From Turneriella parva (GTDB lineage: Bacteria; Spirochaetota; Leptospiria; Turneriellales; Turneriellaceae): a stretch of DNA of 64,000 nt. Both the position numbers and the translations under genes were made by a program. The stretch spans positions 1 to 64,000 of the forward strand of contig DYPL01000002.1 in the NCBI GenBank assembly GCA_020719945.1. The letters run 5' to 3'. Under the pieces are notes generated by a model that was not told the DNA's origin, made no database searches, and saw only the letters and a list, made by a program, of their open reading frames with translations. This document shows positions 1 through 64,000 of this stretch, piece by piece (position 1 is the first letter of the stretch; the number at the start of each line of letters is the position of its first letter).

Positions 1-141
1 ACCCCCGGCGCAGGAAGAAGACTATTCCCTTTGCGTTCAGTACGAGCCCCATAGCAAGGGCGATTCGCTTGTCATTTCTTTTTGTCCGCGCTGTGTGTGT
101 CCAGTACTTCCTCTAATATTTTTAATTTCTTATGAAAAATA

Positions 142-1326
142 TCAATTGAAGTCGAAGTCGGCTTCTTGCAGGCCGTCCCGGCTGAGCGATACCCAATGAA
201 CTTTTGAAGGGCCGCGCACCAAGCCGAGATTACCGATGTACGACCATGATATGGGGGACGTTTTGGTGGCCTGCAGCGTGATGCTTGTGGATGTAAGCGA
301 CAACTGTATCAGCTCATTGGTTCCAGCTGCCAGGTAGGCCAGATTATTCTCTACGGCTATCCCGCCTTCGCGCACGATTGTCGGCAGGCCTGTGAGGGTT
401 GCCGTTATATGGCCACTGGTGTCTACAAGGTTGGCGAAACCAGTGCCGTCATAAGTGGTGCCTGTAACGAGAAACCTGTCCACGGCTTCCACATAGACGG
501 CCTGATAAACATAATACCGTATGCCGGTCTTGAGAGTTGTGGGCGTTGTTGTCAGCTGGTTGGTTGCAGGATCCAGCACGGCCATGATCAGATCGGCGTA
601 AAGCTCGCCGGGGACATAGCGCTGCCAGATCAACAAGACTTTCTGATGCGAAGCCGCCAGCATAGGCCACCACTCGCGCGCATTGGGGGCCACTTGTACT
701 GCGTCTGTGTGCGTTCTATCGCCGCTGCTATTGTAGACGGTGGCATAGACACCGTTTCCGGTGCCAAGATTGTCTACGCCGCCGCCAAGCACCCAGTCTT
801 CGGAATAAAATACAACAAAATGGTTGTCGGTAGCCGCGACATGTCCAGAATGCCCCCCGTCCAGAACGTCATTGGGATAGGCCTTGACCGCATTTAAGGC
901 GGCGTCATAAACGCCATAGCGCTGAGCCAGCACGTTGGATGCGGCGATTCCATCCTCGAAGGTGACCATTATGTTGCCATTTTGCGTGCGCGCTATTGAC
1001 GCAGGCTCCTGCGCCTCCGGCGCCGAAATGAAGTTGGAGGCCGTCTGGAGATTCACGTCGCCCGCACTCCACTTGGCGCGATAGACGTCATGAGGCCACG
1101 AACCGTTCTGGTTCGGTCCAGCCGGAGGCATACCGGCGGACGAGAACATCACCCAATAGCTGCCGTCGTCGTTCTTGACGGCTTCGATGCCGTGCATATA
1201 CGCACGCAAATCCTCTGGCTCCGGCGATGGCTCCGTCGAAGGTGGAGTCGATTGTCGAGTGGAGCCCGTACACCCAACCAGGACTTGAGAAGAAAACAGG
1301 ATAAAAAAAGCGACTTTAGAGTTCAT
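142..1326 (-). CDS. Orphan lipoprotein, possible beta-propeller
   Basis: A 394-residue protein with a hydrophobic signal segment (about residues 5-17) and a lipobox ending VLVGC at Cys19, so it should be lipidated and exported. A proline-rich linker (about residues 26-38) separates the anchor from a body rich in short beta-strand-like repeats and aromatic/Gly turns, which suggests a beta-propeller or similar all-beta fold; no enzyme motif was recognised. The gene is visibly richer in G+C (about 58% in the line sampled) than core genes in this window (about 43% in one line of purL), which fits acquisition from elsewhere. A GAGG-type ribosome site precedes the ATG at 1326. It stands alone beside an IS remnant and a pseudogene. 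The reading frame is clear; the function is unknown. Confidence 0.75.
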   Translation of the reverse strand: MNSKVAFFILFSSQVLVGCTGSTRQSTPPSTEPSPEPEDLRAYMHGIEAVKNDDGSYWVMFSSAGMPPAGPNQNGSWPHDVYRAKWSAGDVNLQTASNFISAPEAQEPASIARTQNGNIMVTFEDGIAASNVLAQRYGVYDAALNAVKAYPNDVLDGGHSGHVAATDNHFVVFYSEDWVLGGGVDNLGTGNGVYATVYNSSGDRTHTDAVQVAPNAREWWPMLAASHQKVLLIWQRYVPGELYADLIMAVLDPATNQLTTTPTTLKTGIRYYVYQAVYVEAVDRFLVTGTTYDGTGFANLVDTSGHITATLTGLPTIVREGGIAVENNLAYLAAGTNELIQLSLTSTSITLQATKTSPISWSYIGNLGLVRGPSKVHWVSLSRDGLQEADFDFN

Positions 1327-1362
1327 ACGATAACCTCAACTTTTATTTTTTTTTCGAGTCTG

Positions 1363-1390
1363 ATAATTATTTACCTGCAAATCCTGTCAA
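1363..1390 (-). promoter_or_regulatory. Sigma-70 promoter for the orphan lipoprotein
   Basis: Read on the minus strand, TTGACA (1385-1390) and AATTAT (1363-1368) are 16 bp apart. This would start transcription near 1356, about 30 nt before the lipoprotein start codon. The -35 box is perfect and the -10 box matches 4 of 6. Confidence 0.5.
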
Positions 1391-1481
1391 TTTTTTTTAA
1401 CGAAATCTGGAAATTTTGCATATTCTGAAAAAGCACCCCTAAAGTTGGAATACGAATTCAGTGCAATAGGAAAGGTAGTCT

Positions 1482-1592
1482 ATGATACAAAGAAAACGTT
1501 ACAGCAGGGAATTTCGCGACGCAATACGCAACGAAATTGCACCCCGTGAACTCCCACTGGAGAATCATATCTTGGGATGCTTTCTCCAGTGA
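1482..1592 (+). pseudogene. Truncated OrfA transposase start (36 codons)
   Basis: The frame encodes 36 residues and stops at 1590-1592. Residues 4-13 (RKRYSREFRD) match the conserved N-terminus of IS3-family OrfA helix-turn-helix proteins; after about residue 20 the similarity fades, consistent with a deletion junction. AGGAAAGG (1468-1475) lies 6 nt before the ATG. It is probably a non-functional relic of the element at 1426-1655. A genuine short peptide gene is possible but less likely. Confidence 0.4.
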
Positions 1593-1600
1593 CTTTTTTT
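1555..1600 (+). terminator. Hairpin with T-run inside the IS remnant
   Basis: CACTGGAGAA (1555-1564) pairs perfectly with TTCTCCAGTG (1582-1591) across a 17-nt loop and is followed by seven T from 1594. It overlaps the stop codon of the OrfA relic and could end transcription entering from the left. Confidence 0.45.
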
Positions 1601-1735
1601 GAAAAATTAAAGGGACAAATAAAATAATGGAGTACAGTTTTAGGGGTGCGGAAGGGAAATCTCAAAGGGCAAAGCACAAGGCAGAAAAAAACTCAACCAT
1701 CAAAAACTGTAAAACAGTTGCATCCCTTTAATTGG

Positions 1736-1763
1736 TTGAGATTTCAGAAAGAGTATATATAAT
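1736..1763 (+). promoter_or_regulatory. Strong sigma-70 promoter of small transcript
   Basis: TTGAGA (1736-1741), 16 bp, then a perfect TATAAT (1758-1763). The predicted start is about 1770, right at the base of a perfect hairpin. The -35 box sits in the right arm of an inverted repeat, CTCAACCA (1692-1699) with TGGTTGAG (1733-1740), which could serve as a binding site. A further hairpin (AACTGT/ACAGTT, 1705-1719) lies between the arms. Confidence 0.6.
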
Positions 1764-1769
1764 GGCCAC

Positions 1770-1840
1770 TGGAACTTCCCGTTCCAGTATCTGTTAAACT
1801 CCATACACTTGCCGTTCCGGTTTCGGAGCGGCTTTTTTTT
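1770..1840 (+). ncRNA. Candidate small RNA or attenuator (about 70 nt)
   Basis: A strong promoter is followed at once by a perfect 8-bp hairpin, ACTGGAAC (1768-1775) with GTTCCAGT (1781-1788), a 22-nt linker, and a Rho-independent terminator (1811-1840). No start codon with a ribosome site is seen inside. The sequence CCGTTCC(A/G)GT occurs twice (1779-1788 and 1812-1821), so the 5' strand CTGGAAC can pair with either copy; pairing with the second would break the terminator. It may be a free small RNA or a leader controlling the NifX-like gene downstream. It matches no small RNA class that I recognise. Confidence 0.5.
1811..1840 (+). terminator. Rho-independent terminator of the small RNA
   Basis: GCCGTTCCG (1811-1819), loop GTTT, CGGAGCGGC (1824-1832), then eight T. 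The nine-pair stem has a single G-T wobble. Confidence 0.8.
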
Positions 1841-1899
1841 GGTTACTTTCCCAAATTTAATATATAATGTCAATAGAATTTATGAGCATATGTTCATAA
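1839..1899 (+). promoter_or_regulatory. Promoter with operator palindrome for NifX-like gene
   Basis: A perfect -10 box TATAAT lies at 1863-1868, with a weak -35 (TTGGTT, 1839-1844) 18 bp upstream. Just downstream, 1880-1899 forms a 20-bp palindrome around CATATG in which 9 of 10 arm positions pair. It would lie at about +5 to +25, a classic place for a repressor. The core TGANCATATGTTCA resembles ArsR/SmtB-family operators; that likeness is inference. A good ribosome site, AAGGAGA, follows before the ATG at 1936. Confidence 0.55.
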
Positions 1900-1935
1900 A
1901 TAGGAAGACATTAAATTCAGTTTAAGGAGACAGAT

Positions 1936-2316
1936 ATGACAGCAATTACAGTAAGGGACAACACGGGAGAAGTTCTTAGGGTTCCACTTTTTGGCCAAAC
2001 CAATAAAATCGCGTTTATAGACCAAGATCAAAACATAATTCTGGAGAATAATCCAACGGACAATGGCAAAGATCTGGCAAGTTACATGGTAAGCCGTGGG
2101 ACACATCGCGTTGTAACGGGACACATGAGCCGCAACGCATGGGAGGTATTGCATGCAGCCGGCGTGCGCGTGTATTATTCGGAGCTTCGAAGAATGCAGG
2201 ATATTCTGGAGGCATTGAGGAGCGGAGAATTAATCGAAATCAATGAGTCCAATTCTGCGCAGTATCTTCGAAAGCCGCGCGGTAGAAACCAGGGCAAAAG
2301 AGAACTGCAGCACTAA
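1936..2316 (+). CDS. NifX/NifB-C-like cofactor-binding family protein
   Basis: A 126-residue protein resembling the dinitrogenase iron-molybdenum cofactor family (PF02579). The N-terminal half has the expected alternation of strands (a TVRDN segment, then VPLFGQTNKIAFID), a PTDNGKDLASYM helix, and a strand-turn (HRVVTGHMSRNAWEVLHAAG) in the position where family members bind metal clusters. Stand-alone members in organisms without nitrogenase are of uncertain role, often thought to carry or sense Fe-S or metal clusters. The C-terminal 30 residues are basic and probably flexible. Its promoter carries a strong palindrome, so expression is probably switched by a repressor. It ends inside the tail of a pseudogene on the other strand. 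Confidence 0.65.
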   Translation: MTAITVRDNTGEVLRVPLFGQTNKIAFIDQDQNIILENNPTDNGKDLASYMVSRGTHRVVTGHMSRNAWEVLHAAGVRVYYSELRRMQDILEALRSGELIEINESNSAQYLRKPRGRNQGKRELQH

Positions 2317-2678
2317 AGAATTTCTGCCTGCGCCATCCATTTAAATCCTGTAAGGGTTTCTCTATAATGTACGCCAAATCTTTTTGCGACTTTTTGTGCA
2401 AGAGGAGTGGAAACAATAGTGCAGATTATCAGGGTTCTCCGGATTGGGTGCCGAAAGGTCGGGGAAATTTCCATCGGGTTCAAATTCCTCCTGAACAGGA
2501 ACAGTCGTCGTGAATCCTGCTTTGGAAAAAGCTTTCTCGAAATATTTTCCTGCGCAGTTTGCGCTATGGCCAGGGCCAGCCTTGCTATTGTGGTTTTGTT
2601 TATTCGGTATGGTCCATCTCCCATGATGGCACAGACACCAGCTGTTCCAAATTCAAGCGATTGTTCTGTTGTTGACAT
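2313..2678 (-). pseudogene. Decayed phosphohexomutase (PGM/PMM) gene
   Basis: The open frame begins with an N-terminal piece containing EFGTAGVCAIMGDG (family: FGTxGLRG...MG) and ends with a distant piece, STPLAQKVAKRFGVHYRETL, then TGFKW, which belongs far downstream in family members. Between them (about 2420-2520) another frame encodes EEFEPDGNFP followed by SAPNPENPDN, the sugar-binding and metal region of the same family. A protein of about 500-570 residues has therefore collapsed to about 120 codons through at least two internal deletions plus frameshifts, and the C-terminal phosphate-binding domain is lost. The catalytic serine loop is missing, so no enzyme activity is expected. It lies between the NifX-like gene and cysE. 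Confidence 0.85.
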
Positions 2679-2709
2679 GGTTAAATTATCGCGCGCGTAT
2701 TTTATCAGC

Positions 2710-3576
2710 TTATATCACATAATCATTGGCTTCCGGATGTCGCGCGCGCGAACCAACCTTCACTACGCTGCGGTGAAAAACAACGCTGTGAGGTGGGACA
2801 GATTCGGTGAGCCAGACATTGCCACCAATCACACTGTTATGGCCGATAATGGTGTTGCCGCCAAGAATGGTGGCTCCGGAGTAAATGACAACGTTATCTT
2901 CTATGGTTGGGTGGCGCTTGGTTTTCCCCAGCTCCTTTTTAACGCTGAGAGCACCCAGAGTAACGCCTTGGTAAATTTTTACGTTGTCGCCAATAGTAGT
3001 CGTTTCACCAACGACAATGCCCGTGCCGTGATCCATGAAAAATGCCCGGCCAATGGTGGCTCCGGGATGAATATCTATTCCGGTTTTCTCGTGGGCATAC
3101 TCTGTCATAATGCGGGGAAAAACCCCAACGCCGAGCCGATAAAATACGTGGGCTATCCGGTGTACGGCAATGGCAAGAAAACCGGGATAAGCCAGTATTA
3201 CTTCATGAACAGATTCAGCAGCGGGATCGCCAAGATAGCCTGCCTCTGCATCCTGCCAGAGCATTTCGTAAATCTGTGGCAGCTCCTCAAAGAATTGATG
3301 CACTGTGTTCCGGGGGTCGCCTTGAGACATGCTTTTTTGCGAAAAGGGCAGTAAGGCCTCGTATAGCTGTTCGCGCAAAAGACCAATCTCGCGTTCCACC
3401 TGCTGGGGGGATCCGTAAGATGTTTGCGATAATATGCCTTGAAAAAGTACGTGCAGAACCGATTTCAAAAAATCGACAACTCCTGCGTTACCTGCAAAAA
3501 CGCAAGCTGTGTCCTGCCCTTTTGCGAATATTTTAAGGGACAGGGTTTGATCAGCAGTTAACGGCGGTTGATTCAT
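2710..3576 (-). CDS. cysE: Serine O-acetyltransferase
   Basis: Makes O-acetylserine from serine and acetyl-CoA, the first step of cysteine synthesis, in the cytoplasm. The protein has 288 residues: an alpha-helical N-terminal domain (about 1-150) and a left-handed beta-helix of hexapeptide repeats (about 170-270). The signature DHGTGIVVGETT and the following GDNVKIYQGVTLGA are textbook CysE. The N-terminal domain is longer than in E. coli CysE, as in EpsC-type enzymes. The gene follows a 61-codon gene by 6 nt and is the last gene of a minus-strand run (tsaD, tetR, yraN, small gene, cysE). No cysteine-responsive leader was recognised. Confidence 0.93.
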   Translation of the reverse strand: MNQPPLTADQTLSLKIFAKGQDTACVFAGNAGVVDFLKSVLHVLFQGILSQTSYGSPQQVEREIGLLREQLYEALLPFSQKSMSQGDPRNTVHQFFEELPQIYEMLWQDAEAGYLGDPAAESVHEVILAYPGFLAIAVHRIAHVFYRLGVGVFPRIMTEYAHEKTGIDIHPGATIGRAFFMDHGTGIVVGETTTIGDNVKIYQGVTLGALSVKKELGKTKRHPTIEDNVVIYSGATILGGNTIIGHNSVIGGNVWLTESVPPHSVVFHRSVVKVGSRARHPEANDYVI

Positions 3577-3582
3577 AAATTC

Positions 3583-3768
3583 TCAGCGCGTGAGAAAATG
3601 CGTGAGCTCCGCTGCAATCCTGTCAATCGCAAATTCTACGTAATCAGAGTCACGTATTCGCTTTTGGTATTCAAAGATTTTTTGTTCGTACGAATCATAG
3701 GAGCGTTTCCCGAGATCCGTGTTTTTGGGCATATTTCGCCTGCCCTTGTTTGCCAGTCTTCTTGCCAT
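3583..3768 (-). CDS. Small basic hypothetical protein
   Basis: A 61-residue protein, starting at the ATG at 3768 because GGGAAG lies 7 nt upstream; a longer reading to 3876 has no such site. It begins MARRLANKGRRN, is strongly basic at the N-terminus, and continues with a charged helix (SYDSYEQKIFEYQKR) and a hydrophobic C-terminal helix. It sits 6 nt upstream of cysE and is probably translated from the same message. No domain was recognised. The context (good ribosome site, tight spacing) argues that it is real. Confidence 0.55.
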   Translation of the reverse strand: MARRLANKGRRNMPKNTDLGKRSYDSYEQKIFEYQKRIRDSDYVEFAIDRIAAELTHFLTR

Positions 3769-3974
3769 TGTTACTTCCCTGTAACTGTAATTTTTCCGAG
3801 CCATCCATGGCTCGTTATTCTGAACGGACAGAGTTACACACCCGCCAGAATTTTGGTACGCTCTGCCTGCGTGCACAGAACCAGCTGTACAATACAGACC
3901 ACCGCCTACTTAGGTTTAATATCGGATACCTATATGGAATTAACAGCATTTTTTTCTCCCGAACCACTTTTGTG

Positions 3975-4349
3975 TCAGGCCCAGTACGGAAAAAAATCGA
4001 GAACGTTCAAATCCTCCGACAAAAGAATCAGCGATATGTGAACGTTAAAAATTCGTTTTTCCCGTATAAACCAGCGGTCTCGGGCGCTCTTATAGCGGTT
4101 CAGTTGCCGCATTCTAACGACGGGATATCCCGCGCGGTAATATCCGGCGCGAACGCGCTTTACCTCAACCATAAAAAAATGCGTCTCCTGCTGGATTTCC
4201 TTTTTGGCAAGAATATCAATCTCTATGCCAAAGGCAGTAAAATTGCGTGCGAGAACGGTGTATCCGTTTTGCTGCAAATAGCGGACGGCCTTTTCCTCGC
4301 CATGCGTTCCATATTTCCGTTTGTTTTGTTGATTATTATTTCCTTCCAT
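3975..4349 (-). CDS. yraN: YraN family (UPF0102) endonuclease-fold protein
   Basis: A 124-residue protein of the UPF0102/YraN family, which has a restriction-endonuclease-like fold and no settled role. The signature is present: GTHGEEKAVRYLQQNGY, then NFTAFGIEIDILAKK (family: GEIDLIA) and FFMVEVKRV (family: vFVEVK), giving the Asp and E-x-K nuclease-type residues. GEIDLI is altered to GIEIDI, a mild deviation. It lies about 100 bp downstream of the TetR gene on the same strand. Assignment to the family is safe; nuclease activity is not shown. Confidence 0.85.
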   Translation of the reverse strand: MEGNNNQQNKRKYGTHGEEKAVRYLQQNGYTVLARNFTAFGIEIDILAKKEIQQETHFFMVEVKRVRAGYYRAGYPVVRMRQLNRYKSARDRWFIREKRIFNVHISLILLSEDLNVLDFFPYWA

Positions 4350-4453
4350 ATTAGTATAATGTGGAGGAAATAATAAAAGTTAAGCAAAGAGAGATATTTT
4401 TTTTTCAGCCGGAGAAATCGACAGTTTCTATGAATGGAGGTCGTCGGGTAAGC

Positions 4454-5065
4454 CTATTCTCTGAATTTCAATAATGGATCGCGCGCTTTTTCACCGGCAA
4501 ATATCAGCAATGCAGAAAGAATATAGTTCCAGCGTTCCTGTCCGGCAATAAATACAGGCAGGTCGGGAGTATACAGCAACAGTTCTGTCTGCGAGGCCAG
4601 CCATTCAAGGGTTTCTTTATTCAGCTTAAAATATTCCGCTTTGGCAAGAGCTGCCAGAATTTTGCGAAAAGATTCTTTTTGTATGCTTATGGGCGACTCC
4701 ATGAGCTTGCGCAGGTTCAGTCCTGAATCAGACAGCACAACTGTTTCTCTTAAAAGAAAGCGATACGATTCGTTTAGTTCGTAGGTAAAGCGAAGCCTTT
4801 CCAGCAAAAAAGAAAATGAAATGGCCTGCCCTTTTTCAAGATGCCAGAACCGTGGCAGGGCTTCTGCGTATTGAATTGCGAGTCCATACACGATATTTTC
4901 GCGGGACCGAAAATAATAGTACAAATTTCCGGGAGAAATGCCAAGTTTTTCGCAAACATGGTTGGTGCTCACCGCTGCCGTCCCCTGGGCATTAAACATA
5001 GATAGTGCAGTCAAAAGAATTTTATCGCGGGTATTTGTTTTGCCTGTCTGTTTTTCCACAATCAA
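4454..5065 (-). CDS. TetR-family transcriptional regulator
   Basis: A 203-residue regulator with an N-terminal helix-turn-helix: NTRDKILLTALSMFNAQG, then the recognition segment CEKLGISPGNLYYYFRSRE typical of TetR proteins. The C-terminal ligand domain (about 70-200) is all helical and not identifiable; the GNLYYYFRSREN pattern is common in regulators of fatty-acid or efflux genes. The start codon is TTG at 5065, overlapping the tsaD stop by four bases (TTGA), so it is translationally coupled to tsaD. Its targets are unknown; it may control its own operon. Confidence 0.88.
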   Translation of the reverse strand: MIVEKQTGKTNTRDKILLTALSMFNAQGTAAVSTNHVCEKLGISPGNLYYYFRSRENIVYGLAIQYAEALPRFWHLEKGQAISFSFLLERLRFTYELNESYRFLLRETVVLSDSGLNLRKLMESPISIQKESFRKILAALAKAEYFKLNKETLEWLASQTELLLYTPDLPVFIAGQERWNYILSALLIFAGEKARDPLLKFRE

Positions 5066-6126
5066 TTCCGGTATAAAGAGAAGTTAAATGCATTATCGGA
5101 AGAAACATAATTCTGTACAGGAAACTTTTTAGCGGCAAAGTACAAATAGCCGGCTGTGGCCACCATGGCTGCATTATCCGTAGAAAACTGTTTGGGTGGA
5201 ATAAACAGAGTGTAGCCGACTTTGGCCGCACTCTGCTCCAGCTTTTCGCGAAGCATACCATTGGCGGAAACACCGCCCGATACTACTACACTCCGTATGC
5301 CCGAAATGTCTACTGCGTGCTTAATATTTCTGTCAATGCTTTCTATTACTCGTTCTTGGAATGCCCATGCAAGGTGTTCGGCTGAATATTCATTTTTTTG
5401 TTTTTCAAGAAGATACAATAGCGCTGTCTTCAATCCGCTAAAAGAAAAACGGACCTCATTGCGTGGCAGGTCGCGCAGGGGAATGGGCAGTGGATTTTCA
5501 GTGCTTTGATTATCTTTTTTTGATAGAAAAGACCGGGCGAGTTTTTCTATTTGCGGACCCCCGGGGTAGGGAAGATTCAGTAAAGAAGCGGCTTTATCGA
5601 GAGCTTCGCCGGCTGCATCGTCCATGGTATTCCCAATCAATGAAATCGATCCAATATCATCAACGCGGTATATGGCGCTGTTACCGCCAGATATAAGGAC
5701 ACCAAGAAAGGGGAAAAAGGGAAGATTGGCATTTAAGTATACGGCCAGTATATGCGCCTCAAGGTGATGTACGGGAATCAGGGGCCTGCCTGTTATGTCT
5801 TGCACGGCAAGAGCAGTCTGGTAGCCAACCAGAAGGGAACCGGTGAGGCCGGGCTTCACTGTTACGGCAATGTAATCGAGATCGTGTGGGGCTATAGCAG
5901 CTTCAGAAAGCGCAAGCTTAAGAAGAAATGGAATTTTATCGTAGTGAGAACGGGACGCAAGTTCAGGAATTACACCTCCGTACAAATTATGAAGGTCAAT
6001 TTGAGAAAAAAGTGGTTGGCTTAAAATCTCACGACCATCGCGCACAATGGCAATGGCCGTTTCATCGCAGCTCGTTTCAATACCCAATCCAAGTACAGAC
6101 ACCGGTAACTTAGGAGAGATTGCCAT
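5062..6126 (-). CDS. tsaD: tRNA N6-adenosine threonylcarbamoyltransferase TsaD
   Basis: Transfers the threonylcarbamoyl group to A37 of ANN-decoding tRNAs (t6A), working with TsaB and TsaE. The 354-residue protein has the ASKHA fold and the full signature: GIETSCDETAIAIV at the N-terminus, the metal pair in HHLEAH (His121, His125), FLGVLISGGNS, the DDAAGEALDKAA segment, FSFSGLKTAL, and the C-terminal VVVSGGVSANGMLRE and FSTDNAAMVA. The ATG at 6126 is the natural start. It heads a minus-strand run and is divergent from the lipoprotein gene at 6182, with about 55 bp between them. Confidence 0.96.
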   Translation of the reverse strand: MAISPKLPVSVLGLGIETSCDETAIAIVRDGREILSQPLFSQIDLHNLYGGVIPELASRSHYDKIPFLLKLALSEAAIAPHDLDYIAVTVKPGLTGSLLVGYQTALAVQDITGRPLIPVHHLEAHILAVYLNANLPFFPFLGVLISGGNSAIYRVDDIGSISLIGNTMDDAAGEALDKAASLLNLPYPGGPQIEKLARSFLSKKDNQSTENPLPIPLRDLPRNEVRFSFSGLKTALLYLLEKQKNEYSAEHLAWAFQERVIESIDRNIKHAVDISGIRSVVVSGGVSANGMLREKLEQSAAKVGYTLFIPPKQFSTDNAAMVATAGYLYFAAKKFPVQNYVSSDNAFNFSLYRN

Positions 6127-6181
6127 TTGACTGTAAACATGATTTTTCTTTCTCTCATGATTCCCTGCGAAAATCTATCCT

Positions 6182-6541
6182 ATGAAGAGATTCCTGCTCG
6201 TCGCGCAGCTCCTTTTGGCGATGGCCTGTTCTTCTGCGAATAAGCAGAACAAGGCATTGGGAACCTGTAGCGGCCCTGTTTTTATGGATGACAATACAGT
6301 TCAGTTAAGAATTGAAGAGGCCGGATCGCCAGAAAAAATTCCCGACACAATGCGCCGAGAGCAAAGCTGTACCCGGGCAGAGAAAAAAATACCGCTTGCT
6401 TTTTCGGAGACATACCCCGACAAAAAAAATATTAAAACCGAAGCCAAAGTCTATAGAAAAGTATATCTTGAGGACGGTGGATGCGCTCTGCTTGTGCTGT
6501 ATTCTGCACCCGGGCTTAAATCGCAAATGGAGACAAAATGA
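6182..6541 (+). CDS. Small lipoprotein, first of three related
   Basis: 119 residues with a signal segment and a lipobox ending LAMAC at Cys16, so it is probably lipid-anchored in the envelope. Mature residues about 33-119 align loosely with the lipoprotein at 8069: FMDDNTVQL with FIDTATLQV, then a G-x-P turn, R-R-x-Q, and a terminal block DGGCALLVLYSAPGLKSQM matching DDNCELVYRVYSKNIQKQC. Both are therefore probably members of one spirochaete lipoprotein family (LPP20-like). The last codons overlap the kdsA start (ATGA), so it is translated with kdsA. Three further cysteines are present. The molecular role is unknown. Confidence 0.75.
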   Translation: MKRFLLVAQLLLAMACSSANKQNKALGTCSGPVFMDDNTVQLRIEEAGSPEKIPDTMRREQSCTRAEKKIPLAFSETYPDKKNIKTEAKVYRKVYLEDGGCALLVLYSAPGLKSQMETK

Positions 6542-7386
6542 ATAAAGTGAATTTTCCCAAAACAGAAAAAATTGAACTTCCGGGAGGGGCTGTGGCAGGT
6601 GGCGATTCGCCCTTTTTCCTGATCGCCGGCCCCTGCGTTATGGAGAGTGAAGAACTCCTCGAAATCACTGCATCTCATCTTTCGGAGATTCGCAAAAAAT
6701 ATAATATTCCCATCGTTTTTAAGTCCTCTTTTGATAAGGCAAACCGCAGCTCTATTCACTCGTACCGGGGCCCCGGGATCGAAAAGGGTCTGGCAATGCT
6801 CAAGGCGGTAAAAGATAAATATTCTTTTCCTGTTTTGACCGATGTGCACTGGCCAGAGGAAGCGGCTCCTGCTGCGGAAGTTGCCGACATATTGCAGATT
6901 CCCGCTTTTTTATCCCGCCAGACGGATCTCATTATGGCGGCAGCGCAGACTGGTAACTGGGTCAATATTAAAAAGGGGCAGTTTATGGCTCCACTCGATG
7001 CCATCCACGCGGTAGAGAAAGTGCGCGAAACCGGCAACGAGAAAGTGATGATAACGGAGCGCGGCTATACATTTGGCTATAACAACCTTGTCGTCGATAT
7101 GCGTGGAATTGAGCTGATGCGCCAGGCAGGGATTCACGTTATTTTTGACGCAACGCATTCAACGCAGTTGCCTGGCGGGGGCGAACAATCCGGAGGACAA
7201 AGGGAAATGGCATTTCCACTCGCTCGTGCAGCAGCGGCTGTGGGCATCGACGGGCTGTTCATGGAAGTTCATCCTAATCCACCCATGGCAAAGAGCGATA
7301 GTTCCAACCAGTACTATCTTGACAGTCTCGATGAAACCTTGAAAGTACTCCTTGCCATTGATTCTATTGCAAAAGGAAGAGTATGA
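6538..7386 (+). CDS. kdsA: 3-deoxy-8-phosphooctulonate synthase (Kdo-8-P synthase)
   Basis: Condenses phosphoenolpyruvate with arabinose-5-phosphate to Kdo-8-P, the committed step to the Kdo sugar of LPS. The 282-residue TIM barrel has FLIAGPCVMES (Cys33), VFKSSFDKANRSS, the SYRGPG loop, KKGQFMAPLDA, TERGYTFGYNNLVVDMR and FDATHSTQLPGG. Cys33 in GPC marks the metal-dependent class; the metal-independent enzymes have Asn there. It is embedded between two small lipoprotein genes with four-base overlaps on both sides, an arrangement that suggests co-regulation of LPS synthesis with envelope lipoproteins. It is the main evidence here for an LPS-bearing outer membrane. Confidence 0.96.
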   Translation: MNKVNFPKTEKIELPGGAVAGGDSPFFLIAGPCVMESEELLEITASHLSEIRKKYNIPIVFKSSFDKANRSSIHSYRGPGIEKGLAMLKAVKDKYSFPVLTDVHWPEEAAPAAEVADILQIPAFLSRQTDLIMAAAQTGNWVNIKKGQFMAPLDAIHAVEKVRETGNEKVMITERGYTFGYNNLVVDMRGIELMRQAGIHVIFDATHSTQLPGGGEQSGGQREMAFPLARAAAAVGIDGLFMEVHPNPPMAKSDSSNQYYLDSLDETLKVLLAIDSIAKGRV

Positions 7387-7769
7387 AAAAGCTGATTACT
7401 GTAGCCGTCTTCTCTGCATTATTTCTCCAGTGTGCTTCTGCGCCCCGGTTGTCAGACGCGGAGATTTGTCGCCTTGTACCCAAATCCGGACGCGGAACTG
7501 TTTTTGTCGTCGAATCAACGGGACGGCCAGATTCAAAAGAGGGCTCCTATGTGCGCTTGGTAACAGAAGCAGAAGAAAATGCCCTGTTATGTGCGCAGCA
7601 TGTTCCCCCTGAAGTAATAGAGAGCAAGGAAACTTTTTCTCTGCGCCGCCATCGTGAGGGAGAAAGACTTTCCGGAATACAAACAGAAGCTGGCACTGCC
7701 CGCGTTCTGGAGCGCAAGACGACCAAAGAGAACTATTCCATACTAACGATTGAGATTGTTCTGCGATAA
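7383..7769 (+). CDS. Small lipoprotein, second of three related
   Basis: 128 residues; signal segment and lipobox ending FLQC at about Cys17. The segment VTEAEENALLCAQHVPPEVIES resembles QSKEAALLSAQKRVIEMC of the lipoprotein at 8069, and both place it after a beta-strand plus G-x-P turn, suggesting common ancestry. The C-terminus (NYSILTIEIVL) forms a final beta strand. The start overlaps the kdsA stop by four bases, so it is coupled to kdsA. It ends the operon; the next 299 bp are non-coding. Function unknown. Confidence 0.72.
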   Translation: MKKLITVAVFSALFLQCASAPRLSDAEICRLVPKSGRGTVFVVESTGRPDSKEGSYVRLVTEAEENALLCAQHVPPEVIESKETFSLRRHREGERLSGIQTEAGTARVLERKTTKENYSILTIEIVLR

Positions 7770-7787
7770 AGTTCTATAATAGAGGAA

Positions 7788-7823
7788 GGCCCGCCCCTCG
7801 ACCCTTCGGCTGCGCTCTGGGCC
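7788..7823. repeat. GC-rich palindromic intergenic repeat
   Basis: CCCCTCGACCCTTCGGCTG and the bases around it form a GC-rich hairpin region closed by GGCCC (7788-7792) and GGGCC (7819-7823), just after the stop of the 7383 gene. It resembles the CCCTTCGAC...CTCAGGG type of repeat scattered through many bacterial genomes; a related version lies at 16801-16869. It may act as a weak terminator. Confidence 0.4.
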
Positions 7824-7975
7824 AGATAAGCAACTACGCCCAACTTTGTACTAGGCTAAACTCCGGTACGGCATCCTTTTGAAAATTTCTTTACGGAACC
7901 ACACAATAAATATCCGAAAAGAACGAACGTTATTTCCGTTACACCGTCAAATAATCAGGATTGTGCGGAAAACTG

Positions 7976-8008
7976 CTTGACCGGAAATCCAATTCTGTCA
8001 AGTATAGT
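7976..8008 (+). promoter_or_regulatory. MerR-like promoter with dyad in a 20-bp spacer
   Basis: TTGACC (7977-7982) and TATAGT (8003-8008) are 20 bp apart, longer than the usual 17. The spacer with the -35 forms a dyad: CTTGAC (7976-7981) and GTCAAG (7997-8002) pair fully, and 8 of the outer 10 positions match. Over-long spacers with internal symmetry are the hallmark of MerR-family promoters. The leader to the ATG at 8069 would be about 54 nt with an AAGGAGAA ribosome site. Confidence 0.45.
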
Positions 8009-8068
8009 TTGGATGGCCAAAGGATAACCTCAGGCAACCACAACCGTAGAATTACTTAAGGAGAAACT

Positions 8069-8536
8069 ATGAAAAAATTTATTGGTATTGCAGTGCTTTC
8101 TGTTGCTGCTATTACGCTCAGCGCTTGCACTTCACCCGCTCAAAAATCCCAGCTTCAAGGCAAGGTAGAAAACTACCAGACTGAAGGCTTTATCGACACT
8201 GCTACTCTGCAGGTTAAAGGTCTCGGAGCACCAGCTTCCGATGCTAAAGGCTTTGTAAAAAGAAGAACTCAGTCTAAAGAGGCTGCTCTCCTTTCTGCCC
8301 AAAAGCGTGTTATCGAAATGTGCGTTGGCGCAAAAATCAGTGCTGCATCCGGTTCTGATTCTGGAGAGTCTACTGGTGTCGCAATTACCAAAGAACTCGA
8401 AGGTGTAATGAAAGGCGGACAGATTGTTCAGGAAAGCTATGACGGCGATGATAACTGCGAACTTGTATATCGCGTTTACTCCAAAAACATCCAGAAGCAG
8501 TGCGAAGCCCTTGCTTCCAGCAAAGACTTCCGTTAA
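8069..8536 (+). CDS. LPP20-like lipoprotein, third of three related
   Basis: 155 residues; signal segment and lipobox LSAC at about Cys20. The mature part has a strand-rich N-terminal block, FIDTATLQVKGLGAPAS, a helix, QSKEAALLSAQKRVIEMC, a Gly/Ser-rich loop (SAASGSDSGESTGVA), and a C-terminal strand-helix, NCELVYRVYSKNIQKQC. This order fits LPP20-type lipoproteins found in several copies in Leptospira. It has its own promoter (7976-8008), a very strong ribosome site and a clean terminator, so it is probably abundant. Codon usage is consistent with high expression. Role unknown; an outer-membrane structural lipoprotein is plausible. Confidence 0.8.
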   Translation: MKKFIGIAVLSVAAITLSACTSPAQKSQLQGKVENYQTEGFIDTATLQVKGLGAPASDAKGFVKRRTQSKEAALLSAQKRVIEMCVGAKISAASGSDSGESTGVAITKELEGVMKGGQIVQESYDGDDNCELVYRVYSKNIQKQCEALASSKDFR

Positions 8537-8559
8537 TTCAGCGAAGACACTACAAGATG

Positions 8560-8587
8560 AAAAGGCTCCTGCGGGGGCCTTTTTTTT
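8560..8587 (+). terminator. Rho-independent terminator after the 8069 lipoprotein
   Basis: AAAAGGCTCC (8560-8569), loop TGC, then GGGGGCC running into eight T (8580-8587). Strong intrinsic terminator 24 bp after the stop codon. Confidence 0.85.
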
Positions 8588-8623
8588 GGGTTTTCAATCT
8601 ATGCTTGCACACATGGCTGACTT

Positions 8624-9049
8624 ATGTCTCAAGAAAAGCAGTCACTCGGCCAGGCGCTCGTTCGCGATGGAGTTATTACCGAGAAACAATATGACGATGC
8701 TGTAGCAGTCGTAAAATCCAGAGGAGAGGGTCAGGTTGGATCCGTATTGCTGGAGAGTGGATTGATCAGTGAGCTGAAACTGCTCGAATACCTTACGATG
8801 AACCATGGGCGGCCCAAGCTTGGGGAGCTTTTGGTGGCGATGAACGTTGTTAAAAAAGAAGTCATTGCAGCAGCATTAAAAAAGCAGCAGGAAACCGGCG
8901 AAAAGCTGGGCATGGTGCTCATCAACGGAGGCTACATCGACAAAGCTACTCTCATAAAATACCTGACACTTCAGGCAAAAACTCTGCTTACTAGAATGGA
9001 GAATGATATTTCGGAAGATAAAGAATTTATCAAACGAAACAATTATTGA
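8624..9049 (+). CDS. Stand-alone tandem MshEN/GspE-N-like protein
   Basis: 141 residues made almost entirely of two copies of the type II secretion/pilus ATPase N-terminal motif: SLGQALVRDGVITEKQYDDA...VGSVLLESGLI, then KLGELLVAMNVVKKEVIAAALKKQ...LGMVLINGGYI. In MshE-type ATPases this fold binds cyclic di-GMP through LGxxLxxxG-type repeats; the four LG-type turns here are preserved. No ATPase domain follows, so the protein may be a free c-di-GMP receptor or an adaptor. Binding is inference. It follows the lipoprotein terminator by 37 bp and precedes purL by 49 bp. The last residues are charged and probably disordered. Confidence 0.7.
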   Translation: MSQEKQSLGQALVRDGVITEKQYDDAVAVVKSRGEGQVGSVLLESGLISELKLLEYLTMNHGRPKLGELLVAMNVVKKEVIAAALKKQQETGEKLGMVLINGGYIDKATLIKYLTLQAKTLLTRMENDISEDKEFIKRNNY

Positions 9050-9098
9050 ATCCTTATCACTTCATTGACAGCATGATGGGAGCAGACAAATCGGCAGA

Positions 9099-11351
9099 AT
9101 GAATGAATCCCTGATAGACAAAGAAGGAACAGCCGAAGAGGCCGTCAAACTGGGCCTTTTCCCGTATGAGTACGATCGCATTTGCGAAAAGTTGGGGCGT
9201 ACTCCCACCTTCACCGAACTGGCCATGTTTTCTGGCATGTGGTCAGAGCATTGTTCCTATAAAAATTCCATCTTACTTCTTAAGACCCTGTATTCCAAGT
9301 CTGACAGGCTTTTGGCCAAACCGGGCGAAGAAAATGCCGGGGCCCTGCGACTGAACGATAAGCAGGCTGTCGTATTCAAAATAGAATCGCACAATCACCC
9401 ATCGGCTGTAGAACCATACCAAGGAGCCGCAACCGGAGTGGGCGGCATTATGCGGGATATATTTACCATGGGCGCACGCCCTCTCGTATCGCTCAATTCA
9501 CTGCGTTTTGGCCACCCCGAAAAAAGTCGCAATAGATACCTGCTTCGCCAGGTGGTAAAAGGAATCGGAGACTACGGAAATTCGCTTGGAATTCCGGTCG
9601 CCGGGGGGGAACTGTTTTTTCACGAATCTTTTTCTAAGAATCCCCTCGTCAATGCCATGACGGTGGGCATAGCCTCTGTAGAATCGATGGCATCGGCGCG
9701 AGCCAGGGGACCCGGAAATCTCGTCGTGTATGTAGGAGCAAGGACGGGGCGCGATGGAATACATGGAGCAAGCTTTGCCTCCAAAGAATTATCGAACGAA
9801 TCGGCAGAGGAGCGCAGCGCCGTTCAAGTTGGCGATCCATTTATGGAAAAGCTCGTCATGGAGGCAACGCTGGAAGTAATCCAGAAAAAACTCGTAGTAT
9901 CTATTCAGGATATGGGAGCGGCAGGGCTGGTAAGCTCCTCGAGCGAAATGGCAGCATCCGGCGGAGTCGGAATTGATCTGCATACGGACAGAATTCCTGC
10001 TCGAGAGGCCAATATGCAGCCGTTTGAATTTCTTCTTTCAGAAAGCCAGGAGAGAATGCTCATTGTAGTGGAGCCGACTAAATATGCCGAGTTAAAGGCT
10101 GTCTTTACAAAATGGGAGCTCGAGGCGGCGGAAATTGGAGCGGTGACGGATACCGGTCTGCTTCAAATTTTTCATCTGGGAGAGCTTTATGCATCCGTAC
10201 CGGCTTCTCTGCTCGCCAAAGATGCCCCCCGCTACGAAAGAGAAGTAAAAGAGCCTGTTCTTCCCCAGGCAGAAAATCATGAAATAAGAGACTTTGCCAA
10301 TGCTCTTTCTCAAAAGAATGAGGCGTCTGCAAAGGATATTCTTACGGCGATTCTTTCCCATGTTAATATTGCCTCAAAGAAACCATTATTTAGACAATAT
10401 GATACAGATATCGGATTAATGAGAAAAATCGGGCCGGGACAGAATTCCGGTGTATACCGCGTACCAGACAGTAATCAGGCTCTTTCTGTAACAGTGGACG
10501 GAAACAGTTTTTACATATCTATTTCTCCGTATGAGGGCGTGTTGCATACGGTGGCAGAGGCTCGCAGAAATATCATCTCCAGCGGTGCGACTCCCATAGG
10601 TATAACAAATGGTCTCAATTATGCCAATCCTTTCCGGCCAGAAAATTATTATTTCTTTGAAAGTACCATACGTGCTATGTCTCATGCTGCCGAGACATTT
10701 AAGCTCCCCATTACTGGAGGAAATGTCTCCTTCTACAATGAATCCGAAGATGGTCCAGTTTTACCAACACCAATGATTGGCATGGTGGGTCTTATAGAAA
10801 ATCACGAAGATGCTCTGCCTGCAACAGCAAGTCCTATCACAGCATTGTATCTTGTTGGTCAATTTCTGCCCGTGCTCTCTGCTTCTCAGTATGCGTGGAT
10901 TCTGCGCGAATCGCAGGGGGGGCCATTGCCACAAATCGACCTCGCAGAGGAAGAAAAGTCAGGCGAGTTAATTCTTCGAGCAAATGCTCTAAAGCTATTG
11001 CAGGGGGCTACAGATCTTTCTAACGGGGGAGCGATGATTGCCGCGTTGCGCATGATCTTTGGCGGGCGCGAAGTGCTGCGAAACTCTCTGGGTTTAACGC
11101 TCCATGGTTCTTTTGCGCAGAGCGAAGGTGCTGATAAATTACTGTTTGGTGAAACCGCGCATACGTACCTTGTTGCTGTAACTGCCGGAAAAGAATCAGA
11201 TCTGTTAACCCTTGCGGAAACCCAAAAAGTTCCCTTGCAGAAATTTGCAGATGTTACAGATAATGGAAGCCTGACTATAGGATCCATTAAGATGGACGTA
11301 GCTGATTTGCAGAAAGCCTGGGAGACTGGCCTGGAAAAATATTTCCGATGA
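9099..11351 (+). CDS. purL: Phosphoribosylformylglycinamidine synthase subunit PurL
   Basis: Makes FGAM from FGAR, glutamine and ATP in purine synthesis. At 750 residues this is the small PurL type that needs separate PurQ and PurS partners. Seen in order: the linker helix YEYDRICEKLGRTPTFTEL and FSGMWSEHCSYKNS at the N-terminus; the ATP/metal loop ESHNHPSAVEPYQGAATGVG; GIGDYGNSLGIPVAGGEL; the second half, QDMGAAGLVSSSSEMA; and the paralogous C-terminal domain with ITGGNVSFYNES. Its last codons overlap the start of the next gene (ATGA). No purine riboswitch was seen upstream. Confidence 0.96.
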   Translation: MNESLIDKEGTAEEAVKLGLFPYEYDRICEKLGRTPTFTELAMFSGMWSEHCSYKNSILLLKTLYSKSDRLLAKPGEENAGALRLNDKQAVVFKIESHNHPSAVEPYQGAATGVGGIMRDIFTMGARPLVSLNSLRFGHPEKSRNRYLLRQVVKGIGDYGNSLGIPVAGGELFFHESFSKNPLVNAMTVGIASVESMASARARGPGNLVVYVGARTGRDGIHGASFASKELSNESAEERSAVQVGDPFMEKLVMEATLEVIQKKLVVSIQDMGAAGLVSSSSEMAASGGVGIDLHTDRIPAREANMQPFEFLLSESQERMLIVVEPTKYAELKAVFTKWELEAAEIGAVTDTGLLQIFHLGELYASVPASLLAKDAPRYEREVKEPVLPQAENHEIRDFANALSQKNEASAKDILTAILSHVNIASKKPLFRQYDTDIGLMRKIGPGQNSGVYRVPDSNQALSVTVDGNSFYISISPYEGVLHTVAEARRNIISSGATPIGITNGLNYANPFRPENYYFFESTIRAMSHAAETFKLPITGGNVSFYNESEDGPVLPTPMIGMVGLIENHEDALPATASPITALYLVGQFLPVLSASQYAWILRESQGGPLPQIDLAEEEKSGELILRANALKLLQGATDLSNGGAMIAALRMIFGGREVLRNSLGLTLHGSFAQSEGADKLLFGETAHTYLVAVTAGKESDLLTLAETQKVPLQKFADVTDNGSLTIGSIKMDVADLQKAWETGLEKYFR

Positions 11352-11956
11352 TCTGGCTTCTCGTTGCGCATCCCAGAGAAATTCACGGTCTCCAGGATTT
11401 GGTAAAAGAGAGAGGCAGTATGAAACTGATTTTTACGGGAATAGGTCTTCTCGATTCCATGGCTAAAGTTGCCATGGAGCTTGCCCGAGCAGAACAAAAG
11501 CCTTCCGCCATGATTCAACTGGGTACAGCAGGATTTTTAGATAGCGGTGGATTATTTGATTGCACCTTGAGCCACAGATTTGTCATGCCCTTTTACCGTT
11601 CCGAAGAAATTCCAGAATTCCTGCATCCTCTCTGGCAGACCAAAATTCCGCCTGGCATGGAGACATTAATTGATTCTAAAATCGTCTACTCCACTTTTGG
11701 AATAACAGTTGATGAATCGTGGCTGCTGGAGTCACTTCCCCTGTTTCAGAAAAAAACATCCACTGAAATGAATGAGTACTGGGAAAACATGGAGGCGACG
11801 GGACTTTCTTATTTAGCGGCAAGAGAACAGATTCCCTACGCCGCTCTTTTGTGTGCCACGAATAAGGTTGGTAAAAACGGCAGAAGAGACTGGTGGCAAA
11901 ACCATGAAAAAGCCGGAGAGCTTCTTCTGGAAAAATTGAAAAATATATTTCCCTGA
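11348..11956 (+). CDS. Nucleoside phosphorylase-fold protein
   Basis: 202 residues starting inside the purL stop (ATGA overlap). The sequence has the layout of the MTA/SAH nucleosidase and futalosine hydrolase group: an N-terminal strand, MIWLLVAHPRE; a turn, FTGIGLLDSMAKVA (family: G-I-G...A); a strand, MIQLGTAGFLDSG (family: GTAGGL); and near the C-terminus YWENMEATGLSYLAA (family: ENMEGAG, where the Glu contacts ribose). This supports a purine-base-releasing or phosphorylase role, fitting its coupling to purL. The exact substrate cannot be read; futalosine hydrolase MqnB is one candidate. Confidence 0.6.
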   Translation: MIWLLVAHPREIHGLQDLVKERGSMKLIFTGIGLLDSMAKVAMELARAEQKPSAMIQLGTAGFLDSGGLFDCTLSHRFVMPFYRSEEIPEFLHPLWQTKIPPGMETLIDSKIVYSTFGITVDESWLLESLPLFQKKTSTEMNEYWENMEATGLSYLAAREQIPYAALLCATNKVGKNGRRDWWQNHEKAGELLLEKLKNIFP

Positions 11957-11964
11957 GCGGCCTG

Positions 11965-12636
11965 TCAGGGAATGTAGCGAACTTTATAACGCAAAAAAAG
12001 TTCGTGGCCTCTTCGCTCTGAAGACACAAGTTTTAGTGCTACAGTATTTAAGAAACTATTTCCCGAGACAATTCGGTCGCTGGTTAATCCGCTCCACAGG
12101 GATGGAACAATCGTTGTGTAGACTTCGTTGATAAGTTCTTCTTCCAAAAAAAAGTGATTCAGTGTAGGCCCGCCTTCGAGCAGAATTCTAGAAAAATTAT
12201 TCTTGCGATGGTGATCAATAATGTCGGCAACACTGTTGAACTGAAATATTTTCCAGCGCATCGCTTTATCAGACGGATTTTGAATGAGGGAATCTATAGA
12301 GGCTGGCACATTCGTTTGTACCCAAAACTCCCCTGGTGGATGTGGTGAGTTGAATATTCTTAAATCACCGGAAATTTTTTGAGAACCGTCAGAAAGTATC
12401 ACAACAGGAATTGGATGATGCAAAGAATCCGGCTGATTTCTGACAAACAGATTTGGGTTATCCTTTTCTGCAGAACGGCGAGATACAATGACCACCTGAG
12501 CCCACTTGCGGAGCCTGTCCATTCTTCGGCGGTCTTCGCTGCTCGTGGTTGCCCAGCCAGATTCTTCCCGATATGTATGACCATCGAGAGTCTGGGCCAT
12601 GTTAAGTTTTATAACCAATTTGGGTATCCTCAACAA
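11965..12636 (-). CDS. RibD C-terminal (reductase) domain protein
   Basis: 223 residues matching the dihydrofolate-reductase-like RibD C-terminal domain (PF01872), which in riboflavin synthesis reduces the ribosyl-aminopyrimidine with NADPH. Visible motifs: LVIKLNMAQTLDGHTY (family: KlAmSLDGrta), SSEDRRRMDRLRKWAQVVIV (family: D....h.lRa.aDAil), and FSRILLEGGPTLNHFFLEEEL (family: lliEGGp.l...fl...L). The deaminase half of bifunctional RibD is absent, so it may be a stand-alone reductase or act in another pathway. A TTG start at 12636 is needed to keep the conserved first strand, overlapping the RNase J gene by 35 bp. Confidence 0.78.
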   Translation of the reverse strand: MLRIPKLVIKLNMAQTLDGHTYREESGWATTSSEDRRRMDRLRKWAQVVIVSRRSAEKDNPNLFVRNQPDSLHHPIPVVILSDGSQKISGDLRIFNSPHPPGEFWVQTNVPASIDSLIQNPSDKAMRWKIFQFNSVADIIDHHRKNNFSRILLEGGPTLNHFFLEEELINEVYTTIVPSLWSGLTSDRIVSGNSFLNTVALKLVSSERRGHELFLRYKVRYIP

Positions 12637-14299
12637 AGATTAAATTGACGAAGGGATTTTTTTTAAGGTATTGCAGATTCACAGAGTGAATTTTCTCGCG
12701 CAAATTTTTTACGCGTTGTTTTGTTAGTTCCCCTCCGTGAGAATGAAAAATTCGCTGGAAGGCGTCGCGAAGGGTCTCCTGCTTTTCTGCGAGAAATTTT
12801 TCGCTGGAAGTACCAATGTAATTAAAAGAAAGCAGCTCCATGGAACCTCGCTGCACGACGACAGTACAGACACCATTTTGAGAAAGCTCTTTGCGCCTGA
12901 AGTAAAGAACATCTTCCGTATGGATTTCGCCCTCTTCAATGAAGCCAGTCTTTTGCTGGAAGCGTTTCACGGATGTGAGGGATTGAGTGAGATCATACAG
13001 ATTGCCGGATTCAATGCGGAAAACTTCTTTAACTCCATGCGTTTTTTTTAATTGCATGTTTTCCAGGGAGGCAAAATGAATCGGGTCGCCATGGATAGGA
13101 ACCACGGTAGACGGCTTTAACCATTCTACTAGTTTTCGTATATCATCTTTTTTGCCGTGCCCGGAAGTATGAACTTTCAGGTCATCCCCATCAATTCCAA
13201 TGATGTTTACATTTTTTTTAGCTAACAGATTTAAAGCTTCAAAAATTCCGCTTTCATTTCCCGGTATCATGGAAGAAGCAAATATCAATGTATCGTTTTC
13301 ATTGAGAGAGAATTTTTTTAATTCGTCACGGGCCAGTCTGTAGAAAGAAGAACCTTCCTCTGCCTGGCAGCCTGCAACAAGCCATACAGAGTGCTTGTTT
13401 TTTGGAGACGGATCGCGGAGCTCGTGGACAGGTGTATCGAACTCTCCGGCTTCGTATGACGCTCTAAGATGATTTTTTAACGAGAAGCCCTGCAATCCAA
13501 CGCTGCGACCGTGTTTGGCAGCAATGTCAAAAATTCCGCGAATTCTTTCAACCTGCGATGAAAATGTTGTAATGAATATGCGTCCGCTCAAATGGCTGAT
13601 TATCTTTTCGAGATTTTTTTTGACCATGCTTTCGGACTCTGCCAGCCCTTTCGCAATGGCCCCGGTAGAGTCGACAAAGAGATAATCCACGGGTGCGAAA
13701 TTTTGCAGGCCAGCAACAGAAAATCTTTTCTCATTGCCTTCGGTTTTAAAATCTGCCGTCCAGAATATTTTTCTTTGGATTTCTATAATTTCAACGCCGA
13801 GAGAATATACCTGCGGAATGGAGTGCGGTAAAAAGAAAAAAGAAAAGCGGACTGGGCCCAGGGTGACAGACTGATTTTGATTGATTTCAATAAACGAGAA
13901 CCTGTCTTCTACACCATTATCTTTGAGGCGGGCCCTCAAAAGCGATATGGTATAAGGCGATGCATAAATGGGCAGCTTATCGGGCAGGAGGTCCGTAATA
14001 AAAGGAAATGAACCAATGTGGTCCTCGTGCGCATGCGTTAAAAAAACAGCTGAGGGATTACTGCTCGTAAGCAGAGTTAAATCGGGGATCTTTTTGTAGA
14101 GGCCTGGCGTGTTGTGATCTGGAAAGGCTATTCCAGTATCGATCCAGAATTGTTGTCCTTTATAGGCTAATACGGAAAAGTTGCCACCAAACTTTCCAAT
14201 GCCTCCTCCAGAGGCGAGTAGAAATCCCTTCCCCTGAAGCCGCTGTTTTAGTTCGTGATCAACAAAGGGCTTACTGTCTGCCTGTGGAACCAAAGCCAC
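12602..14299 (-). CDS. rnj: Ribonuclease J
   Basis: Metallo-beta-lactamase-fold RNase combining 5'-3' exo- and endonuclease activity in mRNA and rRNA processing. 565 residues. The N-terminal MBL domain carries the zinc motif HAHEDHIG (His89-His94), FFFLPHSIPQ and WTADFKT; the beta-CASP insert includes FITTFSSQVERI; and the C-terminal signature HTSGHGKKDDIRKLV, then PIHGDPIHF, is specific for RNase J. The final about 120 residues form the C-terminal domain and end with a basic tail. It overlaps dut upstream (29 bp) and the RibD-like gene downstream, so the three are one operon. Confidence 0.93.
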   Translation of the reverse strand: MALVPQADSKPFVDHELKQRLQGKGFLLASGGGIGKFGGNFSVLAYKGQQFWIDTGIAFPDHNTPGLYKKIPDLTLLTSSNPSAVFLTHAHEDHIGSFPFITDLLPDKLPIYASPYTISLLRARLKDNGVEDRFSFIEINQNQSVTLGPVRFSFFFLPHSIPQVYSLGVEIIEIQRKIFWTADFKTEGNEKRFSVAGLQNFAPVDYLFVDSTGAIAKGLAESESMVKKNLEKIISHLSGRIFITTFSSQVERIRGIFDIAAKHGRSVGLQGFSLKNHLRASYEAGEFDTPVHELRDPSPKNKHSVWLVAGCQAEEGSSFYRLARDELKKFSLNENDTLIFASSMIPGNESGIFEALNLLAKKNVNIIGIDGDDLKVHTSGHGKKDDIRKLVEWLKPSTVVPIHGDPIHFASLENMQLKKTHGVKEVFRIESGNLYDLTQSLTSVKRFQQKTGFIEEGEIHTEDVLYFRRKELSQNGVCTVVVQRGSMELLSFNYIGTSSEKFLAEKQETLRDAFQRIFHSHGGELTKQRVKNLREKIHSVNLQYLKKNPFVNLIFVEDTQIGYKT

Positions 14300-14714
14300 C
14301 CTCCCCGCGTTCCGAATCTGAAAGTGCTTCTTCCTGCCAGTCTATTTCGATCGTTTTTTCGAGAAGGAGCTGGGCAATACGCTCGCCATTGTGAACAGAA
14401 AAAGATTTGGGACCAAGATTTACGAGAATAATCTGAACCTCGCCTCTATAATCAGAATCAATTGTTCCCGGCGTATTCATAAGGGACACGCCATATTTAA
14501 GCGCAAGGCCAGAGCGGGGCCGTACGGACATCAAGTAGCCTTGCGGCACTTCTACTTTAAGGCCTGTAGAAATAGCGCGTATTTCGCCGTGCTTAATGGT
14601 GATTGGTTTTACAACATGCGCCCTGACATCGTAAGCGGCGGACCCAGCTGTTTGCCGGGAGGGTATTTCTACTTCGGGATACAGTTTTTGAAATTTTACG
14701 ATGACTCCGGCCAT
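14271..14714 (-). CDS. dut: Deoxyuridine triphosphatase
   Basis: Hydrolyses dUTP to dUMP, keeping uracil out of DNA and feeding dTMP synthesis. 147 residues from the ATG at 14714; a longer reading to 14813 would run into the divergent rlu gene and adds a non-homologous stretch. All five trimeric dUTPase motifs are present: AGSAAYDVRA, RPRSGLALKYGV, NTPGTIDSDYRGEV, NGERIAQLLL and RGEGGFGSTG (the flexible P-loop-like arm). It heads the dut-rnj-ribD-like operon, divergent from the pseudouridine synthase gene with 50 bp between starts. Confidence 0.95.
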   Translation of the reverse strand: MAGVIVKFQKLYPEVEIPSRQTAGSAAYDVRAHVVKPITIKHGEIRAISTGLKVEVPQGYLMSVRPRSGLALKYGVSLMNTPGTIDSDYRGEVQIILVNLGPKSFSVHNGERIAQLLLEKTIEIDWQEEALSDSERGEGGFGSTGRQ

Positions 14715-14764
14715 ATTTCTTAAAAAGTAAATACAAGATGTGTTGACAATCAAAAATAACCGGG

Positions 14765-15727
14765 ATGCCGACTCAGGGAGAATGGAAAACTGTAGAAATA
14801 ATAGTCGATGCAAGTGCGCAGGGGTACCGAGTTGATCAGTTTTTATCCCAAAAATATTCCATAATCTCTCGCTCTGACTGGCAGAAGCGCATCGGGGACG
14901 GCATGGTTACAGTCAACGGCAAACCGGTAAGATCCTCCCGCAAGCTGAACACCAACGAAGTGATAGCCTTTCGATTCTTTCGCGATGCAGAGCCAGAAGT
15001 AAACACCGAATACTCCATCGTCTATAAGGACTCTTCTGTGCTGGTAATCGATAAACCCGCCAATTTACCTGTTCATCCATCTGGGCCTTATTTTCATCAT
15101 ACTCTCACAGAACTGCTTCGAGAAAAAGGTTTGTTTTCTGACAAGGTTCATCCGGTACACAGGTTGGATAGGGAGACATCCGGACTGCTCGTCTTTGCTG
15201 TAAATGCCAACGCAGCCAAAAAATTACATGGATCCATGCTCAAGGGTCAAATTACTAAGGAATACAGGGTTATTGTAGAAGGGCATTTTCCGAATGCCCT
15301 TTCTGCCGTTGGATTTTTAGACCAGGATACGCTCAGTTCTGTTCGCAAAAAAAGGCGCTATTTTACAAAACCGCAAACCGACGATTCGGAGACTTCCCAT
15401 ACTGAATTTTTTCTGGCTCAAAAATGTAGTTCCGTTTCGCTTCTTAGAGCGGTTCTGCATACTGGAAGAATGCACCAGATACGCGCCACACTCTTTTCTC
15501 TTGGGTATCCTGTTGTTGGTGACAAATTATATGGCGTTGACGACACGATCTATCTGCGCTTTATTGAAGATGCGTTGACCCCTGAGGATGTAATAAAAAA
15601 TCGGCTTAATAGAACTGCGCTGCATTCATCCCGCCTTGGTTTTATTCACCCGCAAACCGAAAAACGCATCGAATTTGAGTCCGTTCTTCCGTTGGAGATG
15701 GAGCGTTTATGTCATGAATTGACGTGA
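14765..15727 (+). CDS. RluD-family pseudouridine synthase
   Basis: 320 residues: an N-terminal S4 RNA-binding domain (about 10-75; YRVDQFLSQKYSIISRSDWQ, then GMVTVNGKPV) and a catalytic RluA/RluD-type domain. The active-site loop HPVHRLDRETSGLLVFA contains the catalytic Asp, and LHTGRMHQIRATLFSLGYPV...GDKLYG is the usual C-terminal signature. The family makes pseudouridine in 23S rRNA or tRNA; the substrate cannot be fixed from sequence. An unusually long C-terminal segment (about 265-320) follows. A perfect TTGACA about 20 bp before the ATG is badly placed to be its -35 box. Confidence 0.88.
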   Translation: MPTQGEWKTVEIIVDASAQGYRVDQFLSQKYSIISRSDWQKRIGDGMVTVNGKPVRSSRKLNTNEVIAFRFFRDAEPEVNTEYSIVYKDSSVLVIDKPANLPVHPSGPYFHHTLTELLREKGLFSDKVHPVHRLDRETSGLLVFAVNANAAKKLHGSMLKGQITKEYRVIVEGHFPNALSAVGFLDQDTLSSVRKKRRYFTKPQTDDSETSHTEFFLAQKCSSVSLLRAVLHTGRMHQIRATLFSLGYPVVGDKLYGVDDTIYLRFIEDALTPEDVIKNRLNRTALHSSRLGFIHPQTEKRIEFESVLPLEMERLCHELT

Positions 15728-15781
15728 TATTTTTTTGGCTGAAAACTGGTAAGCGGCTTATACTGAAAACGTTGTAGACTA

Positions 15782-15805
15782 AAAAAGTCCACAGAGGGAC
15801 TTTTT
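15782..15805. repeat. Terminator-like palindrome, copy 1
   Basis: AAAAAGTCC (15782-15790), six-base loop, GGACTTTTT (15797-15805): a perfect 9-bp stem with A and T flanks, able to terminate in both directions. It ends the rlu gene. An inverted copy lies at 16716-16739, on the other side of folE2. Confidence 0.7.
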
Positions 15806-15827
15806 CAGACGTTACCAAATAATAGTT

Positions 15828-15856
15828 ACAGGAATTCCCGCAGGGGAGTTACCTGT
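15828..15856 (+). promoter_or_regulatory. Hairpin in the folE2 leader
   Basis: ACAGG (15828-15832) pairs with CCTGT (15852-15856), and the inner AATTCCC pairs with GGGGAGTT with one wobble and a bulge; loop GCA. It lies 6-10 bases before the AGGAA ribosome site of folE2 and could affect translation. It matches no riboswitch known to me. Confidence 0.3.
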
Positions 15857-15873
15857 TAGAACAGGAATAATAA

Positions 15874-16671
15874 ATGAGTGAAGAAATTTGTTGTAGTCTC
15901 GCGGATGTACAAAGCAGTGCGGATGACAGGCAGATAGCCATTGATAAAGTTGGAGTAAAGGGAATTCGCCACCCTATTCGCATTCGCGATAAAAATGCAG
16001 AAGAACTGAATACTGTAGCTACGTTTAACATGTTCGTATTTTTGCCCCATAATTTCAAGGGGACGCATATGTCACGATTTGTCAGTATTATCAATGAGCA
16101 GGAAAAATATATTTCTGTAGAAAGTTTCAAGAATATGCTGCCAGATATGCTCAAGCGTCTCGAGGCAGAGGCCGGAATTATTGAAATGTCTTTCCCCTAT
16201 TTTGTAAAAAAGAAGGCACCCGTCTCCGGTGTAGAAAGCAATATGGACTACGAAGTGCAGTTCACCGCAGAAAGAACCCACGATGAAACTCTCATGAAAC
16301 TGCGCGTTGTCGTTCCCGTAACATCGCTGTGCCCATGCTCCAAAGAAATTTCTCAATATGGTGCTCACAACCAGAGATCCCATATTACAATTCACGCAAC
16401 GCTCGACGAGTCTAAATCTACATTGTGGATAGAAGACGTTTTACGAATGGCAGAAGATTCAGCCTCCTGCGAATTGTATGGCCTGTTGAAACGAGTCGAT
16501 GAAAAGCACGTTACTGAAAAAGCGTATGATAATCCTAAATTTGTAGAAGATATTGTGCGCGATGTTGCACTGCTCCTCAAGCGGGAAGAACGAATTAAGA
16601 CTTTCGTGGTAGAGGCAGAGAACTTTGAGTCCATTCACAATCACTCTGCTTACGCGCTTATACAGGGGTAA
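15874..16671 (+). CDS. folE2: GTP cyclohydrolase FolE2 (type IB)
   Basis: Converts GTP to dihydroneopterin triphosphate, first step of folate (and queuosine) synthesis, with a broader metal tolerance than zinc-dependent FolE. 265 residues: [20 protein letters not shown] near the N-terminus and the catalytic-cysteine motif [13 protein letters not shown] (Cys153, Cys155), then [12 protein letters not shown] and the C-terminal [11 protein letters not shown] are all diagnostic of FolE2. AGGAA lies 7 nt before the ATG. The gene stands alone, bracketed by two inverted copies of a terminator-like repeat. FolE2 is often induced by zinc starvation elsewhere; no Zur box was recognised here. Confidence 0.95.
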
Positions 16672-16715
16672 GCAGAGGTTTGGTAGAACCAGCAGAGTTT
16701 TCTAAGTATCCTCTG

Positions 16716-16739
16716 AAAAAGTCCCTCCGTGGACTTTTT
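16716..16739. repeat. Terminator-like palindrome, copy 2 (inverted)
   Basis: AAAAAGTCC (16716-16724), loop CTCCGT, GGACTTTTT (16731-16739). With its CTG flank it equals the reverse complement of copy 1 (15782-15805) except for one loop base. It lies 45 bp after folE2 and probably terminates it. Confidence 0.7.
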
Positions 16740-16800
16740 GCCTGCGGCTTGCTACGCATTCAGACCGCAAAACCCAGGGGCGAAAACTACGACATCTATT

Positions 16801-16869
16801 TCGACAAGCTCAATACTGGCATGTCGTTTTTGCCATTCGCGCAGAACTTGCCCCGAGCTTGTCGAGGGG
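16801..16869. repeat. Inverted TCGACAAGCTC intergenic repeat
   Basis: TCGACAAGCTC (16801-16811) is perfectly inverted as GAGCTTGTCGA (16855-16865), inside CCCCGAGCTTGTCGAGGGG (16851-16869). This core is a widespread intergenic bacterial repeat; a related form lies near 7794. It fills the gap between folE2 and sufE, where I see no gene. Confidence 0.5.
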
Positions 16870-16933
16870 TCCATGGACGGAAGTAAGCTCTGATCCTTTT
16901 TCTGTGCTTACCTAAGACAAATGCTGCTGCGTT

Positions 16934-17347
16934 CTATTTTGCAAGATCGTTAATTTTTGCCATCATGCCTTTCAGTCCACCCACGCGGTTGGGCGAAAGG
17001 TTTTCCAATAATCCGGTTTTTTCCGGCAGTTCAAACGTGTAGCTGGCTGCCACATCGGCTGGGGCTCCATCTATGATATGCAGCAGCATGGCAACTACGC
17101 CTTTGGGCATAGCTGCATCTGCGTCGGCAAAATACTCAATAGAATTTCCCTGCTTTTGCGCAGAAAGCCATACGCGCGACTGGCATCCTTTTACAAGATT
17201 TTCATCTATTCGGTATTCCTCTTGCAATGGTTTTAACTGATTTGCATAGTCTGCAATATATTCAAACCGCTCGTTCCAGTCAGGCAGAAACAAAATATCA
17301 TCCACCAGAGACTGCTCTTCCTCTTTGCATTGTTTATGAGTTTTCAT
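16934..17347 (-). CDS. sufE: SufE-like sulfur acceptor
   Basis: 137 residues; accepts sulfur from the cysteine desulfurase SufS for Fe-S cluster assembly. Motifs: DDILFLPDWNERFEYIADYA, then RIDENLVKGCQSRVWLSA with the acceptor cysteine (family: V.GCqS.vWl), and a C-terminal GLLENLSPNRVGGLKGMM (family: LSP.R..G). The start is the ATG at 17347, because GGGAGG lies 7 nt upstream and the codon overlaps the stop of the upstream SpoIIE gene (ATGA). No sufBCDS genes lie nearby, so its partner is encoded elsewhere. Confidence 0.9.
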   Translation of the reverse strand: MKTHKQCKEEEQSLVDDILFLPDWNERFEYIADYANQLKPLQEEYRIDENLVKGCQSRVWLSAQKQGNSIEYFADADAAMPKGVVAMLLHIIDGAPADVAASYTFELPEKTGLLENLSPNRVGGLKGMMAKINDLAK

Positions 17348-19740
17348 GCTGCTTCCTCCCATTTTTTATTTACCTTGAAAAGCTGTTCTGCCTGCGATAT
17401 TCTTGGGTCCTGCATACCAAAAAATCTGGCAGCTTCAAGAAGTTGACTTACGCGATCGAACCTGTTGAGAGAAATATATGTCTCCAGAAGCTGAGCAGCA
17501 TTTTTTTCGTTGGATGGTTCGCGCAAAAATAGTCTTTCAGCAAAGTCCGCTGCCGAATGCAGGTTGCCAAGCTTTTTCTGGATTATAGAATAGCGAAATA
17601 AAATACCGGAATCGCCGGGCCGCAAAGCAAGATACTCTTCCATGAGATTCGCTGCCATGGGATAATTCAATTGTCCCAGATGAGCATAAATTTTTTCTTT
17701 CAATAGAACGGGATTATTGCCGTGATCCTGTTCTTCTAACAGAGCCAAAGCTCTCCCCGGGAAACCAGCTCTGCGGTGCGCTTTGGCCAGCTGTAGCAGA
17801 GAAGAAACAGCTTCCTTTTCTTCTGGCATCTGGCTGCTTTCTGTATGCGCTACCTTGAGCATGGAAAAGTCATCCAGAATTTTTGCCTTTTCAGCAACCA
17901 TGTCATAGTATTCCGGAAGGCTGGCACCCGGATTCTGTTTTACTATATCGAGAAAGAAGTCTTCACCGGTAAGAATTTCTTTCTGCCCATGCAAAAGTAC
18001 TTCGTCTTTCCCATCCGACCCAAACAAAAGTGCTCCTCCCGGGCTTAGCTGGTAAATCTGAACCCCAAAAAAAGCAGGCTGCATTGGATTGCCGGCCTTA
18101 TAGAGCGCATTTTCTGAATAGCTTGATCGGGCAGAGTTGTTTTGCAAAACGATGGCATGGGGGTGTTCAGCATTGATATAATACAAAAGGCCAGCCTGTG
18201 TATCGGCAAGGCCAATAACAAAACTAATCAGCATGGATCCATCAAACGCAGAAAATGCATTCTGCAGATCGAGAAAAGCATTTTTGAGCCAACGCTCCGG
18301 ATGCTGGTTGTGCGCAGATGCATTTTTCATCGTGCGATCTACTACGGCACGTAATACAGATCCAAAAACGAGTGCTCCCGCAGCCCCTTGGAGAGATTTC
18401 CCCATTGCGTCTGCGTTTGCAAAAACAATGTAGTGGCGCTTGCGCAGATTTATTTCATAAACGGCATTCAGGTCTCCCCCTATTTCCAAATTTCGGTTTT
18501 TAAACTGAAATGTAGTTTTCTGGAAGGAAATAGATTCGATACGAATTTTTCCGCGCACAAGGGAAGAACCGGTTAATGGTAGAATGAGCAGAGAGGTTAG
18601 AAAATAGTCTCCGTCCTGTTTTTCTTTGAGTGCTTGGATTATTTGCAGATTTTCTTTGAGAGCCTCGGTGCGCTTTTCTACTAGGGATTCCAGATTATTG
18701 TTCGTCGATTCAATTTTTTTATAGAGAGAGGTAAAATACGATGTAAGAAGGATGGCAATGGCAAGCAGAAAAACCAAAAACGCCAGAGGAGCCATTTTAA
18801 TCTGGGGCAATGCTGTTACGGTAGAAAGTATATCGTAAATAGTTGCAAACAATAAGAAAATCAATCCCGCAAAAATTACGCGTCCACCCTCCTGCCTTTG
18901 CTTCATTGCAAAATAAGACATTGTCAGAAGGTAAAGAAAGGCCACGGGCAGCAGTCCCTGCCAGATTCTCAGTAGAATTATCGATTGGCTGTAATTCAGA
19001 AATAAACCAAACAGAGATAAAGAAAGGCTGGCGTCTTTCAGTAATAATCCAGCGACTTTGCTTTTGCGTTGAAAAAATTCAGAGAGAAAAAGATATAGTA
19101 GTGCCGTCATTACAAACAGAATGGAGAACTCTGCTTTTAGTAGAATGAGTTGGGTGCTTACTCCCGGAAATTCTCTCATCACTCCAGATGCAAACCAGTA
19201 AGCCGAAAAGAAAAACAGGAACAGGGAAAAGTACAGATTGTAGACCAGATTTCTCAATCGCTGGAACAAAATGAGATGATATAAGGCCACGGAAAAAAAC
19301 AGAATGAAAAGACCGTTTTCAAGAGAGCGTCTCCATACTCTATTTTCCATGAGAGTCAGCAGCTCGCCTGTTTGGGGTGCAACTGCGGGAAATACGACGG
19401 GGTTCGCCGAGTCACCGAACAGTTCTACAGCGACTGTATTTTTTCCGGCACGAAGAATGCCTTGTGGCAATGGAATCAAAACCTGGTAGCGGTAATGCAT
19501 CTTCAGCGGGTTGGCCTCCCCTTGGAAAAAAACGGGAACACCGTTGATGAGGATGGCAGAAGCTCCGGAAAAAGGACCAGCCTTCAGGGCTGGCTGCGAC
19601 GGCACTTTGTTTAATTCCACGATATAGCTCCGGGAATCCCTGGTGTTAATCACGTCCTGGCCAGATGAATACCAGTGGAAGGCAAGGCCGACTGCTACGG
19701 CTATAGCGGGAAAGAGTATGTTGTAGTTAATATGTTTCAT
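17344..19740 (-). CDS. 7TMR-DISM receptor-SpoIIE phosphatase-TPR protein
   Basis: 798 residues in four parts: an N-terminal membrane anchor and periplasmic jelly-roll sensor (about 1-135, 7TMR-DISM type), about seven membrane segments (about 140-355), a short coiled coil (about 360-395), a SpoIIE/PP2C-type Ser/Thr phosphatase (about 430-650) and a TPR tail (about 655-790). The phosphatase shows ISFQKT, EIGGDLNAVYEI (first metal Asp), FANADAMGKSLQGAAGAL, and a terminal LLFGSDGKDEV. Such proteins dephosphorylate STAS anti-anti-sigma proteins; two STAS genes lie at 23501 and 25562. TPR tails on SpoIIE proteins are uncommon. It is coupled to sufE by an ATGA overlap, probably without functional meaning. 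Confidence 0.85.
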   Translation of the reverse strand: MKHINYNILFPAIAVAVGLAFHWYSSGQDVINTRDSRSYIVELNKVPSQPALKAGPFSGASAILINGVPVFFQGEANPLKMHYRYQVLIPLPQGILRAGKNTVAVELFGDSANPVVFPAVAPQTGELLTLMENRVWRRSLENGLFILFFSVALYHLILFQRLRNLVYNLYFSLFLFFFSAYWFASGVMREFPGVSTQLILLKAEFSILFVMTALLYLFLSEFFQRKSKVAGLLLKDASLSLSLFGLFLNYSQSIILLRIWQGLLPVAFLYLLTMSYFAMKQRQEGGRVIFAGLIFLLFATIYDILSTVTALPQIKMAPLAFLVFLLAIAILLTSYFTSLYKKIESTNNNLESLVEKRTEALKENLQIIQALKEKQDGDYFLTSLLILPLTGSSLVRGKIRIESISFQKTTFQFKNRNLEIGGDLNAVYEINLRKRHYIVFANADAMGKSLQGAAGALVFGSVLRAVVDRTMKNASAHNQHPERWLKNAFLDLQNAFSAFDGSMLISFVIGLADTQAGLLYYINAEHPHAIVLQNNSARSSYSENALYKAGNPMQPAFFGVQIYQLSPGGALLFGSDGKDEVLLHGQKEILTGEDFFLDIVKQNPGASLPEYYDMVAEKAKILDDFSMLKVAHTESSQMPEEKEAVSSLLQLAKAHRRAGFPGRALALLEEQDHGNNPVLLKEKIYAHLGQLNYPMAANLMEEYLALRPGDSGILFRYSIIQKKLGNLHSAADFAERLFLREPSNEKNAAQLLETYISLNRFDRVSQLLEAARFFGMQDPRISQAEQLFKVNKKWEEAA

Positions 19741-19803
19741 ACTCTGTTAATGTGTTTTATTTTCGATTTTTTATTCTGATTTTGAAAAAAAATTGAAAAT
19801 AGA

Positions 19804-20838
19804 CTATTTTTTTAACAAAGTAGTAAGAAACTGCAGTAATAGTGTTCTTTTAAGGGTTGAATCAGATGTTTCTTTTAAGCGTCTGTCAAGTTTTAGCAAG
19901 GAGTATAATACTTTTCGGTTTTCCTCCGGAGAATACATTTTCATGGCGGTGCGCATGCGCTGCTCATTCTTTTGGAAGAAAAAGCTGGAAGTAGATTTAA
20001 GTCCAGATAATCTGTGAAGTTCTTCACCAGAATATCCAAGGCTCTGGTAGGTTCGAAAACGAAACAGCTCAGAAAAAAACTTTGCCCAGATTCCCAGAAC
20101 CATTTTTTCATCTTTAATTTTCTGTTGCTGCATTCTTTGAACGGCTTTTGAAATTTTTCTTTCGGCCATATTATCGACAATGCTGAAAATAAGATCACCT
20201 TCCATGCTTGTGCAAATTTCCTGCACATCTTCTTCTGAGATTTTCTTTTCTCTCAGATTATAAAGCATCAGGCGGTTTAGCCCTGCAACAGCCTGGTTCG
20301 CATCGAAGGCACTTTTTTCGGCAAGCAGAGACATTGCCTCAAAAGAAACCTGAAAGCCGGTTTGTCTTGCCTTTTGAAAAAGGTATTCTGGCAGATTTGT
20401 TTCTTTCAGTTTTTTTTCCTGGAATAGGAGGGCATTGTTTTCAAAGAATTTTACTTTCGCTGGAATTTTATCTCCATCAAATTGAAGGAGCAAAAAGGTA
20501 GTGTCTGGAATATTGGGCAGGTCGCGCTCAAAATAGGCTCGGACGGTTGGATCCGAATCAATTTTTTTGAGGAGATTATCTGCATGCCGCACGAACAAAA
20601 TGCGCAGCCCGAAAAACATGGGAATGGTGCTCATTTCGGCATGGAAGGCAGATGTATCTGCCTCCAGCCCATTTATTTTAATCTCTTCAACAGGCTCAGA
20701 TCCTGCAAAGGACTGCTGGAGAACTGAAAAAATTTCATCCGCCGTAGAGGCAGAATGCGTAAAGCCGAGAATTACCTGCGGTTTACTTTTGCGCAGCGCT
20801 TTCTGTAAATCGTCGATGGTAGTAATCGGAGTAGACAT
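19804..20838 (-). CDS. holA: DNA polymerase III delta subunit
   Basis: 344 residues; the clamp-loader subunit that opens the beta clamp. The sequence follows the HolA pattern: an N-terminal AAA-like domain without a P-loop, including a strand-helix with ILGFTHSASTADEIFSVLQQ (normally YLL.G.E..L..e....l), RILFVRHADNLLKK, and LLLQFDGDKIPAKVKFF; a middle lid with LAEKSAFDANQAVAGLNRLMLY; EGDLIFSIVDNMAERK; and a C-terminal helical collar ending STLKRTLLLQFLTTL. Divergent but co-linear with the family. It overlaps the DUF3467 gene upstream by one base. Confidence 0.8.
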   Translation of the reverse strand: MSTPITTIDDLQKALRKSKPQVILGFTHSASTADEIFSVLQQSFAGSEPVEEIKINGLEADTSAFHAEMSTIPMFFGLRILFVRHADNLLKKIDSDPTVRAYFERDLPNIPDTTFLLLQFDGDKIPAKVKFFENNALLFQEKKLKETNLPEYLFQKARQTGFQVSFEAMSLLAEKSAFDANQAVAGLNRLMLYNLREKKISEEDVQEICTSMEGDLIFSIVDNMAERKISKAVQRMQQQKIKDEKMVLGIWAKFFSELFRFRTYQSLGYSGEELHRLSGLKSTSSFFFQKNEQRMRTAMKMYSPEENRKVLYSLLKLDRRLKETSDSTLKRTLLLQFLTTLLKK

Positions 20839-21122
20839 TACTGGAGAGTTCTATTGGGAGGTGGTTGAGAGCCCGTTTCGATAACGCCGTGCTGTTCTTC
20901 ATACTTGCGTATGTTATCCTGCAGGGCCATCATCAATCGCTTCGCATGGGAGGGGTGTACAATCACGCGGGACACGAGTTTACCAAAAGGGGCTGGTTGT
21001 TGTTGAATGAAAAGGAAGTCTATTAGAAATTCTTCCCGGCTGTGCCCAATATTTGTCACATTAGCGTAAACGCCTTTCATGAGCTCGGGTTCAAGTTGTA
21101 TTTCTATTTTGCCATCCTGCAT
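20838..21122 (-). CDS. DUF3467 family protein
   Basis: 94 residues from the ATG at 21122, chosen because GAGGAA lies 5 nt upstream; a start at 21140 is possible. It matches DUF3467: KGVYANVTNIGHSREEFLID, FGKLVSRVIVHPSHAKRLMM and ALQDNIRKYEEQHG. The family is widespread, small and of unknown function, and structurally resembles chaperone-like beta proteins. Its stop overlaps the holA start (one base), so it is coupled to holA. It is divergent from the M16 peptidase gene. Confidence 0.85.
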   Translation of the reverse strand: MQDGKIEIQLEPELMKGVYANVTNIGHSREEFLIDFLFIQQQPAPFGKLVSRVIVHPSHAKRLMMALQDNIRKYEEQHGVIETGSQPPPNRTLQ

Positions 21123-21226
21123 ATCGTTCCTCGCAGACATAGGTCATGTCTGACGCATGGAAAAGGTGCGGCAAGCCTTTTCATAAATCCATGTGGACAA
21201 TCTGTGCTTGGGCGGAAGAATTGTCC

Positions 21227-22753
21227 ATGCATCGCAAACTTCTTATTCTGATTTCTCTGATTCTCCCGCTGGCTGCCTATGCGGACTCTGCCGTACTTGA
21301 GTTCCAAAACAGAATAGAGAAGCGTGTGCTCTCCAATGGAATACGGGTCATTGTAGCAGAGAACGCCGTGTCCCCCGTATTTGCCGGCTATCTTAAAATT
21401 GGCGTCGGTTCTGCCAATGAACCTTTTGACAGTGCCGGTGCTGCTCACTTCCTGGAACACCTCTTGTTTAAGGGAAACTCCGAACTTGGCACCAGGGACT
21501 ATGAAAAAGAAAAAATTTATCTTGACCAGATTTTTACAGAAGGCGAAAGGCTCGATGCAGTAAACCGCAGACTAGCAGATCCCCTGTTAACCGAGATAGA
21601 TAGAAAGCGATTGTCAGAAAAAAGAGAAGTCATTGAAAAAAGGCTTTCCCTGTTTCAGGACAGAGCGGCAAAATATGTGATCAGTGAACAAGACTCGCTG
21701 ATCTATTCAGAGGCCGGCGAGATGGGCTATAATGCCTATACCTCTGCCGATGTTACAAATTACCAAATCAAGTTACCAGCCAACCGGCTTGAACTGTGGA
21801 TGGCCATGGAGTCCCGTCGTTTTCAGGCTCCCGTTTTTCGGGAATTTTACAAAGAAAGAAAAGTTATCGCGGAAGAGCGGGTAATGCGTTACGATTCGCA
21901 GCCATCCAATCTTCTCTATGAACATTTTATCAAAACAGCCTTTGGAATGAGTCCGTATGGAAAACCCGTCATTGGTTTTGGCAGCAATATACCCAATCTG
22001 ACATACAACCAGGTGGATTTGTTTTTTCGCGAAAACTATGTGCCGTCGCGCATGGTAATTGCCGTTGTTGGCAGCGTAGATGCAGAAGAAGTATTTGCAC
22101 TGGCAGAAAAACATTTCGGTAAAATAGAGGGACGCGAGCCAAAAGGAATGCCACCCATTGGATTTGATACAATGCCAGGAGAAAAAAGAGCTGAACTATC
22201 CATTGCGGGAAACCCGGTTCTCATAAAAGGGTGGACCAGACCGGCTGTTTCACATCCAGATGCTATTCTGTTTGATATCCTCTCAGAAATTCTTGCCGAT
22301 GGCCAAACCTCAAGACTCTACAAAAGGCTGGTAACAGAGGAAAAGCTTGCTTCTTCGGTTTCTGCTCATAGCGGCCTGCCCGGGGAAAAACTCGATAATC
22401 AGTTTGCCTTGTTTGTCTCTGCATACAGAGAGGAAGATTATCCGCTCATTGAAAAAGTCATCGCAGAGGAATTGTCAAAAATTGTGCTGGAAGGAATTGG
22501 TCAGGGCGAGCTTAATAAAATCAAAAATAACTATCTGGCTGGAACATACAGCACCATGGATAAAAATGCCGGGGTAGCAGAAATTTTGTCGTACTATGAG
22601 GTTATTACAGGCGACTATGAAAATTTTTTCCGAGCCATAGAAAAAGTAAAGGGCGTAGATTCGGATCAGATTGTTGCAATAGTAAAACAGTACTTCGTTA
22701 AGGAAAATGAAACTACGGTGTGGTTAAACAATCCTGATGAACGTTCAAAATAA
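21227..22753 (+). CDS. M16-family zinc metallopeptidase, exported
   Basis: 508 residues from the ATG at 21227 (a longer reading to 21146 adds a stretch with no signal). Residues 1-19 form a Sec signal peptide, MHRKLLILISLILPLAAYA. The inverted zinc motif HFLEH (His74, Glu77, His78) is present, followed by a charged helical insertion of about 60 residues before the usual YTSADVTNYQIKLP strand and the ERVMRYDSQP helix with the downstream Glu. The second M16 domain (about 260-480) is the inactive partner. It is probably a periplasmic peptide-degrading enzyme. The final 41 bp overlap the VanY gene on the other strand. Confidence 0.88.
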   Translation: MHRKLLILISLILPLAAYADSAVLEFQNRIEKRVLSNGIRVIVAENAVSPVFAGYLKIGVGSANEPFDSAGAAHFLEHLLFKGNSELGTRDYEKEKIYLDQIFTEGERLDAVNRRLADPLLTEIDRKRLSEKREVIEKRLSLFQDRAAKYVISEQDSLIYSEAGEMGYNAYTSADVTNYQIKLPANRLELWMAMESRRFQAPVFREFYKERKVIAEERVMRYDSQPSNLLYEHFIKTAFGMSPYGKPVIGFGSNIPNLTYNQVDLFFRENYVPSRMVIAVVGSVDAEEVFALAEKHFGKIEGREPKGMPPIGFDTMPGEKRAELSIAGNPVLIKGWTRPAVSHPDAILFDILSEILADGQTSRLYKRLVTEEKLASSVSAHSGLPGEKLDNQFALFVSAYREEDYPLIEKVIAEELSKIVLEGIGQGELNKIKNNYLAGTYSTMDKNAGVAEILSYYEVITGDYENFFRAIEKVKGVDSDQIVAIVKQYFVKENETTVWLNNPDERSK

Positions 22754-23501
22754 ATTTCTCGTAAAACTCTGCGCAGGTATCGGCTCCGGAGAAACCGGCA
22801 GGTTTAAGACCATCCATTTGCTCTTTGTAAGCAATGGTAAAATCCCGTGAAACCGGCTTGTATGACCAGTGCCATTTTTCTTCGTTGTACCCATACGTAA
22901 ATGTTCTCGGGTTTCTTTTTTCGGGAGATTCCTGGTACGGCTGGCAAAAGCCAAATCTGCTGGCGTTCTGGGTCAGCCATGTATAGGCTTCTTTTCCTTT
23001 TCCAGTTTCCCAGCTGCGATTTAGGAGAGCATCGGGCTGGTTGTTTTTGCTGAAAGCAATGTCAAAATCTGTTCCCCAGTGATGGCGCGATGTTCCCGGC
23101 ATGGACGAATAGGTGAGTATGGCGAGTACTTTGTTTCTTGGATTTTTTTCTGTGCTTAAATCTTTTCCCGCCACTTTTGTCTTGCCGGAAAACTTGTTCT
23201 CCCAGATACGCTTTTGGTCTGCAAAGGAACGGTATCCGGATAGAACAAATAAATCGATACCTGCTTTTTTTGCCTCGGCCCTCATTTCTTTGAATTTATT
23301 CAGAGTCTTCAACTCAAGTTTTATTCCGGAGCGAGTAGCCATTTCTGCTGGAACCGGCACAAATTGGGGATTAGTCTGTTTTCCCGTAAGGGCTTCAGCG
23401 GGAAGGGAGAGCTTGGTCACGGGCCCTTCTTCGTGTGCGCCCATGGATATAAGAACACCGGACCCCAGCAGAATAGAAAGGGCTGCAAAAAAATATTTCA
23501 T
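22713..23501 (-). CDS. VanY-family D-alanyl-D-alanine carboxypeptidase
   Basis: 262 residues with a signal segment (about 1-20). The zinc site of the VanY/M15 family is intact: SRHHWGTDFDIAF gives S-x-H-x-x-G-x-x-x-D (His140, Asp147) and NEEKWHWSY gives the catalytic Glu and second His (Glu208, His211). It trims D-Ala from peptidoglycan stems or recycles wall fragments in the periplasm. It overlaps the STAS gene upstream by one base, a rare pairing that suggests its amount follows a stress or partner-switching signal. The 3' end runs 41 bp into the M16 gene. Confidence 0.9.
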   Translation of the reverse strand: MKYFFAALSILLGSGVLISMGAHEEGPVTKLSLPAEALTGKQTNPQFVPVPAEMATRSGIKLELKTLNKFKEMRAEAKKAGIDLFVLSGYRSFADQKRIWENKFSGKTKVAGKDLSTEKNPRNKVLAILTYSSMPGTSRHHWGTDFDIAFSKNNQPDALLNRSWETGKGKEAYTWLTQNASRFGFCQPYQESPEKRNPRTFTYGYNEEKWHWSYKPVSRDFTIAYKEQMDGLKPAGFSGADTCAEFYEKFILNVHQDCLTTP

Positions 23502-23848
23502 CAGTCCGGGAGGGTTGCCAGTGCAGAATCTTCAGAATCAAAAGTTTCGAAAAGCGTGGTCAGTTCGATCACGTCAAAAATTCTTTTTACGGCAGGTCTA
23601 AGATTACTGATTTTAAGGGAACCGCCTTCGTCCTTCAAGCGGCGCAATAGGGCAATAGCTACTCGGAATCCAGAGGATGACATGTATTCAACCGATTCCA
23701 TATTTAATATCAGATAGCGAAGCTTTTCTTCTTCAATAAGTTCCATAAGATGCTCTTCGATTTCACCTGCTACGGCTACATCGAGGCGCCCCTTTAAATA
23801 CACAATGGCTTTATGTCCATCGAGCTTGCGGACTTCAAAATTATCCAT
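23501..23848 (-). CDS. STAS-domain anti-anti-sigma factor homologue
   Basis: 115 residues from the ATG at 23848, which has a GGGGGG ribosome site; an upstream start is possible but lacks one. It is a single STAS domain: DVAVAGEIEEHLMELI, the strand LRYLILNMESVEYMSSSGF with the phosphorylatable serine region (normally DSSG), and LKISNLRPAVKRIFDVIEL. Such proteins are switched by HATPase-type kinases and SpoIIE phosphatases; one of each lies within 8 kb. It is translationally coupled to the VanY gene. Upstream are a perfect -35 box and two palindromes. Confidence 0.9.
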   Translation of the reverse strand: MDNFEVRKLDGHKAIVYLKGRLDVAVAGEIEEHLMELIEEEKLRYLILNMESVEYMSSSGFRVAIALLRRLKDEGGSLKISNLRPAVKRIFDVIELTTLFETFDSEDSALATLPD

Positions 23849-23871
23849 TTTACCCCCCATAACAGCAGAAT

Positions 23872-23935
23872 ATTCTAACTTAGAATAGAATCGGCATGCT
23901 TTGTCAAACAAATTACAACAATTCTAAACTTTAGA
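23872..23935 (-). promoter_or_regulatory. Promoter region with twin TTCTAA-type palindromes
   Basis: ATTCTAA-C-TTAGAAT (23872-23886) is a perfect 15-bp palindrome and TCTAAA-C-TTTAGA (23923-23935) a perfect 13-bp one; they share the TTCTAA core. Between them on the minus strand is TTGACA (23902-23907), so the first palindrome covers the -10 region of the STAS-VanY operon. This looks like two sites for one dimeric regulator. Confidence 0.5.
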
Positions 23936-23937
23936 GT

Positions 23938-24642
23938 TTATATAAATAGATAGGAAATTCCGAGAAAAGCTTTTACGTCAAACTCCGGCTGGTTTACGGC
24001 GGCATCTGCATCTGCATATTTATAGGTAACATCTTCTCCATTTGTGCGCGGGTTATCGTCTTCATCGTCGGGAGAATAAAAATAAGTACCGTGGCCAGAC
24101 AGTGGAGATGCAAAATAATAATCTGCTTCCAGGTTAACGTTGAGAACAAAATGCTTGCTGAAGCGGACAAAGCCAGCGAGACCAGCTCCCCATCCCATTG
24201 GATCGGTTGTCACATCAAAGACTTCGTTATCGTTAATGTAGCCAAAGTTTCCTCTGAACCAGGCAAAGCGAGGTCCCGTAAGCGCATGGATAACCATTGT
24301 CTTGAATTCAAAAATTTCGTAGCTGCCACTTACTTCCAGCAACCAGGTAGATCCAGCCTCTTCAATTTTTCCGCCTTGGTTATCGTTAATAAAAATGCTG
24401 CGCACTTCTTCTGCTTTGCCGGGATCATTCTGCCAAAAGTGTCCAAACGAGGCATGGATACCTGCTGGCAACTTGTCATTAATGTTAAGCCACGAGAAGC
24501 GACCGCGAAAGCCGGTTCCATGCGAAAAACCAACGTCTGCGCCGAGCATGGGAGACTGGCCGGGAATGGTATAGCTGGCAGCTGAGAGTGGGAACAGGTT
24601 GACTAACAGGATTGATAATAACAGTATCTTTAGATTTTTCAT
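23938..24642 (-). CDS. Outer-membrane beta-barrel-like protein
   Basis: 234 residues with a Sec signal peptide ending near SAA (about residue 22). The mature part has alternating hydrophobic/aromatic strands separated by polar, Asp/Asn-rich loops (for example SPDDEDDNPRTNGED, about 190-204), and ends with an amphipathic aromatic strand, AFLGISYLFI, close to the C-terminal signal of outer-membrane barrels. About eight to ten strands seem likely. No family name was recognised. It lies between the two STAS modules on the same strand but separated from each by non-coding DNA. Confidence 0.65.
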   Translation of the reverse strand: MKNLKILLLSILLVNLFPLSAASYTIPGQSPMLGADVGFSHGTGFRGRFSWLNINDKLPAGIHASFGHFWQNDPGKAEEVRSIFINDNQGGKIEEAGSTWLLEVSGSYEIFEFKTMVIHALTGPRFAWFRGNFGYINDNEVFDVTTDPMGWGAGLAGFVRFSKHFVLNVNLEADYYFASPLSGHGTYFYSPDDEDDNPRTNGEDVTYKYADADAAVNQPEFDVKAFLGISYLFI

Positions 24643-24717
24643 AGTATCTCCAGTCGAGCAAGACCAGAATTTCGCAGAAAAGTCAACTAAAAATTATACT
24701 TTTCCCTGGGAATACCA

Positions 24718-25545
24718 TTACAGAGCTATTTTGTACCTGGGAAAACGCAATATAGCAGAGGTGTTTCTGGAATTTGTCTGTAAGGTAAACCATTCCAGGG
24801 GATTAAGGCCAAGATCATAATACACTTCGTCGGCCATGGCAATTCCCATACCGGCAGATTCCGTTGTATCAATGTATTCCGGGGAAAAATAGCGCGCAGA
24901 TTCTCCATTGGCAGCAAGAGCAGCATGCGCGTTGCGGGAACGCTCAATGCGCACAGCATCTTTTTTTAGAATAGGACTGTTGTTGACAACGGAAAAAGCA
25001 ATTTGTGCTGGTGCCACTGCAATCGTAAAATGGACGTGCATTTTTTCGCGTTCGAAGGTTGCACGGACGAGCTCAATCGTTTTGTGGTCTTCTTCTGTGA
25101 GGTCATCTGCTCCTAGCCTTTTTTTTTCGTCGGTTTTCATGAGATAGTGAACGCGCTTTTTCATTTTATCGGGAACAACATAGCGATTGAGAAATTCGCG
25201 AAGCGTATCGATTTCAAAAATAATGCGGAGGAGTTCCTCCGTATCTCCAGAGAAGGGAAGATTCGTCAGTCGTTCCTTGATCTCATCCTTGAAGGTTAAG
25301 AACTTATAATTTGCTTTAAGGCCATTAAAAATAACTTCTACAATGGCAGAGAATATGTTATACAGGTACTCCGGATTTAGCTGGAATTCCTGAAAAATTC
25401 CGTTCGTAATTGTCAAGAGCTCTTCGCGCCCAATTCTTGTGAGAGCATTAATTTTCATTACGGAAAGATTCTTTTTCCGCAGCTGCTCAAGAACCGTCTC
25501 AAGCTTGTTTGTCGATTCTTCAATTGGCTTAAACTGGCTGTTCAT
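24718..25545 (-). CDS. Divergent HATPase-fold regulator partner of STAS
   Basis: 275 residues from the ATG at 25545 (a TTG 30 bp upstream is the alternative). The C-terminal two thirds follow the GHKL ATPase plan in degenerate form: an N-box-like helix, AIVEVIFNGLKANYKF (normally ELxxNAxxH); after a helical insertion of about 100 residues, a strand pair and FSVVNNSPILKKDA where the G1 box V-x-DNG-x-G-I should be; and SAGMGIAMADEVYYDLGL in place of the G2 box. It sits 16 bp after a STAS gene. It is probably an anti-sigma-like or pseudo-kinase partner; ATP binding is uncertain because the key Asp-Gly residues are altered. Confidence 0.6.
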   Translation of the reverse strand: MNSQFKPIEESTNKLETVLEQLRKKNLSVMKINALTRIGREELLTITNGIFQEFQLNPEYLYNIFSAIVEVIFNGLKANYKFLTFKDEIKERLTNLPFSGDTEELLRIIFEIDTLREFLNRYVVPDKMKKRVHYLMKTDEKKRLGADDLTEEDHKTIELVRATFEREKMHVHFTIAVAPAQIAFSVVNNSPILKKDAVRIERSRNAHAALAANGESARYFSPEYIDTTESAGMGIAMADEVYYDLGLNPLEWFTLQTNSRNTSAILRFPRYKIAL

Positions 25546-25561
25546 GAGAACAATCCCGGAT

Positions 25562-25873
25562 TCACGATAATCCAATGAAATCTGAAAGTCCCACAGTTCT
25601 AAGAACTTTTTTGAAGTGGTCGTTCATGGAGCGCAGCGTCAGGGAAGCATTTCTTTCGTTAAGACGATTGATAAGGCTGATCAGCAGCGCTATTCCGGAG
25701 GAATTGAGGTATTCTGATTTTTGAAGATCCAATACAATCAGATTTTGATTGGGGTCTATTTGGTCAATGGCCTGGAAAAGGGCGGTTTCCGATTCTCCCG
25801 TGAAATCGCCTTCCACGAAAATAATCGTTTGATCCTTTTCCCTTTGGGCGGTTGCAGAAAAGCTGACAGACAT
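25562..25873 (-). CDS. STAS-domain protein paired with HATPase-like gene
   Basis: 103 residues, one STAS domain: IIFVEGDFTGESETALFQAI, the core strand LIVLDLQKSEYLNSSGIALL with the conserved NSSG (phosphorylation loop), and a final helix, HFKKVLRTVGLSDFIGL. It overlaps or abuts the HATPase-like gene, the standard arrangement of an antagonist with its kinase. It lies 38 bp downstream of prmC on the same strand, so it may share the hisD-prmC transcript. Confidence 0.9.
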   Translation of the reverse strand: MSVSFSATAQREKDQTIIFVEGDFTGESETALFQAIDQIDPNQNLIVLDLQKSEYLNSSGIALLISLINRLNERNASLTLRSMNDHFKKVLRTVGLSDFIGLS

Positions 25874-25911
25874 GGCATCTATCTTCAGAACCGAGGTAGA
25901 TTGTCAATGAA

Positions 25912-26754
25912 TTACAGTCGCGCCCGCAGAAAATGCTGGCGATCCGAATAGTCCCGCCGCATTTCTACTTCTGAAAAGCCGACTTTCTTGAGCAATTCAG
26001 TGTGCGATTCAATAAGAGAAGGATTCGTTTCCAGAAAAAAATTCCCGCCCTCGGAAAGATAGTTCTTTGCTCCAGAAAAAAGATTCTCAAAAAATGCGGG
26101 TTCTGGAATGAGAAGCGCAGTCTTTGGTTCATGCTCTTTTACGCTGGCAGAAAGAACAGAATACTCTTCTGCAGTGATATACGGCGGATTGCTGACGATC
26201 AGTGAAAATTTTATTCCAGAGGGAATTCCTGCATAAAGATTAGATACAATGTAATCCACACGATTCCCCAGACAGGCCTCGCCATTTTTACGCGCTGTTT
26301 CAAGAGCTCCTTCGGAAATATCTGAGAGAGTTATCTGGCTGTTTGCCAGTTCCAGGCAAAGTGTTATCCCAATGCATCCTGTTCCTGTTCCGAGATCAAG
26401 GATGGAAAGTGCTTCCTCTTTAGAATAATAGCTTAGAATCCAGCTTACGAGTTCTTCTGTCTCCGGGCGGGGAATTAGAGTGTATTGAGAAACGGCAAAG
26501 TCGCGGCCAAAAAAATTTTTTGTACCTGTTAAATAGGCGGTCGGTGCTCCAAGTGATTTTTGTTTTATGAGCTCTCTTAGGGTTGCCATTTCACTTTCTG
26601 AGAGTGGTTTTGCATCTTCTGTGATGAGCTGGTAGCGCTGAAGGTTAAGAGCATGAGCAAACAATATCTGCGCCTCTGCTCTCGGTTTTTCTATACCCTT
26701 GCGGCGAAGAAAATCCTCGCTCTTTTTGAGTAAATCGCCTAAAGTGTTTACCAT
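25912..26754 (-). CDS. prmC: Peptide chain release factor glutamine methyltransferase
   Basis: 280 residues. Methylates the Gln of the GGQ motif in release factors RF1 and RF2 using S-adenosylmethionine. The N-terminal helical domain (about 1-75) and linker (PTAYLTGTKNFFGRDF, family: P.qYi.G...F.g..f) precede the methyltransferase fold with YTLIPRPETEELV, the SAM loop ILDLGTGTGCIGI, and the catalytic SNPPYI. The start overlaps the preceding stop by one base (TGATG). It is usually next to prfA, which is not in this window. Confidence 0.95.
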   Translation of the reverse strand: MVNTLGDLLKKSEDFLRRKGIEKPRAEAQILFAHALNLQRYQLITEDAKPLSESEMATLRELIKQKSLGAPTAYLTGTKNFFGRDFAVSQYTLIPRPETEELVSWILSYYSKEEALSILDLGTGTGCIGITLCLELANSQITLSDISEGALETARKNGEACLGNRVDYIVSNLYAGIPSGIKFSLIVSNPPYITAEEYSVLSASVKEHEPKTALLIPEPAFFENLFSGAKNYLSEGGNFFLETNPSLIESHTELLKKVGFSEVEMRRDYSDRQHFLRARL

Positions 26755-27233
26755 CAGGGTAATTCCGGGTGGCGTTCTTTTAGAAATTCCGTAAAGGAAT
26801 CCACGGAGTGCAGAATCATCTCATAAACAGATTGAAAACTGTCTGAACCATGGCCATAGGGATCGGGCACGTCTAAACCTTTTCCAAGCGCATCAAAATC
26901 CCGCATCTTAAAGACTTTGTTTTCGGGTACTCCAAACTCATGGATCAAGTTTTGTTTGTTGGATTCATCCATGGCAATAAAATACTGAAACTGGCGATTA
27001 TCGTGGTGGCTTACAGGCCGCGAACGCTGACCGGTTATGTCGAGGCCATGCTGTCTGGCTACATGAATGGATCCCCGATCTGGTTTCTCTCCCTGGTGCC
27101 ATCCAGATGTTCCCGCAGAGTCCACATAGACAAATTCTTCCCAGCCAAGGTCGCGCACTTTTTTTTGGAAAACACCATGCGCCAGCGGAGACCGACAAAT
27201 ATTACCAAGGCAGACAAACAGAATCTGGATCAA
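26754..27233 (-). CDS. Low-molecular-weight protein tyrosine phosphatase
   Basis: 159 residues. The P-loop CLGNICRSP (Cys8) at the very N-terminus and the general-acid loop VPDPYG are the two signatures of this family; SAGTSGWHQGEKPDRGS is also conserved. It removes phosphate from tyrosine, and some members act on arginine. The start is TTG at 27233, overlapping the preceding stop (TTGA), matching the TTG use seen for the TetR gene. No tyrosine kinase is encoded nearby, so the target is unknown. Confidence 0.92.
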   Translation of the reverse strand: MIQILFVCLGNICRSPLAHGVFQKKVRDLGWEEFVYVDSAGTSGWHQGEKPDRGSIHVARQHGLDITGQRSRPVSHHDNRQFQYFIAMDESNKQNLIHEFGVPENKVFKMRDFDALGKGLDVPDPYGHGSDSFQSVYEMILHSVDSFTEFLKERHPELP

Positions 27234-27664
27234 CGCGTTCCTCCGGCAAAAGAATGGATTACTATAAAACCAGACAATATCTCCTGTTCCTCCAGTGAGA
27301 AAAATGATGCATCAGAGAAATAATTTTTCTCCCACAGGCTGTAAATATAGCGACAGGCAGCAATGCCCTGGCGGGATATGAGCGCGCCTTTTCCATCGCC
27401 TGAATAGAATAGGGGAATTTTGCTCTTCTTTAAAAAATCGGGTGCGGAATAGGTTTCCTTATCGAGTTTTATTCCATCCAGCAAAAGGGAGTCAACCGGT
27501 TCGTCGGAGGGGAAAATGCCTAAGTCCTGCAAATGCACTTCCCGCGTGTTTTTGGAATCGGTAAGCGCAACGAGAGCAGGCACGTCGGGCAGAAAAAAAG
27601 TTCCCTTATGCTCCCAGAGAAGAGGCGCGTGTCTGGCAGAAAAATCAGATTTTATAAGTTGCAC
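27230..27664 (-). CDS. Hypothetical protein, possibly rhodanese-like
   Basis: 144 residues with a GTG start at 27664. The segments LVALTDSKNTREVHLQDLG and IPLFYSGDGKGALISRQGIA occupy the positions of the first strand-loop (D-x-R...E-x-x-x-G-H-I) and active-site loop (V-x-Y-C-x-x-G) of rhodanese domains, but the catalytic cysteine is absent (FYSGDGKG). This likeness is weak and could be coincidence. It is coupled by TTGA to the tyrosine phosphatase gene, whose P-loop fold is distantly similar, so a regulatory pairing is imaginable. No confident function. Confidence 0.5.
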   Translation of the reverse strand: MQLIKSDFSARHAPLLWEHKGTFFLPDVPALVALTDSKNTREVHLQDLGIFPSDEPVDSLLLDGIKLDKETYSAPDFLKKSKIPLFYSGDGKGALISRQGIAACRYIYSLWEKNYFSDASFFSLEEQEILSGFIVIHSFAGGTR

Positions 27665-27723
27665 GGTTCACCAAAATACTGCCGCGACTCCCTGTAAAGA
27701 ACTACAGAACAACTCCGACCGCT

Positions 27724-28788
27724 CTATACTTGCAAGGAGTAGATGCTCACGGTGGAATGGCGGCCCCGGATTGTTTGTGCTCCGAGCGGCTTTAAATTGT
27801 ACTGTACCTTCAGGGTGCCAATCGTTTTTTCTTCTGTAAGAATTTTCTCTCCCGCCTCTTTGGTCAAATCCTGCAGGCGTGCCGCAATATTGACGGCATC
27901 GCCAAGAACAGTGTATTCAATGCGTTCTACCGAGCCAATATTGCCGGCAAACACGACACCAGTCGCAATGCCAATTCCGTAATGGACAGGTGCCTTCAGA
28001 AACTCCGGGCGTCGCCCATTATATTCTGCAATGTATTTGTCGATTTCTATGGCGCAGTTCAATGAATTTTCTGGATCGCTTTCTGAAGGAACAGGAGCAC
28101 CAAATGTCGCAAGAATTCCATCCCCCAGTATTTTATTGACAGAGCCGCCGCTGGCAAAGACTCTCTTCATCACGCCACCCGTTATTTCGCTCAGGAAGGC
28201 AGAAAAAACATCTGGCGGAAGAGACTCTGCAATTGTCGTGGAGTTGCGCAGATCAAAAAAGAGAATAGTGACTTTTACGTTTTGCCCACCGAGGTCGGTG
28301 GAAATTTCTTCGGACAGAATTTTTTCTACAAGATCGTTGGAGAAATATTTTGTGAGCAGTTTTTTTTCTTTGCGCAGTTTTTCATTGAGTTCCCGGATTT
28401 TCTCGCTGATCATTCGCATCCGCAGAATATTTTGAATTTTGAGAGTGAGCTCCAGCGGATCTATGGGCTTCTGTATAAAATCCTGGGCGCCACCAGAAAA
28501 TCCTTGGATGCGAATTTCCTTGTTCAAGGCAGCAGACATTAAAATTACAGCGGGCGGATCGTCGAGGATAGTATCATTTATTTTTTCGAGGGCTTCAATG
28601 CCATCCATCCCCGGCATTTCCACATCGATGATTGCAATATGTGGTGAGAACTGCACAGACTTCTCAAATGCTTCGTGGCCGTTCGATGCATGGATAATTT
28701 CGTATCGGTTGATTTTCAGGATTGTGGTGAGCAGTACCAGTTGATCTGGATCATCTTCTGCAATTAGAATTTTTGGTATTAATTTCAT
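27724..28788 (-). CDS. Response regulator-class III nucleotide cyclase
   Basis: 354 residues: a receiver domain (1-120) with acidic pair EDD, phospho-acceptor Asp55 in IAIIDVEMPGMDG and the KP motif (FIQKPIDP); a signalling helix (about 122-155); and a class III adenylate/guanylate cyclase domain (about 165-350). The cyclase has the first metal Asp (LFFDLRNST), the second in LGDGILATFG, a lysine (NKILGDG) typical of adenine specificity, and TVLGDAVNIAARLQ with the transition-state Asn/Arg. It should make cAMP in response to phosphorylation. No histidine kinase is adjacent. The start overlaps the hisD stop (ATGA). Confidence 0.93.
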   Translation of the reverse strand: MKLIPKILIAEDDPDQLVLLTTILKINRYEIIHASNGHEAFEKSVQFSPHIAIIDVEMPGMDGIEALEKINDTILDDPPAVILMSAALNKEIRIQGFSGGAQDFIQKPIDPLELTLKIQNILRMRMISEKIRELNEKLRKEKKLLTKYFSNDLVEKILSEEISTDLGGQNVKVTILFFDLRNSTTIAESLPPDVFSAFLSEITGGVMKRVFASGGSVNKILGDGILATFGAPVPSESDPENSLNCAIEIDKYIAEYNGRRPEFLKAPVHYGIGIATGVVFAGNIGSVERIEYTVLGDAVNIAARLQDLTKEAGEKILTEEKTIGTLKVQYNLKPLGAQTIRGRHSTVSIYSLQV

Positions 28789-30116
28789 TGTTTTTCACCA
28801 AAGCGTGCGAGTACAGAATATCCGTGCTCTGCAAAAAGGTTTTCGACGCGGGACATGGTGGCAATAGCATCGGCTCCTGCCTGCAGTCCTTCCTGGGTCA
28901 CGGTTTGCCAAGTAATGCGCCTGTAGAAAGTGTGCACGCTTACGCCAGAAGAATACCTTGCTGCCCTGCCCGTCGGAAGAATGTGATTGGTTCCCGTGTA
29001 GTAATCTCCGGCTGCAACCGGGGCAAAGTCGCCCGCGAAAATAGAACCGGCAGCGGTAATCAATGACAGAAGTTCATTGTTGCGCGTTGTCTGGATTTCA
29101 AGATGTTCCGGAGCGTAATCATTGCTGAAGGCAACGGCTTCCTCCAGATCTTTTGCCAGGAAAATTTTTCCATTGCGCATAATGGATTCTCTCATAATTT
29201 TTTTTCGCGCTTCTTCGTCTTCTCGCGAGGCAATGGCTTCTTCGATCGCTTTCACCGTCGCATCCACCGTTTTTTGGCTGGTGGTTAACATAATAGCAAT
29301 GGCGTCTTCATCGTGCTCTGCCTGCGCAAGCAGGTCGTGGGCAAGATAGTGTGGATTCGCAGATTCGTCAGCAATAATGAGCACTTCGGAAGGGCCTGCA
29401 AAGGAATCGATTCCACATAGATTTTTTGAGAAGGCATATGTTTTAGCGGCAGCCACGAAAATATTGCCTGGCCCGTAAATAAAGTCCACAGGCTCTATAG
29501 ACAATTCCTCTACACCATAGGCAGCCGCGAGAATGGATTGAGCCCCGCCTGCCTGCAGCAAACGGGTGACGCCTGCCATATGGGCTATCGCGGCTACGAC
29601 ATCGTTAATTCTTCCGGTTTGTTTTTCGGGTGGAGAAAGCAGTAAAATATCTTTAACGCCTGCTATTTTTGCAGGCAATACACCCATGAGAACTGTAGAC
29701 GGATACAGTGCCTTGCCACCGGGAACGTAGAGCGCTACCCGGTCAAAGGGTTGAAAACGAAATCCCAGAGTGTTATCCGCAATCACTGCCTGGTATCCGT
29801 GGGGAGTTTGTTTTTCATGGAAAGCTTGAATATTCTCTTTTGCTTTTTCAAAAGCTTCAATAATTTCTGGAGATTTGGATTTTACAGTGTTGTAGGCAGA
29901 TTCAAGGTCTTCCGCTGTAAGAATGGGTTTCTGAGGAAGTCCACCATCAAAACGCTCTGCTGCATCCGAAAGTGCTTGGTAGGAATGATTTCGAAAAGCC
30001 TGAGCAAGAGGCTCAATGGTGCCCGATATTACATTGTCCAGATTGAGAGAAGAGCGATACAGGAGATTTTTATATTCCTGTCGGGACAGCGAAGAAAGCG
30101 TTTGAATCTCAATCAT
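28785..30116 (-). CDS. hisD: Histidinol dehydrogenase
   Basis: 443 residues from the ATG at 30116. Oxidises histidinol to histidine in two NAD-dependent steps, the end of histidine synthesis. Diagnostic segments: RFQPFDRVALYVPGGKALYPST, GPGNIFVAAAKTYAFS, GIDSFAGPSEVLIIADESA, LAQAEHDEDA, YAPEHLEI and FVPxAAGDYYTGTNHILPT-like (zinc and substrate residues, here in APVAAGDYYTGTNHILP). No other his genes are in the window. A small hairpin (AACCTGA/TCAGGTT, 30122-30144) lies just upstream; I see no His leader peptide. It heads the minus-strand run down to prmC. Confidence 0.96.
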   Translation of the reverse strand: MIEIQTLSSLSRQEYKNLLYRSSLNLDNVISGTIEPLAQAFRNHSYQALSDAAERFDGGLPQKPILTAEDLESAYNTVKSKSPEIIEAFEKAKENIQAFHEKQTPHGYQAVIADNTLGFRFQPFDRVALYVPGGKALYPSTVLMGVLPAKIAGVKDILLLSPPEKQTGRINDVVAAIAHMAGVTRLLQAGGAQSILAAAYGVEELSIEPVDFIYGPGNIFVAAAKTYAFSKNLCGIDSFAGPSEVLIIADESANPHYLAHDLLAQAEHDEDAIAIMLTTSQKTVDATVKAIEEAIASREDEEARKKIMRESIMRNGKIFLAKDLEEAVAFSNDYAPEHLEIQTTRNNELLSLITAAGSIFAGDFAPVAAGDYYTGTNHILPTGRAARYSSGVSVHTFYRRITWQTVTQEGLQAGADAIATMSRVENLFAEHGYSVLARFGEKQ

Positions 30117-30189
30117 GAACAAACCTGAATTGCATACTCAGGTTGAAAAGTTTGATTTACGTTCCGTTTAATTTTTTTAAAACCGGCGT

Positions 30190-31125
30190 ATGCGGATCCA
30201 TGTTTTTGTGGCGGTTGTTTCAGTCTTTCTGGTTTTTACGTGCGGGAAGCCCAGTCCTTATATTACTAAATCGGCAGTTGAAAAGCTCACATCCATGCCG
30301 GTCACACAACTAAAAGAACAGAAGCGTTTTAACGTGGCAGGAGATGTCGAGTTAGAGAATGTCAGCGTATTCACCAGCGGAGAAAAATCCGTCGTTGCTT
30401 TTTTTTCTGGTGAAAAATCCAGCTACAGGCTTTTGCGCGCGTATCAAGTTCCCGGTAATCTCGTTCAAATGAGCTTTCTCAATACAGGTTTTTCTTTTTC
30501 CCATGCAATGCTGCTCGTCCAGAAAAATAATAAAGACTCAATAATACTCATCGACTCTGCAGATTTTGAGCAGAGCTTTGATAATGTGCAGCGTTCCAGA
30601 GTTTTTCTTACAAAAGACAATGCTGGCAGAGATATTTTAATGCTGGGAGATATATCATACCGCTACAATGTTTTGGGTTACGAAGAAATTCATTCCGAGC
30701 ATCCATTTTTCTACTGGCACCCTGTTGTGTTCAATGGAGATAACTCCGAAATCAAAATGGAAAACCGGGGAGCGTATACAGGCAGAGCTATCATTACCAT
30801 TGAATTTCCGGATTTAAAAGGCAGGCAGATAGATTCCATTTTAGCTCTCAACCGCGATATCAGTACAGTAAAATTGTATAAAGAGGGGCAGGGGATTCAT
30901 AAAAAAGGGGGGAGCCGAATTGCATCCTCTTGGCCGATGATAGAGATTATAAAAGAACCCTTCCTTTCTGGGGGAACCATAAAACTTCCACTGCGACTCC
31001 AGAAAGAGGCGGGTCGGATACAGGTGAGAGCCGTGTATCAAGTAAATGGCGTGCTGTGGGAATGGCCTGCCAAGGGAATAACAGGCCAGCAGGGATACGC
31101 AGTCTATGAAATTCCGGCTCCCTGA
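30190..31125 (+). CDS. Lipoprotein of unknown function
   Basis: 311 residues; signal segment and lipobox ending VFTC at about Cys18, the loose consensus accepted in spirochaetes. The mature part is all-beta in character with many short charged strands; no domain was recognised. It is divergent from hisD (about 70 bp between starts) and overlaps the next lipoprotein gene by 20 bp, so the two are co-translated and may work together at the envelope. Confidence 0.75.
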   Translation: MRIHVFVAVVSVFLVFTCGKPSPYITKSAVEKLTSMPVTQLKEQKRFNVAGDVELENVSVFTSGEKSVVAFFSGEKSSYRLLRAYQVPGNLVQMSFLNTGFSFSHAMLLVQKNNKDSIILIDSADFEQSFDNVQRSRVFLTKDNAGRDILMLGDISYRYNVLGYEEIHSEHPFFYWHPVVFNGDNSEIKMENRGAYTGRAIITIEFPDLKGRQIDSILALNRDISTVKLYKEGQGIHKKGGSRIASSWPMIEIIKEPFLSGGTIKLPLRLQKEAGRIQVRAVYQVNGVLWEWPAKGITGQQGYAVYEIPAP

Positions 31126-31591
31126 ATATTTTCTGGTCTTCTTTCTCTCTGTGCTGCTTGCATCCTGCGCAGAGAGAAAAAGCGTGTTTGCTTTTCGGGA
31201 AGTTCGCCCAATCGACGGGGAAATGCTCGAGAGCGTTATATACAGACCATCAGAGTTCCGCATTGTAAAACCACCCGTTGAATTTATGGATGGACATGAC
31301 TTGTGGATGTCTTACACTCCCGCCAGAAAAAAAGCGGCTACGCCCTATGCTATTTCACTCGCTCATAAGAGTCTTGATTTCATGGAGATTGATTTGCGCA
31401 ACCGCATGCTCGATACTTCTGTTGGCAGCATTGTAGACAGATACCAGAATCTAAAGATAGGAGAATATCGCTTTCGCATTGCTCTCGATGGAAAAATTAT
31501 CGATGAGCTGTATTTTCGCATTATACCCGGCAGAGGAACAGGACATCTGGATTACGACGCTCCATTGTCAACGGATCCTCAGCTTCCTTAA
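31106..31591 (+). CDS. Lipoprotein of unknown function
   Basis: 161 residues; signal segment and clear lipobox LLASC at about Cys21. The mature region carries a DGHDLWMSYTP segment and a terminal beta-rich part, YRFRIALDGKIIDELYFRI, that looks like an immunoglobulin-like or C2-type strand pair; no family was recognised. The start lies inside the end of the upstream lipoprotein gene. Convergent with the AAA+ gene, 42 bp away. Confidence 0.75.
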   Translation: MKFRLPEYFLVFFLSVLLASCAERKSVFAFREVRPIDGEMLESVIYRPSEFRIVKPPVEFMDGHDLWMSYTPARKKAATPYAISLAHKSLDFMEIDLRNRMLDTSVGSIVDRYQNLKIGEYRFRIALDGKIIDELYFRIIPGRGTGHLDYDAPLSTDPQLP

Positions 31592-31633
31592 ATCTTTCTC
31601 TCGAAATCAGTCAGCGAAAACAAGAAACCTGCC

Positions 31634-32872
31634 TTACATGATGCGCCGGGAAAAGGCTGCCTGATAATGCTCTTTTGTGGGTAAAGAACCGGCAATCAGC
31701 TTTCCCTCAATTATTTCACGAGCGGCAATTCTTTCGGCCCGCGCACAGATATCCCTGAGTGCTCTCGGCGGCTGGCCAAGAAACAAGTCAGCCAGTTCTA
31801 CGGTTTCGGGTGTGGTCAGCTGTTTCGCAAATCGCGCAAGAATTTCCACAATATCTTTTTTATCAGGAAGTGGAAAATGTACAATGGAGTCGAATCGTGA
31901 CAGCAGGGCAGCGTCCAGATCTTCCATTCTGTTTGTGGCTCCAATAATGATATTGCTGGTGTTGCTTTCGAGGCCATCGAGCTTTCGGAGAAGAACGGAA
32001 AGCATGCGGCGAGTAGTCTCAAATATTTTGTCGTTTCTGCTAAGACCCAGAGAGTCTATTTCATCAATAAACAAAACGAGTCTTTGTTCTGGAGCAGAGG
32101 CTGCCAAGTCAAAAATTGCAGCAAGGCGTTTGGAGCTTTCCCCAAAATAAGCAGAGAGAATATTTTCGAGAGGAATGTATACGAGGGGAAGCCCTGCTTT
32201 AGACGCAATATAGCCAGCCATGCTTGTTTTTCCAACGCCGGGTGGGCCCGTGAACAAGACCGCTTTTGGTTTGGATTGTCCTGCTACCACGCGCGTTCCC
32301 CTGGCTATGCCGGCCAAGACATCCGGGTTAGAGAGAGGTAGTAGAATGGATTCCGTTATTTCTTTTTTAATCTCCGTATAACCCGCGAGTTCTTCCTCCC
32401 GAAACGAAAAGCCAGATGGATATACTGTGCATCCGTTTTCTGCGAGTTGCTCAAGGAGCCCTGTTCCAGCTCTCTTTTTCGTGAGAGTGCGGACAAGGGT
32501 AATAATAAGAGAGAGTTCAGCAGCAGACAGTGACCCCTTTCTCGTAATCTCCAGTTTTTTTTCCCCGTATAGGCCGCTCAGGCGAATCTTAATCTGGTCG
32601 AGAATACCTTCGCTGGAAAACAGACTTTCGTTGAGGGCCTGAATGGAAATGTAGCCCTGTTCAAATGTATGGATACGCCAGTTTTCGATATGACGTTTCG
32701 CCGTCGTCAGAACAGTAAGCACAAGGGCGTCGTCCACCTGGGGCAGTTCCAGACTCAGTTGAAAATGCTTTTTCTCAAAACTGAAATGAAACAATTCTTC
32801 GAGTTCAAGCTCGGTGGAAAGAGCACGCAGGGTAGTTTCTATTTCCTGAAATCCTGGTTCCGGCAGAGACAT
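31634..32872 (-). CDS. AAA+ ATPase (Vps4/FtsH-like) with unique N-domain
   Basis: 412 residues from the ATG at 32872 (a TTG lies 6 bp upstream). The C-terminal half is a classic AAA module: GYTEIKKEITESILLPLSNP, Walker A FTGPPGVGKTSMAG, pore loop YIPLENILSAYFGESSKRL, Walker B VLFIDEIDSLG, sensor 1 IIIGATNRMEDLDAALLSRFD (arginine finger region), and a lid with PPRALRDICARAER. The N-terminal 165 residues look like a substrate-recognition domain with beta and coil parts but match nothing known to me. There is no protease domain, so it is probably an unfoldase or remodeller. Confidence 0.85.
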   Translation of the reverse strand: MSLPEPGFQEIETTLRALSTELELEELFHFSFEKKHFQLSLELPQVDDALVLTVLTTAKRHIENWRIHTFEQGYISIQALNESLFSSEGILDQIKIRLSGLYGEKKLEITRKGSLSAAELSLIITLVRTLTKKRAGTGLLEQLAENGCTVYPSGFSFREEELAGYTEIKKEITESILLPLSNPDVLAGIARGTRVVAGQSKPKAVLFTGPPGVGKTSMAGYIASKAGLPLVYIPLENILSAYFGESSKRLAAIFDLAASAPEQRLVLFIDEIDSLGLSRNDKIFETTRRMLSVLLRKLDGLESNTSNIIIGATNRMEDLDAALLSRFDSIVHFPLPDKKDIVEILARFAKQLTTPETVELADLFLGQPPRALRDICARAERIAAREIIEGKLIAGSLPTKEHYQAAFSRRIM

Positions 32873-32973
32873 AATCAAAGATCATTTATCCTGCCATGCG
32901 GTCAATCGAGATAACAAGCATGCACAGCGGATAAACAATCAGGAATATCTAAATTTACTTGTCTGCTCATTTC

Positions 32974-33918
32974 ATGATAGAAAACCGGCTGGTGAGCCAA
33001 CCGGTCCTCGAAATTAAAGAGCTTCACAAATCCTTTCGCAATCTCAAGGCGCTGAATGGGGTAGATTTAACCGTTCATAAAGGAGAATACGTAGCTCTGC
33101 TTGGTCCCAATGGAGCCGGTAAAACGACGCTTCTGGAGATTGTTGAGGGAATTCAAAAACCAGACAAAGGATTCATTCATCTATTTGGCACAACCTGGCA
33201 CGAAAACCAGAAAGAGCTGCGCCACAAGGTTGGTCTTTCTTTTCAGGATACAAGATTTGTGGACAGGCTCACTGTAATGGAGACAATTCTACTGTTTTCC
33301 TCTTTTTACAAGGTGCCAAAAAAGAAAGCTGTCGAAGTACTGGAAAAAGTGAAATTGACGGAAAAAGCAAATGCGTTTGTCCCATCTCTTTCTGGCGGGC
33401 AACGGCAAAGACTGGCATTAGCCATCGCACTCGTACATTCACCCGAAATTCTCCTCCTCGATGAACCAACGACAGGTCTCGATCCACATGCGCGCAGAGA
33501 TTTATGGCATATTCTCGATCAATTGCGGAAAGATGGTCTAACACTCATATTAACCACACATTACATGGAAGAGGCAGAATACCTTTGCCAGCGCATAGTC
33601 ATTCTTTATCAAGGAAAGATTCTTGCAGATGGAGCCATGGACCAACTTCTCTCTTCGCACGCGGCGGAACAGGTAATCGAGTTTCAATTGATCGATGACC
33701 TTGCACCTCCGGAAAGCCTAGAAAAACTTAAAGGCTTCAAAGAACTCTATTTTGAACAAAGAACACATAAGTGGGTATTAAAGGTGGACTCTCATTTTTC
33801 AACCCTAAAGAAGTTTCTTTCCAAGGTGGGGCAAGATAATCTGCGCCTTCTGGAAACCAGAAAAATGAATCTCGACGATCTTTTTATCAGCATGACAGGG
33901 AGGCACCTGAGTGAATAA
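32974..33918 (+). CDS. ABC transporter ATP-binding protein
   Basis: 314 residues from the ATG at 32974. Complete ABC ATPase: Walker A LLGPNGAGKTTLLE, Q-loop FQDTRF, signature PSLSGGQRQRLALAIAL, Walker B EILLLDEPTTGLDP and H-loop LTTHYMEEAEYL. The long C-terminal extension (about 230-314) with a DLFISMTGRHLSE ending is typical of DrrA/NatA-type drug or lipid exporters. It overlaps the permease gene by 8 bp. The substrate is unknown. Confidence 0.93.
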   Translation: MIENRLVSQPVLEIKELHKSFRNLKALNGVDLTVHKGEYVALLGPNGAGKTTLLEIVEGIQKPDKGFIHLFGTTWHENQKELRHKVGLSFQDTRFVDRLTVMETILLFSSFYKVPKKKAVEVLEKVKLTEKANAFVPSLSGGQRQRLALAIALVHSPEILLLDEPTTGLDPHARRDLWHILDQLRKDGLTLILTTHYMEEAEYLCQRIVILYQGKILADGAMDQLLSSHAAEQVIEFQLIDDLAPPESLEKLKGFKELYFEQRTHKWVLKVDSHFSTLKKFLSKVGQDNLRLLETRKMNLDDLFISMTGRHLSE

Positions 33919-34948
33919 TTCTCTTTGGAAACTGATTGGAATGCATCTCAAAGAATTTTATCGGGATCCGGAAATTCTTTTCTGGACTATTTTTCTGCCA
34001 ATTGCAACGGCTTACATTCTCGGTGTTGCGTTTGACGATAACCGACGCCATATTCAAAAGATTGCCATCGTGCGCGAATCGGTTTCCGAAAATAGTATTA
34101 CCGAATGGCAGCAGAAAGCAACCTCGCTTTCTGCACGCGAAACATTTGAATTTTCAGTTTTGAGCGGAGAAGAAGCAATGCTGCGTTTGCGTCGCGGGCG
34201 GACAGCGCTGGTGCTCCAGTCAGACAACAAGGGGAATGTTGTTGCCGTTTTTGATCCCGGTAACAGAGAATCGAGCTCCACGTATCTCGCTTTAACGAGT
34301 CTTTTGTCCAGTGAAGAAAAAATTCCCATCCAGGCAATTACCCAGAAGGGGCATCGTTATATTGATTTTTTGATTCCGGGGCTTATTGCGATGGGTGTCA
34401 TGAACTCTATCCTCTGGGGCGTAGGGTATTCCATTATTGAATTCAGAATGAAAAAACTTTTGCGCAGGCTCCATGCAACGCCAATGAGCCGTCTCAATTT
34501 CTTTTTGTCTTACTTTGTTGTAAGGAATCTGGTAACTCTGTTTGAGGCGCTTATCCTCCTCGTTTTTGGGTACTTCTCTTTTAAGCACATGATTCAGGGC
34601 GATTTCCTTTCACTCTTTTTATTCTTCCTTGCAGGAAACTTTGCATTTTCCGGTATTGCTCTGCTTATTTCTTCCAGAGCCGGGAATACGCGAATCGGCA
34701 ATGGCATCATCAATGCAGTGACCATGCCCATGCTGGTGCTTTCCGGAATATTCTTCAGCTATCTCAATTTTCCCGAATCTGTAATTCCTCTGTTAGAGAA
34801 GCTTCCGCTGGCCGTGTTTGCTGACGGGCTGCGCATGATCATGAATGAGGGAGCAGATATTTCTATCGTGGCAGGTAAAGCTGTATATCTGGTAGCCATT
34901 GGTCTTGCGAGCTATTTGGCGGGCTTAAAGATTTTCCGCTGGAATTAA
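33911..34948 (+). CDS. ABC-2 type permease
   Basis: 345 residues starting with GTG at 33911, inside the end of the ATPase gene. One N-terminal membrane segment (about 22-40, LFWTIFLPIATAYILGV), a large extracytoplasmic loop (about 45-145) and five further segments (about 155-340), with IPGLIAMGVMNSILWG and the typical MLVLSGIFFSYLNFPE before the last segments. This is the DrrB/NatB-like half of an exporter with the upstream ATPase. A hairpin follows at 35009-35037. Confidence 0.9.
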   Translation: MNNSLWKLIGMHLKEFYRDPEILFWTIFLPIATAYILGVAFDDNRRHIQKIAIVRESVSENSITEWQQKATSLSARETFEFSVLSGEEAMLRLRRGRTALVLQSDNKGNVVAVFDPGNRESSSTYLALTSLLSSEEKIPIQAITQKGHRYIDFLIPGLIAMGVMNSILWGVGYSIIEFRMKKLLRRLHATPMSRLNFFLSYFVVRNLVTLFEALILLVFGYFSFKHMIQGDFLSLFLFFLAGNFAFSGIALLISSRAGNTRIGNGIINAVTMPMLVLSGIFFSYLNFPESVIPLLEKLPLAVFADGLRMIMNEGADISIVAGKAVYLVAIGLASYLAGLKIFRWN

Positions 34949-35008
34949 AATCAAACACTGTTCTGACACAGTTTGGAAGATAAAATTTCATTCAGTATAT
35001 AACTTCCC

Positions 35009-35037
35009 GTTTACCCGTAATCGTAGAACGGGTAAAC
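35009..35037. terminator. Hairpin between convergent permease and lgt genes
   Basis: GTTTACCCGT (35009-35018), 9-nt loop, ACGGGTAAAC (35028-35037): a perfect 10-bp stem centred between two convergent genes. Neither strand has a strong T-run directly after it, so termination is probable but may be inefficient. Confidence 0.5.
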
Positions 35038-35059
35038 AGGAAAAGATTGTTATACGAAT

Positions 35060-35836
35060 CTATCGTTTTGCCATTGGCTTTTTAGAAAAATACAGCATGT
35101 AAATGGCAAATAAAACCATTGGAACAGATAACCATTGTCCCACAGTGATTAATGAGGCTGCTCCTTCGAGTTCGCTCTGTTTTTCTTTCCAGAATTCAAT
35201 GATGAATCGGCTTGTAAAATAAGCGATAATAAACCAGTAAAAGAAATATCCTGGAGCACGAGTTTTACCTTCCTTTTTATACAAATAGAAAAACACCAGA
35301 AAGAGTATTAACCCAGTAAAGGATTCATACAACTGGCTTGGATGGCGAAACTCTTCGTCGTAGCGAACAAACTGCACAGCCCATGGTACATTGGTAACAC
35401 TTCCTACAATTTCTGAATTAAAAAAGTTTCCAATGCGGATGGTTACGGCAAGCAGTCCAGCTCCCGGCACAACTGGATCAATCAGCTCATAGAAACTCTG
35501 CTTGTGGCGCTTAACATAGAGCCAGTGCCCCAGTACGGCTCCAACAAATCCTCCATGGCTTGCCAGACCGTTTCCTACCTGCAATATCCGGATCGGATCG
35601 TCAATAAACGAGGATGGCTCATAAAAAATCAAATGCGCTAGGTGGGCACCCACGACCATAGAAATAACTATGTAAAGAAGCATTCCGTCCAGATGCTTTT
35701 CGTCGATGCCACGAACTTTGTACAGCTGGCGAGCAGTGTAGTATGCCAAGAAAATTCCAAGCGCAAACATGATTCCATAGTAGCGCAGTTGTATCGCGCC
35801 TAAATGTATTATTACGGGGTCTATATCCCAAATCAT
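35060..35836 (-). CDS. lgt: Prolipoprotein diacylglyceryl transferase
   Basis: 258 residues, seven membrane segments. Transfers diacylglycerol from phosphatidylglycerol to the lipobox cysteine, the first step of lipoprotein maturation, which the many lipoproteins in this window need. Signature: ASHGGFVGAVLG, TIRIGNFFNSEIVG (family: GRIGNFiNgElxG), and HPSQLYESF; the key Arg and the periplasmic HPxQLYE are intact. The leading Gly of GRIGNF is replaced by Ile, a small deviation. It is transcribed alone. Confidence 0.95.
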   Translation of the reverse strand: MIWDIDPVIIHLGAIQLRYYGIMFALGIFLAYYTARQLYKVRGIDEKHLDGMLLYIVISMVVGAHLAHLIFYEPSSFIDDPIRILQVGNGLASHGGFVGAVLGHWLYVKRHKQSFYELIDPVVPGAGLLAVTIRIGNFFNSEIVGSVTNVPWAVQFVRYDEEFRHPSQLYESFTGLILFLVFFYLYKKEGKTRAPGYFFYWFIIAYFTSRFIIEFWKEKQSELEGAASLITVGQWLSVPMVLFAIYMLYFSKKPMAKR

Positions 35837-36029
35837 AAAAACTCCTGAGTAGCTATTTCTGGATATCTTTCAAAGCAGGTTGCACGTACTGGCAAAACCA
35901 GAAGCAAGCTGTTTTTGAAAAGAATGCAGCGTGCGGTCATATTGTGAATTTTCTTCATAAAAAGAAGAAAAATTTGGTTGACTGGTATATATTTTTCATA
36001 CGGTTGTAATCATTCAAACGGAGGATTCT

Positions 36030-36293
36030 ATGGCCAAAGAAGAGTTAATAAAACCAAAATCACCTATGCTTGTCGGCAGCGACGACGCTGAATTTGAAGA
36101 GTACGAGGAGGAGTCGGAAGACGATGATGAAGACGAGGAAGAAGAGAGCAATGAAATTGTCGTGAGTCTCGCGTGTGAAGATTGTGATTACCGCTGGGAA
36201 ATATTGGTAGACGAAAACGAGGAAGACACTATCGACTTTGAATCCTCCATGTATTGTCCCATGTGCGGCAGTTCCAATGTAACCCAGATTTAA
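36030..36293 (+). CDS. Acidic zinc-ribbon protein
   Basis: 87 residues. The middle (about 18-42) is almost purely Asp/Glu (EEYEEESEDDDEDEEEES), followed by a small zinc ribbon with two CxxC knuckles: LACEDCDYRW and MYCPMCGSS. The layout resembles small RNA-polymerase- or ribosome-associated zinc ribbons but no family is certain. GGAGG lies 7 nt before the ATG. It is followed 1 nt later by a membrane protein gene. Confidence 0.7.
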   Translation: MAKEELIKPKSPMLVGSDDAEFEEYEEESEDDDEDEEEESNEIVVSLACEDCDYRWEILVDENEEDTIDFESSMYCPMCGSSNVTQI

Positions 36294-36294
36294 T

Positions 36295-36549
36295 ATGCCA
36301 GTTAGACTATCCATTTTAGGGATAACATTACTGCTTTATATAATGTTTCTCCTTTCCAATACGCAGTCTGTGAGTGCAGGATTTTTGTTCTGGAGGGGGG
36401 AGATTTCCCTTGCGGTAGTGATAGGATCTTCCTCCATTGTCGGCAGTGCCCTGCTCGTATTTTTTCTGCTTTTGTATAAAAGCGTTCAGAAGCATGAAGT
36501 CCGGAGCAAAACAATATCCCGGGAAAAAAAGAAGGGCAGCAGTACTTAA
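36295..36549 (+). CDS. LapA/DUF1049-like membrane protein
   Basis: 84 residues with two membrane segments (about 5-22 and 38-60) joined by a short loop (FLFWRGEISLAVVIGSSS), followed by a basic cytoplasmic tail, KSVQKHEVRSK. This is the plan of the LapA (DUF1049) family linked to LPS assembly control. The gene begins 1 nt after the zinc-ribbon stop and ends overlapping, by four bases, the convergent sigma-54 activator gene. Confidence 0.65.
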   Translation: MPVRLSILGITLLLYIMFLLSNTQSVSAGFLFWRGEISLAVVIGSSSIVGSALLVFFLLLYKSVQKHEVRSKTISREKKKGSST

Positions 36550-38684
36550 AATTCTTCTTTCGCTTCTATAATCCCATACTCTTCTATTTTTCTATCCAGA
36601 GTGAGGCGGTTAATTCCGAGCTGTTTGGCGGTCTTACTTTTGTTGAACAGATTTTTCTGGAGCACAATTAATAAAAGCTCTCTTTCTACTCTGGATATTA
36701 CTGCTTCCCTGTACTCTCCCGATGGAGCGCTGCGAAGAATTCCGCGAATAAATGACTCCAGATTAAAGGCCGCATTATCTTTTGGTATGGTAATTGCTTC
36801 GTTTACATTTGGATACTGTGGGGGTTCATCCCGCTTCGCCGTTGCTGGAATTTCTCCGGGGGTAGGCTTAAGCAGCTGTAAATCCGAGACCGTCAGAGTT
36901 TTGTTGCTCGTTAATACAATGGCTCGCTCAATCGTGTTTTCCAGTTCCCGAATATTCCCGGGAAAGGAATAATTTTCGAGTATTCTGAACGCTTCGGGTT
37001 GAATTCCATCTACATTGCGATGGTTTTCGCGATTAATTTTCTGAATAAAAAAACTGACCAGAGCAGGCAGATCTTCTTTCCTTTTCCGCAGAGGGGGAAT
37101 TTGCAGGTTGATCACATTCAGTCTGTAAAACAAATCTTCGCGAAACTTTTTCTCCTGGATCAGCGTGGGGAGATCTGCATTGGTAGCCGCTATTATTCGA
37201 ACATCCACGTTTAAAACTTTATCGGATCCCAATGGAGAGAATTCTTTCTCTTGTAGAACGCGAAGCAGCTTGGCCTGGAGTTTGTAATCCATCTCTCCGA
37301 TTTCGTCAAGGAAAAGAGTTCCCTTGTGCGCAAGCATGATCTTACCTTTTCGGTCGTCATGGGCACCAGTATAGGCTCCTCTTACATGGCCAAAAAGTTC
37401 GCTTTCGAGAAGATCTCCTGGAATAGCAGCGCAGTTTATCTTCACGATATTTTTATCGCGTCTCACGCTGTTTTCGTGCAGTGCATTGGCGATTAATTCT
37501 TTGCCAGTTCCAGACTCACCCGTAATCAATACAGAGCTTGTTGAATCTGCTGCCATGCTGATTTTTTCGTAGAGTTCTATCATAGCGCGGCTGCTGCCAA
37601 CTATGTTACTGAATGAAAAGGTTTTACCGAGGCGGCGTTTTAGATCAATGTTCTCAGTAAGTATTTCACGGTTTCGAGTTTCTATAATTTCCTGTATATG
37701 GATTGCCTGACCAAAGAAAGAGGATATTATTTGAACGAGAAACGTGTAATCTTCAAAGAGAGATTTGGACTGATACAAGATCTCCATGGAAAAAACTCCA
37801 CGAATTCTTTTTTCAGTAAAAACGGGTGATGCGAAAAAACTCCATGAAGATGTGCCTACCCGCGTAGATCCGGATTTGTTTAAAAAGTTTTGATCTGCCG
37901 TAACGTCTGGAATCGCAAAAGGTTTTTTCTCCTTAAAGACTTGGCCGGTAATGCCCTCTCCGGGAGCATAGCGGCTCTTTTCTTTTTCGCCCGTCGTATA
38001 GTTTATATAACTGACAATTTCGAGCTCATTGCTTACTTCATCGTGAAGATGGATTGCGGCTTTTTGAACTCCACCTTTTTCTTCGAGAATACTCATTGTC
38101 TCTTCAGAGAATTCCGCAAAGGTGGGGAACTTTCCGATTATGGAGGCTATTTCGAGTAAAAGCTCCATTATATGCGTGCGATTGGTTAAATTTAGCAGCG
38201 TCTGCTGGTTTGTAAGAATCTGCGAAGCGTAGGAAGAAAGCAGCTCAAGATATTCTTCGTGAGCATTGTCGAAAGCATTAAAACGCGAGGAGTCTACAGA
38301 AATTACACCAAAGCTTTTTTTGCCAACGCGCAGAGGAATGGCCAGTTCACTGCGAATGTCCGGCCTTACCTCTACATAATACGGATCTTTTGTAGTGTCT
38401 CCCACATTGCGCGTCCTGCCTGTTAATATGCAGCGCCCTGTAACACCTTCTCCCAGTTTAAGCATGAGGCGTTCGGTGACTGAATTATCGAGCCCACGCT
38501 GGGCCCGAATTTTCAGAAATTTTCGCTGTTCGTCTAAAAGAGAAATACTGCCGGAATCAGCATGGGTAAATTCGAGTGCCTGATCTAAAATCGTTTCTAA
38601 CAGATTGTCACTGTCTTGGTCGCTCAGCAACTTTAACGTAACGTCGTGCAAAGCGACCAGTGGATCCTGAAAAGACTGTAACAT
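36546..38684 (-). CDS. GAF-GAF sigma-54 activator (NtrC family)
   Basis: 712 residues from the ATG at 38684. Two GAF sensor domains (about 20-160 and 170-330) replace the usual receiver; then the sigma-54 AAA+ core (about 355-590) with VLITGESGTGKELIANALHE, FGHVRGAYTGAHDD (the GAFTGA loop in its Tyr form), GTLFLDEIGEMDYKLQ and NVDVRIIAATNADL; and a C-terminal Fis-type helix-turn-helix, NKSKTAKQLGINRLTLDRKI. It should activate sigma-54 promoters in response to a small ligand. Targets are not visible here. The promoter suggests a message with no 5' leader. Confidence 0.93.
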   Translation of the reverse strand: MLQSFQDPLVALHDVTLKLLSDQDSDNLLETILDQALEFTHADSGSISLLDEQRKFLKIRAQRGLDNSVTERLMLKLGEGVTGRCILTGRTRNVGDTTKDPYYVEVRPDIRSELAIPLRVGKKSFGVISVDSSRFNAFDNAHEEYLELLSSYASQILTNQQTLLNLTNRTHIMELLLEIASIIGKFPTFAEFSEETMSILEEKGGVQKAAIHLHDEVSNELEIVSYINYTTGEKEKSRYAPGEGITGQVFKEKKPFAIPDVTADQNFLNKSGSTRVGTSSWSFFASPVFTEKRIRGVFSMEILYQSKSLFEDYTFLVQIISSFFGQAIHIQEIIETRNREILTENIDLKRRLGKTFSFSNIVGSSRAMIELYEKISMAADSTSSVLITGESGTGKELIANALHENSVRRDKNIVKINCAAIPGDLLESELFGHVRGAYTGAHDDRKGKIMLAHKGTLFLDEIGEMDYKLQAKLLRVLQEKEFSPLGSDKVLNVDVRIIAATNADLPTLIQEKKFREDLFYRLNVINLQIPPLRKRKEDLPALVSFFIQKINRENHRNVDGIQPEAFRILENYSFPGNIRELENTIERAIVLTSNKTLTVSDLQLLKPTPGEIPATAKRDEPPQYPNVNEAITIPKDNAAFNLESFIRGILRSAPSGEYREAVISRVERELLLIVLQKNLFNKSKTAKQLGINRLTLDRKIEEYGIIEAKEEF

Positions 38685-38690
38685 GGTCAC

Positions 38691-38718
38691 ATTATATGCA
38701 ACCTGTATATTTTTTCAA
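38691..38718 (-). promoter_or_regulatory. Near-consensus promoter giving a leaderless message
   Basis: On the minus strand, TTGAAA (38713-38718) and a perfect TATAAT (38691-38696) are 16 bp apart. Counting the usual 6 bases from the -10 box puts +1 at 38684, exactly the A of the sigma-54 activator's ATG. No ribosome site is present. The promoter lies at the extreme 3' end of icd. Confidence 0.65.
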
Positions 38719-39974
38719 GGATTTTTCAGGATTTGTTCAATTATGTTATCGCCAAACTCCGAACATTTGATTTCGGTTGAATTTTCCATGAGCCGAGCAA
38801 AATCATATGTGACGCGGCGGGTTGCAATAGCCTTTTCTATGCCCGAGAGGACGAGATCGGCAGCTTCTTTCCAGCCCATATAGCGCAACATCATTTCACC
38901 GGACAGTATTACAGAGGAGGGATTTACCCTATCCAGCCCGGCGTATTTGGGTGCAGTGCCATGCGTTGCTTCAAAAATGGCAACGCCATTTTCATCGTTA
39001 ATGTTGGCACCAGGTGCAATTCCAATACCGCCAACCTGGGCAGCGAGGGCGTCAGAAATATAGTCTCCGTTCAGGTTCATTGTTGCAATAACATCGTATT
39101 CTTTTGGCCGCAAAAGAATCTGCTGCAAAAATGCATCGGCTATGGAGTCTTTGATGAGAATTTTTCCCGAAGGAGGGTTTCCTCCGCAATCATCCCAGGA
39201 TACGGTTTTATCGGGAAACTCTTCTTTGGCGACTTCGTAACCCCAGTTACGGAAATATCCTTCCGTGAATTTCATGATATTGCCCTTATGAACCAGTGTT
39301 ACGGATGAGCGGTTGTTATCGATGGCATATTGAATGGCAGATTTTACCAGTCTGCGCGTACCGTCTTTGGAAATGGGTTTAATGCCAAAGGATGAAGACT
39401 CTGGAAAACGGACTTTGGAGTCCATCTTGTATTTTTTTATAAGGGCTATCAGTTCAGATGCGCCTTCAGATCCGGGTTCAAATTCTACGCCTGCGTATAT
39501 ATCTTCCGTATTTTCACGGAAAATTACCATGTCTACAAACTCTGGATTTTTTACAGGAGATGGAACACCTGTAAAATATTTCACAGGGCGAAGGCAAACA
39601 TATAGGTCCAGTCGTTGGCGCAGGGCAACATTGATGGAACGAATACCTCCGCCGATAGGAGTAGTCATGGGCCCTTTAATGGCAATCTTGTAATCGTTAA
39701 TGGCATCGAGCGTTTCTTCCGGGAGCCAAGTGTTTTCACCGTACACTTCGTTAGATTTTTCGCCTGCGTAAACTTCCATCCAGTGGATTTTGCGTTTGCC
39801 GATGTAAGCTTTTTGAACGGCTGCGTCGAGAACGCGAACAGAGGCTGCCCAGATATCTGGTCCTGTGCCGTCGCCTTCGATAAAAGGAATTATTGGTTCG
39901 TTTGGTACCTTTAAAGCACCCTTTTCAAAGGTGATTTTTTGCCCTTGGGCCGGGGGGTGAATGTGTTTGTACAT
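38715..39974 (-). CDS. icd: Isocitrate dehydrogenase (NADP)
   Basis: 419 residues, E. coli Icd type. Oxidatively decarboxylates isocitrate to 2-oxoglutarate in the TCA cycle. Seen: [16 protein letters not shown], the substrate/phosphorylation loop [24 protein letters not shown] (the Ser in SINVALRQ), [50 protein letters not shown] and [13 protein letters not shown] with NADP-binding residues. The stop codon lies within the promoter of the downstream sigma-54 activator gene. A terminator separates it from the peroxidase gene upstream. Confidence 0.96.
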
Positions 39975-40021
39975 GCCCTACTTTGACAAATCTATTTCTT
40001 TTGTAAAGGAAAATGCAGAAA

Positions 40022-40045
40022 AACCCCAGGCAATTGCTTGGGGTT
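40022..40045 (-). terminator. Terminator of the cytochrome c peroxidase gene
   Basis: On the minus strand AACCCCA pairs perfectly with TGGGGTT (40022-40028 with 40039-40045) around a 10-nt loop, followed by a short T-run. It lies 10 bp after the peroxidase stop codon. Confidence 0.8.
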
Positions 40046-40054
40046 CTAAGAATC

Positions 40055-41035
40055 TTACATGCTCTCTTTGTCTGTGAGAGCTTTCAGGAAGGCAGCGATT
40101 TTCGCTGTTTCTTCGTCAGTAAGGGTTTTGCCAAGCTGGATATCAGCCATGACTTTGATAGACTCTTCGAGAGTTTTTGCAGCACCGTCGTGAAAGTAGG
40201 GATCGGTAATTGCAATGTTTCTGAGAGATGGTACTTTAAACAGGTACTTGTCGGCCTCGTCTTTTGTGACAGCATGGCGACCAGTATCTTTTGTGTCTGT
40301 GTAAGGTTTCATCTGTCCCATTTTTCGATAGGAGTTAGCTCCAAGCATATTGCCGCTGTGGCAACTTGTGCATCCGGTGTCCATAAACAGTTTCAGACCT
40401 TCTTTTTCTTCCTTTGTGAGCGCGTTTGCTTTACCATTCTGGAAGTCGTCAAAGCGGTCATGTGTTACCAATGTGCGCTCAAATGCTGCGATCGCTTTAG
40501 TTATGTTTGCGTACGTGATTGCACCTTTTTCTTCCGGAAAGGCTTTTGCAAACATGTCTTTGTAAGAAGCAAGGTCAGTGATTTTTTTGATCGCTGCTTC
40601 TTCGCTGGGCATACCCATCTCGATAGGATTAAGAATAGGGCCACCAGCCTGCTCTACGAGATCCTTTGCGCGACCATCCCAGAATTGGGCAAAGTGGAAT
40701 CCGGCGTTCAGAGTTGTAGGTGAGTTTCTGTTGCCATTTTTCCCTTTGGCTCCGGGAGAAGTCGGGAGATTATCTACGCCGCCTTTTTTGCCGCTGTCAA
40801 GAAGATGGCAGCTGTTACAGTTTTGTGTGTTATTAATGGAAAGAGCTTTTTCAAAGTAGAGAGATTTTCCAAGCGCGATAAGGGCTTCTGTATCATTCTC
40901 TGCTCCGGGCATTTTGGCGGGGATTGTACCAAAAGTTGTTTTGGCCTTTTCCATGAGTTCTTTGGTGTCTTTTTCGGAACCGCAGGCTGTCGCTGCAAGA
41001 GCGATAACTGCGAGAGATAAAATTGTCTTTTTCAT
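40055..41035 (-). CDS. Di-haem cytochrome c peroxidase, lipoprotein form
   Basis: 326 residues; signal segment and lipobox ATAC (Cys18), then a CcpA/MauG-type body with two c-haem sites: CNSCH (Cys73, Cys76, His77) and CTSCH (Cys222, Cys225, His226). LPTSPGAKGKNGNRNSPTTLNA, FWDGRAKDL and FKVPSLRNIAITDPYFHDG are typical of the family. It reduces H2O2 to water with electrons from small cytochromes at the outer face of the inner membrane. It has a strong AAGGAGA ribosome site, its own terminator and a palindrome upstream. Confidence 0.94.
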   Translation of the reverse strand: MKKTILSLAVIALAATACGSEKDTKELMEKAKTTFGTIPAKMPGAENDTEALIALGKSLYFEKALSINNTQNCNSCHLLDSGKKGGVDNLPTSPGAKGKNGNRNSPTTLNAGFHFAQFWDGRAKDLVEQAGGPILNPIEMGMPSEEAAIKKITDLASYKDMFAKAFPEEKGAITYANITKAIAAFERTLVTHDRFDDFQNGKANALTKEEKEGLKLFMDTGCTSCHSGNMLGANSYRKMGQMKPYTDTKDTGRHAVTKDEADKYLFKVPSLRNIAITDPYFHDGAAKTLEESIKVMADIQLGKTLTDEETAKIAAFLKALTDKESM

Positions 41036-41057
41036 ACTGTCTCCTTAATTTTAATCT

Positions 41058-41072
41058 TGATACGGAGTATCA
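41058..41072. promoter_or_regulatory. Palindrome upstream of cytochrome c peroxidase
   Basis: TGATAC-GGA-GTATCA is a perfect palindrome with 6-bp arms, about 12-15 bp upstream of the ribosome site of the peroxidase gene. It is not a standard FNR box (which has a 4-bp centre). It could bind a peroxide- or redox-responsive dimer. Confidence 0.4.
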
Positions 41073-41149
41073 CGTAGAGTTATTCTAAATTGTAAAGCAA
41101 AGAAAATAAAAAATTCTGGAAAAAAAACGTTGGGCTGTAACATGGCGTC

Positions 41150-42124
41150 ATGCTCCCCCCCTTTACATTGTCTATCGCACCCATGATGGGTTACACCGAT
41201 CGCCATTTCCGCTATTTATTGCGCCTTATTACAAGAGGGACATTACTGTATTCGGAAATGGTTCACGCTAATGCTCTCATTCATGGCCATCCGGATAGAT
41301 ATATTTCTTTCTCTAAAGAAGAGCTGCCGGTTGCGCTGCAGCTTGGTGGCAATGATCCGGAATCTCTCAGCAAGGCAGCAGCTATCGGGGAGAGCTTTGG
41401 CTACAGTGAGATTAATCTTAACGTGGGCTGTCCTTCTGATAAAGTGCAGACGGGCAATTTTGGTGCATGCCTTATGGCAAATCCTCTTCTGGTGGCTTCT
41501 CTCGTAGAGGCCATGAAACGATCTGTATCCATACCGGTGACAGTAAAACATAGAATCGGAATCAATGGGAAAGAGACCTACAGAGACCTTTTGTATTTTG
41601 CCCGTTCCGTAAAACAGGCAGGAGCAGACCGGCTGATTGTCCATGCCCGCATAGCTGTTCTTGGTGGTTTAAGTCCTGCAGAGAACCGGGAAATTCCGCC
41701 ACTGCGGTATGACGAAGTGTACCAGTTAAAGAAAGATCTGCTTGGAATTCCTGTAGAAATAAATGGTGGTATCAGGACGCTCAGCCAGGCAAAAGAACAC
41801 CTTGCCTTTACGGATGGTGTAATGATGGGAAGAGCCGCAGTGGAGGATCCGTGGCTGTTTTCTCGTGCAGATAAAGAAATTTTCAATACAATGCACTCAC
41901 CGACGCGCCGAATCGTTCTCGAAAATTATTTGGAATATATGGAGCAGCAGAAAGGACATCCTCTTGCCGCTGCAAAACACATCCTGTCACTTTTTCCAGG
42001 TGTTCCAGGATCCAGAAATTTTCGTCGCCATATTTCTGAAAGCATTGTTCGGGACAAAGAGCCGGTAGAAGTGGTGAGGAAGGCTCTTGAATTTATTCCG
42101 CCGGAAATTCTCGATGCAGTCTAA
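41150..42124 (+). CDS. dusA: tRNA-dihydrouridine synthase A
   Basis: 324 residues; reduces uridines 20/20a in the tRNA D-loop using FMN and NADPH. Signature residues: SIAPMMGYTDRHFRYLLRLI (DusA-specific MMGYTDRH), EINLNVGCPSDKVQTGNFGACLM with the catalytic Cys in GCPS, TVKHRIGI, LIVHARIAVLGGLSPAENR (DusA-specific) and EINGGIRT/MMGRAAVEDPW. Read from the ATG at 41150. It stands alone ahead of the HD-GYP gene. Confidence 0.94.
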   Translation: MLPPFTLSIAPMMGYTDRHFRYLLRLITRGTLLYSEMVHANALIHGHPDRYISFSKEELPVALQLGGNDPESLSKAAAIGESFGYSEINLNVGCPSDKVQTGNFGACLMANPLLVASLVEAMKRSVSIPVTVKHRIGINGKETYRDLLYFARSVKQAGADRLIVHARIAVLGGLSPAENREIPPLRYDEVYQLKKDLLGIPVEINGGIRTLSQAKEHLAFTDGVMMGRAAVEDPWLFSRADKEIFNTMHSPTRRIVLENYLEYMEQQKGHPLAAAKHILSLFPGVPGSRNFRRHISESIVRDKEPVEVVRKALEFIPPEILDAV

Positions 42125-42180
42125 GCAAGCATTTCATAAATTGTAGTGGTCAAAAGAGAACAAGGAAAGAACATAGCAGC

Positions 42181-44136
42181 ATGTTCTTCGCGCGACAGAC
42201 GGTTATTTGCGTCCATACCCAGTTGTCGGATCAGCTTCCTCCAGATTTGCTCGGTTCACTGTGTCGCAATCTCTATTATTTTACCGATCCTGCTGAGCTT
42301 GAGCCGCTTTGCCACGACAAGCATCCAGTGCTCGCTGTACCCTCTGCCGTTATTCCTGTTATTCCAGAAGATATTTTTGCGCAAAATCGCGGCAGGCTTG
42401 TAGAATTTTCGGACGGTGTTCGCGCGGTTTCACCGCAATCTTATATGGCACTGCCGATTACTATTTCCAGCGATCTGGCTGTTCGCGCCGTAGAAACATC
42501 GCTGAGCGCAATCCGTTCGGATCTCGAGAGGCATACTCTGGAGCACAGGCTGAACATAAGCTATGAGGACATTCGTAAAATTACGGAGGTAGGCCAAGCC
42601 CTTGCAACCGAAAAAAGTTTTGATAAATTGATTGAGCTCATTATTGACCGCGCCCGCGAGCTTGTCGATGCAGACGGTGCTTCTTTGTACCTGGTAGAAA
42701 GGGGAAGCAAGCAAGACACCCCTACCCATATTCGCTTTAAGAGATCTGCACTGCAGTTAAATGCCAACGAGTTCAGGCTGCCGATTGACAAAAAATCGAT
42801 AGCGGGGTACGTAGCTCTTACGGGAGAAGAATTGCTCCTGGCTGATGTGCACCACCTACCTAGCAAGACAGAGTTTATCTATAATTCAAGCTTTGATAAA
42901 ATGCATAATTACCATACAAAATCCATGATGGTAATTCCCATGAAAAATCATCGGAACGATGTAATTGGAGTTTTGCAGTTAGTGAATAAAAAGAGAATTT
43001 CGGACATGGAACTGACTCTGGAGAGTATGCAGGGTTCGGGAGTGATTCCATTTAACGAAAACGATATGGAAATTATACGCTCTGTTGCAGGGCAGGCGGC
43101 TGTTGCCATTGAAAATAATATTCTGATAGATGATATAAGCAATCTGTTTGAGGCATTTGTAAAAGCATCGGTAACAGCCATTGAAGCGCGAGACCCAACG
43201 ACGAGCGGTCATTCTTTTCGCGTAGCGGAATATTCTATTTCCATGGCAGAGGCGGTAAACCGGGTAGCGAGGGGCAATTTCTCAAACATTTACTTGAGTT
43301 CGGAGCAGTTGCGCGAATTGCGTTATGCTTCTCTATTGCACGACTTTGGAAAAGTTGGCGTACGCGAGCATGTTCTCGTGAAGGCAAAAAAGCTCTATCC
43401 CGAACAGGTTAGCAACATACGGTGGAGATTTCAATACATTCGAAAACTGTTTGAAAACAAAATGCTGCGGGAAAAAATTGAGTCCATGAAAACTTTGCCT
43501 CGAGAAGCCTGGGATTCTTTAGAGCAAAAACTCGAAATAGAGTTGGATCAAAAAAATCGGGAAGTGGAACATATGCTTTCTGCGATTCTGGAAGCCAATG
43601 AACCAACCATTCTCGAAGAGGGATCCTTCGATTTTATTCAAAGGATCGCAGCGATGCAGTTTTATCTCGATGGGGAGGGTACCAAGCCGTACATTGAGCC
43701 CGTAGAATTATACTCTTTATCTATTCGCAAGGGAACCCTAGACGATAAAGAAAGAAGAGAAATAGAATCCCACGTTACGCACACGTTTAATTTTCTCAGC
43801 AAAATACCGTGGACAAAAGATTTAAAGGGTATTCCGCTCATTGCCTATGGGCACCACGAAAAACTGGATGGAACCGGATATCCCTTAAATCTGGAGGCCT
43901 CCGAAATTTCTATACAAACCAGAATTATGACCATTGCAGATATTTACGATGCACTGACAGCTTGGGACAGGCCTTACAAAAAAGCAATGGATCCGCTGCG
44001 TGCTGTGAGCATTCTGGAAGAAGAAAAAAAGCAGGGAAAATTAGATGGAGAAATACTGGATCTCTTTATTGAAAAGAAAATATACGAGAAAGTGCACGAG
44101 CTGAAAAGAGACCAGGAACAATTTCGAGTTATTTGA
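42181..44136 (+). CDS. GAF-HD-GYP cyclic di-GMP phosphodiesterase
   Basis: 651 residues: an N-terminal unknown region (1-110), a coiled linker, a GAF domain (about 135-320; LVDADGASLYLVERGS, KSMMVIPMKN, VIGVLQLVNKK) and an HD-GYP domain (about 330-640). HD-GYP motifs: GHSFRVAEYS, LLHDFGKVGV, then YGHHEKLDGTGYP and MTIADIYDALTAWDRPYKKA. About 115 residues of charged helix (about 415-530) are inserted between the HD box and the region that normally follows it (here SIRKGTLDDKERREIESHV). Metal-binding His/Asp residues are intact, so c-di-GMP hydrolysis is expected. Confidence 0.9.
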   Translation: MFFARQTVICVHTQLSDQLPPDLLGSLCRNLYYFTDPAELEPLCHDKHPVLAVPSAVIPVIPEDIFAQNRGRLVEFSDGVRAVSPQSYMALPITISSDLAVRAVETSLSAIRSDLERHTLEHRLNISYEDIRKITEVGQALATEKSFDKLIELIIDRARELVDADGASLYLVERGSKQDTPTHIRFKRSALQLNANEFRLPIDKKSIAGYVALTGEELLLADVHHLPSKTEFIYNSSFDKMHNYHTKSMMVIPMKNHRNDVIGVLQLVNKKRISDMELTLESMQGSGVIPFNENDMEIIRSVAGQAAVAIENNILIDDISNLFEAFVKASVTAIEARDPTTSGHSFRVAEYSISMAEAVNRVARGNFSNIYLSSEQLRELRYASLLHDFGKVGVREHVLVKAKKLYPEQVSNIRWRFQYIRKLFENKMLREKIESMKTLPREAWDSLEQKLEIELDQKNREVEHMLSAILEANEPTILEEGSFDFIQRIAAMQFYLDGEGTKPYIEPVELYSLSIRKGTLDDKERREIESHVTHTFNFLSKIPWTKDLKGIPLIAYGHHEKLDGTGYPLNLEASEISIQTRIMTIADIYDALTAWDRPYKKAMDPLRAVSILEEEKKQGKLDGEILDLFIEKKIYEKVHELKRDQEQFRVI

Positions 44137-44214
44137 GGATCCAGTAAAGATTGTGGTAATGGATAAAAATCGGGTCTGGAGATTAAATACATCCTTTTTC
44201 TTTTAGTGGGCCAC

Positions 44215-45018
44215 TCAAGCAAACAGAGCGAGTTCGGATTCGGAAAATCCCGCTTTACGGCGAGCTTCCCGGTTTAAGTGTTTTCGATGAAATTTGGCTC
44301 CGGGAACAGCTCTTTCTACGAGTTGTTTGTACTCCAATTCACTGCGCCCAAATTGGTGGCATGCATAGCGAAACCACCTGAGACCGTAGGCCACATGCTG
44401 AATTTCATCCCTTGCAATTATTTCCATTGCTTCCAGAAAAGCTTTTTGCAGTTGCCAGGGAAATCGGGCCGCTTTGGAAGACAGAAAGGCATGGGCATCG
44501 AGACCATTTGCTTCCATATAGCCTGGCAGGGCTGCCATCCGCATACAGAGATCCTCTGACGAGCGTTTCGCTGCTTGGTATAAACCGGAGTGCACGGGAA
44601 AATCTCCGTACTCGTATCCCAAACTATGAAGTATTTTGAGCAAAAGCTCAAAATGAAGGGTCTCCTCATGGGCGACTTGAATCCAGTCACGGTAGTATTC
44701 TTCTGGAAGATTGCGGAAGCGATACGCATGGTCCAAAGCAAGATCTATAGCAGTGTATTCTATATGGACGATTGCGTGAAAAAATACTGCCTGTCCATGT
44801 GTTGTATCCAGGTTATTTCGATCCGGTACTTTAGCGCCGGGGACTTCTGTTGTAAAGTGACTATACGATACAGTATCCCAGTTCCCCACTGGCACGGAAT
44901 GCTTTGCGGTAGAATAAATATTCGAAAAACCCCTCTGGAGGATTGCTAAGCCTTCCCCCTTTTTTTTCCAAATACTTTCATTGCGAATTTCTTCGAGAAG
45001 GGAAAAGAATTCACTCAT
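44215..45018 (-). CDS. DUF455 ferritin-like protein
   Basis: 267 residues matching DUF455 (PF04305), a di-iron four-helix family distantly related to MiaE. The iron-ligand motifs are visible: AIVHIEYTAIDLALDHAYRF (E...H), VAHEETLHFELLLKIL (EExxH) and IIARDEIQHVAYGLRW (DExxH). The function is not settled; oxygen-dependent hydroxylation is a guess. Its start overlaps the stop of the malic enzyme gene by four bases (ATGA), so the two are co-translated. Confidence 0.85.
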   Translation of the reverse strand: MSEFFSLLEEIRNESIWKKKGEGLAILQRGFSNIYSTAKHSVPVGNWDTVSYSHFTTEVPGAKVPDRNNLDTTHGQAVFFHAIVHIEYTAIDLALDHAYRFRNLPEEYYRDWIQVAHEETLHFELLLKILHSLGYEYGDFPVHSGLYQAAKRSSEDLCMRMAALPGYMEANGLDAHAFLSSKAARFPWQLQKAFLEAMEIIARDEIQHVAYGLRWFRYACHQFGRSELEYKQLVERAVPGAKFHRKHLNREARRKAGFSESELALFA

Positions 45019-46337
45019 GTAAGTGCGGTACGTTCAACCGCTTCGGTAACTGCTCTGTGTACCTCCGGGTTGAGTAGTGCTGGTACGAGTTCTTTGTGTT
45101 CGCGGTTGGCTTTATCTGCTATTGCCTGTGCCGCTGCGATTTTCATTGCATCTGTGAATCTGGTTGCTCCGGCATTTAAGGCGCCACGAAACAGTCCTGG
45201 AAATGCCAGAGCATTGTTGACTCCTCTGCCGTCTGCTGCAAAGGAGGCTCCCGCTGCAAGGGCCTGCTGTGGCAGGATTTCCGGATTTGGATTAGACAGA
45301 GCCAGAATAACCTGGCCGGCCCGTATCATGTCGGGAGCAATGAGGCCGGGGACACCCGTCGTTGCAATGACGATATCTGCGCTGTTCATGATTTCGTTGA
45401 TGTCCGATGGCATGGCTCCCATGGAAGCAATTCTCCTTTTTGCGCCTTCGTCGATGTCTGCCCCCAGAATTGACTTTGCTCCAAAAGACAGCAGAAGCTT
45501 TGCTATGCCCGTGCCTGCGGCACCGAGTCCAATCAGTCCTATGACGGATTCGTGCAGATTGCGCTGTGTATACTCTGCCACGCTGAGCAGTGCTGCTAAT
45601 GTTACCGTTGCTGTTCCGTGCTGATCGTCGTGCATTACCGGCATGCTGAGTTTTTCTTCGAGGGCCTGCTCAATTTCGAAGCATTCCGGGGCCTTAAAAT
45701 CTTCGAGCTTGATTGCTCCAAACGTGGGCGCAATTCTCAGAATAGTATCAATAATTTTCTGGGGATCTTTTTCGTCTATCAGGATGGGTATTCCGCTTAT
45801 CCCAACGAGATGCTTAAACAGGACTGCTTTTCCTTCCATGACGGGCATGCCCGCAACGGGCCCAATGTCGCCCAGTCCAAGAATAGCAGTTCCATTGGTT
45901 ATGATAGCCACCGTGTTGCCAATCGATGTATATTTTTTTGCGGCCTCAGGATTTTTCTGAATGAGGCGACAGACTTCTGCAACGCCGGGAGTATAAATGC
46001 GACGGATATCTCCGGGAGTGTTGATAGAAACCCTGTTGCACATTTCGATTTTTCCGCCCTTATGAATCTCCAGAACGGGATCAAGAATGGAATCAAATTC
46101 GATTCCTTCGAGTTCCTTGATGCCAGAGATTACTTCTTCTTCTTGGCCGGGATAGGCAAGATGCATTTCCACTTCCCGTATGTTGGACTGGTCTGCTCTT
46201 TTGAGGAGTTTAACATCGCCTATGTTTACACCAAAATTAGAAATGGTTGTGAGAAGGTTGGCAAAATATCCCGGTTGGTTGAGAACGTACACCCGCAGGT
46301 TTTTAATAATCAGTTCAGAAGATTGTTCGTGCCGCAT
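45015..46337 (-). CDS. NAD-type malic enzyme with N-terminal ACT domain
   Basis: 440 residues. An ACT domain (about 8-85; LRVYVLNQPGYFANLLTTIS) precedes a short-form malic enzyme: YTPGVAEVCRLI, LGLGDIGPVAGMPVMEGKAVLF, NAD(P) loop GLGAAGTGIAKLLL, MPVMHDDQHGTATVTLAAL and LALSNPNPE. It decarboxylates malate to pyruvate, feeding NAD(P)H or gluconeogenic pools. The ACT domain suggests amino-acid or other small-molecule control. It heads a two-gene operon with DUF455. Confidence 0.94.
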   Translation of the reverse strand: MRHEQSSELIIKNLRVYVLNQPGYFANLLTTISNFGVNIGDVKLLKRADQSNIREVEMHLAYPGQEEEVISGIKELEGIEFDSILDPVLEIHKGGKIEMCNRVSINTPGDIRRIYTPGVAEVCRLIQKNPEAAKKYTSIGNTVAIITNGTAILGLGDIGPVAGMPVMEGKAVLFKHLVGISGIPILIDEKDPQKIIDTILRIAPTFGAIKLEDFKAPECFEIEQALEEKLSMPVMHDDQHGTATVTLAALLSVAEYTQRNLHESVIGLIGLGAAGTGIAKLLLSFGAKSILGADIDEGAKRRIASMGAMPSDINEIMNSADIVIATTGVPGLIAPDMIRAGQVILALSNPNPEILPQQALAAGASFAADGRGVNNALAFPGLFRGALNAGATRFTDAMKIAAAQAIADKANREHKELVPALLNPEVHRAVTEAVERTALT

Positions 46338-46367
46338 GCAGAAGATTTTTGGTTTTGATTTAGCGCG

Positions 46368-47225
46368 TCAATGAGAATCAGCAACCGTAATGTTTACCGC
46401 TACGGGTGTTTGAGAAATTTCCAAGAGCGTCTCGCCACCTTGGGGAATCGCTTCGGAAAAAATCTGGAGAACGGGTTCGCCCTTGGAAAGATATTTTCCA
46501 AACGGGACAAGCAGTTTTATGGTTCCAGACATATTATTTCCAGAAACCGGGAGAATCCATTGTTCAAAAATATTTTGATGAAACCCTGCCAGGTAGCCAT
46601 CTTGTGGCGATGTGATTATGGAAAATCCTGCCTTAGTATTCTGCAGGGCATCGAGAGAAGAGAGAGCCCTTTTGTTATATTCGCTTGCAGTTTCCCCGAT
46701 CAGGGAAAGTATGTTGAAAAAGTGAACCAGCAATAGTCCGTTTTCCCAGTCTTGTTTAATTTTGCGTATGGAGTCTCTGGAGTCCATGATTCCGGCTGTT
46801 GCCAGTATTGTTGCAGCAGATAGAAGTGAGCGCGTCAAAAATATGTCCGTCTCGGGTTTGTCGTCCAGATGCATGGATATTGCTTTGGAGACATCGGATC
46901 CTGGTCGCAACATTTCTACTGTTTCGTATAGCGAAGCTGGTGTACCAGTAAGAGTGGCGTCAGGAAAAAAAGAATTCTGGGTCAATGTAAAAGAAAAATT
47001 GATTTGATTATTCACAGGAGAATGCTGAGAAACCTGCATTCCATGGGCCGCAAGCTGGGTGCGCAGTTCTCTCGATAAAAACGTTTCTGGTTTCTCTTTA
47101 TGCAGAAAGTAGGGGTAAAGAAGAGTGAGCAGAAAAAGAGAAACTTTCTCTGAAGGATAATCAGAATGAATGGATAAATACGATAAATAATTTCTTTCGT
47201 GGTACCCTTCTATGATTAGTTTCAT
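46368..47225 (-). CDS. Hypothetical protein
   Basis: 285 residues from the ATG at 47225; an ATG at 47282 is possible but would start on the same CCATGG as the divergent esterase. No clear family. The middle contains a helix-rich part, and the C-terminal segment (GYLAGFHQNIFEQWI...GKYLSKGEPVLQIFSE) recalls the barrel-sandwich end domain of thymidine/pyrimidine phosphorylases (GYVAGID...GDRVEKGEPLA). The catalytic KSTGG-type motifs of that family are not seen. It lies 30 bp upstream of the malic enzyme gene, so it may be the first gene of that operon. Confidence 0.6.
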   Translation of the reverse strand: MKLIIEGYHERNYLSYLSIHSDYPSEKVSLFLLTLLYPYFLHKEKPETFLSRELRTQLAAHGMQVSQHSPVNNQINFSFTLTQNSFFPDATLTGTPASLYETVEMLRPGSDVSKAISMHLDDKPETDIFLTRSLLSAATILATAGIMDSRDSIRKIKQDWENGLLLVHFFNILSLIGETASEYNKRALSSLDALQNTKAGFSIITSPQDGYLAGFHQNIFEQWILPVSGNNMSGTIKLLVPFGKYLSKGEPVLQIFSEAIPQGGETLLEISQTPVAVNITVADSH

Positions 47226-47280
47226 GTGGAATAGTGTAATGGAACGGATGACACCGTCAAGGCCTTCTGTACAGTGTACC

Positions 47281-48057
47281 ATGGATTTACTGTATTCGCG
47301 CCACTATCCTGGTCCAGAGGGTTCCATACCTGTATTAATTCTGCATGGACTATTTGGGTCGTCCCGGAACTGGCACACCATTGCAGGCAGGCTTTCAGAA
47401 AATCATTCCGTGTTTGCACTCGACGCAAGAAATCATGGAAACAGCTTTCACGCAGACGAACACAGTATCGAATCCATGTCTGCCGATCTGCTTCACTTTA
47501 TAGAGAAACAGATCCAGACACCCGTGATTTTACTGGGGCATTCTATGGGGGGACTCGTTGCGATGTATTTTGCCTTAAAGAACCCCTCTCTGGTAAAGGG
47601 ACTGATTGTGGTAGATATTGCGCCACGAAATTACGAGATAGATTATTCCAGAGAATTTGACGGAATGAAAAATGCAGGAGCAGAGAGAGCGGTGTCACGC
47701 AAAGAAATTGAAGATGCCATGGCCGACAGGATAAGCAATCCCTTTGTGCGACAATTTCTGATGATGAATCTGGAGCGTTCCGGGGAAAATTTCCGGTGGG
47801 TACTCAATCTACCAGTGCTTGAAAGGGAGAGAAGAAATGGAATTGAATTTCCAGAAATTGACGCTGTATTTCCGGAGCCATCTCTCTTGATTGCAGGCGA
47901 TAATTCACCTTTTTTTACGAAGAAGGATACAGATTTGTTTGTTTCGTATTTTCCGAAAGGTACCGTACTGTTGATCAAAGATGGAGACCACTGGCTCCAC
48001 CATACAAACCAGGCGGAGTTCTTAAGTGCTGTGATTGAGTTTTTGGAGACGGTATAA
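47281..48057 (+). CDS. Alpha/beta hydrolase (YbfF-like esterase)
   Basis: 258 residues from the ATG at 47281. Typical alpha/beta hydrolase: oxyanion strand VLILHGLFGSSRNW, ALDARNHGNS, nucleophile elbow ILLGHSMGGLVAM (Ser in GHSMGG), acid strand LLIAGDNSPFF and a late GDHWLHH with the catalytic His. Closest in pattern to YbfF-type acyl-CoA or short-chain esterases. The start codon shares a CCATGG palindrome with a possible start of the opposite gene. Substrate unknown. Confidence 0.88.
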   Translation: MDLLYSRHYPGPEGSIPVLILHGLFGSSRNWHTIAGRLSENHSVFALDARNHGNSFHADEHSIESMSADLLHFIEKQIQTPVILLGHSMGGLVAMYFALKNPSLVKGLIVVDIAPRNYEIDYSREFDGMKNAGAERAVSRKEIEDAMADRISNPFVRQFLMMNLERSGENFRWVLNLPVLERERRNGIEFPEIDAVFPEPSLLIAGDNSPFFTKKDTDLFVSYFPKGTVLLIKDGDHWLHHTNQAEFLSAVIEFLETV

Positions 48058-48122
48058 CAGAATATAGACTACCAGTAAACTGGAACAGCTGCCCGGAGCT
48101 TGTTGCAAGTGAATAGGGTTTT

Positions 48123-48195
48123 GGGCGATACTAGATTCGAACTAGTGACCCCCTGCTTGTAAGGCAGGTGCTCTAACCAACTGAGCTAATCGCCC
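48123..48195 (-). tRNA. tRNA-Val (anticodon TAC)
   Basis: Minus strand. Acceptor GGGCGAT/ATCGCCC, D-arm GCTC...GAGC, anticodon stem CCTGC/GCAGG with loop CTTACAA (anticodon TAC), variable GGGTC, T-arm ACTAG-TTCGAAT-CTAGT. All stems pair, 73 nt; CCA is not encoded. It lies 12 bp downstream of rpsT on the same strand and is probably co-transcribed. Confidence 0.97.
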
Positions 48196-48207
48196 TTTAT
48201 GAATACT

Positions 48208-48510
48208 TTATTCAGCAACAGCGGCTGGAGCCGTTTCTTTCGCAGCGAAAACTGCTTTTTTTACGAGGCTGTTCAAGCGAGATTTTTTACGTGCAGCAGT
48301 GTTCTTGTGAACAATGTTTCGTTTTGCCGCCCTGTCTATAAGGGAGGTAAAAGTGCGGTATGCTGCCTGCGCGTCTTCAATACGGTTTTCTTCTACAGCC
48401 TTGCGCAACTTTTTCTCGTACGTGCGCGCGCCGCTTTTCTTTTGGCGGTTAGCATCTCTGCGCTTGGCACTCTGGCGCACTCTTTTCTTTGCTGATTGAT
48501 TGTTTGGCAA
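48208..48510 (-). CDS. rpsT: 30S ribosomal protein S20
   Basis: 100 residues, highly basic, helical. Binds 16S rRNA early in 30S assembly. MPNNQSAKKRVRQSAKRRDA at the N-terminus and KNTAARKKSRLN near the C-terminus are diagnostic of S20. The C-terminal Ala/Glu-rich tail is slightly long. GGAGGAAG precedes the ATG. The leader contains a TTGACA, but no convincing -10 box at the right distance. Confidence 0.96.
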   Translation of the reverse strand: MPNNQSAKKRVRQSAKRRDANRQKKSGARTYEKKLRKAVEENRIEDAQAAYRTFTSLIDRAAKRNIVHKNTAARKKSRLNSLVKKAVFAAKETAPAAVAE

Positions 48511-48571
48511 TTTCTTCCTCCGAAACTTTTAAGCCATGTCCTGAAAGGGAAATAGCCTGTCAACTCTTAAT

Positions 48572-49102
48572 TTAAGAATTTACAAGCTTTTTAATAGACG
48601 TTGCATCCAGGTTGTTGAAAAGATTATCACTGTTAGATACCTCTTTCACAATATTTGGCTGCGCGCCCGATTCAAGTAGGCTTACGGATAGAATATTCTG
48701 CATTTGTACTTCTTTCTGGAGAATGTTGTTGCTGATACTTTGAAGCTCTTTAGACTGTGCTTCAAGATATTCTGAAAGCGTAAGAGCAGATGAAAACCTG
48801 TCCTGGCGGACATTGTCGTTCATAAACTTTTTGAGCTCACTCTGCCAGTTGCCATTATCGTCCAGTTTTTCCAGAAAGGCTATCTGCATTTGTCTGTTAG
48901 AAGCCTCTGTTTGAAGCTCTTTTACCTCTTGCTGCAGCCCAAGAACCCGGCTTTTCATGCCTATCGATGATAAATCTGAGTCACCTGTTGTAACTGACTC
49001 TCTGTTTATGGGGGGGGGCCCTTCCTGGGCACGTTTTTTCTCCAGAGTCTGCGACTGTATTGTTCTTGCCGCATTAATTAAATCGTTTTTTTTAATGTTC
49101 AT
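48572..49102 (-). CDS. Coiled-coil protein with a C9 tract, regulated
   Basis: 176 residues, helical, with heptad-like stretches (about 50-75 and 105-140: LQQEVKELQTEASNRQMQIAF; LSEYLEAQSKELQSISNNIL). No family recognised. The codons for PPP (residues 30-32) are a run of nine C (49010-49018), the kind of tract prone to slip; in this sequence the frame is intact. A strong promoter with an inverted repeat in its spacer lies upstream, and GGAGGG precedes the ATG. It sits upstream of rpsT on the same strand. It may be a surface-independent structural or flagellum-associated protein, but nothing confirms this. Confidence 0.7.
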   Translation of the reverse strand: MNIKKNDLINAARTIQSQTLEKKRAQEGPPPINRESVTTGDSDLSSIGMKSRVLGLQQEVKELQTEASNRQMQIAFLEKLDDNGNWQSELKKFMNDNVRQDRFSSALTLSEYLEAQSKELQSISNNILQKEVQMQNILSVSLLESGAQPNIVKEVSNSDNLFNNLDATSIKKLVNS

Positions 49103-49131
49103 AATGCCCTCCGTGTACGATTCCTTGGGAA

Positions 49132-49160
49132 AATATACTAAACCGCTTAAGTTTAGTCAA
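49132..49160 (-). promoter_or_regulatory. Promoter with dyad in the spacer
   Basis: Minus strand TTGACT (49155-49160), 17-bp spacer, TATATT (49132-49137). The spacer contains an inverted repeat, ACTAAAC/GTTTAGT (49137-49143 with 49151-49157), a perfect 7-bp pair, a typical repressor or activator footprint. It drives the gene at 48572-49102. Confidence 0.65.
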
Positions 49161-49266
49161 TCTATTTTCGATAATCCTCTGTTTTTTTAGTCGACATAAT
49201 ACGGAAAAATTTGAGTTTTTTTTATATCGGGTTGACGCATAACCTGTATTTGAGGGACTGTTTAGC

Positions 49267-50133
49267 ATGAGAGAAGAAGTACGCATTTTTTGGACGCGCG
49301 GCGGTTCAGCACGCTTAAAAAAACTTCCGTGGGAGAATTTAGAAAATAGCGATATGAAAATTTCGCACGAAAGGCTGGGTAGCGGGGAATTTCCATTTGA
49401 AGCGCTGGTAGAATCTGGCAAAGCCGCCCAGACACTTTATGTTGGAGACTTTGACGAAAAAGAAGATCTTGCGTCCATCGAAAGAAATGAGATCGAAAAA
49501 TTACCCGAAGGAATCATCATTTTTCTTCTCGTTCCTTCTGATCTTCTCGACAAGGCTTCTGCGCTGTTGAATGGCAGAAAGGACGTTTACCTTCTGCAGA
49601 AACCTGTGCAAAGTTCTGCTCTCATTATTCTCATCGAAAAAGTGATCACCTCTGAGGTATATAAAAGAAAGCTGTCCCGGGCCCAGACAGAGGAGATCCA
49701 GTGGCTACAGAGAATAGAAAATGTTTTTGAGCTTTCCAGACAGGAAGGTTTGTATCTGGAAGCATCCAACCAGGCCTATGAACAACTCGTAGATTTTGAA
49801 GCCGAGCTTCTTGAAGAACAAAAAAGAATCAACCGCGCCCTGTTGAATCTGGAAGAATACAGAGATTCGGTAAAAAAAGAAGAAGCGAAAGAAAAGCAGG
49901 CACTCGATGCGCTTACCGCACTTATGCAGTCCGAGCTTAAAGACAAAACGGATTCAATCAAAGCAATGGAGAATCTTTTGCACTATTCATCTCTCGAAAA
50001 GAAAGCTCTCGAAAAAATCATGGCAGATATGAATTTGAGTGATAACTGCGATAAAAAACAGGTTGTTCCCATTTTACAGAGACATGCTCAATTGTTAGAA
50101 GAGATTAAACGTCTCTGCTCCAGCGAAAACTGA
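49267..50133 (+). CDS. Pseudo-receiver-like N-domain with long coiled coil
   Basis: 288 residues. The first about 140 residues fold like a response-regulator receiver: alternating strands (FPFEALVESG, TLYVGDFDEKEDL, IIIFLLVPSDLL) ending DVYLLQKPVQSSALIILIEKVI, which matches the receiver KP motif and last helix; the phospho-acceptor Asp cannot be confirmed. Residues about 150-275 are a long charged coiled coil. It is 6 bp upstream of the PgpH-type gene, so it may be a dimeric scaffold for it. No exact family was recognised. Confidence 0.6.
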   Translation: MREEVRIFWTRGGSARLKKLPWENLENSDMKISHERLGSGEFPFEALVESGKAAQTLYVGDFDEKEDLASIERNEIEKLPEGIIIFLLVPSDLLDKASALLNGRKDVYLLQKPVQSSALIILIEKVITSEVYKRKLSRAQTEEIQWLQRIENVFELSRQEGLYLEASNQAYEQLVDFEAELLEEQKRINRALLNLEEYRDSVKKEEAKEKQALDALTALMQSELKDKTDSIKAMENLLHYSSLEKKALEKIMADMNLSDNCDKKQVVPILQRHAQLLEEIKRLCSSEN

Positions 50134-50139
50134 TTCGGT

Positions 50140-52464
50140 ATGAAACGACTTGTCGATGAATTCAGGCGGAGGCTGTTGGAGTTCTCGTGGTCACTTCTTG
50201 AAAAAAAATACAGCCCCAAAACCGTTCGCAAGACAGTAATTGTTCTTTTTGTCTTTACGCTGGTATTGACGACTTATTTTCTATCGATTCCATTTTTAAA
50301 AAAGCCTGTTGATTATCGAGTCGGGGACATTGTCAACGAAGATATTCGCGTGCGGTACGATGTTCGGTACGTAAACAAAGAGGTAACGGAAAGCCTTCGG
50401 CAAGAAGCCTTTCATAAAGAACGCCTCTATTTTTCCAGAGATTACAATGTTCTTAGAAAAATCATTGAGCAATTGAATAGAGAACTAAATCTTTTATCGG
50501 ACAGCTCATCGGAAAACCGACAGGCAGAGACAGAAGCATTATTGAAAGAATTATCCGCCAAGCCATCTCTTTACAATCCGGGAGTAATAGAAAACTTGCC
50601 CCCCGGTTCCGTTGCCCAGTGGGCCGTTCGTTATGCAACGTTAATCTTTGATAATTATGGTATCATCAAAGATACCCCCTCTATCGAACTGCGAAAAGAA
50701 CTCAGCGTGTCTGGCGTCCTCATAAAAACGAGCGATGCCCCCGGACGCTCGCAGGATATTCTCTGGGAGGGTTATCGCATAATAGGGGCTCAGGAAATTT
50801 TCTCGAATTATGCCTACAGGCGATTAGCACAGCTTGCAGATCCGGATATGGAAAGGCTTATTCCAGAGGAGGCCAGGACCTTTCTGATTCATAGAATACT
50901 CGCACTCTACCAGAAAAATCCCTATATGGAATACAGCCCCAAAGTGACTGCGCGAAAAAAAGAACTCGCAGCCGCTTCCATTGCCCCTGTCTTTGAGTCT
51001 TTAAGGCGGGGAGAATATATTGCGCGTGCTGGTGATCCAGTCGACCGCAATATGGAAAAGAAAATCCAGGCAATGAATCAGTTTTATGGAAAGGCAAATA
51101 AAAGGTATATTGCGGCATATTTTCTGATAATGGCACTAATGTCTGTATCGGTTGGATTTTTTATCCACAAGTATTCCGGGATAGGGAAAACAGAGTTATC
51201 GAGCCATATAATTTTTCATTCTCTGATTATCGTTTTTTTTGCCATCACGCTGCTTGTATCCATGGCCATGCTTAAACAGCAACCAGGCACATACTTTGGC
51301 CTTCTCATTCCGGCAGGCGCATTCAGTGCTTTGCTGACCGTTTTGTTTAATCCCCGCGTGACCTTAATCACGGGAATATTCTCTACCGTATATTTGTACA
51401 TACTATCCGCGTATGATACATCCACTTTGCTGTTTTCTATAATATCTCTTGTAACCGGCATATATTCTGCTGCACGAATGAAAAAGCGAACCCAGTTCTT
51501 TAAGGGAGCCCTTATTATGGGTACTGCTTACGCTATCATCGTGTTAGCCATGGAGTTGCTCAACACGGGGATGGGAGCCAAAACCGTGTTTAATATTTTT
51601 TTAGCTTACATGAATGCGTATGCAAGTTTGATAATAATGACGGGAATTTTACCTCTTTACGAAGTTATATTTAACATTCCGACAAAGTTTCGTTTGCAGG
51701 AGCTTGCTGACTACGAATCTCCTCTGTTAAAAAAAATGGCCGTAGAGGCACCCTCTACCTATAACCATTCCATGATGCTGGCAAATGTCACGGAAAGAGC
51801 CGTGTCAGCGATTGGTGGAGATGTTCTGCTTGCCAAGACGGGCTGCCTGTATCATGACATAGGAAAAACAATTCATCCTGAATTTTATATTGAAAACAGA
51901 AGCATTCTGAAAAATACGGAAAAGTATACTCCCGGAGAGAAAGCAAGAATCATTGTCGGTCATGTGACGGATGGCATTGCCATGGGTAGAAAAATGCGTC
52001 TGCCCGAGGCAATTATCAAATTCATTCCTGAGCACCATGGAACAACGACCATACAGTCAGTATACCATGAAGCCCTGCATGAATCGGGAAATAAAGTTGC
52101 CCCCAATGTTGCAGACTTTACGTATCCCGGGCCCATTCCCCAGTCGCGTGAAACAGCCGTGGTTATGCTTGCCGATACCATAGAGGCAGCTTCCCGCTCC
52201 CTTTCTGATTTCTCCCCCGAGACAATTATGGAAATGATAGACAGGCTTGTGCAAAACAAAATAAATGCTGGCCAGTTGAAAGAATCTGGCTTATCTTTCG
52301 GTGATGTCGACAAAATCAAGGCTGCCTTTCTGGAAACACTACTCTCTGTCTACCATAGTCGCCCGGAGTATCCGTCTTCCCCAAAAAAAGTAAGCGCCGT
52401 GAGTCGGGAGAAAAATGCAAGAACCAGAAAAGCCAACACAGGCAGCTCCACCAAAAATAACTAA
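50140..52464 (+). CDS. PgpH-type 7TM HD-domain phosphodiesterase
   Basis: 774 residues of the 7TMR-HD family, known in Gram-positives as PgpH, which degrades cyclic di-AMP. Layout: one N-terminal membrane segment (about 28-46, VLFVFTLVLTTYFLSI), a large extracellular domain (about 50-325), seven membrane segments (about 330-540), and a cytoplasmic HD domain (about 550-745) with EAPSTYNHSMMLANV, CLYHDIGKTIHPEFY, IVGHVTDG and IPEHHGTTTIQ. The metal His/Asp residues are intact. The tail is basic. Its end overlaps the next gene by 50 bp. Confidence 0.93.
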   Translation: MKRLVDEFRRRLLEFSWSLLEKKYSPKTVRKTVIVLFVFTLVLTTYFLSIPFLKKPVDYRVGDIVNEDIRVRYDVRYVNKEVTESLRQEAFHKERLYFSRDYNVLRKIIEQLNRELNLLSDSSSENRQAETEALLKELSAKPSLYNPGVIENLPPGSVAQWAVRYATLIFDNYGIIKDTPSIELRKELSVSGVLIKTSDAPGRSQDILWEGYRIIGAQEIFSNYAYRRLAQLADPDMERLIPEEARTFLIHRILALYQKNPYMEYSPKVTARKKELAAASIAPVFESLRRGEYIARAGDPVDRNMEKKIQAMNQFYGKANKRYIAAYFLIMALMSVSVGFFIHKYSGIGKTELSSHIIFHSLIIVFFAITLLVSMAMLKQQPGTYFGLLIPAGAFSALLTVLFNPRVTLITGIFSTVYLYILSAYDTSTLLFSIISLVTGIYSAARMKKRTQFFKGALIMGTAYAIIVLAMELLNTGMGAKTVFNIFLAYMNAYASLIIMTGILPLYEVIFNIPTKFRLQELADYESPLLKKMAVEAPSTYNHSMMLANVTERAVSAIGGDVLLAKTGCLYHDIGKTIHPEFYIENRSILKNTEKYTPGEKARIIVGHVTDGIAMGRKMRLPEAIIKFIPEHHGTTTIQSVYHEALHESGNKVAPNVADFTYPGPIPQSRETAVVMLADTIEAASRSLSDFSPETIMEMIDRLVQNKINAGQLKESGLSFGDVDKIKAAFLETLLSVYHSRPEYPSSPKKVSAVSREKNARTRKANTGSSTKNN

Positions 52465-53350
52465 CAGCAGCCGCATTCCTTTGCTCTTTGTTTTAACATA
52501 TGCATCTGTCTGGATTACGGGCTATTTCTCGGCAGACCCGGGTTTTGGTTCTGCCGCTGTCCAGGCCTGGCTCTTTTCTAATTCCATGATCATGATTCTT
52601 GGCGCGCATGAACTCGGACATTACTTTGTGGCCCGCCATTATGGCGTTCCCGTAACGCTTCCCTATTTTATCCCCTTTCCCTTGCTGTCTCCCTTTGGTA
52701 CACTTGGAGCGTTTATCAGCATGAAAGCCATGCCGGGCAGCAGAAAGGCTTTATTTGATATTGCAATAGCCGGGCCACTCATGTCTTTTTTCCTTTCCAT
52801 TCCTGTAACCCTGATTGGCTTGCATTTATCGGATGTCCGCATGGTAACAAATTATGGGAGTTATCTCGAATATGGAGATTCTTTGCTGTTTCGGTTGCTC
52901 ATTGAGATAATGGTCGATATTCCAGCGGGCTATGAGCTGTTTGTGCATCCGATGGCATTTGCCGGATGGGCAGGCTTTTTTGTCACGGCGTTAAATTTAA
53001 TGCCTGCCGGGCAACTCGATGGAGGTCATGTTGCCTATGCGTATTTCGGAGACAAGTCTCGATATCTCTCTTATTTTCTTTTTGTTGCAGTAACACTGTT
53101 TGCCCTGTTTACGGGTGGGTATCTGGTTTGGTCCATACTTCTTCTATTGCTCGGTCTAAGGCACCCCAGGGTGTATACTTCAGAGTTTTCTGTCCCACTG
53201 GATCCACGGCGAAAATTTCTTGCGATTGCTTCCATGGTGATGCTCGCATTAACGTTTGTTCCCATGCCGGTTAGAACAGTGTTTCCTGATGCGGTACGAG
53301 AAGTTCTGCCAGAGTCCGTTCCTCCATCCCTTCCCATGATGGATATTTAA
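52415..53350 (+). CDS. Site-2-type membrane metalloprotease (M50)
   Basis: 311 residues with about seven membrane segments. The zinc motif HELGH (in ILGAHELGHYFVARHYG) and the second site NLMPAGQLDGGH (family: N-x-x-PxxxxDGGH) are both present, and FGTLGAFISMKA contains the family G-x-x-S/G pattern. M50 proteases cut within membranes to release regulators, often anti-sigma factors. The start lies inside the end of the PgpH-type gene (50-bp overlap), a tight coupling that suggests a shared signalling role. The substrate is unknown. Confidence 0.9.
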   Translation: MQEPEKPTQAAPPKITNSSRIPLLFVLTYASVWITGYFSADPGFGSAAVQAWLFSNSMIMILGAHELGHYFVARHYGVPVTLPYFIPFPLLSPFGTLGAFISMKAMPGSRKALFDIAIAGPLMSFFLSIPVTLIGLHLSDVRMVTNYGSYLEYGDSLLFRLLIEIMVDIPAGYELFVHPMAFAGWAGFFVTALNLMPAGQLDGGHVAYAYFGDKSRYLSYFLFVAVTLFALFTGGYLVWSILLLLLGLRHPRVYTSEFSVPLDPRRKFLAIASMVMLALTFVPMPVRTVFPDAVREVLPESVPPSLPMMDI

Positions 53351-53590
53351 TTTAAAATAAAGGGCCCTACCCGGGCAGGGCTTTACTACCGGAACAAATT
53401 ATTTCGTCGATAAAGGGGTAATGGAATCTTTGTCCTTTGTTGGGAATCTTTCTGTTTGCTTAGAACAGTATAAAATACAATAGAACAAGTGCCTCTGCAG
53501 CAAAAAGCTTTGTCCCTCTGGCCAAAAAGTACCCGGCGCGTAAGCGCCACATTTTCAAGTTAAAGCCGGCTGTTGAAAAACAACAACCTG
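53351..53590. other. Non-coding gap with hairpins
   Basis: No gene seen in this 240-bp gap between convergent genes. Near the start is a hairpin (GCCCT/AGGGC within 53359-53384) that may terminate the protease gene. GGCGC-GTAA-GCGCC (53535-53548) and a weaker hairpin before 53590 may serve the lysA-like gene on the other strand. Confidence 0.5.
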
Positions 53591-54874
53591 TTAGAGAATT
53601 TCCAGGGACAGCAACTCTTCCAGGGTTTGCGGTCTACGGATTACTGAAATAGTTTCACTGCTGTCAAAGGCTATTTCGGGAATCAAGGGGCGAGTGTTGT
53701 AAATGCTTCCCATAGTTGCTCCATATGCACCTGCATGGAGAATGGCAAGTCGGTCCCCTTCGCTTAACTCTGGAGATTCTGTCTGACGGCTAAAATAATC
53801 GGTCGATTCACAGATAGGGCCAGCTATGTCCACTTTGAAAATTTGATGCTTTTCGCGAACGGGATAAATGGGGTGTACGGCTCCATAGAGCGCGGGACGC
53901 ATTAAGTCACCCATACCGGCATCTGTGATCGCAATCGAAAATCCGGTTTTCTCTTTTTTGTAGGTTACATTTGTAATGAGTACTCCTGATGGGGCCGAAA
54001 TAAATCTACCCGGTTCAAAATACAATTTCCATGGCAAAGGGCGAAAAGCGTGAAGCCCTTTAGACAGGGTTTCGAGAGAAAATTCTTCCGGAACTTTCTT
54101 TGAATAGGGATTCTGCTTATAATCGATTCCAAATCCGCCTCCAAGCGAAATGTATTCCAAAGGAAAACCTGCTTCTTCAATTTCCTTCGCAATTGGTATC
54201 AGCTTTCCGAGAGAGTTCAGATACGGCTGGTGATCGAGTATTTGAGATCCTATATGGGACTGTATTCCCACGAGAGAGGCATGAGAGAAACTCTTGATGA
54301 GATCCAGAGCCGCAGGAATTTCTTTTATGGCAAGGCCAAACTTATTTTCTTCTTTGCCCGTTGTAATATGTTTATGAGTATCAACATGAACATCAGGATT
54401 GATCCGAAAGGATATGCGGGCATGTTTTTGACTTTCGCTGCTGATTTGCCCAATCAGTCGAATTTCTGCCAGCGATTCAACGTGAAACGAATGAATCTGC
54501 ATGTCAATACCCAGCTGAATTTCTGCCGCAGTTTTGCCTACGCCGGCAAATACGATTCGTTCCCCTTGAAAACCTGCCCGGGCTGCCCGCACCATTTCGC
54601 CGGAAGAAACGACATCTGTCCCGAACTGCTCTTTGTGGGACAAGTGGCTAAGAAAATGAAGGTTAGAAAGAGACTTTACAGAATAGAAAAAATAATCTTC
54701 CGGAAAGTATTGTTCAAACAGGGTCGCCCTTTGGAGAAAAATATTGGTGTTGTAAAGGTAATAGGCACCTGTATAAGCGTATTTTTCTTTTAATAGTTGC
54801 GCGATTTTTTCCGTTAATCCAGAAAGGTCCGTGTTATCCCAATGTAGAGAACCGCTTATATATTCAAAAGACAT
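53591..54874 (-). CDS. lysA: Diaminopimelate decarboxylase-like enzyme
   Basis: 427 residues from the ATG at 54874. A fold-III PLP decarboxylase: PLP lysine in YFFYSVKSLSN (Lys67; family: YAvKan), FGTDVVSSGEMVRA, RINPDVHVDTHKHITTGKEENKFG (family: RvNP...h.yi.TG...sKFG), HIGSQI, ISLGGGFGI, EPGRFISA and the C-terminal GPICESTDYFS with the partner cysteine. In lysine synthesis it decarboxylates meso-diaminopimelate; related ornithine or carboxynorspermidine decarboxylases cannot be wholly excluded. No other lysine genes adjoin it except a DapF-family gene 8 kb away. Confidence 0.85.
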   Translation of the reverse strand: MSFEYISGSLHWDNTDLSGLTEKIAQLLKEKYAYTGAYYLYNTNIFLQRATLFEQYFPEDYFFYSVKSLSNLHFLSHLSHKEQFGTDVVSSGEMVRAARAGFQGERIVFAGVGKTAAEIQLGIDMQIHSFHVESLAEIRLIGQISSESQKHARISFRINPDVHVDTHKHITTGKEENKFGLAIKEIPAALDLIKSFSHASLVGIQSHIGSQILDHQPYLNSLGKLIPIAKEIEEAGFPLEYISLGGGFGIDYKQNPYSKKVPEEFSLETLSKGLHAFRPLPWKLYFEPGRFISAPSGVLITNVTYKKEKTGFSIAITDAGMGDLMRPALYGAVHPIYPVREKHQIFKVDIAGPICESTDYFSRQTESPELSEGDRLAILHAGAYGATMGSIYNTRPLIPEIAFDSSETISVIRRPQTLEELLSLEIL

Positions 54875-54916
54875 GAACAAACCAAACAAAGGCCGATTTC
54901 CATACAAGTAGAATTT

Positions 54917-56476
54917 ATGTTACTCACCATCCTTTTACTCCTTGCCCTCGCTATAATAATTTTGGCTTTGCTCCTGGCGTTACGCCCACGGGAAGACCAT
55001 TATGGCAAGCTTGAAAAAATGCTTGAATCAGGAAGGGTAGAAGAAGCAGAAGAGCTGATAGAAAATCTTCGCAAAACAAATCCAGATGACCCCGTGCTTC
55101 TTTCGTTTTCTGGAGACTTAGCGATGCAAAAGGAAGATTTTAACAAAGCTGTAGACGAATACGAGAAAGCTCTAAAGTCCCCCGTTTATTCCACTCGATT
55201 TGATGCGCACGAAACCAACCGAAAACTTGGAAATCTCTACTGGAATTTTGGGCGCATGGAGGATGCGCTCGAAACTTTTCTGTATCTGCTGCGACTGGAT
55301 CCCGATGCGCAGGGAATTCCCCTAAAAATATCCGAGTTGGCCACAGCGACAGGCAATCTCGAGATCGCCATTCCATACTTAGAAAAAGTATTATCTCTCG
55401 AAAATGCAGAGCCACATAAACTGGCTTATGCAGTCAGCCTGTTTGAAACGGGTAAACAAAATGAAGCCATTAGCTTAATGGAAGAATTAATGGCGCTCCA
55501 GCCAGATAACATGAATTACAAGTTGTATTTTACTGCAATGTGTCAAACAAACCACTTTGACGAAGGGCGCAAAATGCTTCCATCTCTCCTCAATTACTTT
55601 TCGGACGACTCCATGTCTCTGCTGTTGTTAAGAATGGGTCTGTTTTTTCACAGCAAGCTGGGGCTTTGGGATGTTTTGAGTATTTTCCTGGATAAGGGAA
55701 TACAGGAAAAATCTGCTTCTCCCAATATTGTTCGTGAGCTGCGGTATTACCTTCTGCTGATAAATTTAAGGCTGGAAAAATTTCAGGAAGCTTCGAGAGT
55801 CTTTGAAATTCTGAAAAAGGATGAGCCAAATTACAGAGATTTGGCAAAACTGAAAATATTTATCGATGAAATAGACCTGGAGCCAATGATTAAACCCCAG
55901 AAAAGTTTTGTCCAGATTTTTACAGAGGGCTTCGCCAACTTGTTTCCGCAAAGGCTTGTCTACGCATTGTCAGGACTTCAGAAAGACTATTCTGTTTCTT
56001 TTGAGAAGTTTTTTAATAAAACAGACAGTGGTTGGGAAGTCAAAGCAGAATATGCTCCACCAAATCTTGCCCGTTCTTCTGCCGCGTTTCTTGGTTACAG
56101 CCTCGATGAATTAGCTGCTTTTGGAGGGCGGTCCATCTCTTATCTTGGCTACGATGCTGTCTCAAAGCACGAGGTTAAAGAAGCGGGAACAGTAGAAATT
56201 CAGGCGGAAAAAAAAGACGCCTCAAAACTCAAAGCATTATTCAGCCTTCGCCAAATGAAAAACGAACCAACTTTGAGCGACATTTTTATTTCCAATTTTA
56301 TTCACGAGTTGACAGAAAGAAAAATGGACATGGGCTATATTCTCACAAATGCATCCCTGTCGGAGCAGGCAGAAAAAACAGTTATAGACAGCAAAATGCT
56401 GAATGTGATAACCGGACAAAAACTTATGGAGCTTGTAGTGGATTTTGAAAACTCTAAGCATTTTCAGAGGAAATAA
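54917..56476 (+). CDS. Membrane TPR protein with Mrr-like C-domain
   Basis: 519 residues: an N-terminal membrane anchor (about 1-22), TPR-like helical repeats (about 28-320; YGKLEKMLESGRVEEAEELIE and similar), and a C-terminal domain (about 340-519). The last 70 residues, including ERKMDMGYILTNASLSEQA and SKMLNVITGQKLMELVVDF, follow the end of Mrr-type restriction-endonuclease folds (G-x-x-I-T...A...I-x-L-I-D-G-x-x-L-x-x-L). Catalytic residues are not obvious. Possibly a scaffold. Its stop region overlaps the smc gene on the other strand by 23 bp. No family name is certain. Confidence 0.65.
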   Translation: MLLTILLLLALAIIILALLLALRPREDHYGKLEKMLESGRVEEAEELIENLRKTNPDDPVLLSFSGDLAMQKEDFNKAVDEYEKALKSPVYSTRFDAHETNRKLGNLYWNFGRMEDALETFLYLLRLDPDAQGIPLKISELATATGNLEIAIPYLEKVLSLENAEPHKLAYAVSLFETGKQNEAISLMEELMALQPDNMNYKLYFTAMCQTNHFDEGRKMLPSLLNYFSDDSMSLLLLRMGLFFHSKLGLWDVLSIFLDKGIQEKSASPNIVRELRYYLLLINLRLEKFQEASRVFEILKKDEPNYRDLAKLKIFIDEIDLEPMIKPQKSFVQIFTEGFANLFPQRLVYALSGLQKDYSVSFEKFFNKTDSGWEVKAEYAPPNLARSSAAFLGYSLDELAAFGGRSISYLGYDAVSKHEVKEAGTVEIQAEKKDASKLKALFSLRQMKNEPTLSDIFISNFIHELTERKMDMGYILTNASLSEQAEKTVIDSKMLNVITGQKLMELVVDFENSKHFQRK

Positions 56477-59177
56477 CAGCTTTTCGGTTAATTTCCACAG
56501 ACATTAGCTTGCTCACGCCGGCTTCTTCCATGGTAACCCCAAAGATACTGTCGGCTTCGTGCATTGTTTTTTTGTTATGAGTAATAATTATGAACTGAGT
56601 GCCCCCTCGAAAATCTTCAAGCATTTTGAGAAATCGTCCTACGTTCTGGTCGTCTAAAGGAGCGTCAATTTCGTCGAGGATACAAAAGGGTGAACTCTTT
56701 ACCATGTAGAGTGAAAACAGCAGGGCAGTCGCGGTAAGAGCTTTCTCTCCCCCGGAAAGCAGACGAAGAGAGCGCGGTCGTTTACCGGGTGGTTGGACCT
56801 GAATATCGATTCCGCTTTCGAGAGGTTTCTCTGGTTCACTGAGATGAAGATCCACCGTTCCGCCATGAAACAGCTTATTAAATATCTGCGCAAAGTTTTC
56901 CTGAACCTGCCGAAAGGTGGACGAAAAAAGCTCTTCCGATTTCTGGTGTATTTCTTTGATTACGCCAAGAATATCATTACGGGCGCGGGTAAGATCCTCA
57001 AGTTGCTCTCTGTTGTGATCAACCAGTTGCTGGACTGTTTTTAGCTCTTCTATGGCGAGTGGATTGATGGGGCCAAGCTCTTCGATAGCTTTTTGAATTT
57101 CAGAAAGTTTTGCTTTTTCAGCACCCGTCTGAATTTTCATGGTGCCTATCTGTTCTTTAATTTCATCTATGGTAAGATTGTAATCGTTATAAATATCTTG
57201 AATCTGGGCTTCGCGCGTGCCAATCATTGTACCAAGTTTGACCTCTAATTCGTTCATCGAGTCATAAATTTCCGTGACTTTTTGATTTTCGCGGTGGATG
57301 GCCTGAAGCATCTCCTCTTTTCTTGCTTCGAGTTTTTCTACAGCTTTTTCGAGGGATTCAATTCTTTCAATTTCTTTCTGGATGCCCTGCTGCAGTCTGG
57401 TGATTTCTCTTTCCCGGTTTTTTTGTTCCTGATCCAAGTTGATAATATCTTTATCCAGTTTAGCAAACTGATTTTGTATGAACTGGAGGCTGGACCGTTC
57501 GTGTGCAATGTGCTCATGGAGATTTTTTTCTTTTTCAAAGAAGGAATCTTTCTGCACATTATAACTTTTTATATCACCAAGAATTGTCTCCTGGTGTCTA
57601 ATCAGGGAACGCTCTTCTTCGCGCAATTGTTCAAGATTTTCCTGCAAGTCTATTTTTTCGTGCTCCAGCTCCCTTGCTCTCTGTTCGGCCTGAATAATTC
57701 TTTCGTCGAGTTCTTCTTTGCGCGAATGAACCCCTCCTTTCTCAAACAGGATATGATATAAACCAGGAGGAAGGCTGCTCACCTCGTCGATCTGGCTTAA
57801 CAGAGTTTGTTTATCAATGCCGCTTAAATTTGGCGATGGATTGCTGTCAGAAAAAATTTTTTCAATGGTATTTTTTAGCGCTTCAATTTTCTTATTGCGA
57901 TCAACGCTGAATTTTTCCCACTGCGCAGTTTCCTGCTTCAAAGAGCTCAGGAGGTCCTGAATTACAACTTCCATTTTTTCCCGGAGCTCATTTGTATAGG
58001 CACGGTTTTCTGAAAGAGATTTTCCATTGCTGGAAATTGCCTCCAGCGTTTTTTTCTCTTTTTCGTGCCGCTCTACCAGTTTAATCCGGACGGTTTCCAG
58101 AGCTTTTCTTGCGTCTTCAATGTGGAGATCGAGTTGAAGAGTCATTTGATTTTGCGCTGCCAGTTCTTCGTTTAACTGCTTCACGCGCTTTTCCACTTTT
58201 TGCATTTGCTGCTGGATATTCAATTTTTGAAGGTCCAGCTCTTTGCGCTTTACGCTCATGATGGCAATGGAGTTTTGCCACTCAATAATACGATCTCGTG
58301 AAATCTGGTTGGTTACACCCTTTGTATGGAGTTCTTCTGTTTTTTCCCGGCGCTCCTTTTCCTGCAGTTCAAGTTTTTCCTGCATCAAAAGAACTTTCTG
58401 CTGCAGTTTCTCTCTTTCGGAACGTTTGCGATTTAGTTTTTCGTCGTATTCCTGTAGGCGGCTGTCTATTTCCATCAGGTTAACATACCGGATTTTGAGA
58501 TCGTGTTCCTTTTGGCGTGCAATCAGTTCGCGGTATTTTTCGGTTTTTTCTGCCTGCGAAGTTTTTAATTTATGTTCGCGTTCAAGCTCCCCAAGAATAT
58601 CCATGAGGCGCGTAATATTGAGTAGTGCATTTTCAAGATTTTTTTCTGCCTCTCCGCGTTGGGATTTATATCGGGAGATACCGGCAGCTTCTTCAAAAAT
58701 ATAGCGTCTGTCTTCTGGTTTGGAAGAGAGAATCATATCCATTTGCCCCTGCTCCATAAAAGAGTAACTGGATTTTCCGATACCGGTATCCATGAGCAGT
58801 TCTTCCACTTCTTTTCGAGAAACTCGCTTATCGTTAATAAAATATTGGCTTTGGCCGTCCCGGTAAAGGCGCCGCCCAATTTTAACAAAGGGAACGTCCA
58901 GTCGGAATATTTTTGTCTCGTTATCGAGCGTCAAAATGACTTCTGCAAAGTTGGCAGGTTTTCGCGTTTCCGTTCCAGAAAAAATGACATCTTCCATTTT
59001 TTCGCCGCGAATGGACTTTACAGATTTTTCGCCGAGTACCCACTTTACAGCATCGAGAATGTTGGATTTCCCGCAACCGTTGGGGCCAACCACTGCAGTG
59101 AAACTCGTATCAAAATGAACTCTCGTTTTATTGGCAAAGGATTTAAATCCCGAAATTTCCAGTTCTTTTATGATCAT
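56454..59177 (-). CDS. smc: SMC chromosome-segregation ATPase without clear hinge
   Basis: 907 residues from the ATG at 59177 (MIIKELEISGFKSFA); most bacterial SMC proteins have about 1150-1200. N-head: FKSFANKTRVHFDTSFTAVV, Walker A GPNGCGKSNI, VKWVLGEKS, EEAAGISRYK. C-head: signature LRLLSGGEKALTATALLF, Walker B FCILDEIDAPLDD, and FIIITHNKKTM (D-loop/H-loop). The coiled coils are interrupted by only about 45 non-coiled residues (NPSPNLSGIDK to EKGGVHSRKE) where a hinge domain of 120-150 residues is expected. It should still form condensin with ScpA/ScpB. A TPR gene converges on its end. Confidence 0.9.
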   Translation of the reverse strand: MIIKELEISGFKSFANKTRVHFDTSFTAVVGPNGCGKSNILDAVKWVLGEKSVKSIRGEKMEDVIFSGTETRKPANFAEVILTLDNETKIFRLDVPFVKIGRRLYRDGQSQYFINDKRVSRKEVEELLMDTGIGKSSYSFMEQGQMDMILSSKPEDRRYIFEEAAGISRYKSQRGEAEKNLENALLNITRLMDILGELEREHKLKTSQAEKTEKYRELIARQKEHDLKIRYVNLMEIDSRLQEYDEKLNRKRSEREKLQQKVLLMQEKLELQEKERREKTEELHTKGVTNQISRDRIIEWQNSIAIMSVKRKELDLQKLNIQQQMQKVEKRVKQLNEELAAQNQMTLQLDLHIEDARKALETVRIKLVERHEKEKKTLEAISSNGKSLSENRAYTNELREKMEVVIQDLLSSLKQETAQWEKFSVDRNKKIEALKNTIEKIFSDSNPSPNLSGIDKQTLLSQIDEVSSLPPGLYHILFEKGGVHSRKEELDERIIQAEQRARELEHEKIDLQENLEQLREEERSLIRHQETILGDIKSYNVQKDSFFEKEKNLHEHIAHERSSLQFIQNQFAKLDKDIINLDQEQKNREREITRLQQGIQKEIERIESLEKAVEKLEARKEEMLQAIHRENQKVTEIYDSMNELEVKLGTMIGTREAQIQDIYNDYNLTIDEIKEQIGTMKIQTGAEKAKLSEIQKAIEELGPINPLAIEELKTVQQLVDHNREQLEDLTRARNDILGVIKEIHQKSEELFSSTFRQVQENFAQIFNKLFHGGTVDLHLSEPEKPLESGIDIQVQPPGKRPRSLRLLSGGEKALTATALLFSLYMVKSSPFCILDEIDAPLDDQNVGRFLKMLEDFRGGTQFIIITHNKKTMHEADSIFGVTMEEAGVSKLMSVEINRKAVISSENA

Positions 59178-59230
59178 AGCGTTTTCAGGCTTTCTGCTTG
59201 CTCCCCTGTTTATCGGGAACTCTCTGGTGC

Positions 59231-60907
59231 ATGCTGCAGTTGTCGGTTGAGGGAAATAGAGCACACTATCGGATAGAATCTCATCAGGGGCAAATTCAGA
59301 TTTTCGCACGCAATGAAAAGCTAAATAATGATGAGAAACCACTGCTCTCACCGAGAGACCCGCAGAGGGAGGCCCAACGAGCCCTGGCCGGATTTCAGTT
59401 AAAGAAGGGATTGCTGGCCATTGTCCTTGGTGCTGCTTCTATCCCATTGTTGCAGGCTCTCCAGAAAAACAGAACGGGCGGCCATCTCGTTGTTCTCGAT
59501 GCAGATAGTGTATTGCTTCGAGAGTTGCGCAATTTAGAGCCAGATGCATTTGCCGAATCCGTTGTGGCAAGCCCGGAAGATTCAGATAGGCTTATGGATT
59601 TTCTGGAGGGGTTGACCATTGAAGAGCTGTTAGGATATAGAATTTTTACCCAGACAGGACCAGCCTCTGTAGATCCAAAATTTTATCAGGGCCAAACCGA
59701 TCTTATAAAAAGAACGTTATCATCGCGCCTATCCGATTTGTTTACCAGATTAGAGTTTGAACCCCTGTGGATTAAAAATGCGTTTATGAATCTACGCCAT
59801 ACAGACAGGGCGCATCCAGTATCTTCTTTGTTTGGATACGCCAACGGGATGCGTGCTGTGCTGGTCTCTACCGGGCCAAGTTTACGGGGGCGATTGAACT
59901 GGCTTAGAGAAAATAGGGAAAAATATTTTATTGCAAGTGTAGATTCTGCCTATCGAGTGTTGCACCGCATGGGCATAGAGCCTCATCTGATTTTTTCACT
60001 CGATGCGCAAACGTTTACGAGAAAACACTTTGCCGGTTTACCAAAAGGGAATCCCGGAAAATATCCCATCCTTGTGGCAGACTTTGTGGCCAATCCCGTT
60101 ATCGTGCGGGACTGGCGCGGACCGCTTGCTCTTTCTTTTACGGCACAGTACCACGGTAATCGCAGAGCAGTTACACCCGGTTGCGATATCATAGAGGAAG
60201 CTCTGTTGCCGCCAGAGTGGACGGGCAAAATTCCAGGAGAAATACAGTCTGGCGGATCAGTGGCAACATCGGTAATTGATCTCTTGCGGCAAATGGGGTT
60301 TTCTGAATTGGTTTTGCTCGGCCAAGATCTTGCATTTTCTTACAGAGAGATACATACCACGGGTACACACCACACCGATGCATGGCTTTCGCGCAATGTG
60401 AACCGGTTTTCTCCTTTGGAGTCCATCAATGAAAAAGTGATACGCAAGCGTGCCACTCTTCCAGCTCTTTCCATCCAGGGGAAAAAAGTGCCGTCGGACT
60501 ATATTCTATCTCTTTACAAAAAGTGGATAGAAGATGCAGCGGCGCGTTTGCCTGGGTTTCTGGTGAACGGTACCATTGAGGGGATGCCTCTTTCTGGAGT
60601 AAATGCTCTAAATACAGACGTTGAAACAATACCACAGAGCCATGGAGGCCTCCTGCAAAGATTTCTCGGTAGCCCTCTGCTGAAATCGATTTTGCGCGAT
60701 CCAGATAAGCTGATTAGAGTAGTTGCTCAAAATCAAATGCCCTCTCTGGAAAAGCGCTTGGGCAGGCAATATTCCATTCGGGAAGAACGCCTGCAGTTAG
60801 AGGATAAACCGGAAATGGTGGGCCTCAAAAACAAAAAAGAAGAGTTCGTTTTGCGGTATTTTCGCAGGCTTAGTCGGATGCTCAATTCTCCGCGAGATTC
60901 ATATTGA
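59231..60907 (+). CDS. Motility-associated (MAF/DUF115) glycosyltransferase
   Basis: 558 residues from the ATG at 59231. Belongs to the MAF/6-hydroxymethylpterin-pyrophosphokinase-like DUF115 family: AVLVSTGPSLRGRLNWLREN, FIASVDSAYRVLHRMGIEPH, IFSLDAQTFTRKHF, and SGGSVATSVIDLLRQMGFSELVLLGQDLAF. MAF proteins glycosylate flagellins and are common near spirochaete flagellar genes, though none of those is in the window. Start is 53 bp from the divergent smc start. Its end overlaps a cytochrome gene on the other strand by 26 bp. Confidence 0.9.
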   Translation: MLQLSVEGNRAHYRIESHQGQIQIFARNEKLNNDEKPLLSPRDPQREAQRALAGFQLKKGLLAIVLGAASIPLLQALQKNRTGGHLVVLDADSVLLRELRNLEPDAFAESVVASPEDSDRLMDFLEGLTIEELLGYRIFTQTGPASVDPKFYQGQTDLIKRTLSSRLSDLFTRLEFEPLWIKNAFMNLRHTDRAHPVSSLFGYANGMRAVLVSTGPSLRGRLNWLRENREKYFIASVDSAYRVLHRMGIEPHLIFSLDAQTFTRKHFAGLPKGNPGKYPILVADFVANPVIVRDWRGPLALSFTAQYHGNRRAVTPGCDIIEEALLPPEWTGKIPGEIQSGGSVATSVIDLLRQMGFSELVLLGQDLAFSYREIHTTGTHHTDAWLSRNVNRFSPLESINEKVIRKRATLPALSIQGKKVPSDYILSLYKKWIEDAAARLPGFLVNGTIEGMPLSGVNALNTDVETIPQSHGGLLQRFLGSPLLKSILRDPDKLIRVVAQNQMPSLEKRLGRQYSIREERLQLEDKPEMVGLKNKKEEFVLRYFRRLSRMLNSPRDSY

Positions 60908-61238
60908 GAAGGTACTCTGCAATCCAGTCGGCCTCTTCTACGGATACAGAGTCGGCGTAGGGAGGCATACCGGTTCCCGGTAAACCATCCAAGATAGAGC
61001 GAACCAGAGAGATTTTATTTAGTTTGCCCTCTTCTCTCAATTGTATAATATCCCTTGGTGGTTCTGCAAGGGAAGCAGATGCTGGCCCTTTGCCGTCCGC
61101 ACTGGTTCCATGGCAGGAGCTGCAGTGTACCACATAGAGTCTTTGCCCCTCCTGCAAACTGGAGTGAGTGGATGCTTTGCCTATACAGGCAAAGACAAGG
61201 AAGCTAAGGGCAAAAAGTATCAGGATTGTTCGAGCCAT
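60882..61238 (-). CDS. Small lipoprotein cytochrome c
   Basis: 118 residues; lipobox LVFAC at about Cys18, then a class I c-type cytochrome with the haem site CSSCH (VVHCSSCHGTSADGKGPA) and a distal Met ligand in GTGMPPYADSVS. It is probably an electron carrier, possibly to the di-haem peroxidase at 40055 or a terminal oxidase. Its start overlaps the preceding gene by 19 bp, so it is co-translated with it. Confidence 0.88.
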   Translation of the reverse strand: MARTILILFALSFLVFACIGKASTHSSLQEGQRLYVVHCSSCHGTSADGKGPASASLAEPPRDIIQLREEGKLNKISLVRSILDGLPGTGMPPYADSVSVEEADWIAEYLLNMNLAEN

Positions 61239-61744
61239 GATTGCAGCAAATCGGAAAAGCGGCTTTCCGGATACTTTTTATTGTACGTGCTCAGGAGATA
61301 AAGAACATTTTTATCACGCGTTTTACCCGCTTTCAGGTAGTAGGTTTTTATCAACAACAAATGAGCTTTCTGCTGGTATTCCGGAGTTGCCGACGATGGA
61401 AACTTATGCTGTAAGGCAATGATTGCCTCTTCGTAGCGGCCAAGCTCCAGCAAGGAATCCCCTTCGAGTAAAAACAGATCGGGCAACTGGCCAGAAGGCA
61501 ATTTGCCCTTTTCCGCCATTTGCGCAAACCAGAGTGCTTCGGTTGGCCTGTGTGCAAGCAGGGAAGATTTTCCGGCGGACAAATACGCAGAGGCAGAAAA
61601 CCGGCACGAAGATCCTCTTGCGATAGTATAGGTTTTGCTGATTTCCTTCTCACTGGTAAGTTGCGAATCAGAACAGGGTATAGCCAAAAGCGGGTACATT
61701 GTTCCGACCAGTGTCATCCAAATCAAGAAATGTCCCCTCATCAT
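61220..61744 (-). CDS. Exported TPR-like protein
   Basis: 174 residues with a signal segment (about 8-23, WMTLVGTMYPLLAIP) and Cys24; a lipobox IPC is weak, so it could be a lipoprotein or a cleaved periplasmic protein. The mature part contains TPR-type helix pairs (ALWFAQMAEKGKLPSGQLPDL, LEGDSLLELGRYEEAIIALQH, KAHLLLIKTYYLKAGK), as in BamD/YbgF-like periplasmic adaptors. It is co-translated with the downstream cytochrome gene. Confidence 0.65.
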   Translation of the reverse strand: MMRGHFLIWMTLVGTMYPLLAIPCSDSQLTSEKEISKTYTIARGSSCRFSASAYLSAGKSSLLAHRPTEALWFAQMAEKGKLPSGQLPDLFLLEGDSLLELGRYEEAIIALQHKFPSSATPEYQQKAHLLLIKTYYLKAGKTRDKNVLYLLSTYNKKYPESRFSDLLQSWLEQS

Positions 61745-61921
61745 AATTTATTTACGGAAATCTTATAGGGGAAACTTAAATTGTCTTGCCTTCTTATAGC
61801 GGAATCCGGAACTTTGTCTGTGCGGGAAAAATCCAGCCACATTTTGATTCAGTTGACCACCCAGGCGTGAACAGAGCCTGCTTAGGATTGATGATGGACG
61901 TTTTAAATCAAGCGAGAGAGT

Positions 61922-63298
61922 ATGAACGGGAAAGATAACGAAAAAATCCAAAAGTTAATAGAGAGATTTGATTCTCCCGTACCAAGATACACATCGTACC
62001 CGACAGCGCTCGAATGGAGCGAGGAGTTTAACGCCCAATTATTCTGGAACGCTATAAAAAGCCGGGAACAAAAAGCTCCCCTGAGCGTATACGTGCATCT
62101 TCCCTTTTGCGAAAACCAGTGTTTGTACTGCGGATGCAACACTGTTATCAGCAGACAAAAAAATATTATTGATGACTATATGGACTATTTGCTGTCTGAG
62201 CTTGCGTACTACGGTGAGACAATAGGAAAAGGGATTACAGTTGAACAGCTTCATTTTGGGGGCGGAACTCCTAATTTTCTGCGCATAGAAGACTGGCAAA
62301 AACTGCTTGATTCGCTTCGGGAGATTTTTTCATTTTCAAGAGATATTGAGCAGTCTATTGAGTTAGATCCAATGGTGCTTTCTCCTGACTATCTCGAATA
62401 TTTATTTAATGAAGGTTTTAACAGGATCAGCTTTGGCATCCAGGATGTTACGCCACAGGTGCTGCGTGCTGTTAACCGACCACAGGATATAGAACACCTC
62501 GACGCTCTTATTTCTCATGCAAGGAAGCTCGGCTTTGTTTCTGTGAATCTGGATTTTATCTACGGGCTTCCCCACCAGACTATGGAAAGCTATACCGAGA
62601 ACTTCTCCTTTATCCGTAAGCATCGCCCCGACAGACTTGCATTTTTCAGTTATGCCCATATTCCCTGGATGAAGAGTAACCAGAAAAAAATGGATGAAAC
62701 GGCTCTTCCCGGACCAGAAGAAAAGCTGCGAATATATTTGCGTGTGCGTGAAGAACTGTTAAGCGACGGATATGTTCAAATAGGCATGGATCACTTTGCT
62801 CTGCCAGGGGACGAATTATCAAAAGCTCTTGCATCCCATGCGCTGCACCGCAATTTTATGGGCTATACCACCAAGCCAGAACTGGATTTGCTGGGTCTGG
62901 GAGCTTCAGCTATATCTCAAATAAATAGAGTATTTGCTCAAAATCCCGTGAAGTACAATCGCTACAAAAAAGCGATAGAAGGCGAAGAACCCCGCTTTGA
63001 AAAGGGATACGGAAAGAATGAAGAAGACGAGATGCGTTCAGAAATTATTCGCTCTATCATGGGAAGTTTCTTTTTTTCTATTTCCGGTTTTGAAAACAAA
63101 TGGAAAGTTTCATTTAAAGAACGGTTTGCGGCAGAGATGTCTGCCCTGCAGAAATTTGCAGCAGACGATCTTCTCATTATAAACGATGACAGCATTCTCC
63201 TTACTGAAAATGGTACGTTCGGCGTTCGCCATATAGCAAAAGTATTCGATGCGTATCGTAACAGGAATGCAAAGACAGGATTTTCCCGGGGAATCTAA
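61922..63298 (+). CDS. hemN: Oxygen-independent coproporphyrinogen III oxidase
   Basis: 458 residues; converts coproporphyrinogen III to protoporphyrinogen IX anaerobically via radical SAM chemistry. N-terminal VPRYTSYPTALEW is specific to true HemN, followed by the cluster motif CENQCLYCGC (Cys63, Cys67, Cys70, plus Cys72), FGGGTPNFL, the SIELDPM strand, and NRISFGIQDVTPQVL(RAV). It supports haem synthesis for the cytochromes seen here. It starts a unit with the DapF-family gene (3 nt apart). Confidence 0.95.
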   Translation: MNGKDNEKIQKLIERFDSPVPRYTSYPTALEWSEEFNAQLFWNAIKSREQKAPLSVYVHLPFCENQCLYCGCNTVISRQKNIIDDYMDYLLSELAYYGETIGKGITVEQLHFGGGTPNFLRIEDWQKLLDSLREIFSFSRDIEQSIELDPMVLSPDYLEYLFNEGFNRISFGIQDVTPQVLRAVNRPQDIEHLDALISHARKLGFVSVNLDFIYGLPHQTMESYTENFSFIRKHRPDRLAFFSYAHIPWMKSNQKKMDETALPGPEEKLRIYLRVREELLSDGYVQIGMDHFALPGDELSKALASHALHRNFMGYTTKPELDLLGLGASAISQINRVFAQNPVKYNRYKKAIEGEEPRFEKGYGKNEEDEMRSEIIRSIMGSFFFSISGFENKWKVSFKERFAAEMSALQKFAADDLLIINDDSILLTENGTFGVRHIAKVFDAYRNRNAKTGFSRGI

Positions 63299-63301
63299 AC
63301 C

Positions 63302-64000
63302 ATGAAATACTATAAATATCATGCTCTGGGAAATGATTACTTTGTTATCGATCCCAGAGAGACCAGCCTGGCATTGAGCAAAGAAAGCATTAAGCTCCTT
63401 TGCGATCGCAACTATGGCATAGGATCTGACGGTATTTTATGGGGCCCTGTCCAAAAAGAGAATGGTGATTTTGAGCTTCGCATTTTTAACCCCGATGGAT
63501 CTGAAGCAGAGAAAAGCGGAAACGGATTGCGCATTTTTGTGCGCTATCTTTTTGATCGCGGGCTCATCAGGCACGAACGTTTTATTATTCAGACCCGTGG
63601 GGGCAGAGTTTCTGCCATCGTGTATTCAAAGGACAAAATAGAAATTGATATGGGCAAACCGGATTTCAGCATTCAGGGAATTCCTGTTTCTGCTTCTAAC
63701 AAATCGGGAGAATTTGTTGAACAGGAGATAGATACTCCCTGGGGCGCGATACGTGCTACTGCTGTTTCCATGGGAAATCCCCATTGCGTGATTACTTCAG
63801 AAAATCCCACGCGGGAACTGGCAGAAAAAATTGGCCCCTGGCTGGAAATGCACTATCTGTTTCCCAACCGCACCAATGTGCAGTTTATGCAGAAAGTTGA
63901 TGATCAAAAAATTCGTATTGAAATATGGGAGCGCGGTGCAGGTTACACACTGGCTTCTGGATCTTCTTCCTGTGCGGCTGCTTCGGTTGCACATAAGCTG
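63302..64000 (+). CDS. DapF-family protein with both cysteines replaced (partial)
   Basis: 233 residues are seen; the gene runs off the right edge. It follows the diaminopimelate epimerase fold: YHALGNDYFVID, GIGSDGILWG, FNPDGSEAEKSGNGLRIF, SMGNPHCVI, and IWERGAGYTLASGSSSCAAA. In DapF the catalytic pair is Cys in MCGNG and Cys in ACGTGA; here these positions are Ser72 and Ser219. The reading was checked codon by codon (AGC; TCT). It may be a variant epimerase or another reaction on the same fold. It lies 3 nt after hemN. Lysine-pathway use is uncertain. Confidence 0.85.
   Translation, partial: MKYYKYHALGNDYFVIDPRETSLALSKESIKLLCDRNYGIGSDGILWGPVQKENGDFELRIFNPDGSEAEKSGNGLRIFVRYLFDRGLIRHERFIIQTRGGRVSAIVYSKDKIEIDMGKPDFSIQGIPVSASNKSGEFVEQEIDTPWGAIRATAVSMGNPHCVITSENPTRELAEKIGPWLEMHYLFPNRTNVQFMQKVDDQKIRIEIWERGAGYTLASGSSSCAAASVAHKL

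Follow-up and report, generated by a model that had tools for sequence, protein, structure and literature searches.

Locus and sequence of the Ser/Ser protein

The window considered here, i.e., the whole stretch of DNA that was analyzed, comprises 64,000 nucleotides from Turneriella parva (positions 1 to 64,000 of contig DYPL01000002.1, assembly GCA_020719945.1). At its end lies a gene for a homologue of diaminopimelate (DAP) epimerase, DapF, with serine codons at the positions of both catalytic cysteines (Table 1). The gene starts with the ATG at 63302, where the original prediction had placed it, runs on the plus strand without a stop to the end of the window and terminates in the contig at 64162, which gives a protein of 286 amino acids (full-length ORF in contig C97, L040:3303-4163). 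The order hemN-dapF is the same in the sister genome G001, and hemN and the Ser/Ser dapF are probably co-transcribed.

Table 1. Features of the dapF locus and of the lysA gene in the window.
Feature	Position	Strand	Basis or remark
hemN	61922..63298	+	TIGR00538 508 bits; three bases upstream of dapF
Ser/Ser dapF homologue	63302..64000 in the window, to 64162 in the contig	+	TIGR00652 215 bits; alignments to PDB DapFs
Ser72 codon AGC	63515..63517	+	position of the first catalytic cysteine
Tyr215 codon TAC	63944..63946	+	replaces the Glu normally found in the GET motif
Ser219 codon TCT	63956..63958	+	position of the second catalytic cysteine
lysA, diaminopimelate decarboxylase, consumer of meso-DAP	53600..54778	-	TIGR01048 369-371 bits; about 9 kb from dapF

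Even cut short by the end of the window, the protein is well above the cut-off of the TIGR00652 equivalog model for DapF (114.65 bits), as are Ser/Ser relatives (212 and 247 bits), and the NCBIfam models matching it are of the DapF type only. Against the model for the bifunctional DAP epimerase/glutamate racemase (NF038284) it reaches 70.6 of the 350 bits required. The residues Asn11, Asn63, Asn159, Asn192, Glu210 and Arg211, which we take from the H. influenzae DapF structures to be the contacts for the distal half of DAP, are retained in the Ser/Ser members aligned over them. In phmmer alignments to solved DapFs, Ser72 (AEKSGNG) falls on the first catalytic cysteine and Ser219 (TLASGSSSC) on the second, exactly as predicted from the window. 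The protein therefore lacks the Cys/Cys pair, and it deviates at the C from the PROSITE signature of DapF, N-x-[DN]-[GS]-[SENGFT]-x(4)-C-[GI]-N-[GA]-x-R (as quoted in PMC8225329).

Two trivial explanations had been foreseen for this. The first one, that the residues align elsewhere and true cysteines occupy the catalytic positions, is ruled out by the alignments and by the distribution of the other cysteines. Cys34 and Cys162 are invariant, yet they are found in many Cys-type DapFs too, and Cys224 is no substitute: its alignment partner is a non-catalytic position, and two members have Ser there instead. The second one is an artefact. The window stems from a draft genome in 146 contigs (2.42 Mb, rated 100% complete), and a sequencing error at both codons or a misbinned contig might be suspected, but G001 has the same gene order and a protein with 94% identity and the same Ser residues, 15 further spirochaete genomes encode Ser/Ser proteins, and dN/dS between the window genome (G000) and G001 is 0.09. 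An artefact thus has practically no probability left; as judged from the dN/dS value, purifying selection on the Ser/Ser gene is strong. The Ser/Ser pair is real, conserved and under selection.

Distribution and conservation of Ser/Ser DapFs

Seventeen of the 393 sampled Spirochaetota genomes, the window genome and G001 included, carry a DapF-type protein with Ser at both sites, and in all complete spirochaete members examined these sites read SGNG and YTLASGSS. Ser/Ser proteins are also encoded on a plasmid of Agrobacterium vitis, on a Streptomyces plasmid and on one IMG/VR viral contig; as the genome sample was confined to Spirochaetota, the spread outside the phylum is known in our data from the two plasmids and the viral contig only. 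Similar Ser/Ser DapF sequences probably also occur in gut Clostridia. In a tree of 73 DapFs calculated with the two motif stretches removed, all 18 Ser/Ser proteins lie on one side of a branch with an SH-aLRT of 99 (G084 and G095 were left out of the tree, and the long plasmid branches are less sure). The Ser/Ser subfamily suspected from the window sequence thus indeed forms a clade, even with the motif columns omitted.

The codons for the two serines differ in class within this clade. Ser72 is encoded by AGY throughout except for TCG in G362, and Ser219 by TCN throughout except for AGY in G371 and G362. A switch between AGY and TCN serine codons takes two steps, and therefore it is Ser itself that is being kept. 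These switches bear on the proposal that epimerization is real and that other groups, e.g., Tyr215, Lys71 or a bound water, serve as acid and base. Tyr215 does accompany the Ser/Ser pair in the viral-contig member and in every complete spirochaete member examined, but the two plasmid members have Leu or Ser there; position 71, mostly Lys, can also be T, Q, R or M, whereas neither serine varies in any aligned member, whichever codon class is used. We regard such a replacement of the acid/base residues as improbable.

A phage origin of the gene was considered and dropped: matches in phage records are of low identity, and one viral contig has a Ser/Ser protein. Two degenerate-pattern scans retrieved this contig and no other DapF.

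On both plasmids, the Ser/Ser dapF gene sits in a common five-gene cluster (Agrobacterium vitis, L110:1180-6837; Streptomyces, L152:814-5894) together with genes for an iron-containing redox enzyme, a 2OG-Fe dioxygenase, a molybdopterin oxidoreductase and an aldo/keto reductase. This cluster looks like a specialized-metabolite pathway.

Another departure from the Cys/Cys pair was seen in four genomes, where DapF is part of a frame of 1351-1442 amino acids (G211, L166:3884-8056; G192, L167:1124-5173; G219 and G221, 1429-1442 amino acids). In the two long frames that were scanned, DapF is fused to the C-terminus of the carbamoyl-phosphate synthase large subunit. In all four proteins, the first catalytic Cys is replaced by Ala or Gly and the second one is kept.

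The second DapF of the window genome

The original prediction allowed for a second, normal DapF elsewhere in the genome. A second homologue is indeed present, on contig C55, but its catalytic pair is Cys/Ser (AEVCGNA/TLASGTGAAA), so that it is not normal either; a Cys/Cys DapF was not found in this genome, which furthermore encodes DapB, LysA and a MurE with the DNPR motif. The second gene (L039:1895-2749) adjoins a gene related to the window gene at 59198-60907. Cys/Ser or Cys/Thr is the family-type DapF of the sampled genus Turneriella (L014, L015, L016, L018, L020, L021), and in the sampled Turneriella parva genome G005 (L016) it is the only copy. The Cys/Ser DapF of the window genome was probably inherited vertically. 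A Ser/Ser protein was seen nowhere else in the class sample, and transfer is therefore the simplest reading for the Ser/Ser gene, which was probably either gained in this way or kept where relatives lost it. Note that G001, in which PF01678 detects one DapF homologue only, was deposited as Caldithrix sp. (L005); this is apparently a mislabelling, as its position next to Turneriella parva points to a spirochaete.

Genomes with a Ser/Ser protein as sole DapF

In G058, G068, G158, G190, G362, G371 and G379, the Ser/Ser protein is the sole DapF homologue detected with PF01678. These seven are metagenome-assembled genomes with estimated completeness of 90-99%, which belong to five families and lie outside the genus of the window. 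MurE is over the cut-off in all of them; the TIGR01048 match for lysA is over the cut-off in G058, G068, G371 and G379, just under it in G158 and G190, and weak in G362. DapB is present in G058, G068, G158 and G190 together with the DNPR motif of MurE, a motif that marks meso-DAP ligases. G190 also possesses DapL (600 bits), the enzyme that delivers LL-DAP. Furthermore, the gene order in G371 is alr, Ser/Ser dapF, M20 amidohydrolase and lysA, and in G190 and G123 the Ser/Ser dapF adjoins a block of amidase, polysaccharide deacetylase, M23 peptidase and pseudouridine synthase genes; the same block of wall-enzyme genes holds a Cys/Cys dapF in G139, G085 and G135. The MurE proteins of G362, G371 and G379 (L101, L104, L102) have DEDPR instead of DNPR.

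Formation of meso-DAP by meso-DAP dehydrogenase (Ddh) was rejected, no Ddh match over the cut-off having been found in the seven genomes. A role of the Ser/Ser protein as glutamate racemase was discarded as well, since MurI matches are present in all genomes tested (in G362 and G371 slightly under the cut-off, in G050 weak).

With the rest of the pathway in place, no candidate other than the Ser/Ser protein was found for the conversion of LL- to meso-DAP in the genomes where it is the sole DapF homologue, and this setting points to a retained DAP epimerase activity; LL-DAP cell walls or another second epimerase are possible alternatives there. It likewise argues against a non-catalytic function, in which the protein would bind a ligand or partner as a decoy or regulatory paralogue. 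Such a function could be imagined, as Cys-to-Ser mutants are nearly dead (PMC8225329) and E. coli DapF also occurs in a complex with RppH (PDB 6d13). With several sole-DapF genomes encoding the rest of the pathway, and with active-site residues that belong to the best conserved in the clade, we think it very improbable.

The reading put forward first from the window sequence, a changed reaction, is the chief alternative and calls for closer consideration. In this case, one Ser would take the alpha proton and water or another group would be eliminated from a substituted diamino acid, or another substrate would be epimerized. Dehydratases with one changed residue are known in a related superfamily (PMC4113996), the 3-hydroxyproline dehydratases with a Ser/Thr or Cys/Thr pair; they carry Thr at the second site, however, and here it is Ser. 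A Cys-containing DapF is present as well in roughly half of the sampled Ser/Ser genomes, so the Ser/Ser copy could do something else there, the two plasmid members are in a cluster of oxidative enzymes, and in G379 no DapB was seen, though LysA and the Ser/Ser DapF are present. On the other hand, the listed DAP contact residues are unchanged, the gene is in an operon with lysA in G371, and in four genomes it is the sole DapF homologue beside LysA, DapB and a DNPR-type MurE. A changed reaction thus loses ground where the Ser/Ser protein stands alone with MurE, a lysA-type gene and MurI and where no Ddh is over the cut-off, i.e., in the seven genomes, and has its best prospects in genomes with two DapFs; overall, we consider it unlikely.

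Proposed function and mechanism

Instead, we favor a DAP epimerase in which two serines stand in for the thiol/thiolate pair, and assign to this reading, made from sequence and genomic context, a probability of about two thirds. The window protein would then be a DapF-family homologue predicted to work like DapF; it is placed outside the Cys/Cys DapF type because the Cys/Cys pair that defines this type is missing. The AlphaFold model of the G001 protein (94% identical; pLDDT 88.8) has the two-domain DapF fold. Its best matches in the PDB are DapFs, among them the mutants C73S and C217S, with a TM-score of 0.82-0.89 to most solved DapFs. Residues 72 and 219 are directly before helices 73-85 and 220-232; the catalytic cysteines of DapF lie at the N-terminal ends of helices, a location proposed to contribute to lowering their pKa (PMC12039745).

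In the proposed mechanism, the DapF-fold protein would bind LL-DAP and convert it to meso-DAP, with two serine hydroxyls replacing the thiol/thiolate pair: once the enzyme has closed, Ser72 and Ser219, each at the N-terminus of a helix, would flank the alpha carbon and serve as base and acid. A catalytic Ser is reported for a natural Ser/Cys hydroxyproline epimerase, a precedent for this proposal, whereas in the proline racemase superfamily a protein with a Ser/Thr pair, in which Ser acts as the base, is a dehydratase, and this argues against it (PMC4113996). Engineered Cys-to-Ser mutants of this enzyme class retain under 0.1% activity (PMC8225329), and therefore other residues of a natural Ser/Ser enzyme would have to compensate. 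Tyr215 in place of Glu, Ser221-Ser222 in place of Thr-Gly and Lys71 in place of Met are the candidates; the coupled changes Tyr215 and Ser221-Ser222 may make two-serine catalysis work, with Tyr215 and Lys71 varying in outlying Ser/Ser members. That DAP epimerases of a natural clade carry out two-base transfer of the alpha proton by two serines, without a thiol, appears to us somewhat more probable than not, and we hold it less firmly than the reading as a whole. A description of a Ser/Ser DapF was not found in our literature search, with most subscription journals outside its reach, nor did the literature searched yield a characterized enzyme of this type that has Ser at both positions.

According to current descriptions, cofactor-independent racemases depend on two cysteines that are kept as a thiol/thiolate pair. 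A Ser/Ser clade that provides the sole DapF in organisms seeming to need meso-DAP makes this two-cysteine rule directly testable, and two serines may be doing a job thought to need two cysteines. If so, a Cys thiolate/thiol pair would not be required for cofactor-independent epimerization of amino acids. DapF inhibitors that attack cysteine, e.g., aziridino-DAP, should fail on Ser/Ser enzymes. Note also that annotation pipelines label Ser/Ser proteins as DapF, and the missing catalytic residues go unnoticed.

Comparison with known enzymes

With canonical DapF (TIGR00652; H. influenzae, E. coli, Anabaena, Arabidopsis) the protein shares the fold with its two PF01678 halves, the six contact residues and a genomic context of DAP/lysine synthesis. 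It differs in that both catalytic cysteines are Ser, Glu215 is Tyr and CGTGA is SGSSS, and the Ser/Ser proteins have mostly Lys instead of Met71 and form a clade of their own. The DapF mutants C73S and C217S (PDB 2q9h, 2q9j) carry Ser at the same positions, but they are single mutants made in the laboratory, whereas the double Ser is natural here. PddB (2,4-diaminobutyrate racemase) and the histidine racemases HisR/CntK are DapF-like and cofactor-independent as well; however, they all rely on Cys/Cys, and their Ser mutants are impaired (PMC8225329, PMC11602996).

The proline racemase superfamily (ProR, HypE, t3HypD) is more distant, with a TM-score of about 0.7 and 12-16% identity as compared with the above TM-scores to most DapFs, and the protein does not belong to it. 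Nevertheless, the 4-hydroxyproline epimerase B9JQV3 (Ser/Cys) has a related fold and a natural Ser at a catalytic position; it keeps one Cys and acts on hydroxyproline, whereas the window protein is without a catalytic Cys (PMC4113996). The trans-3-hydroxyproline dehydratase B9K4G4 (Ser/Thr) resembles it in having Ser at the base position and no catalytic Cys, but has a non-catalytic Thr at the second site and dehydrates its substrate (PMC4113996), while all aligned Ser/Ser members have Ser219 at this site and are found in the context of DAP synthesis.
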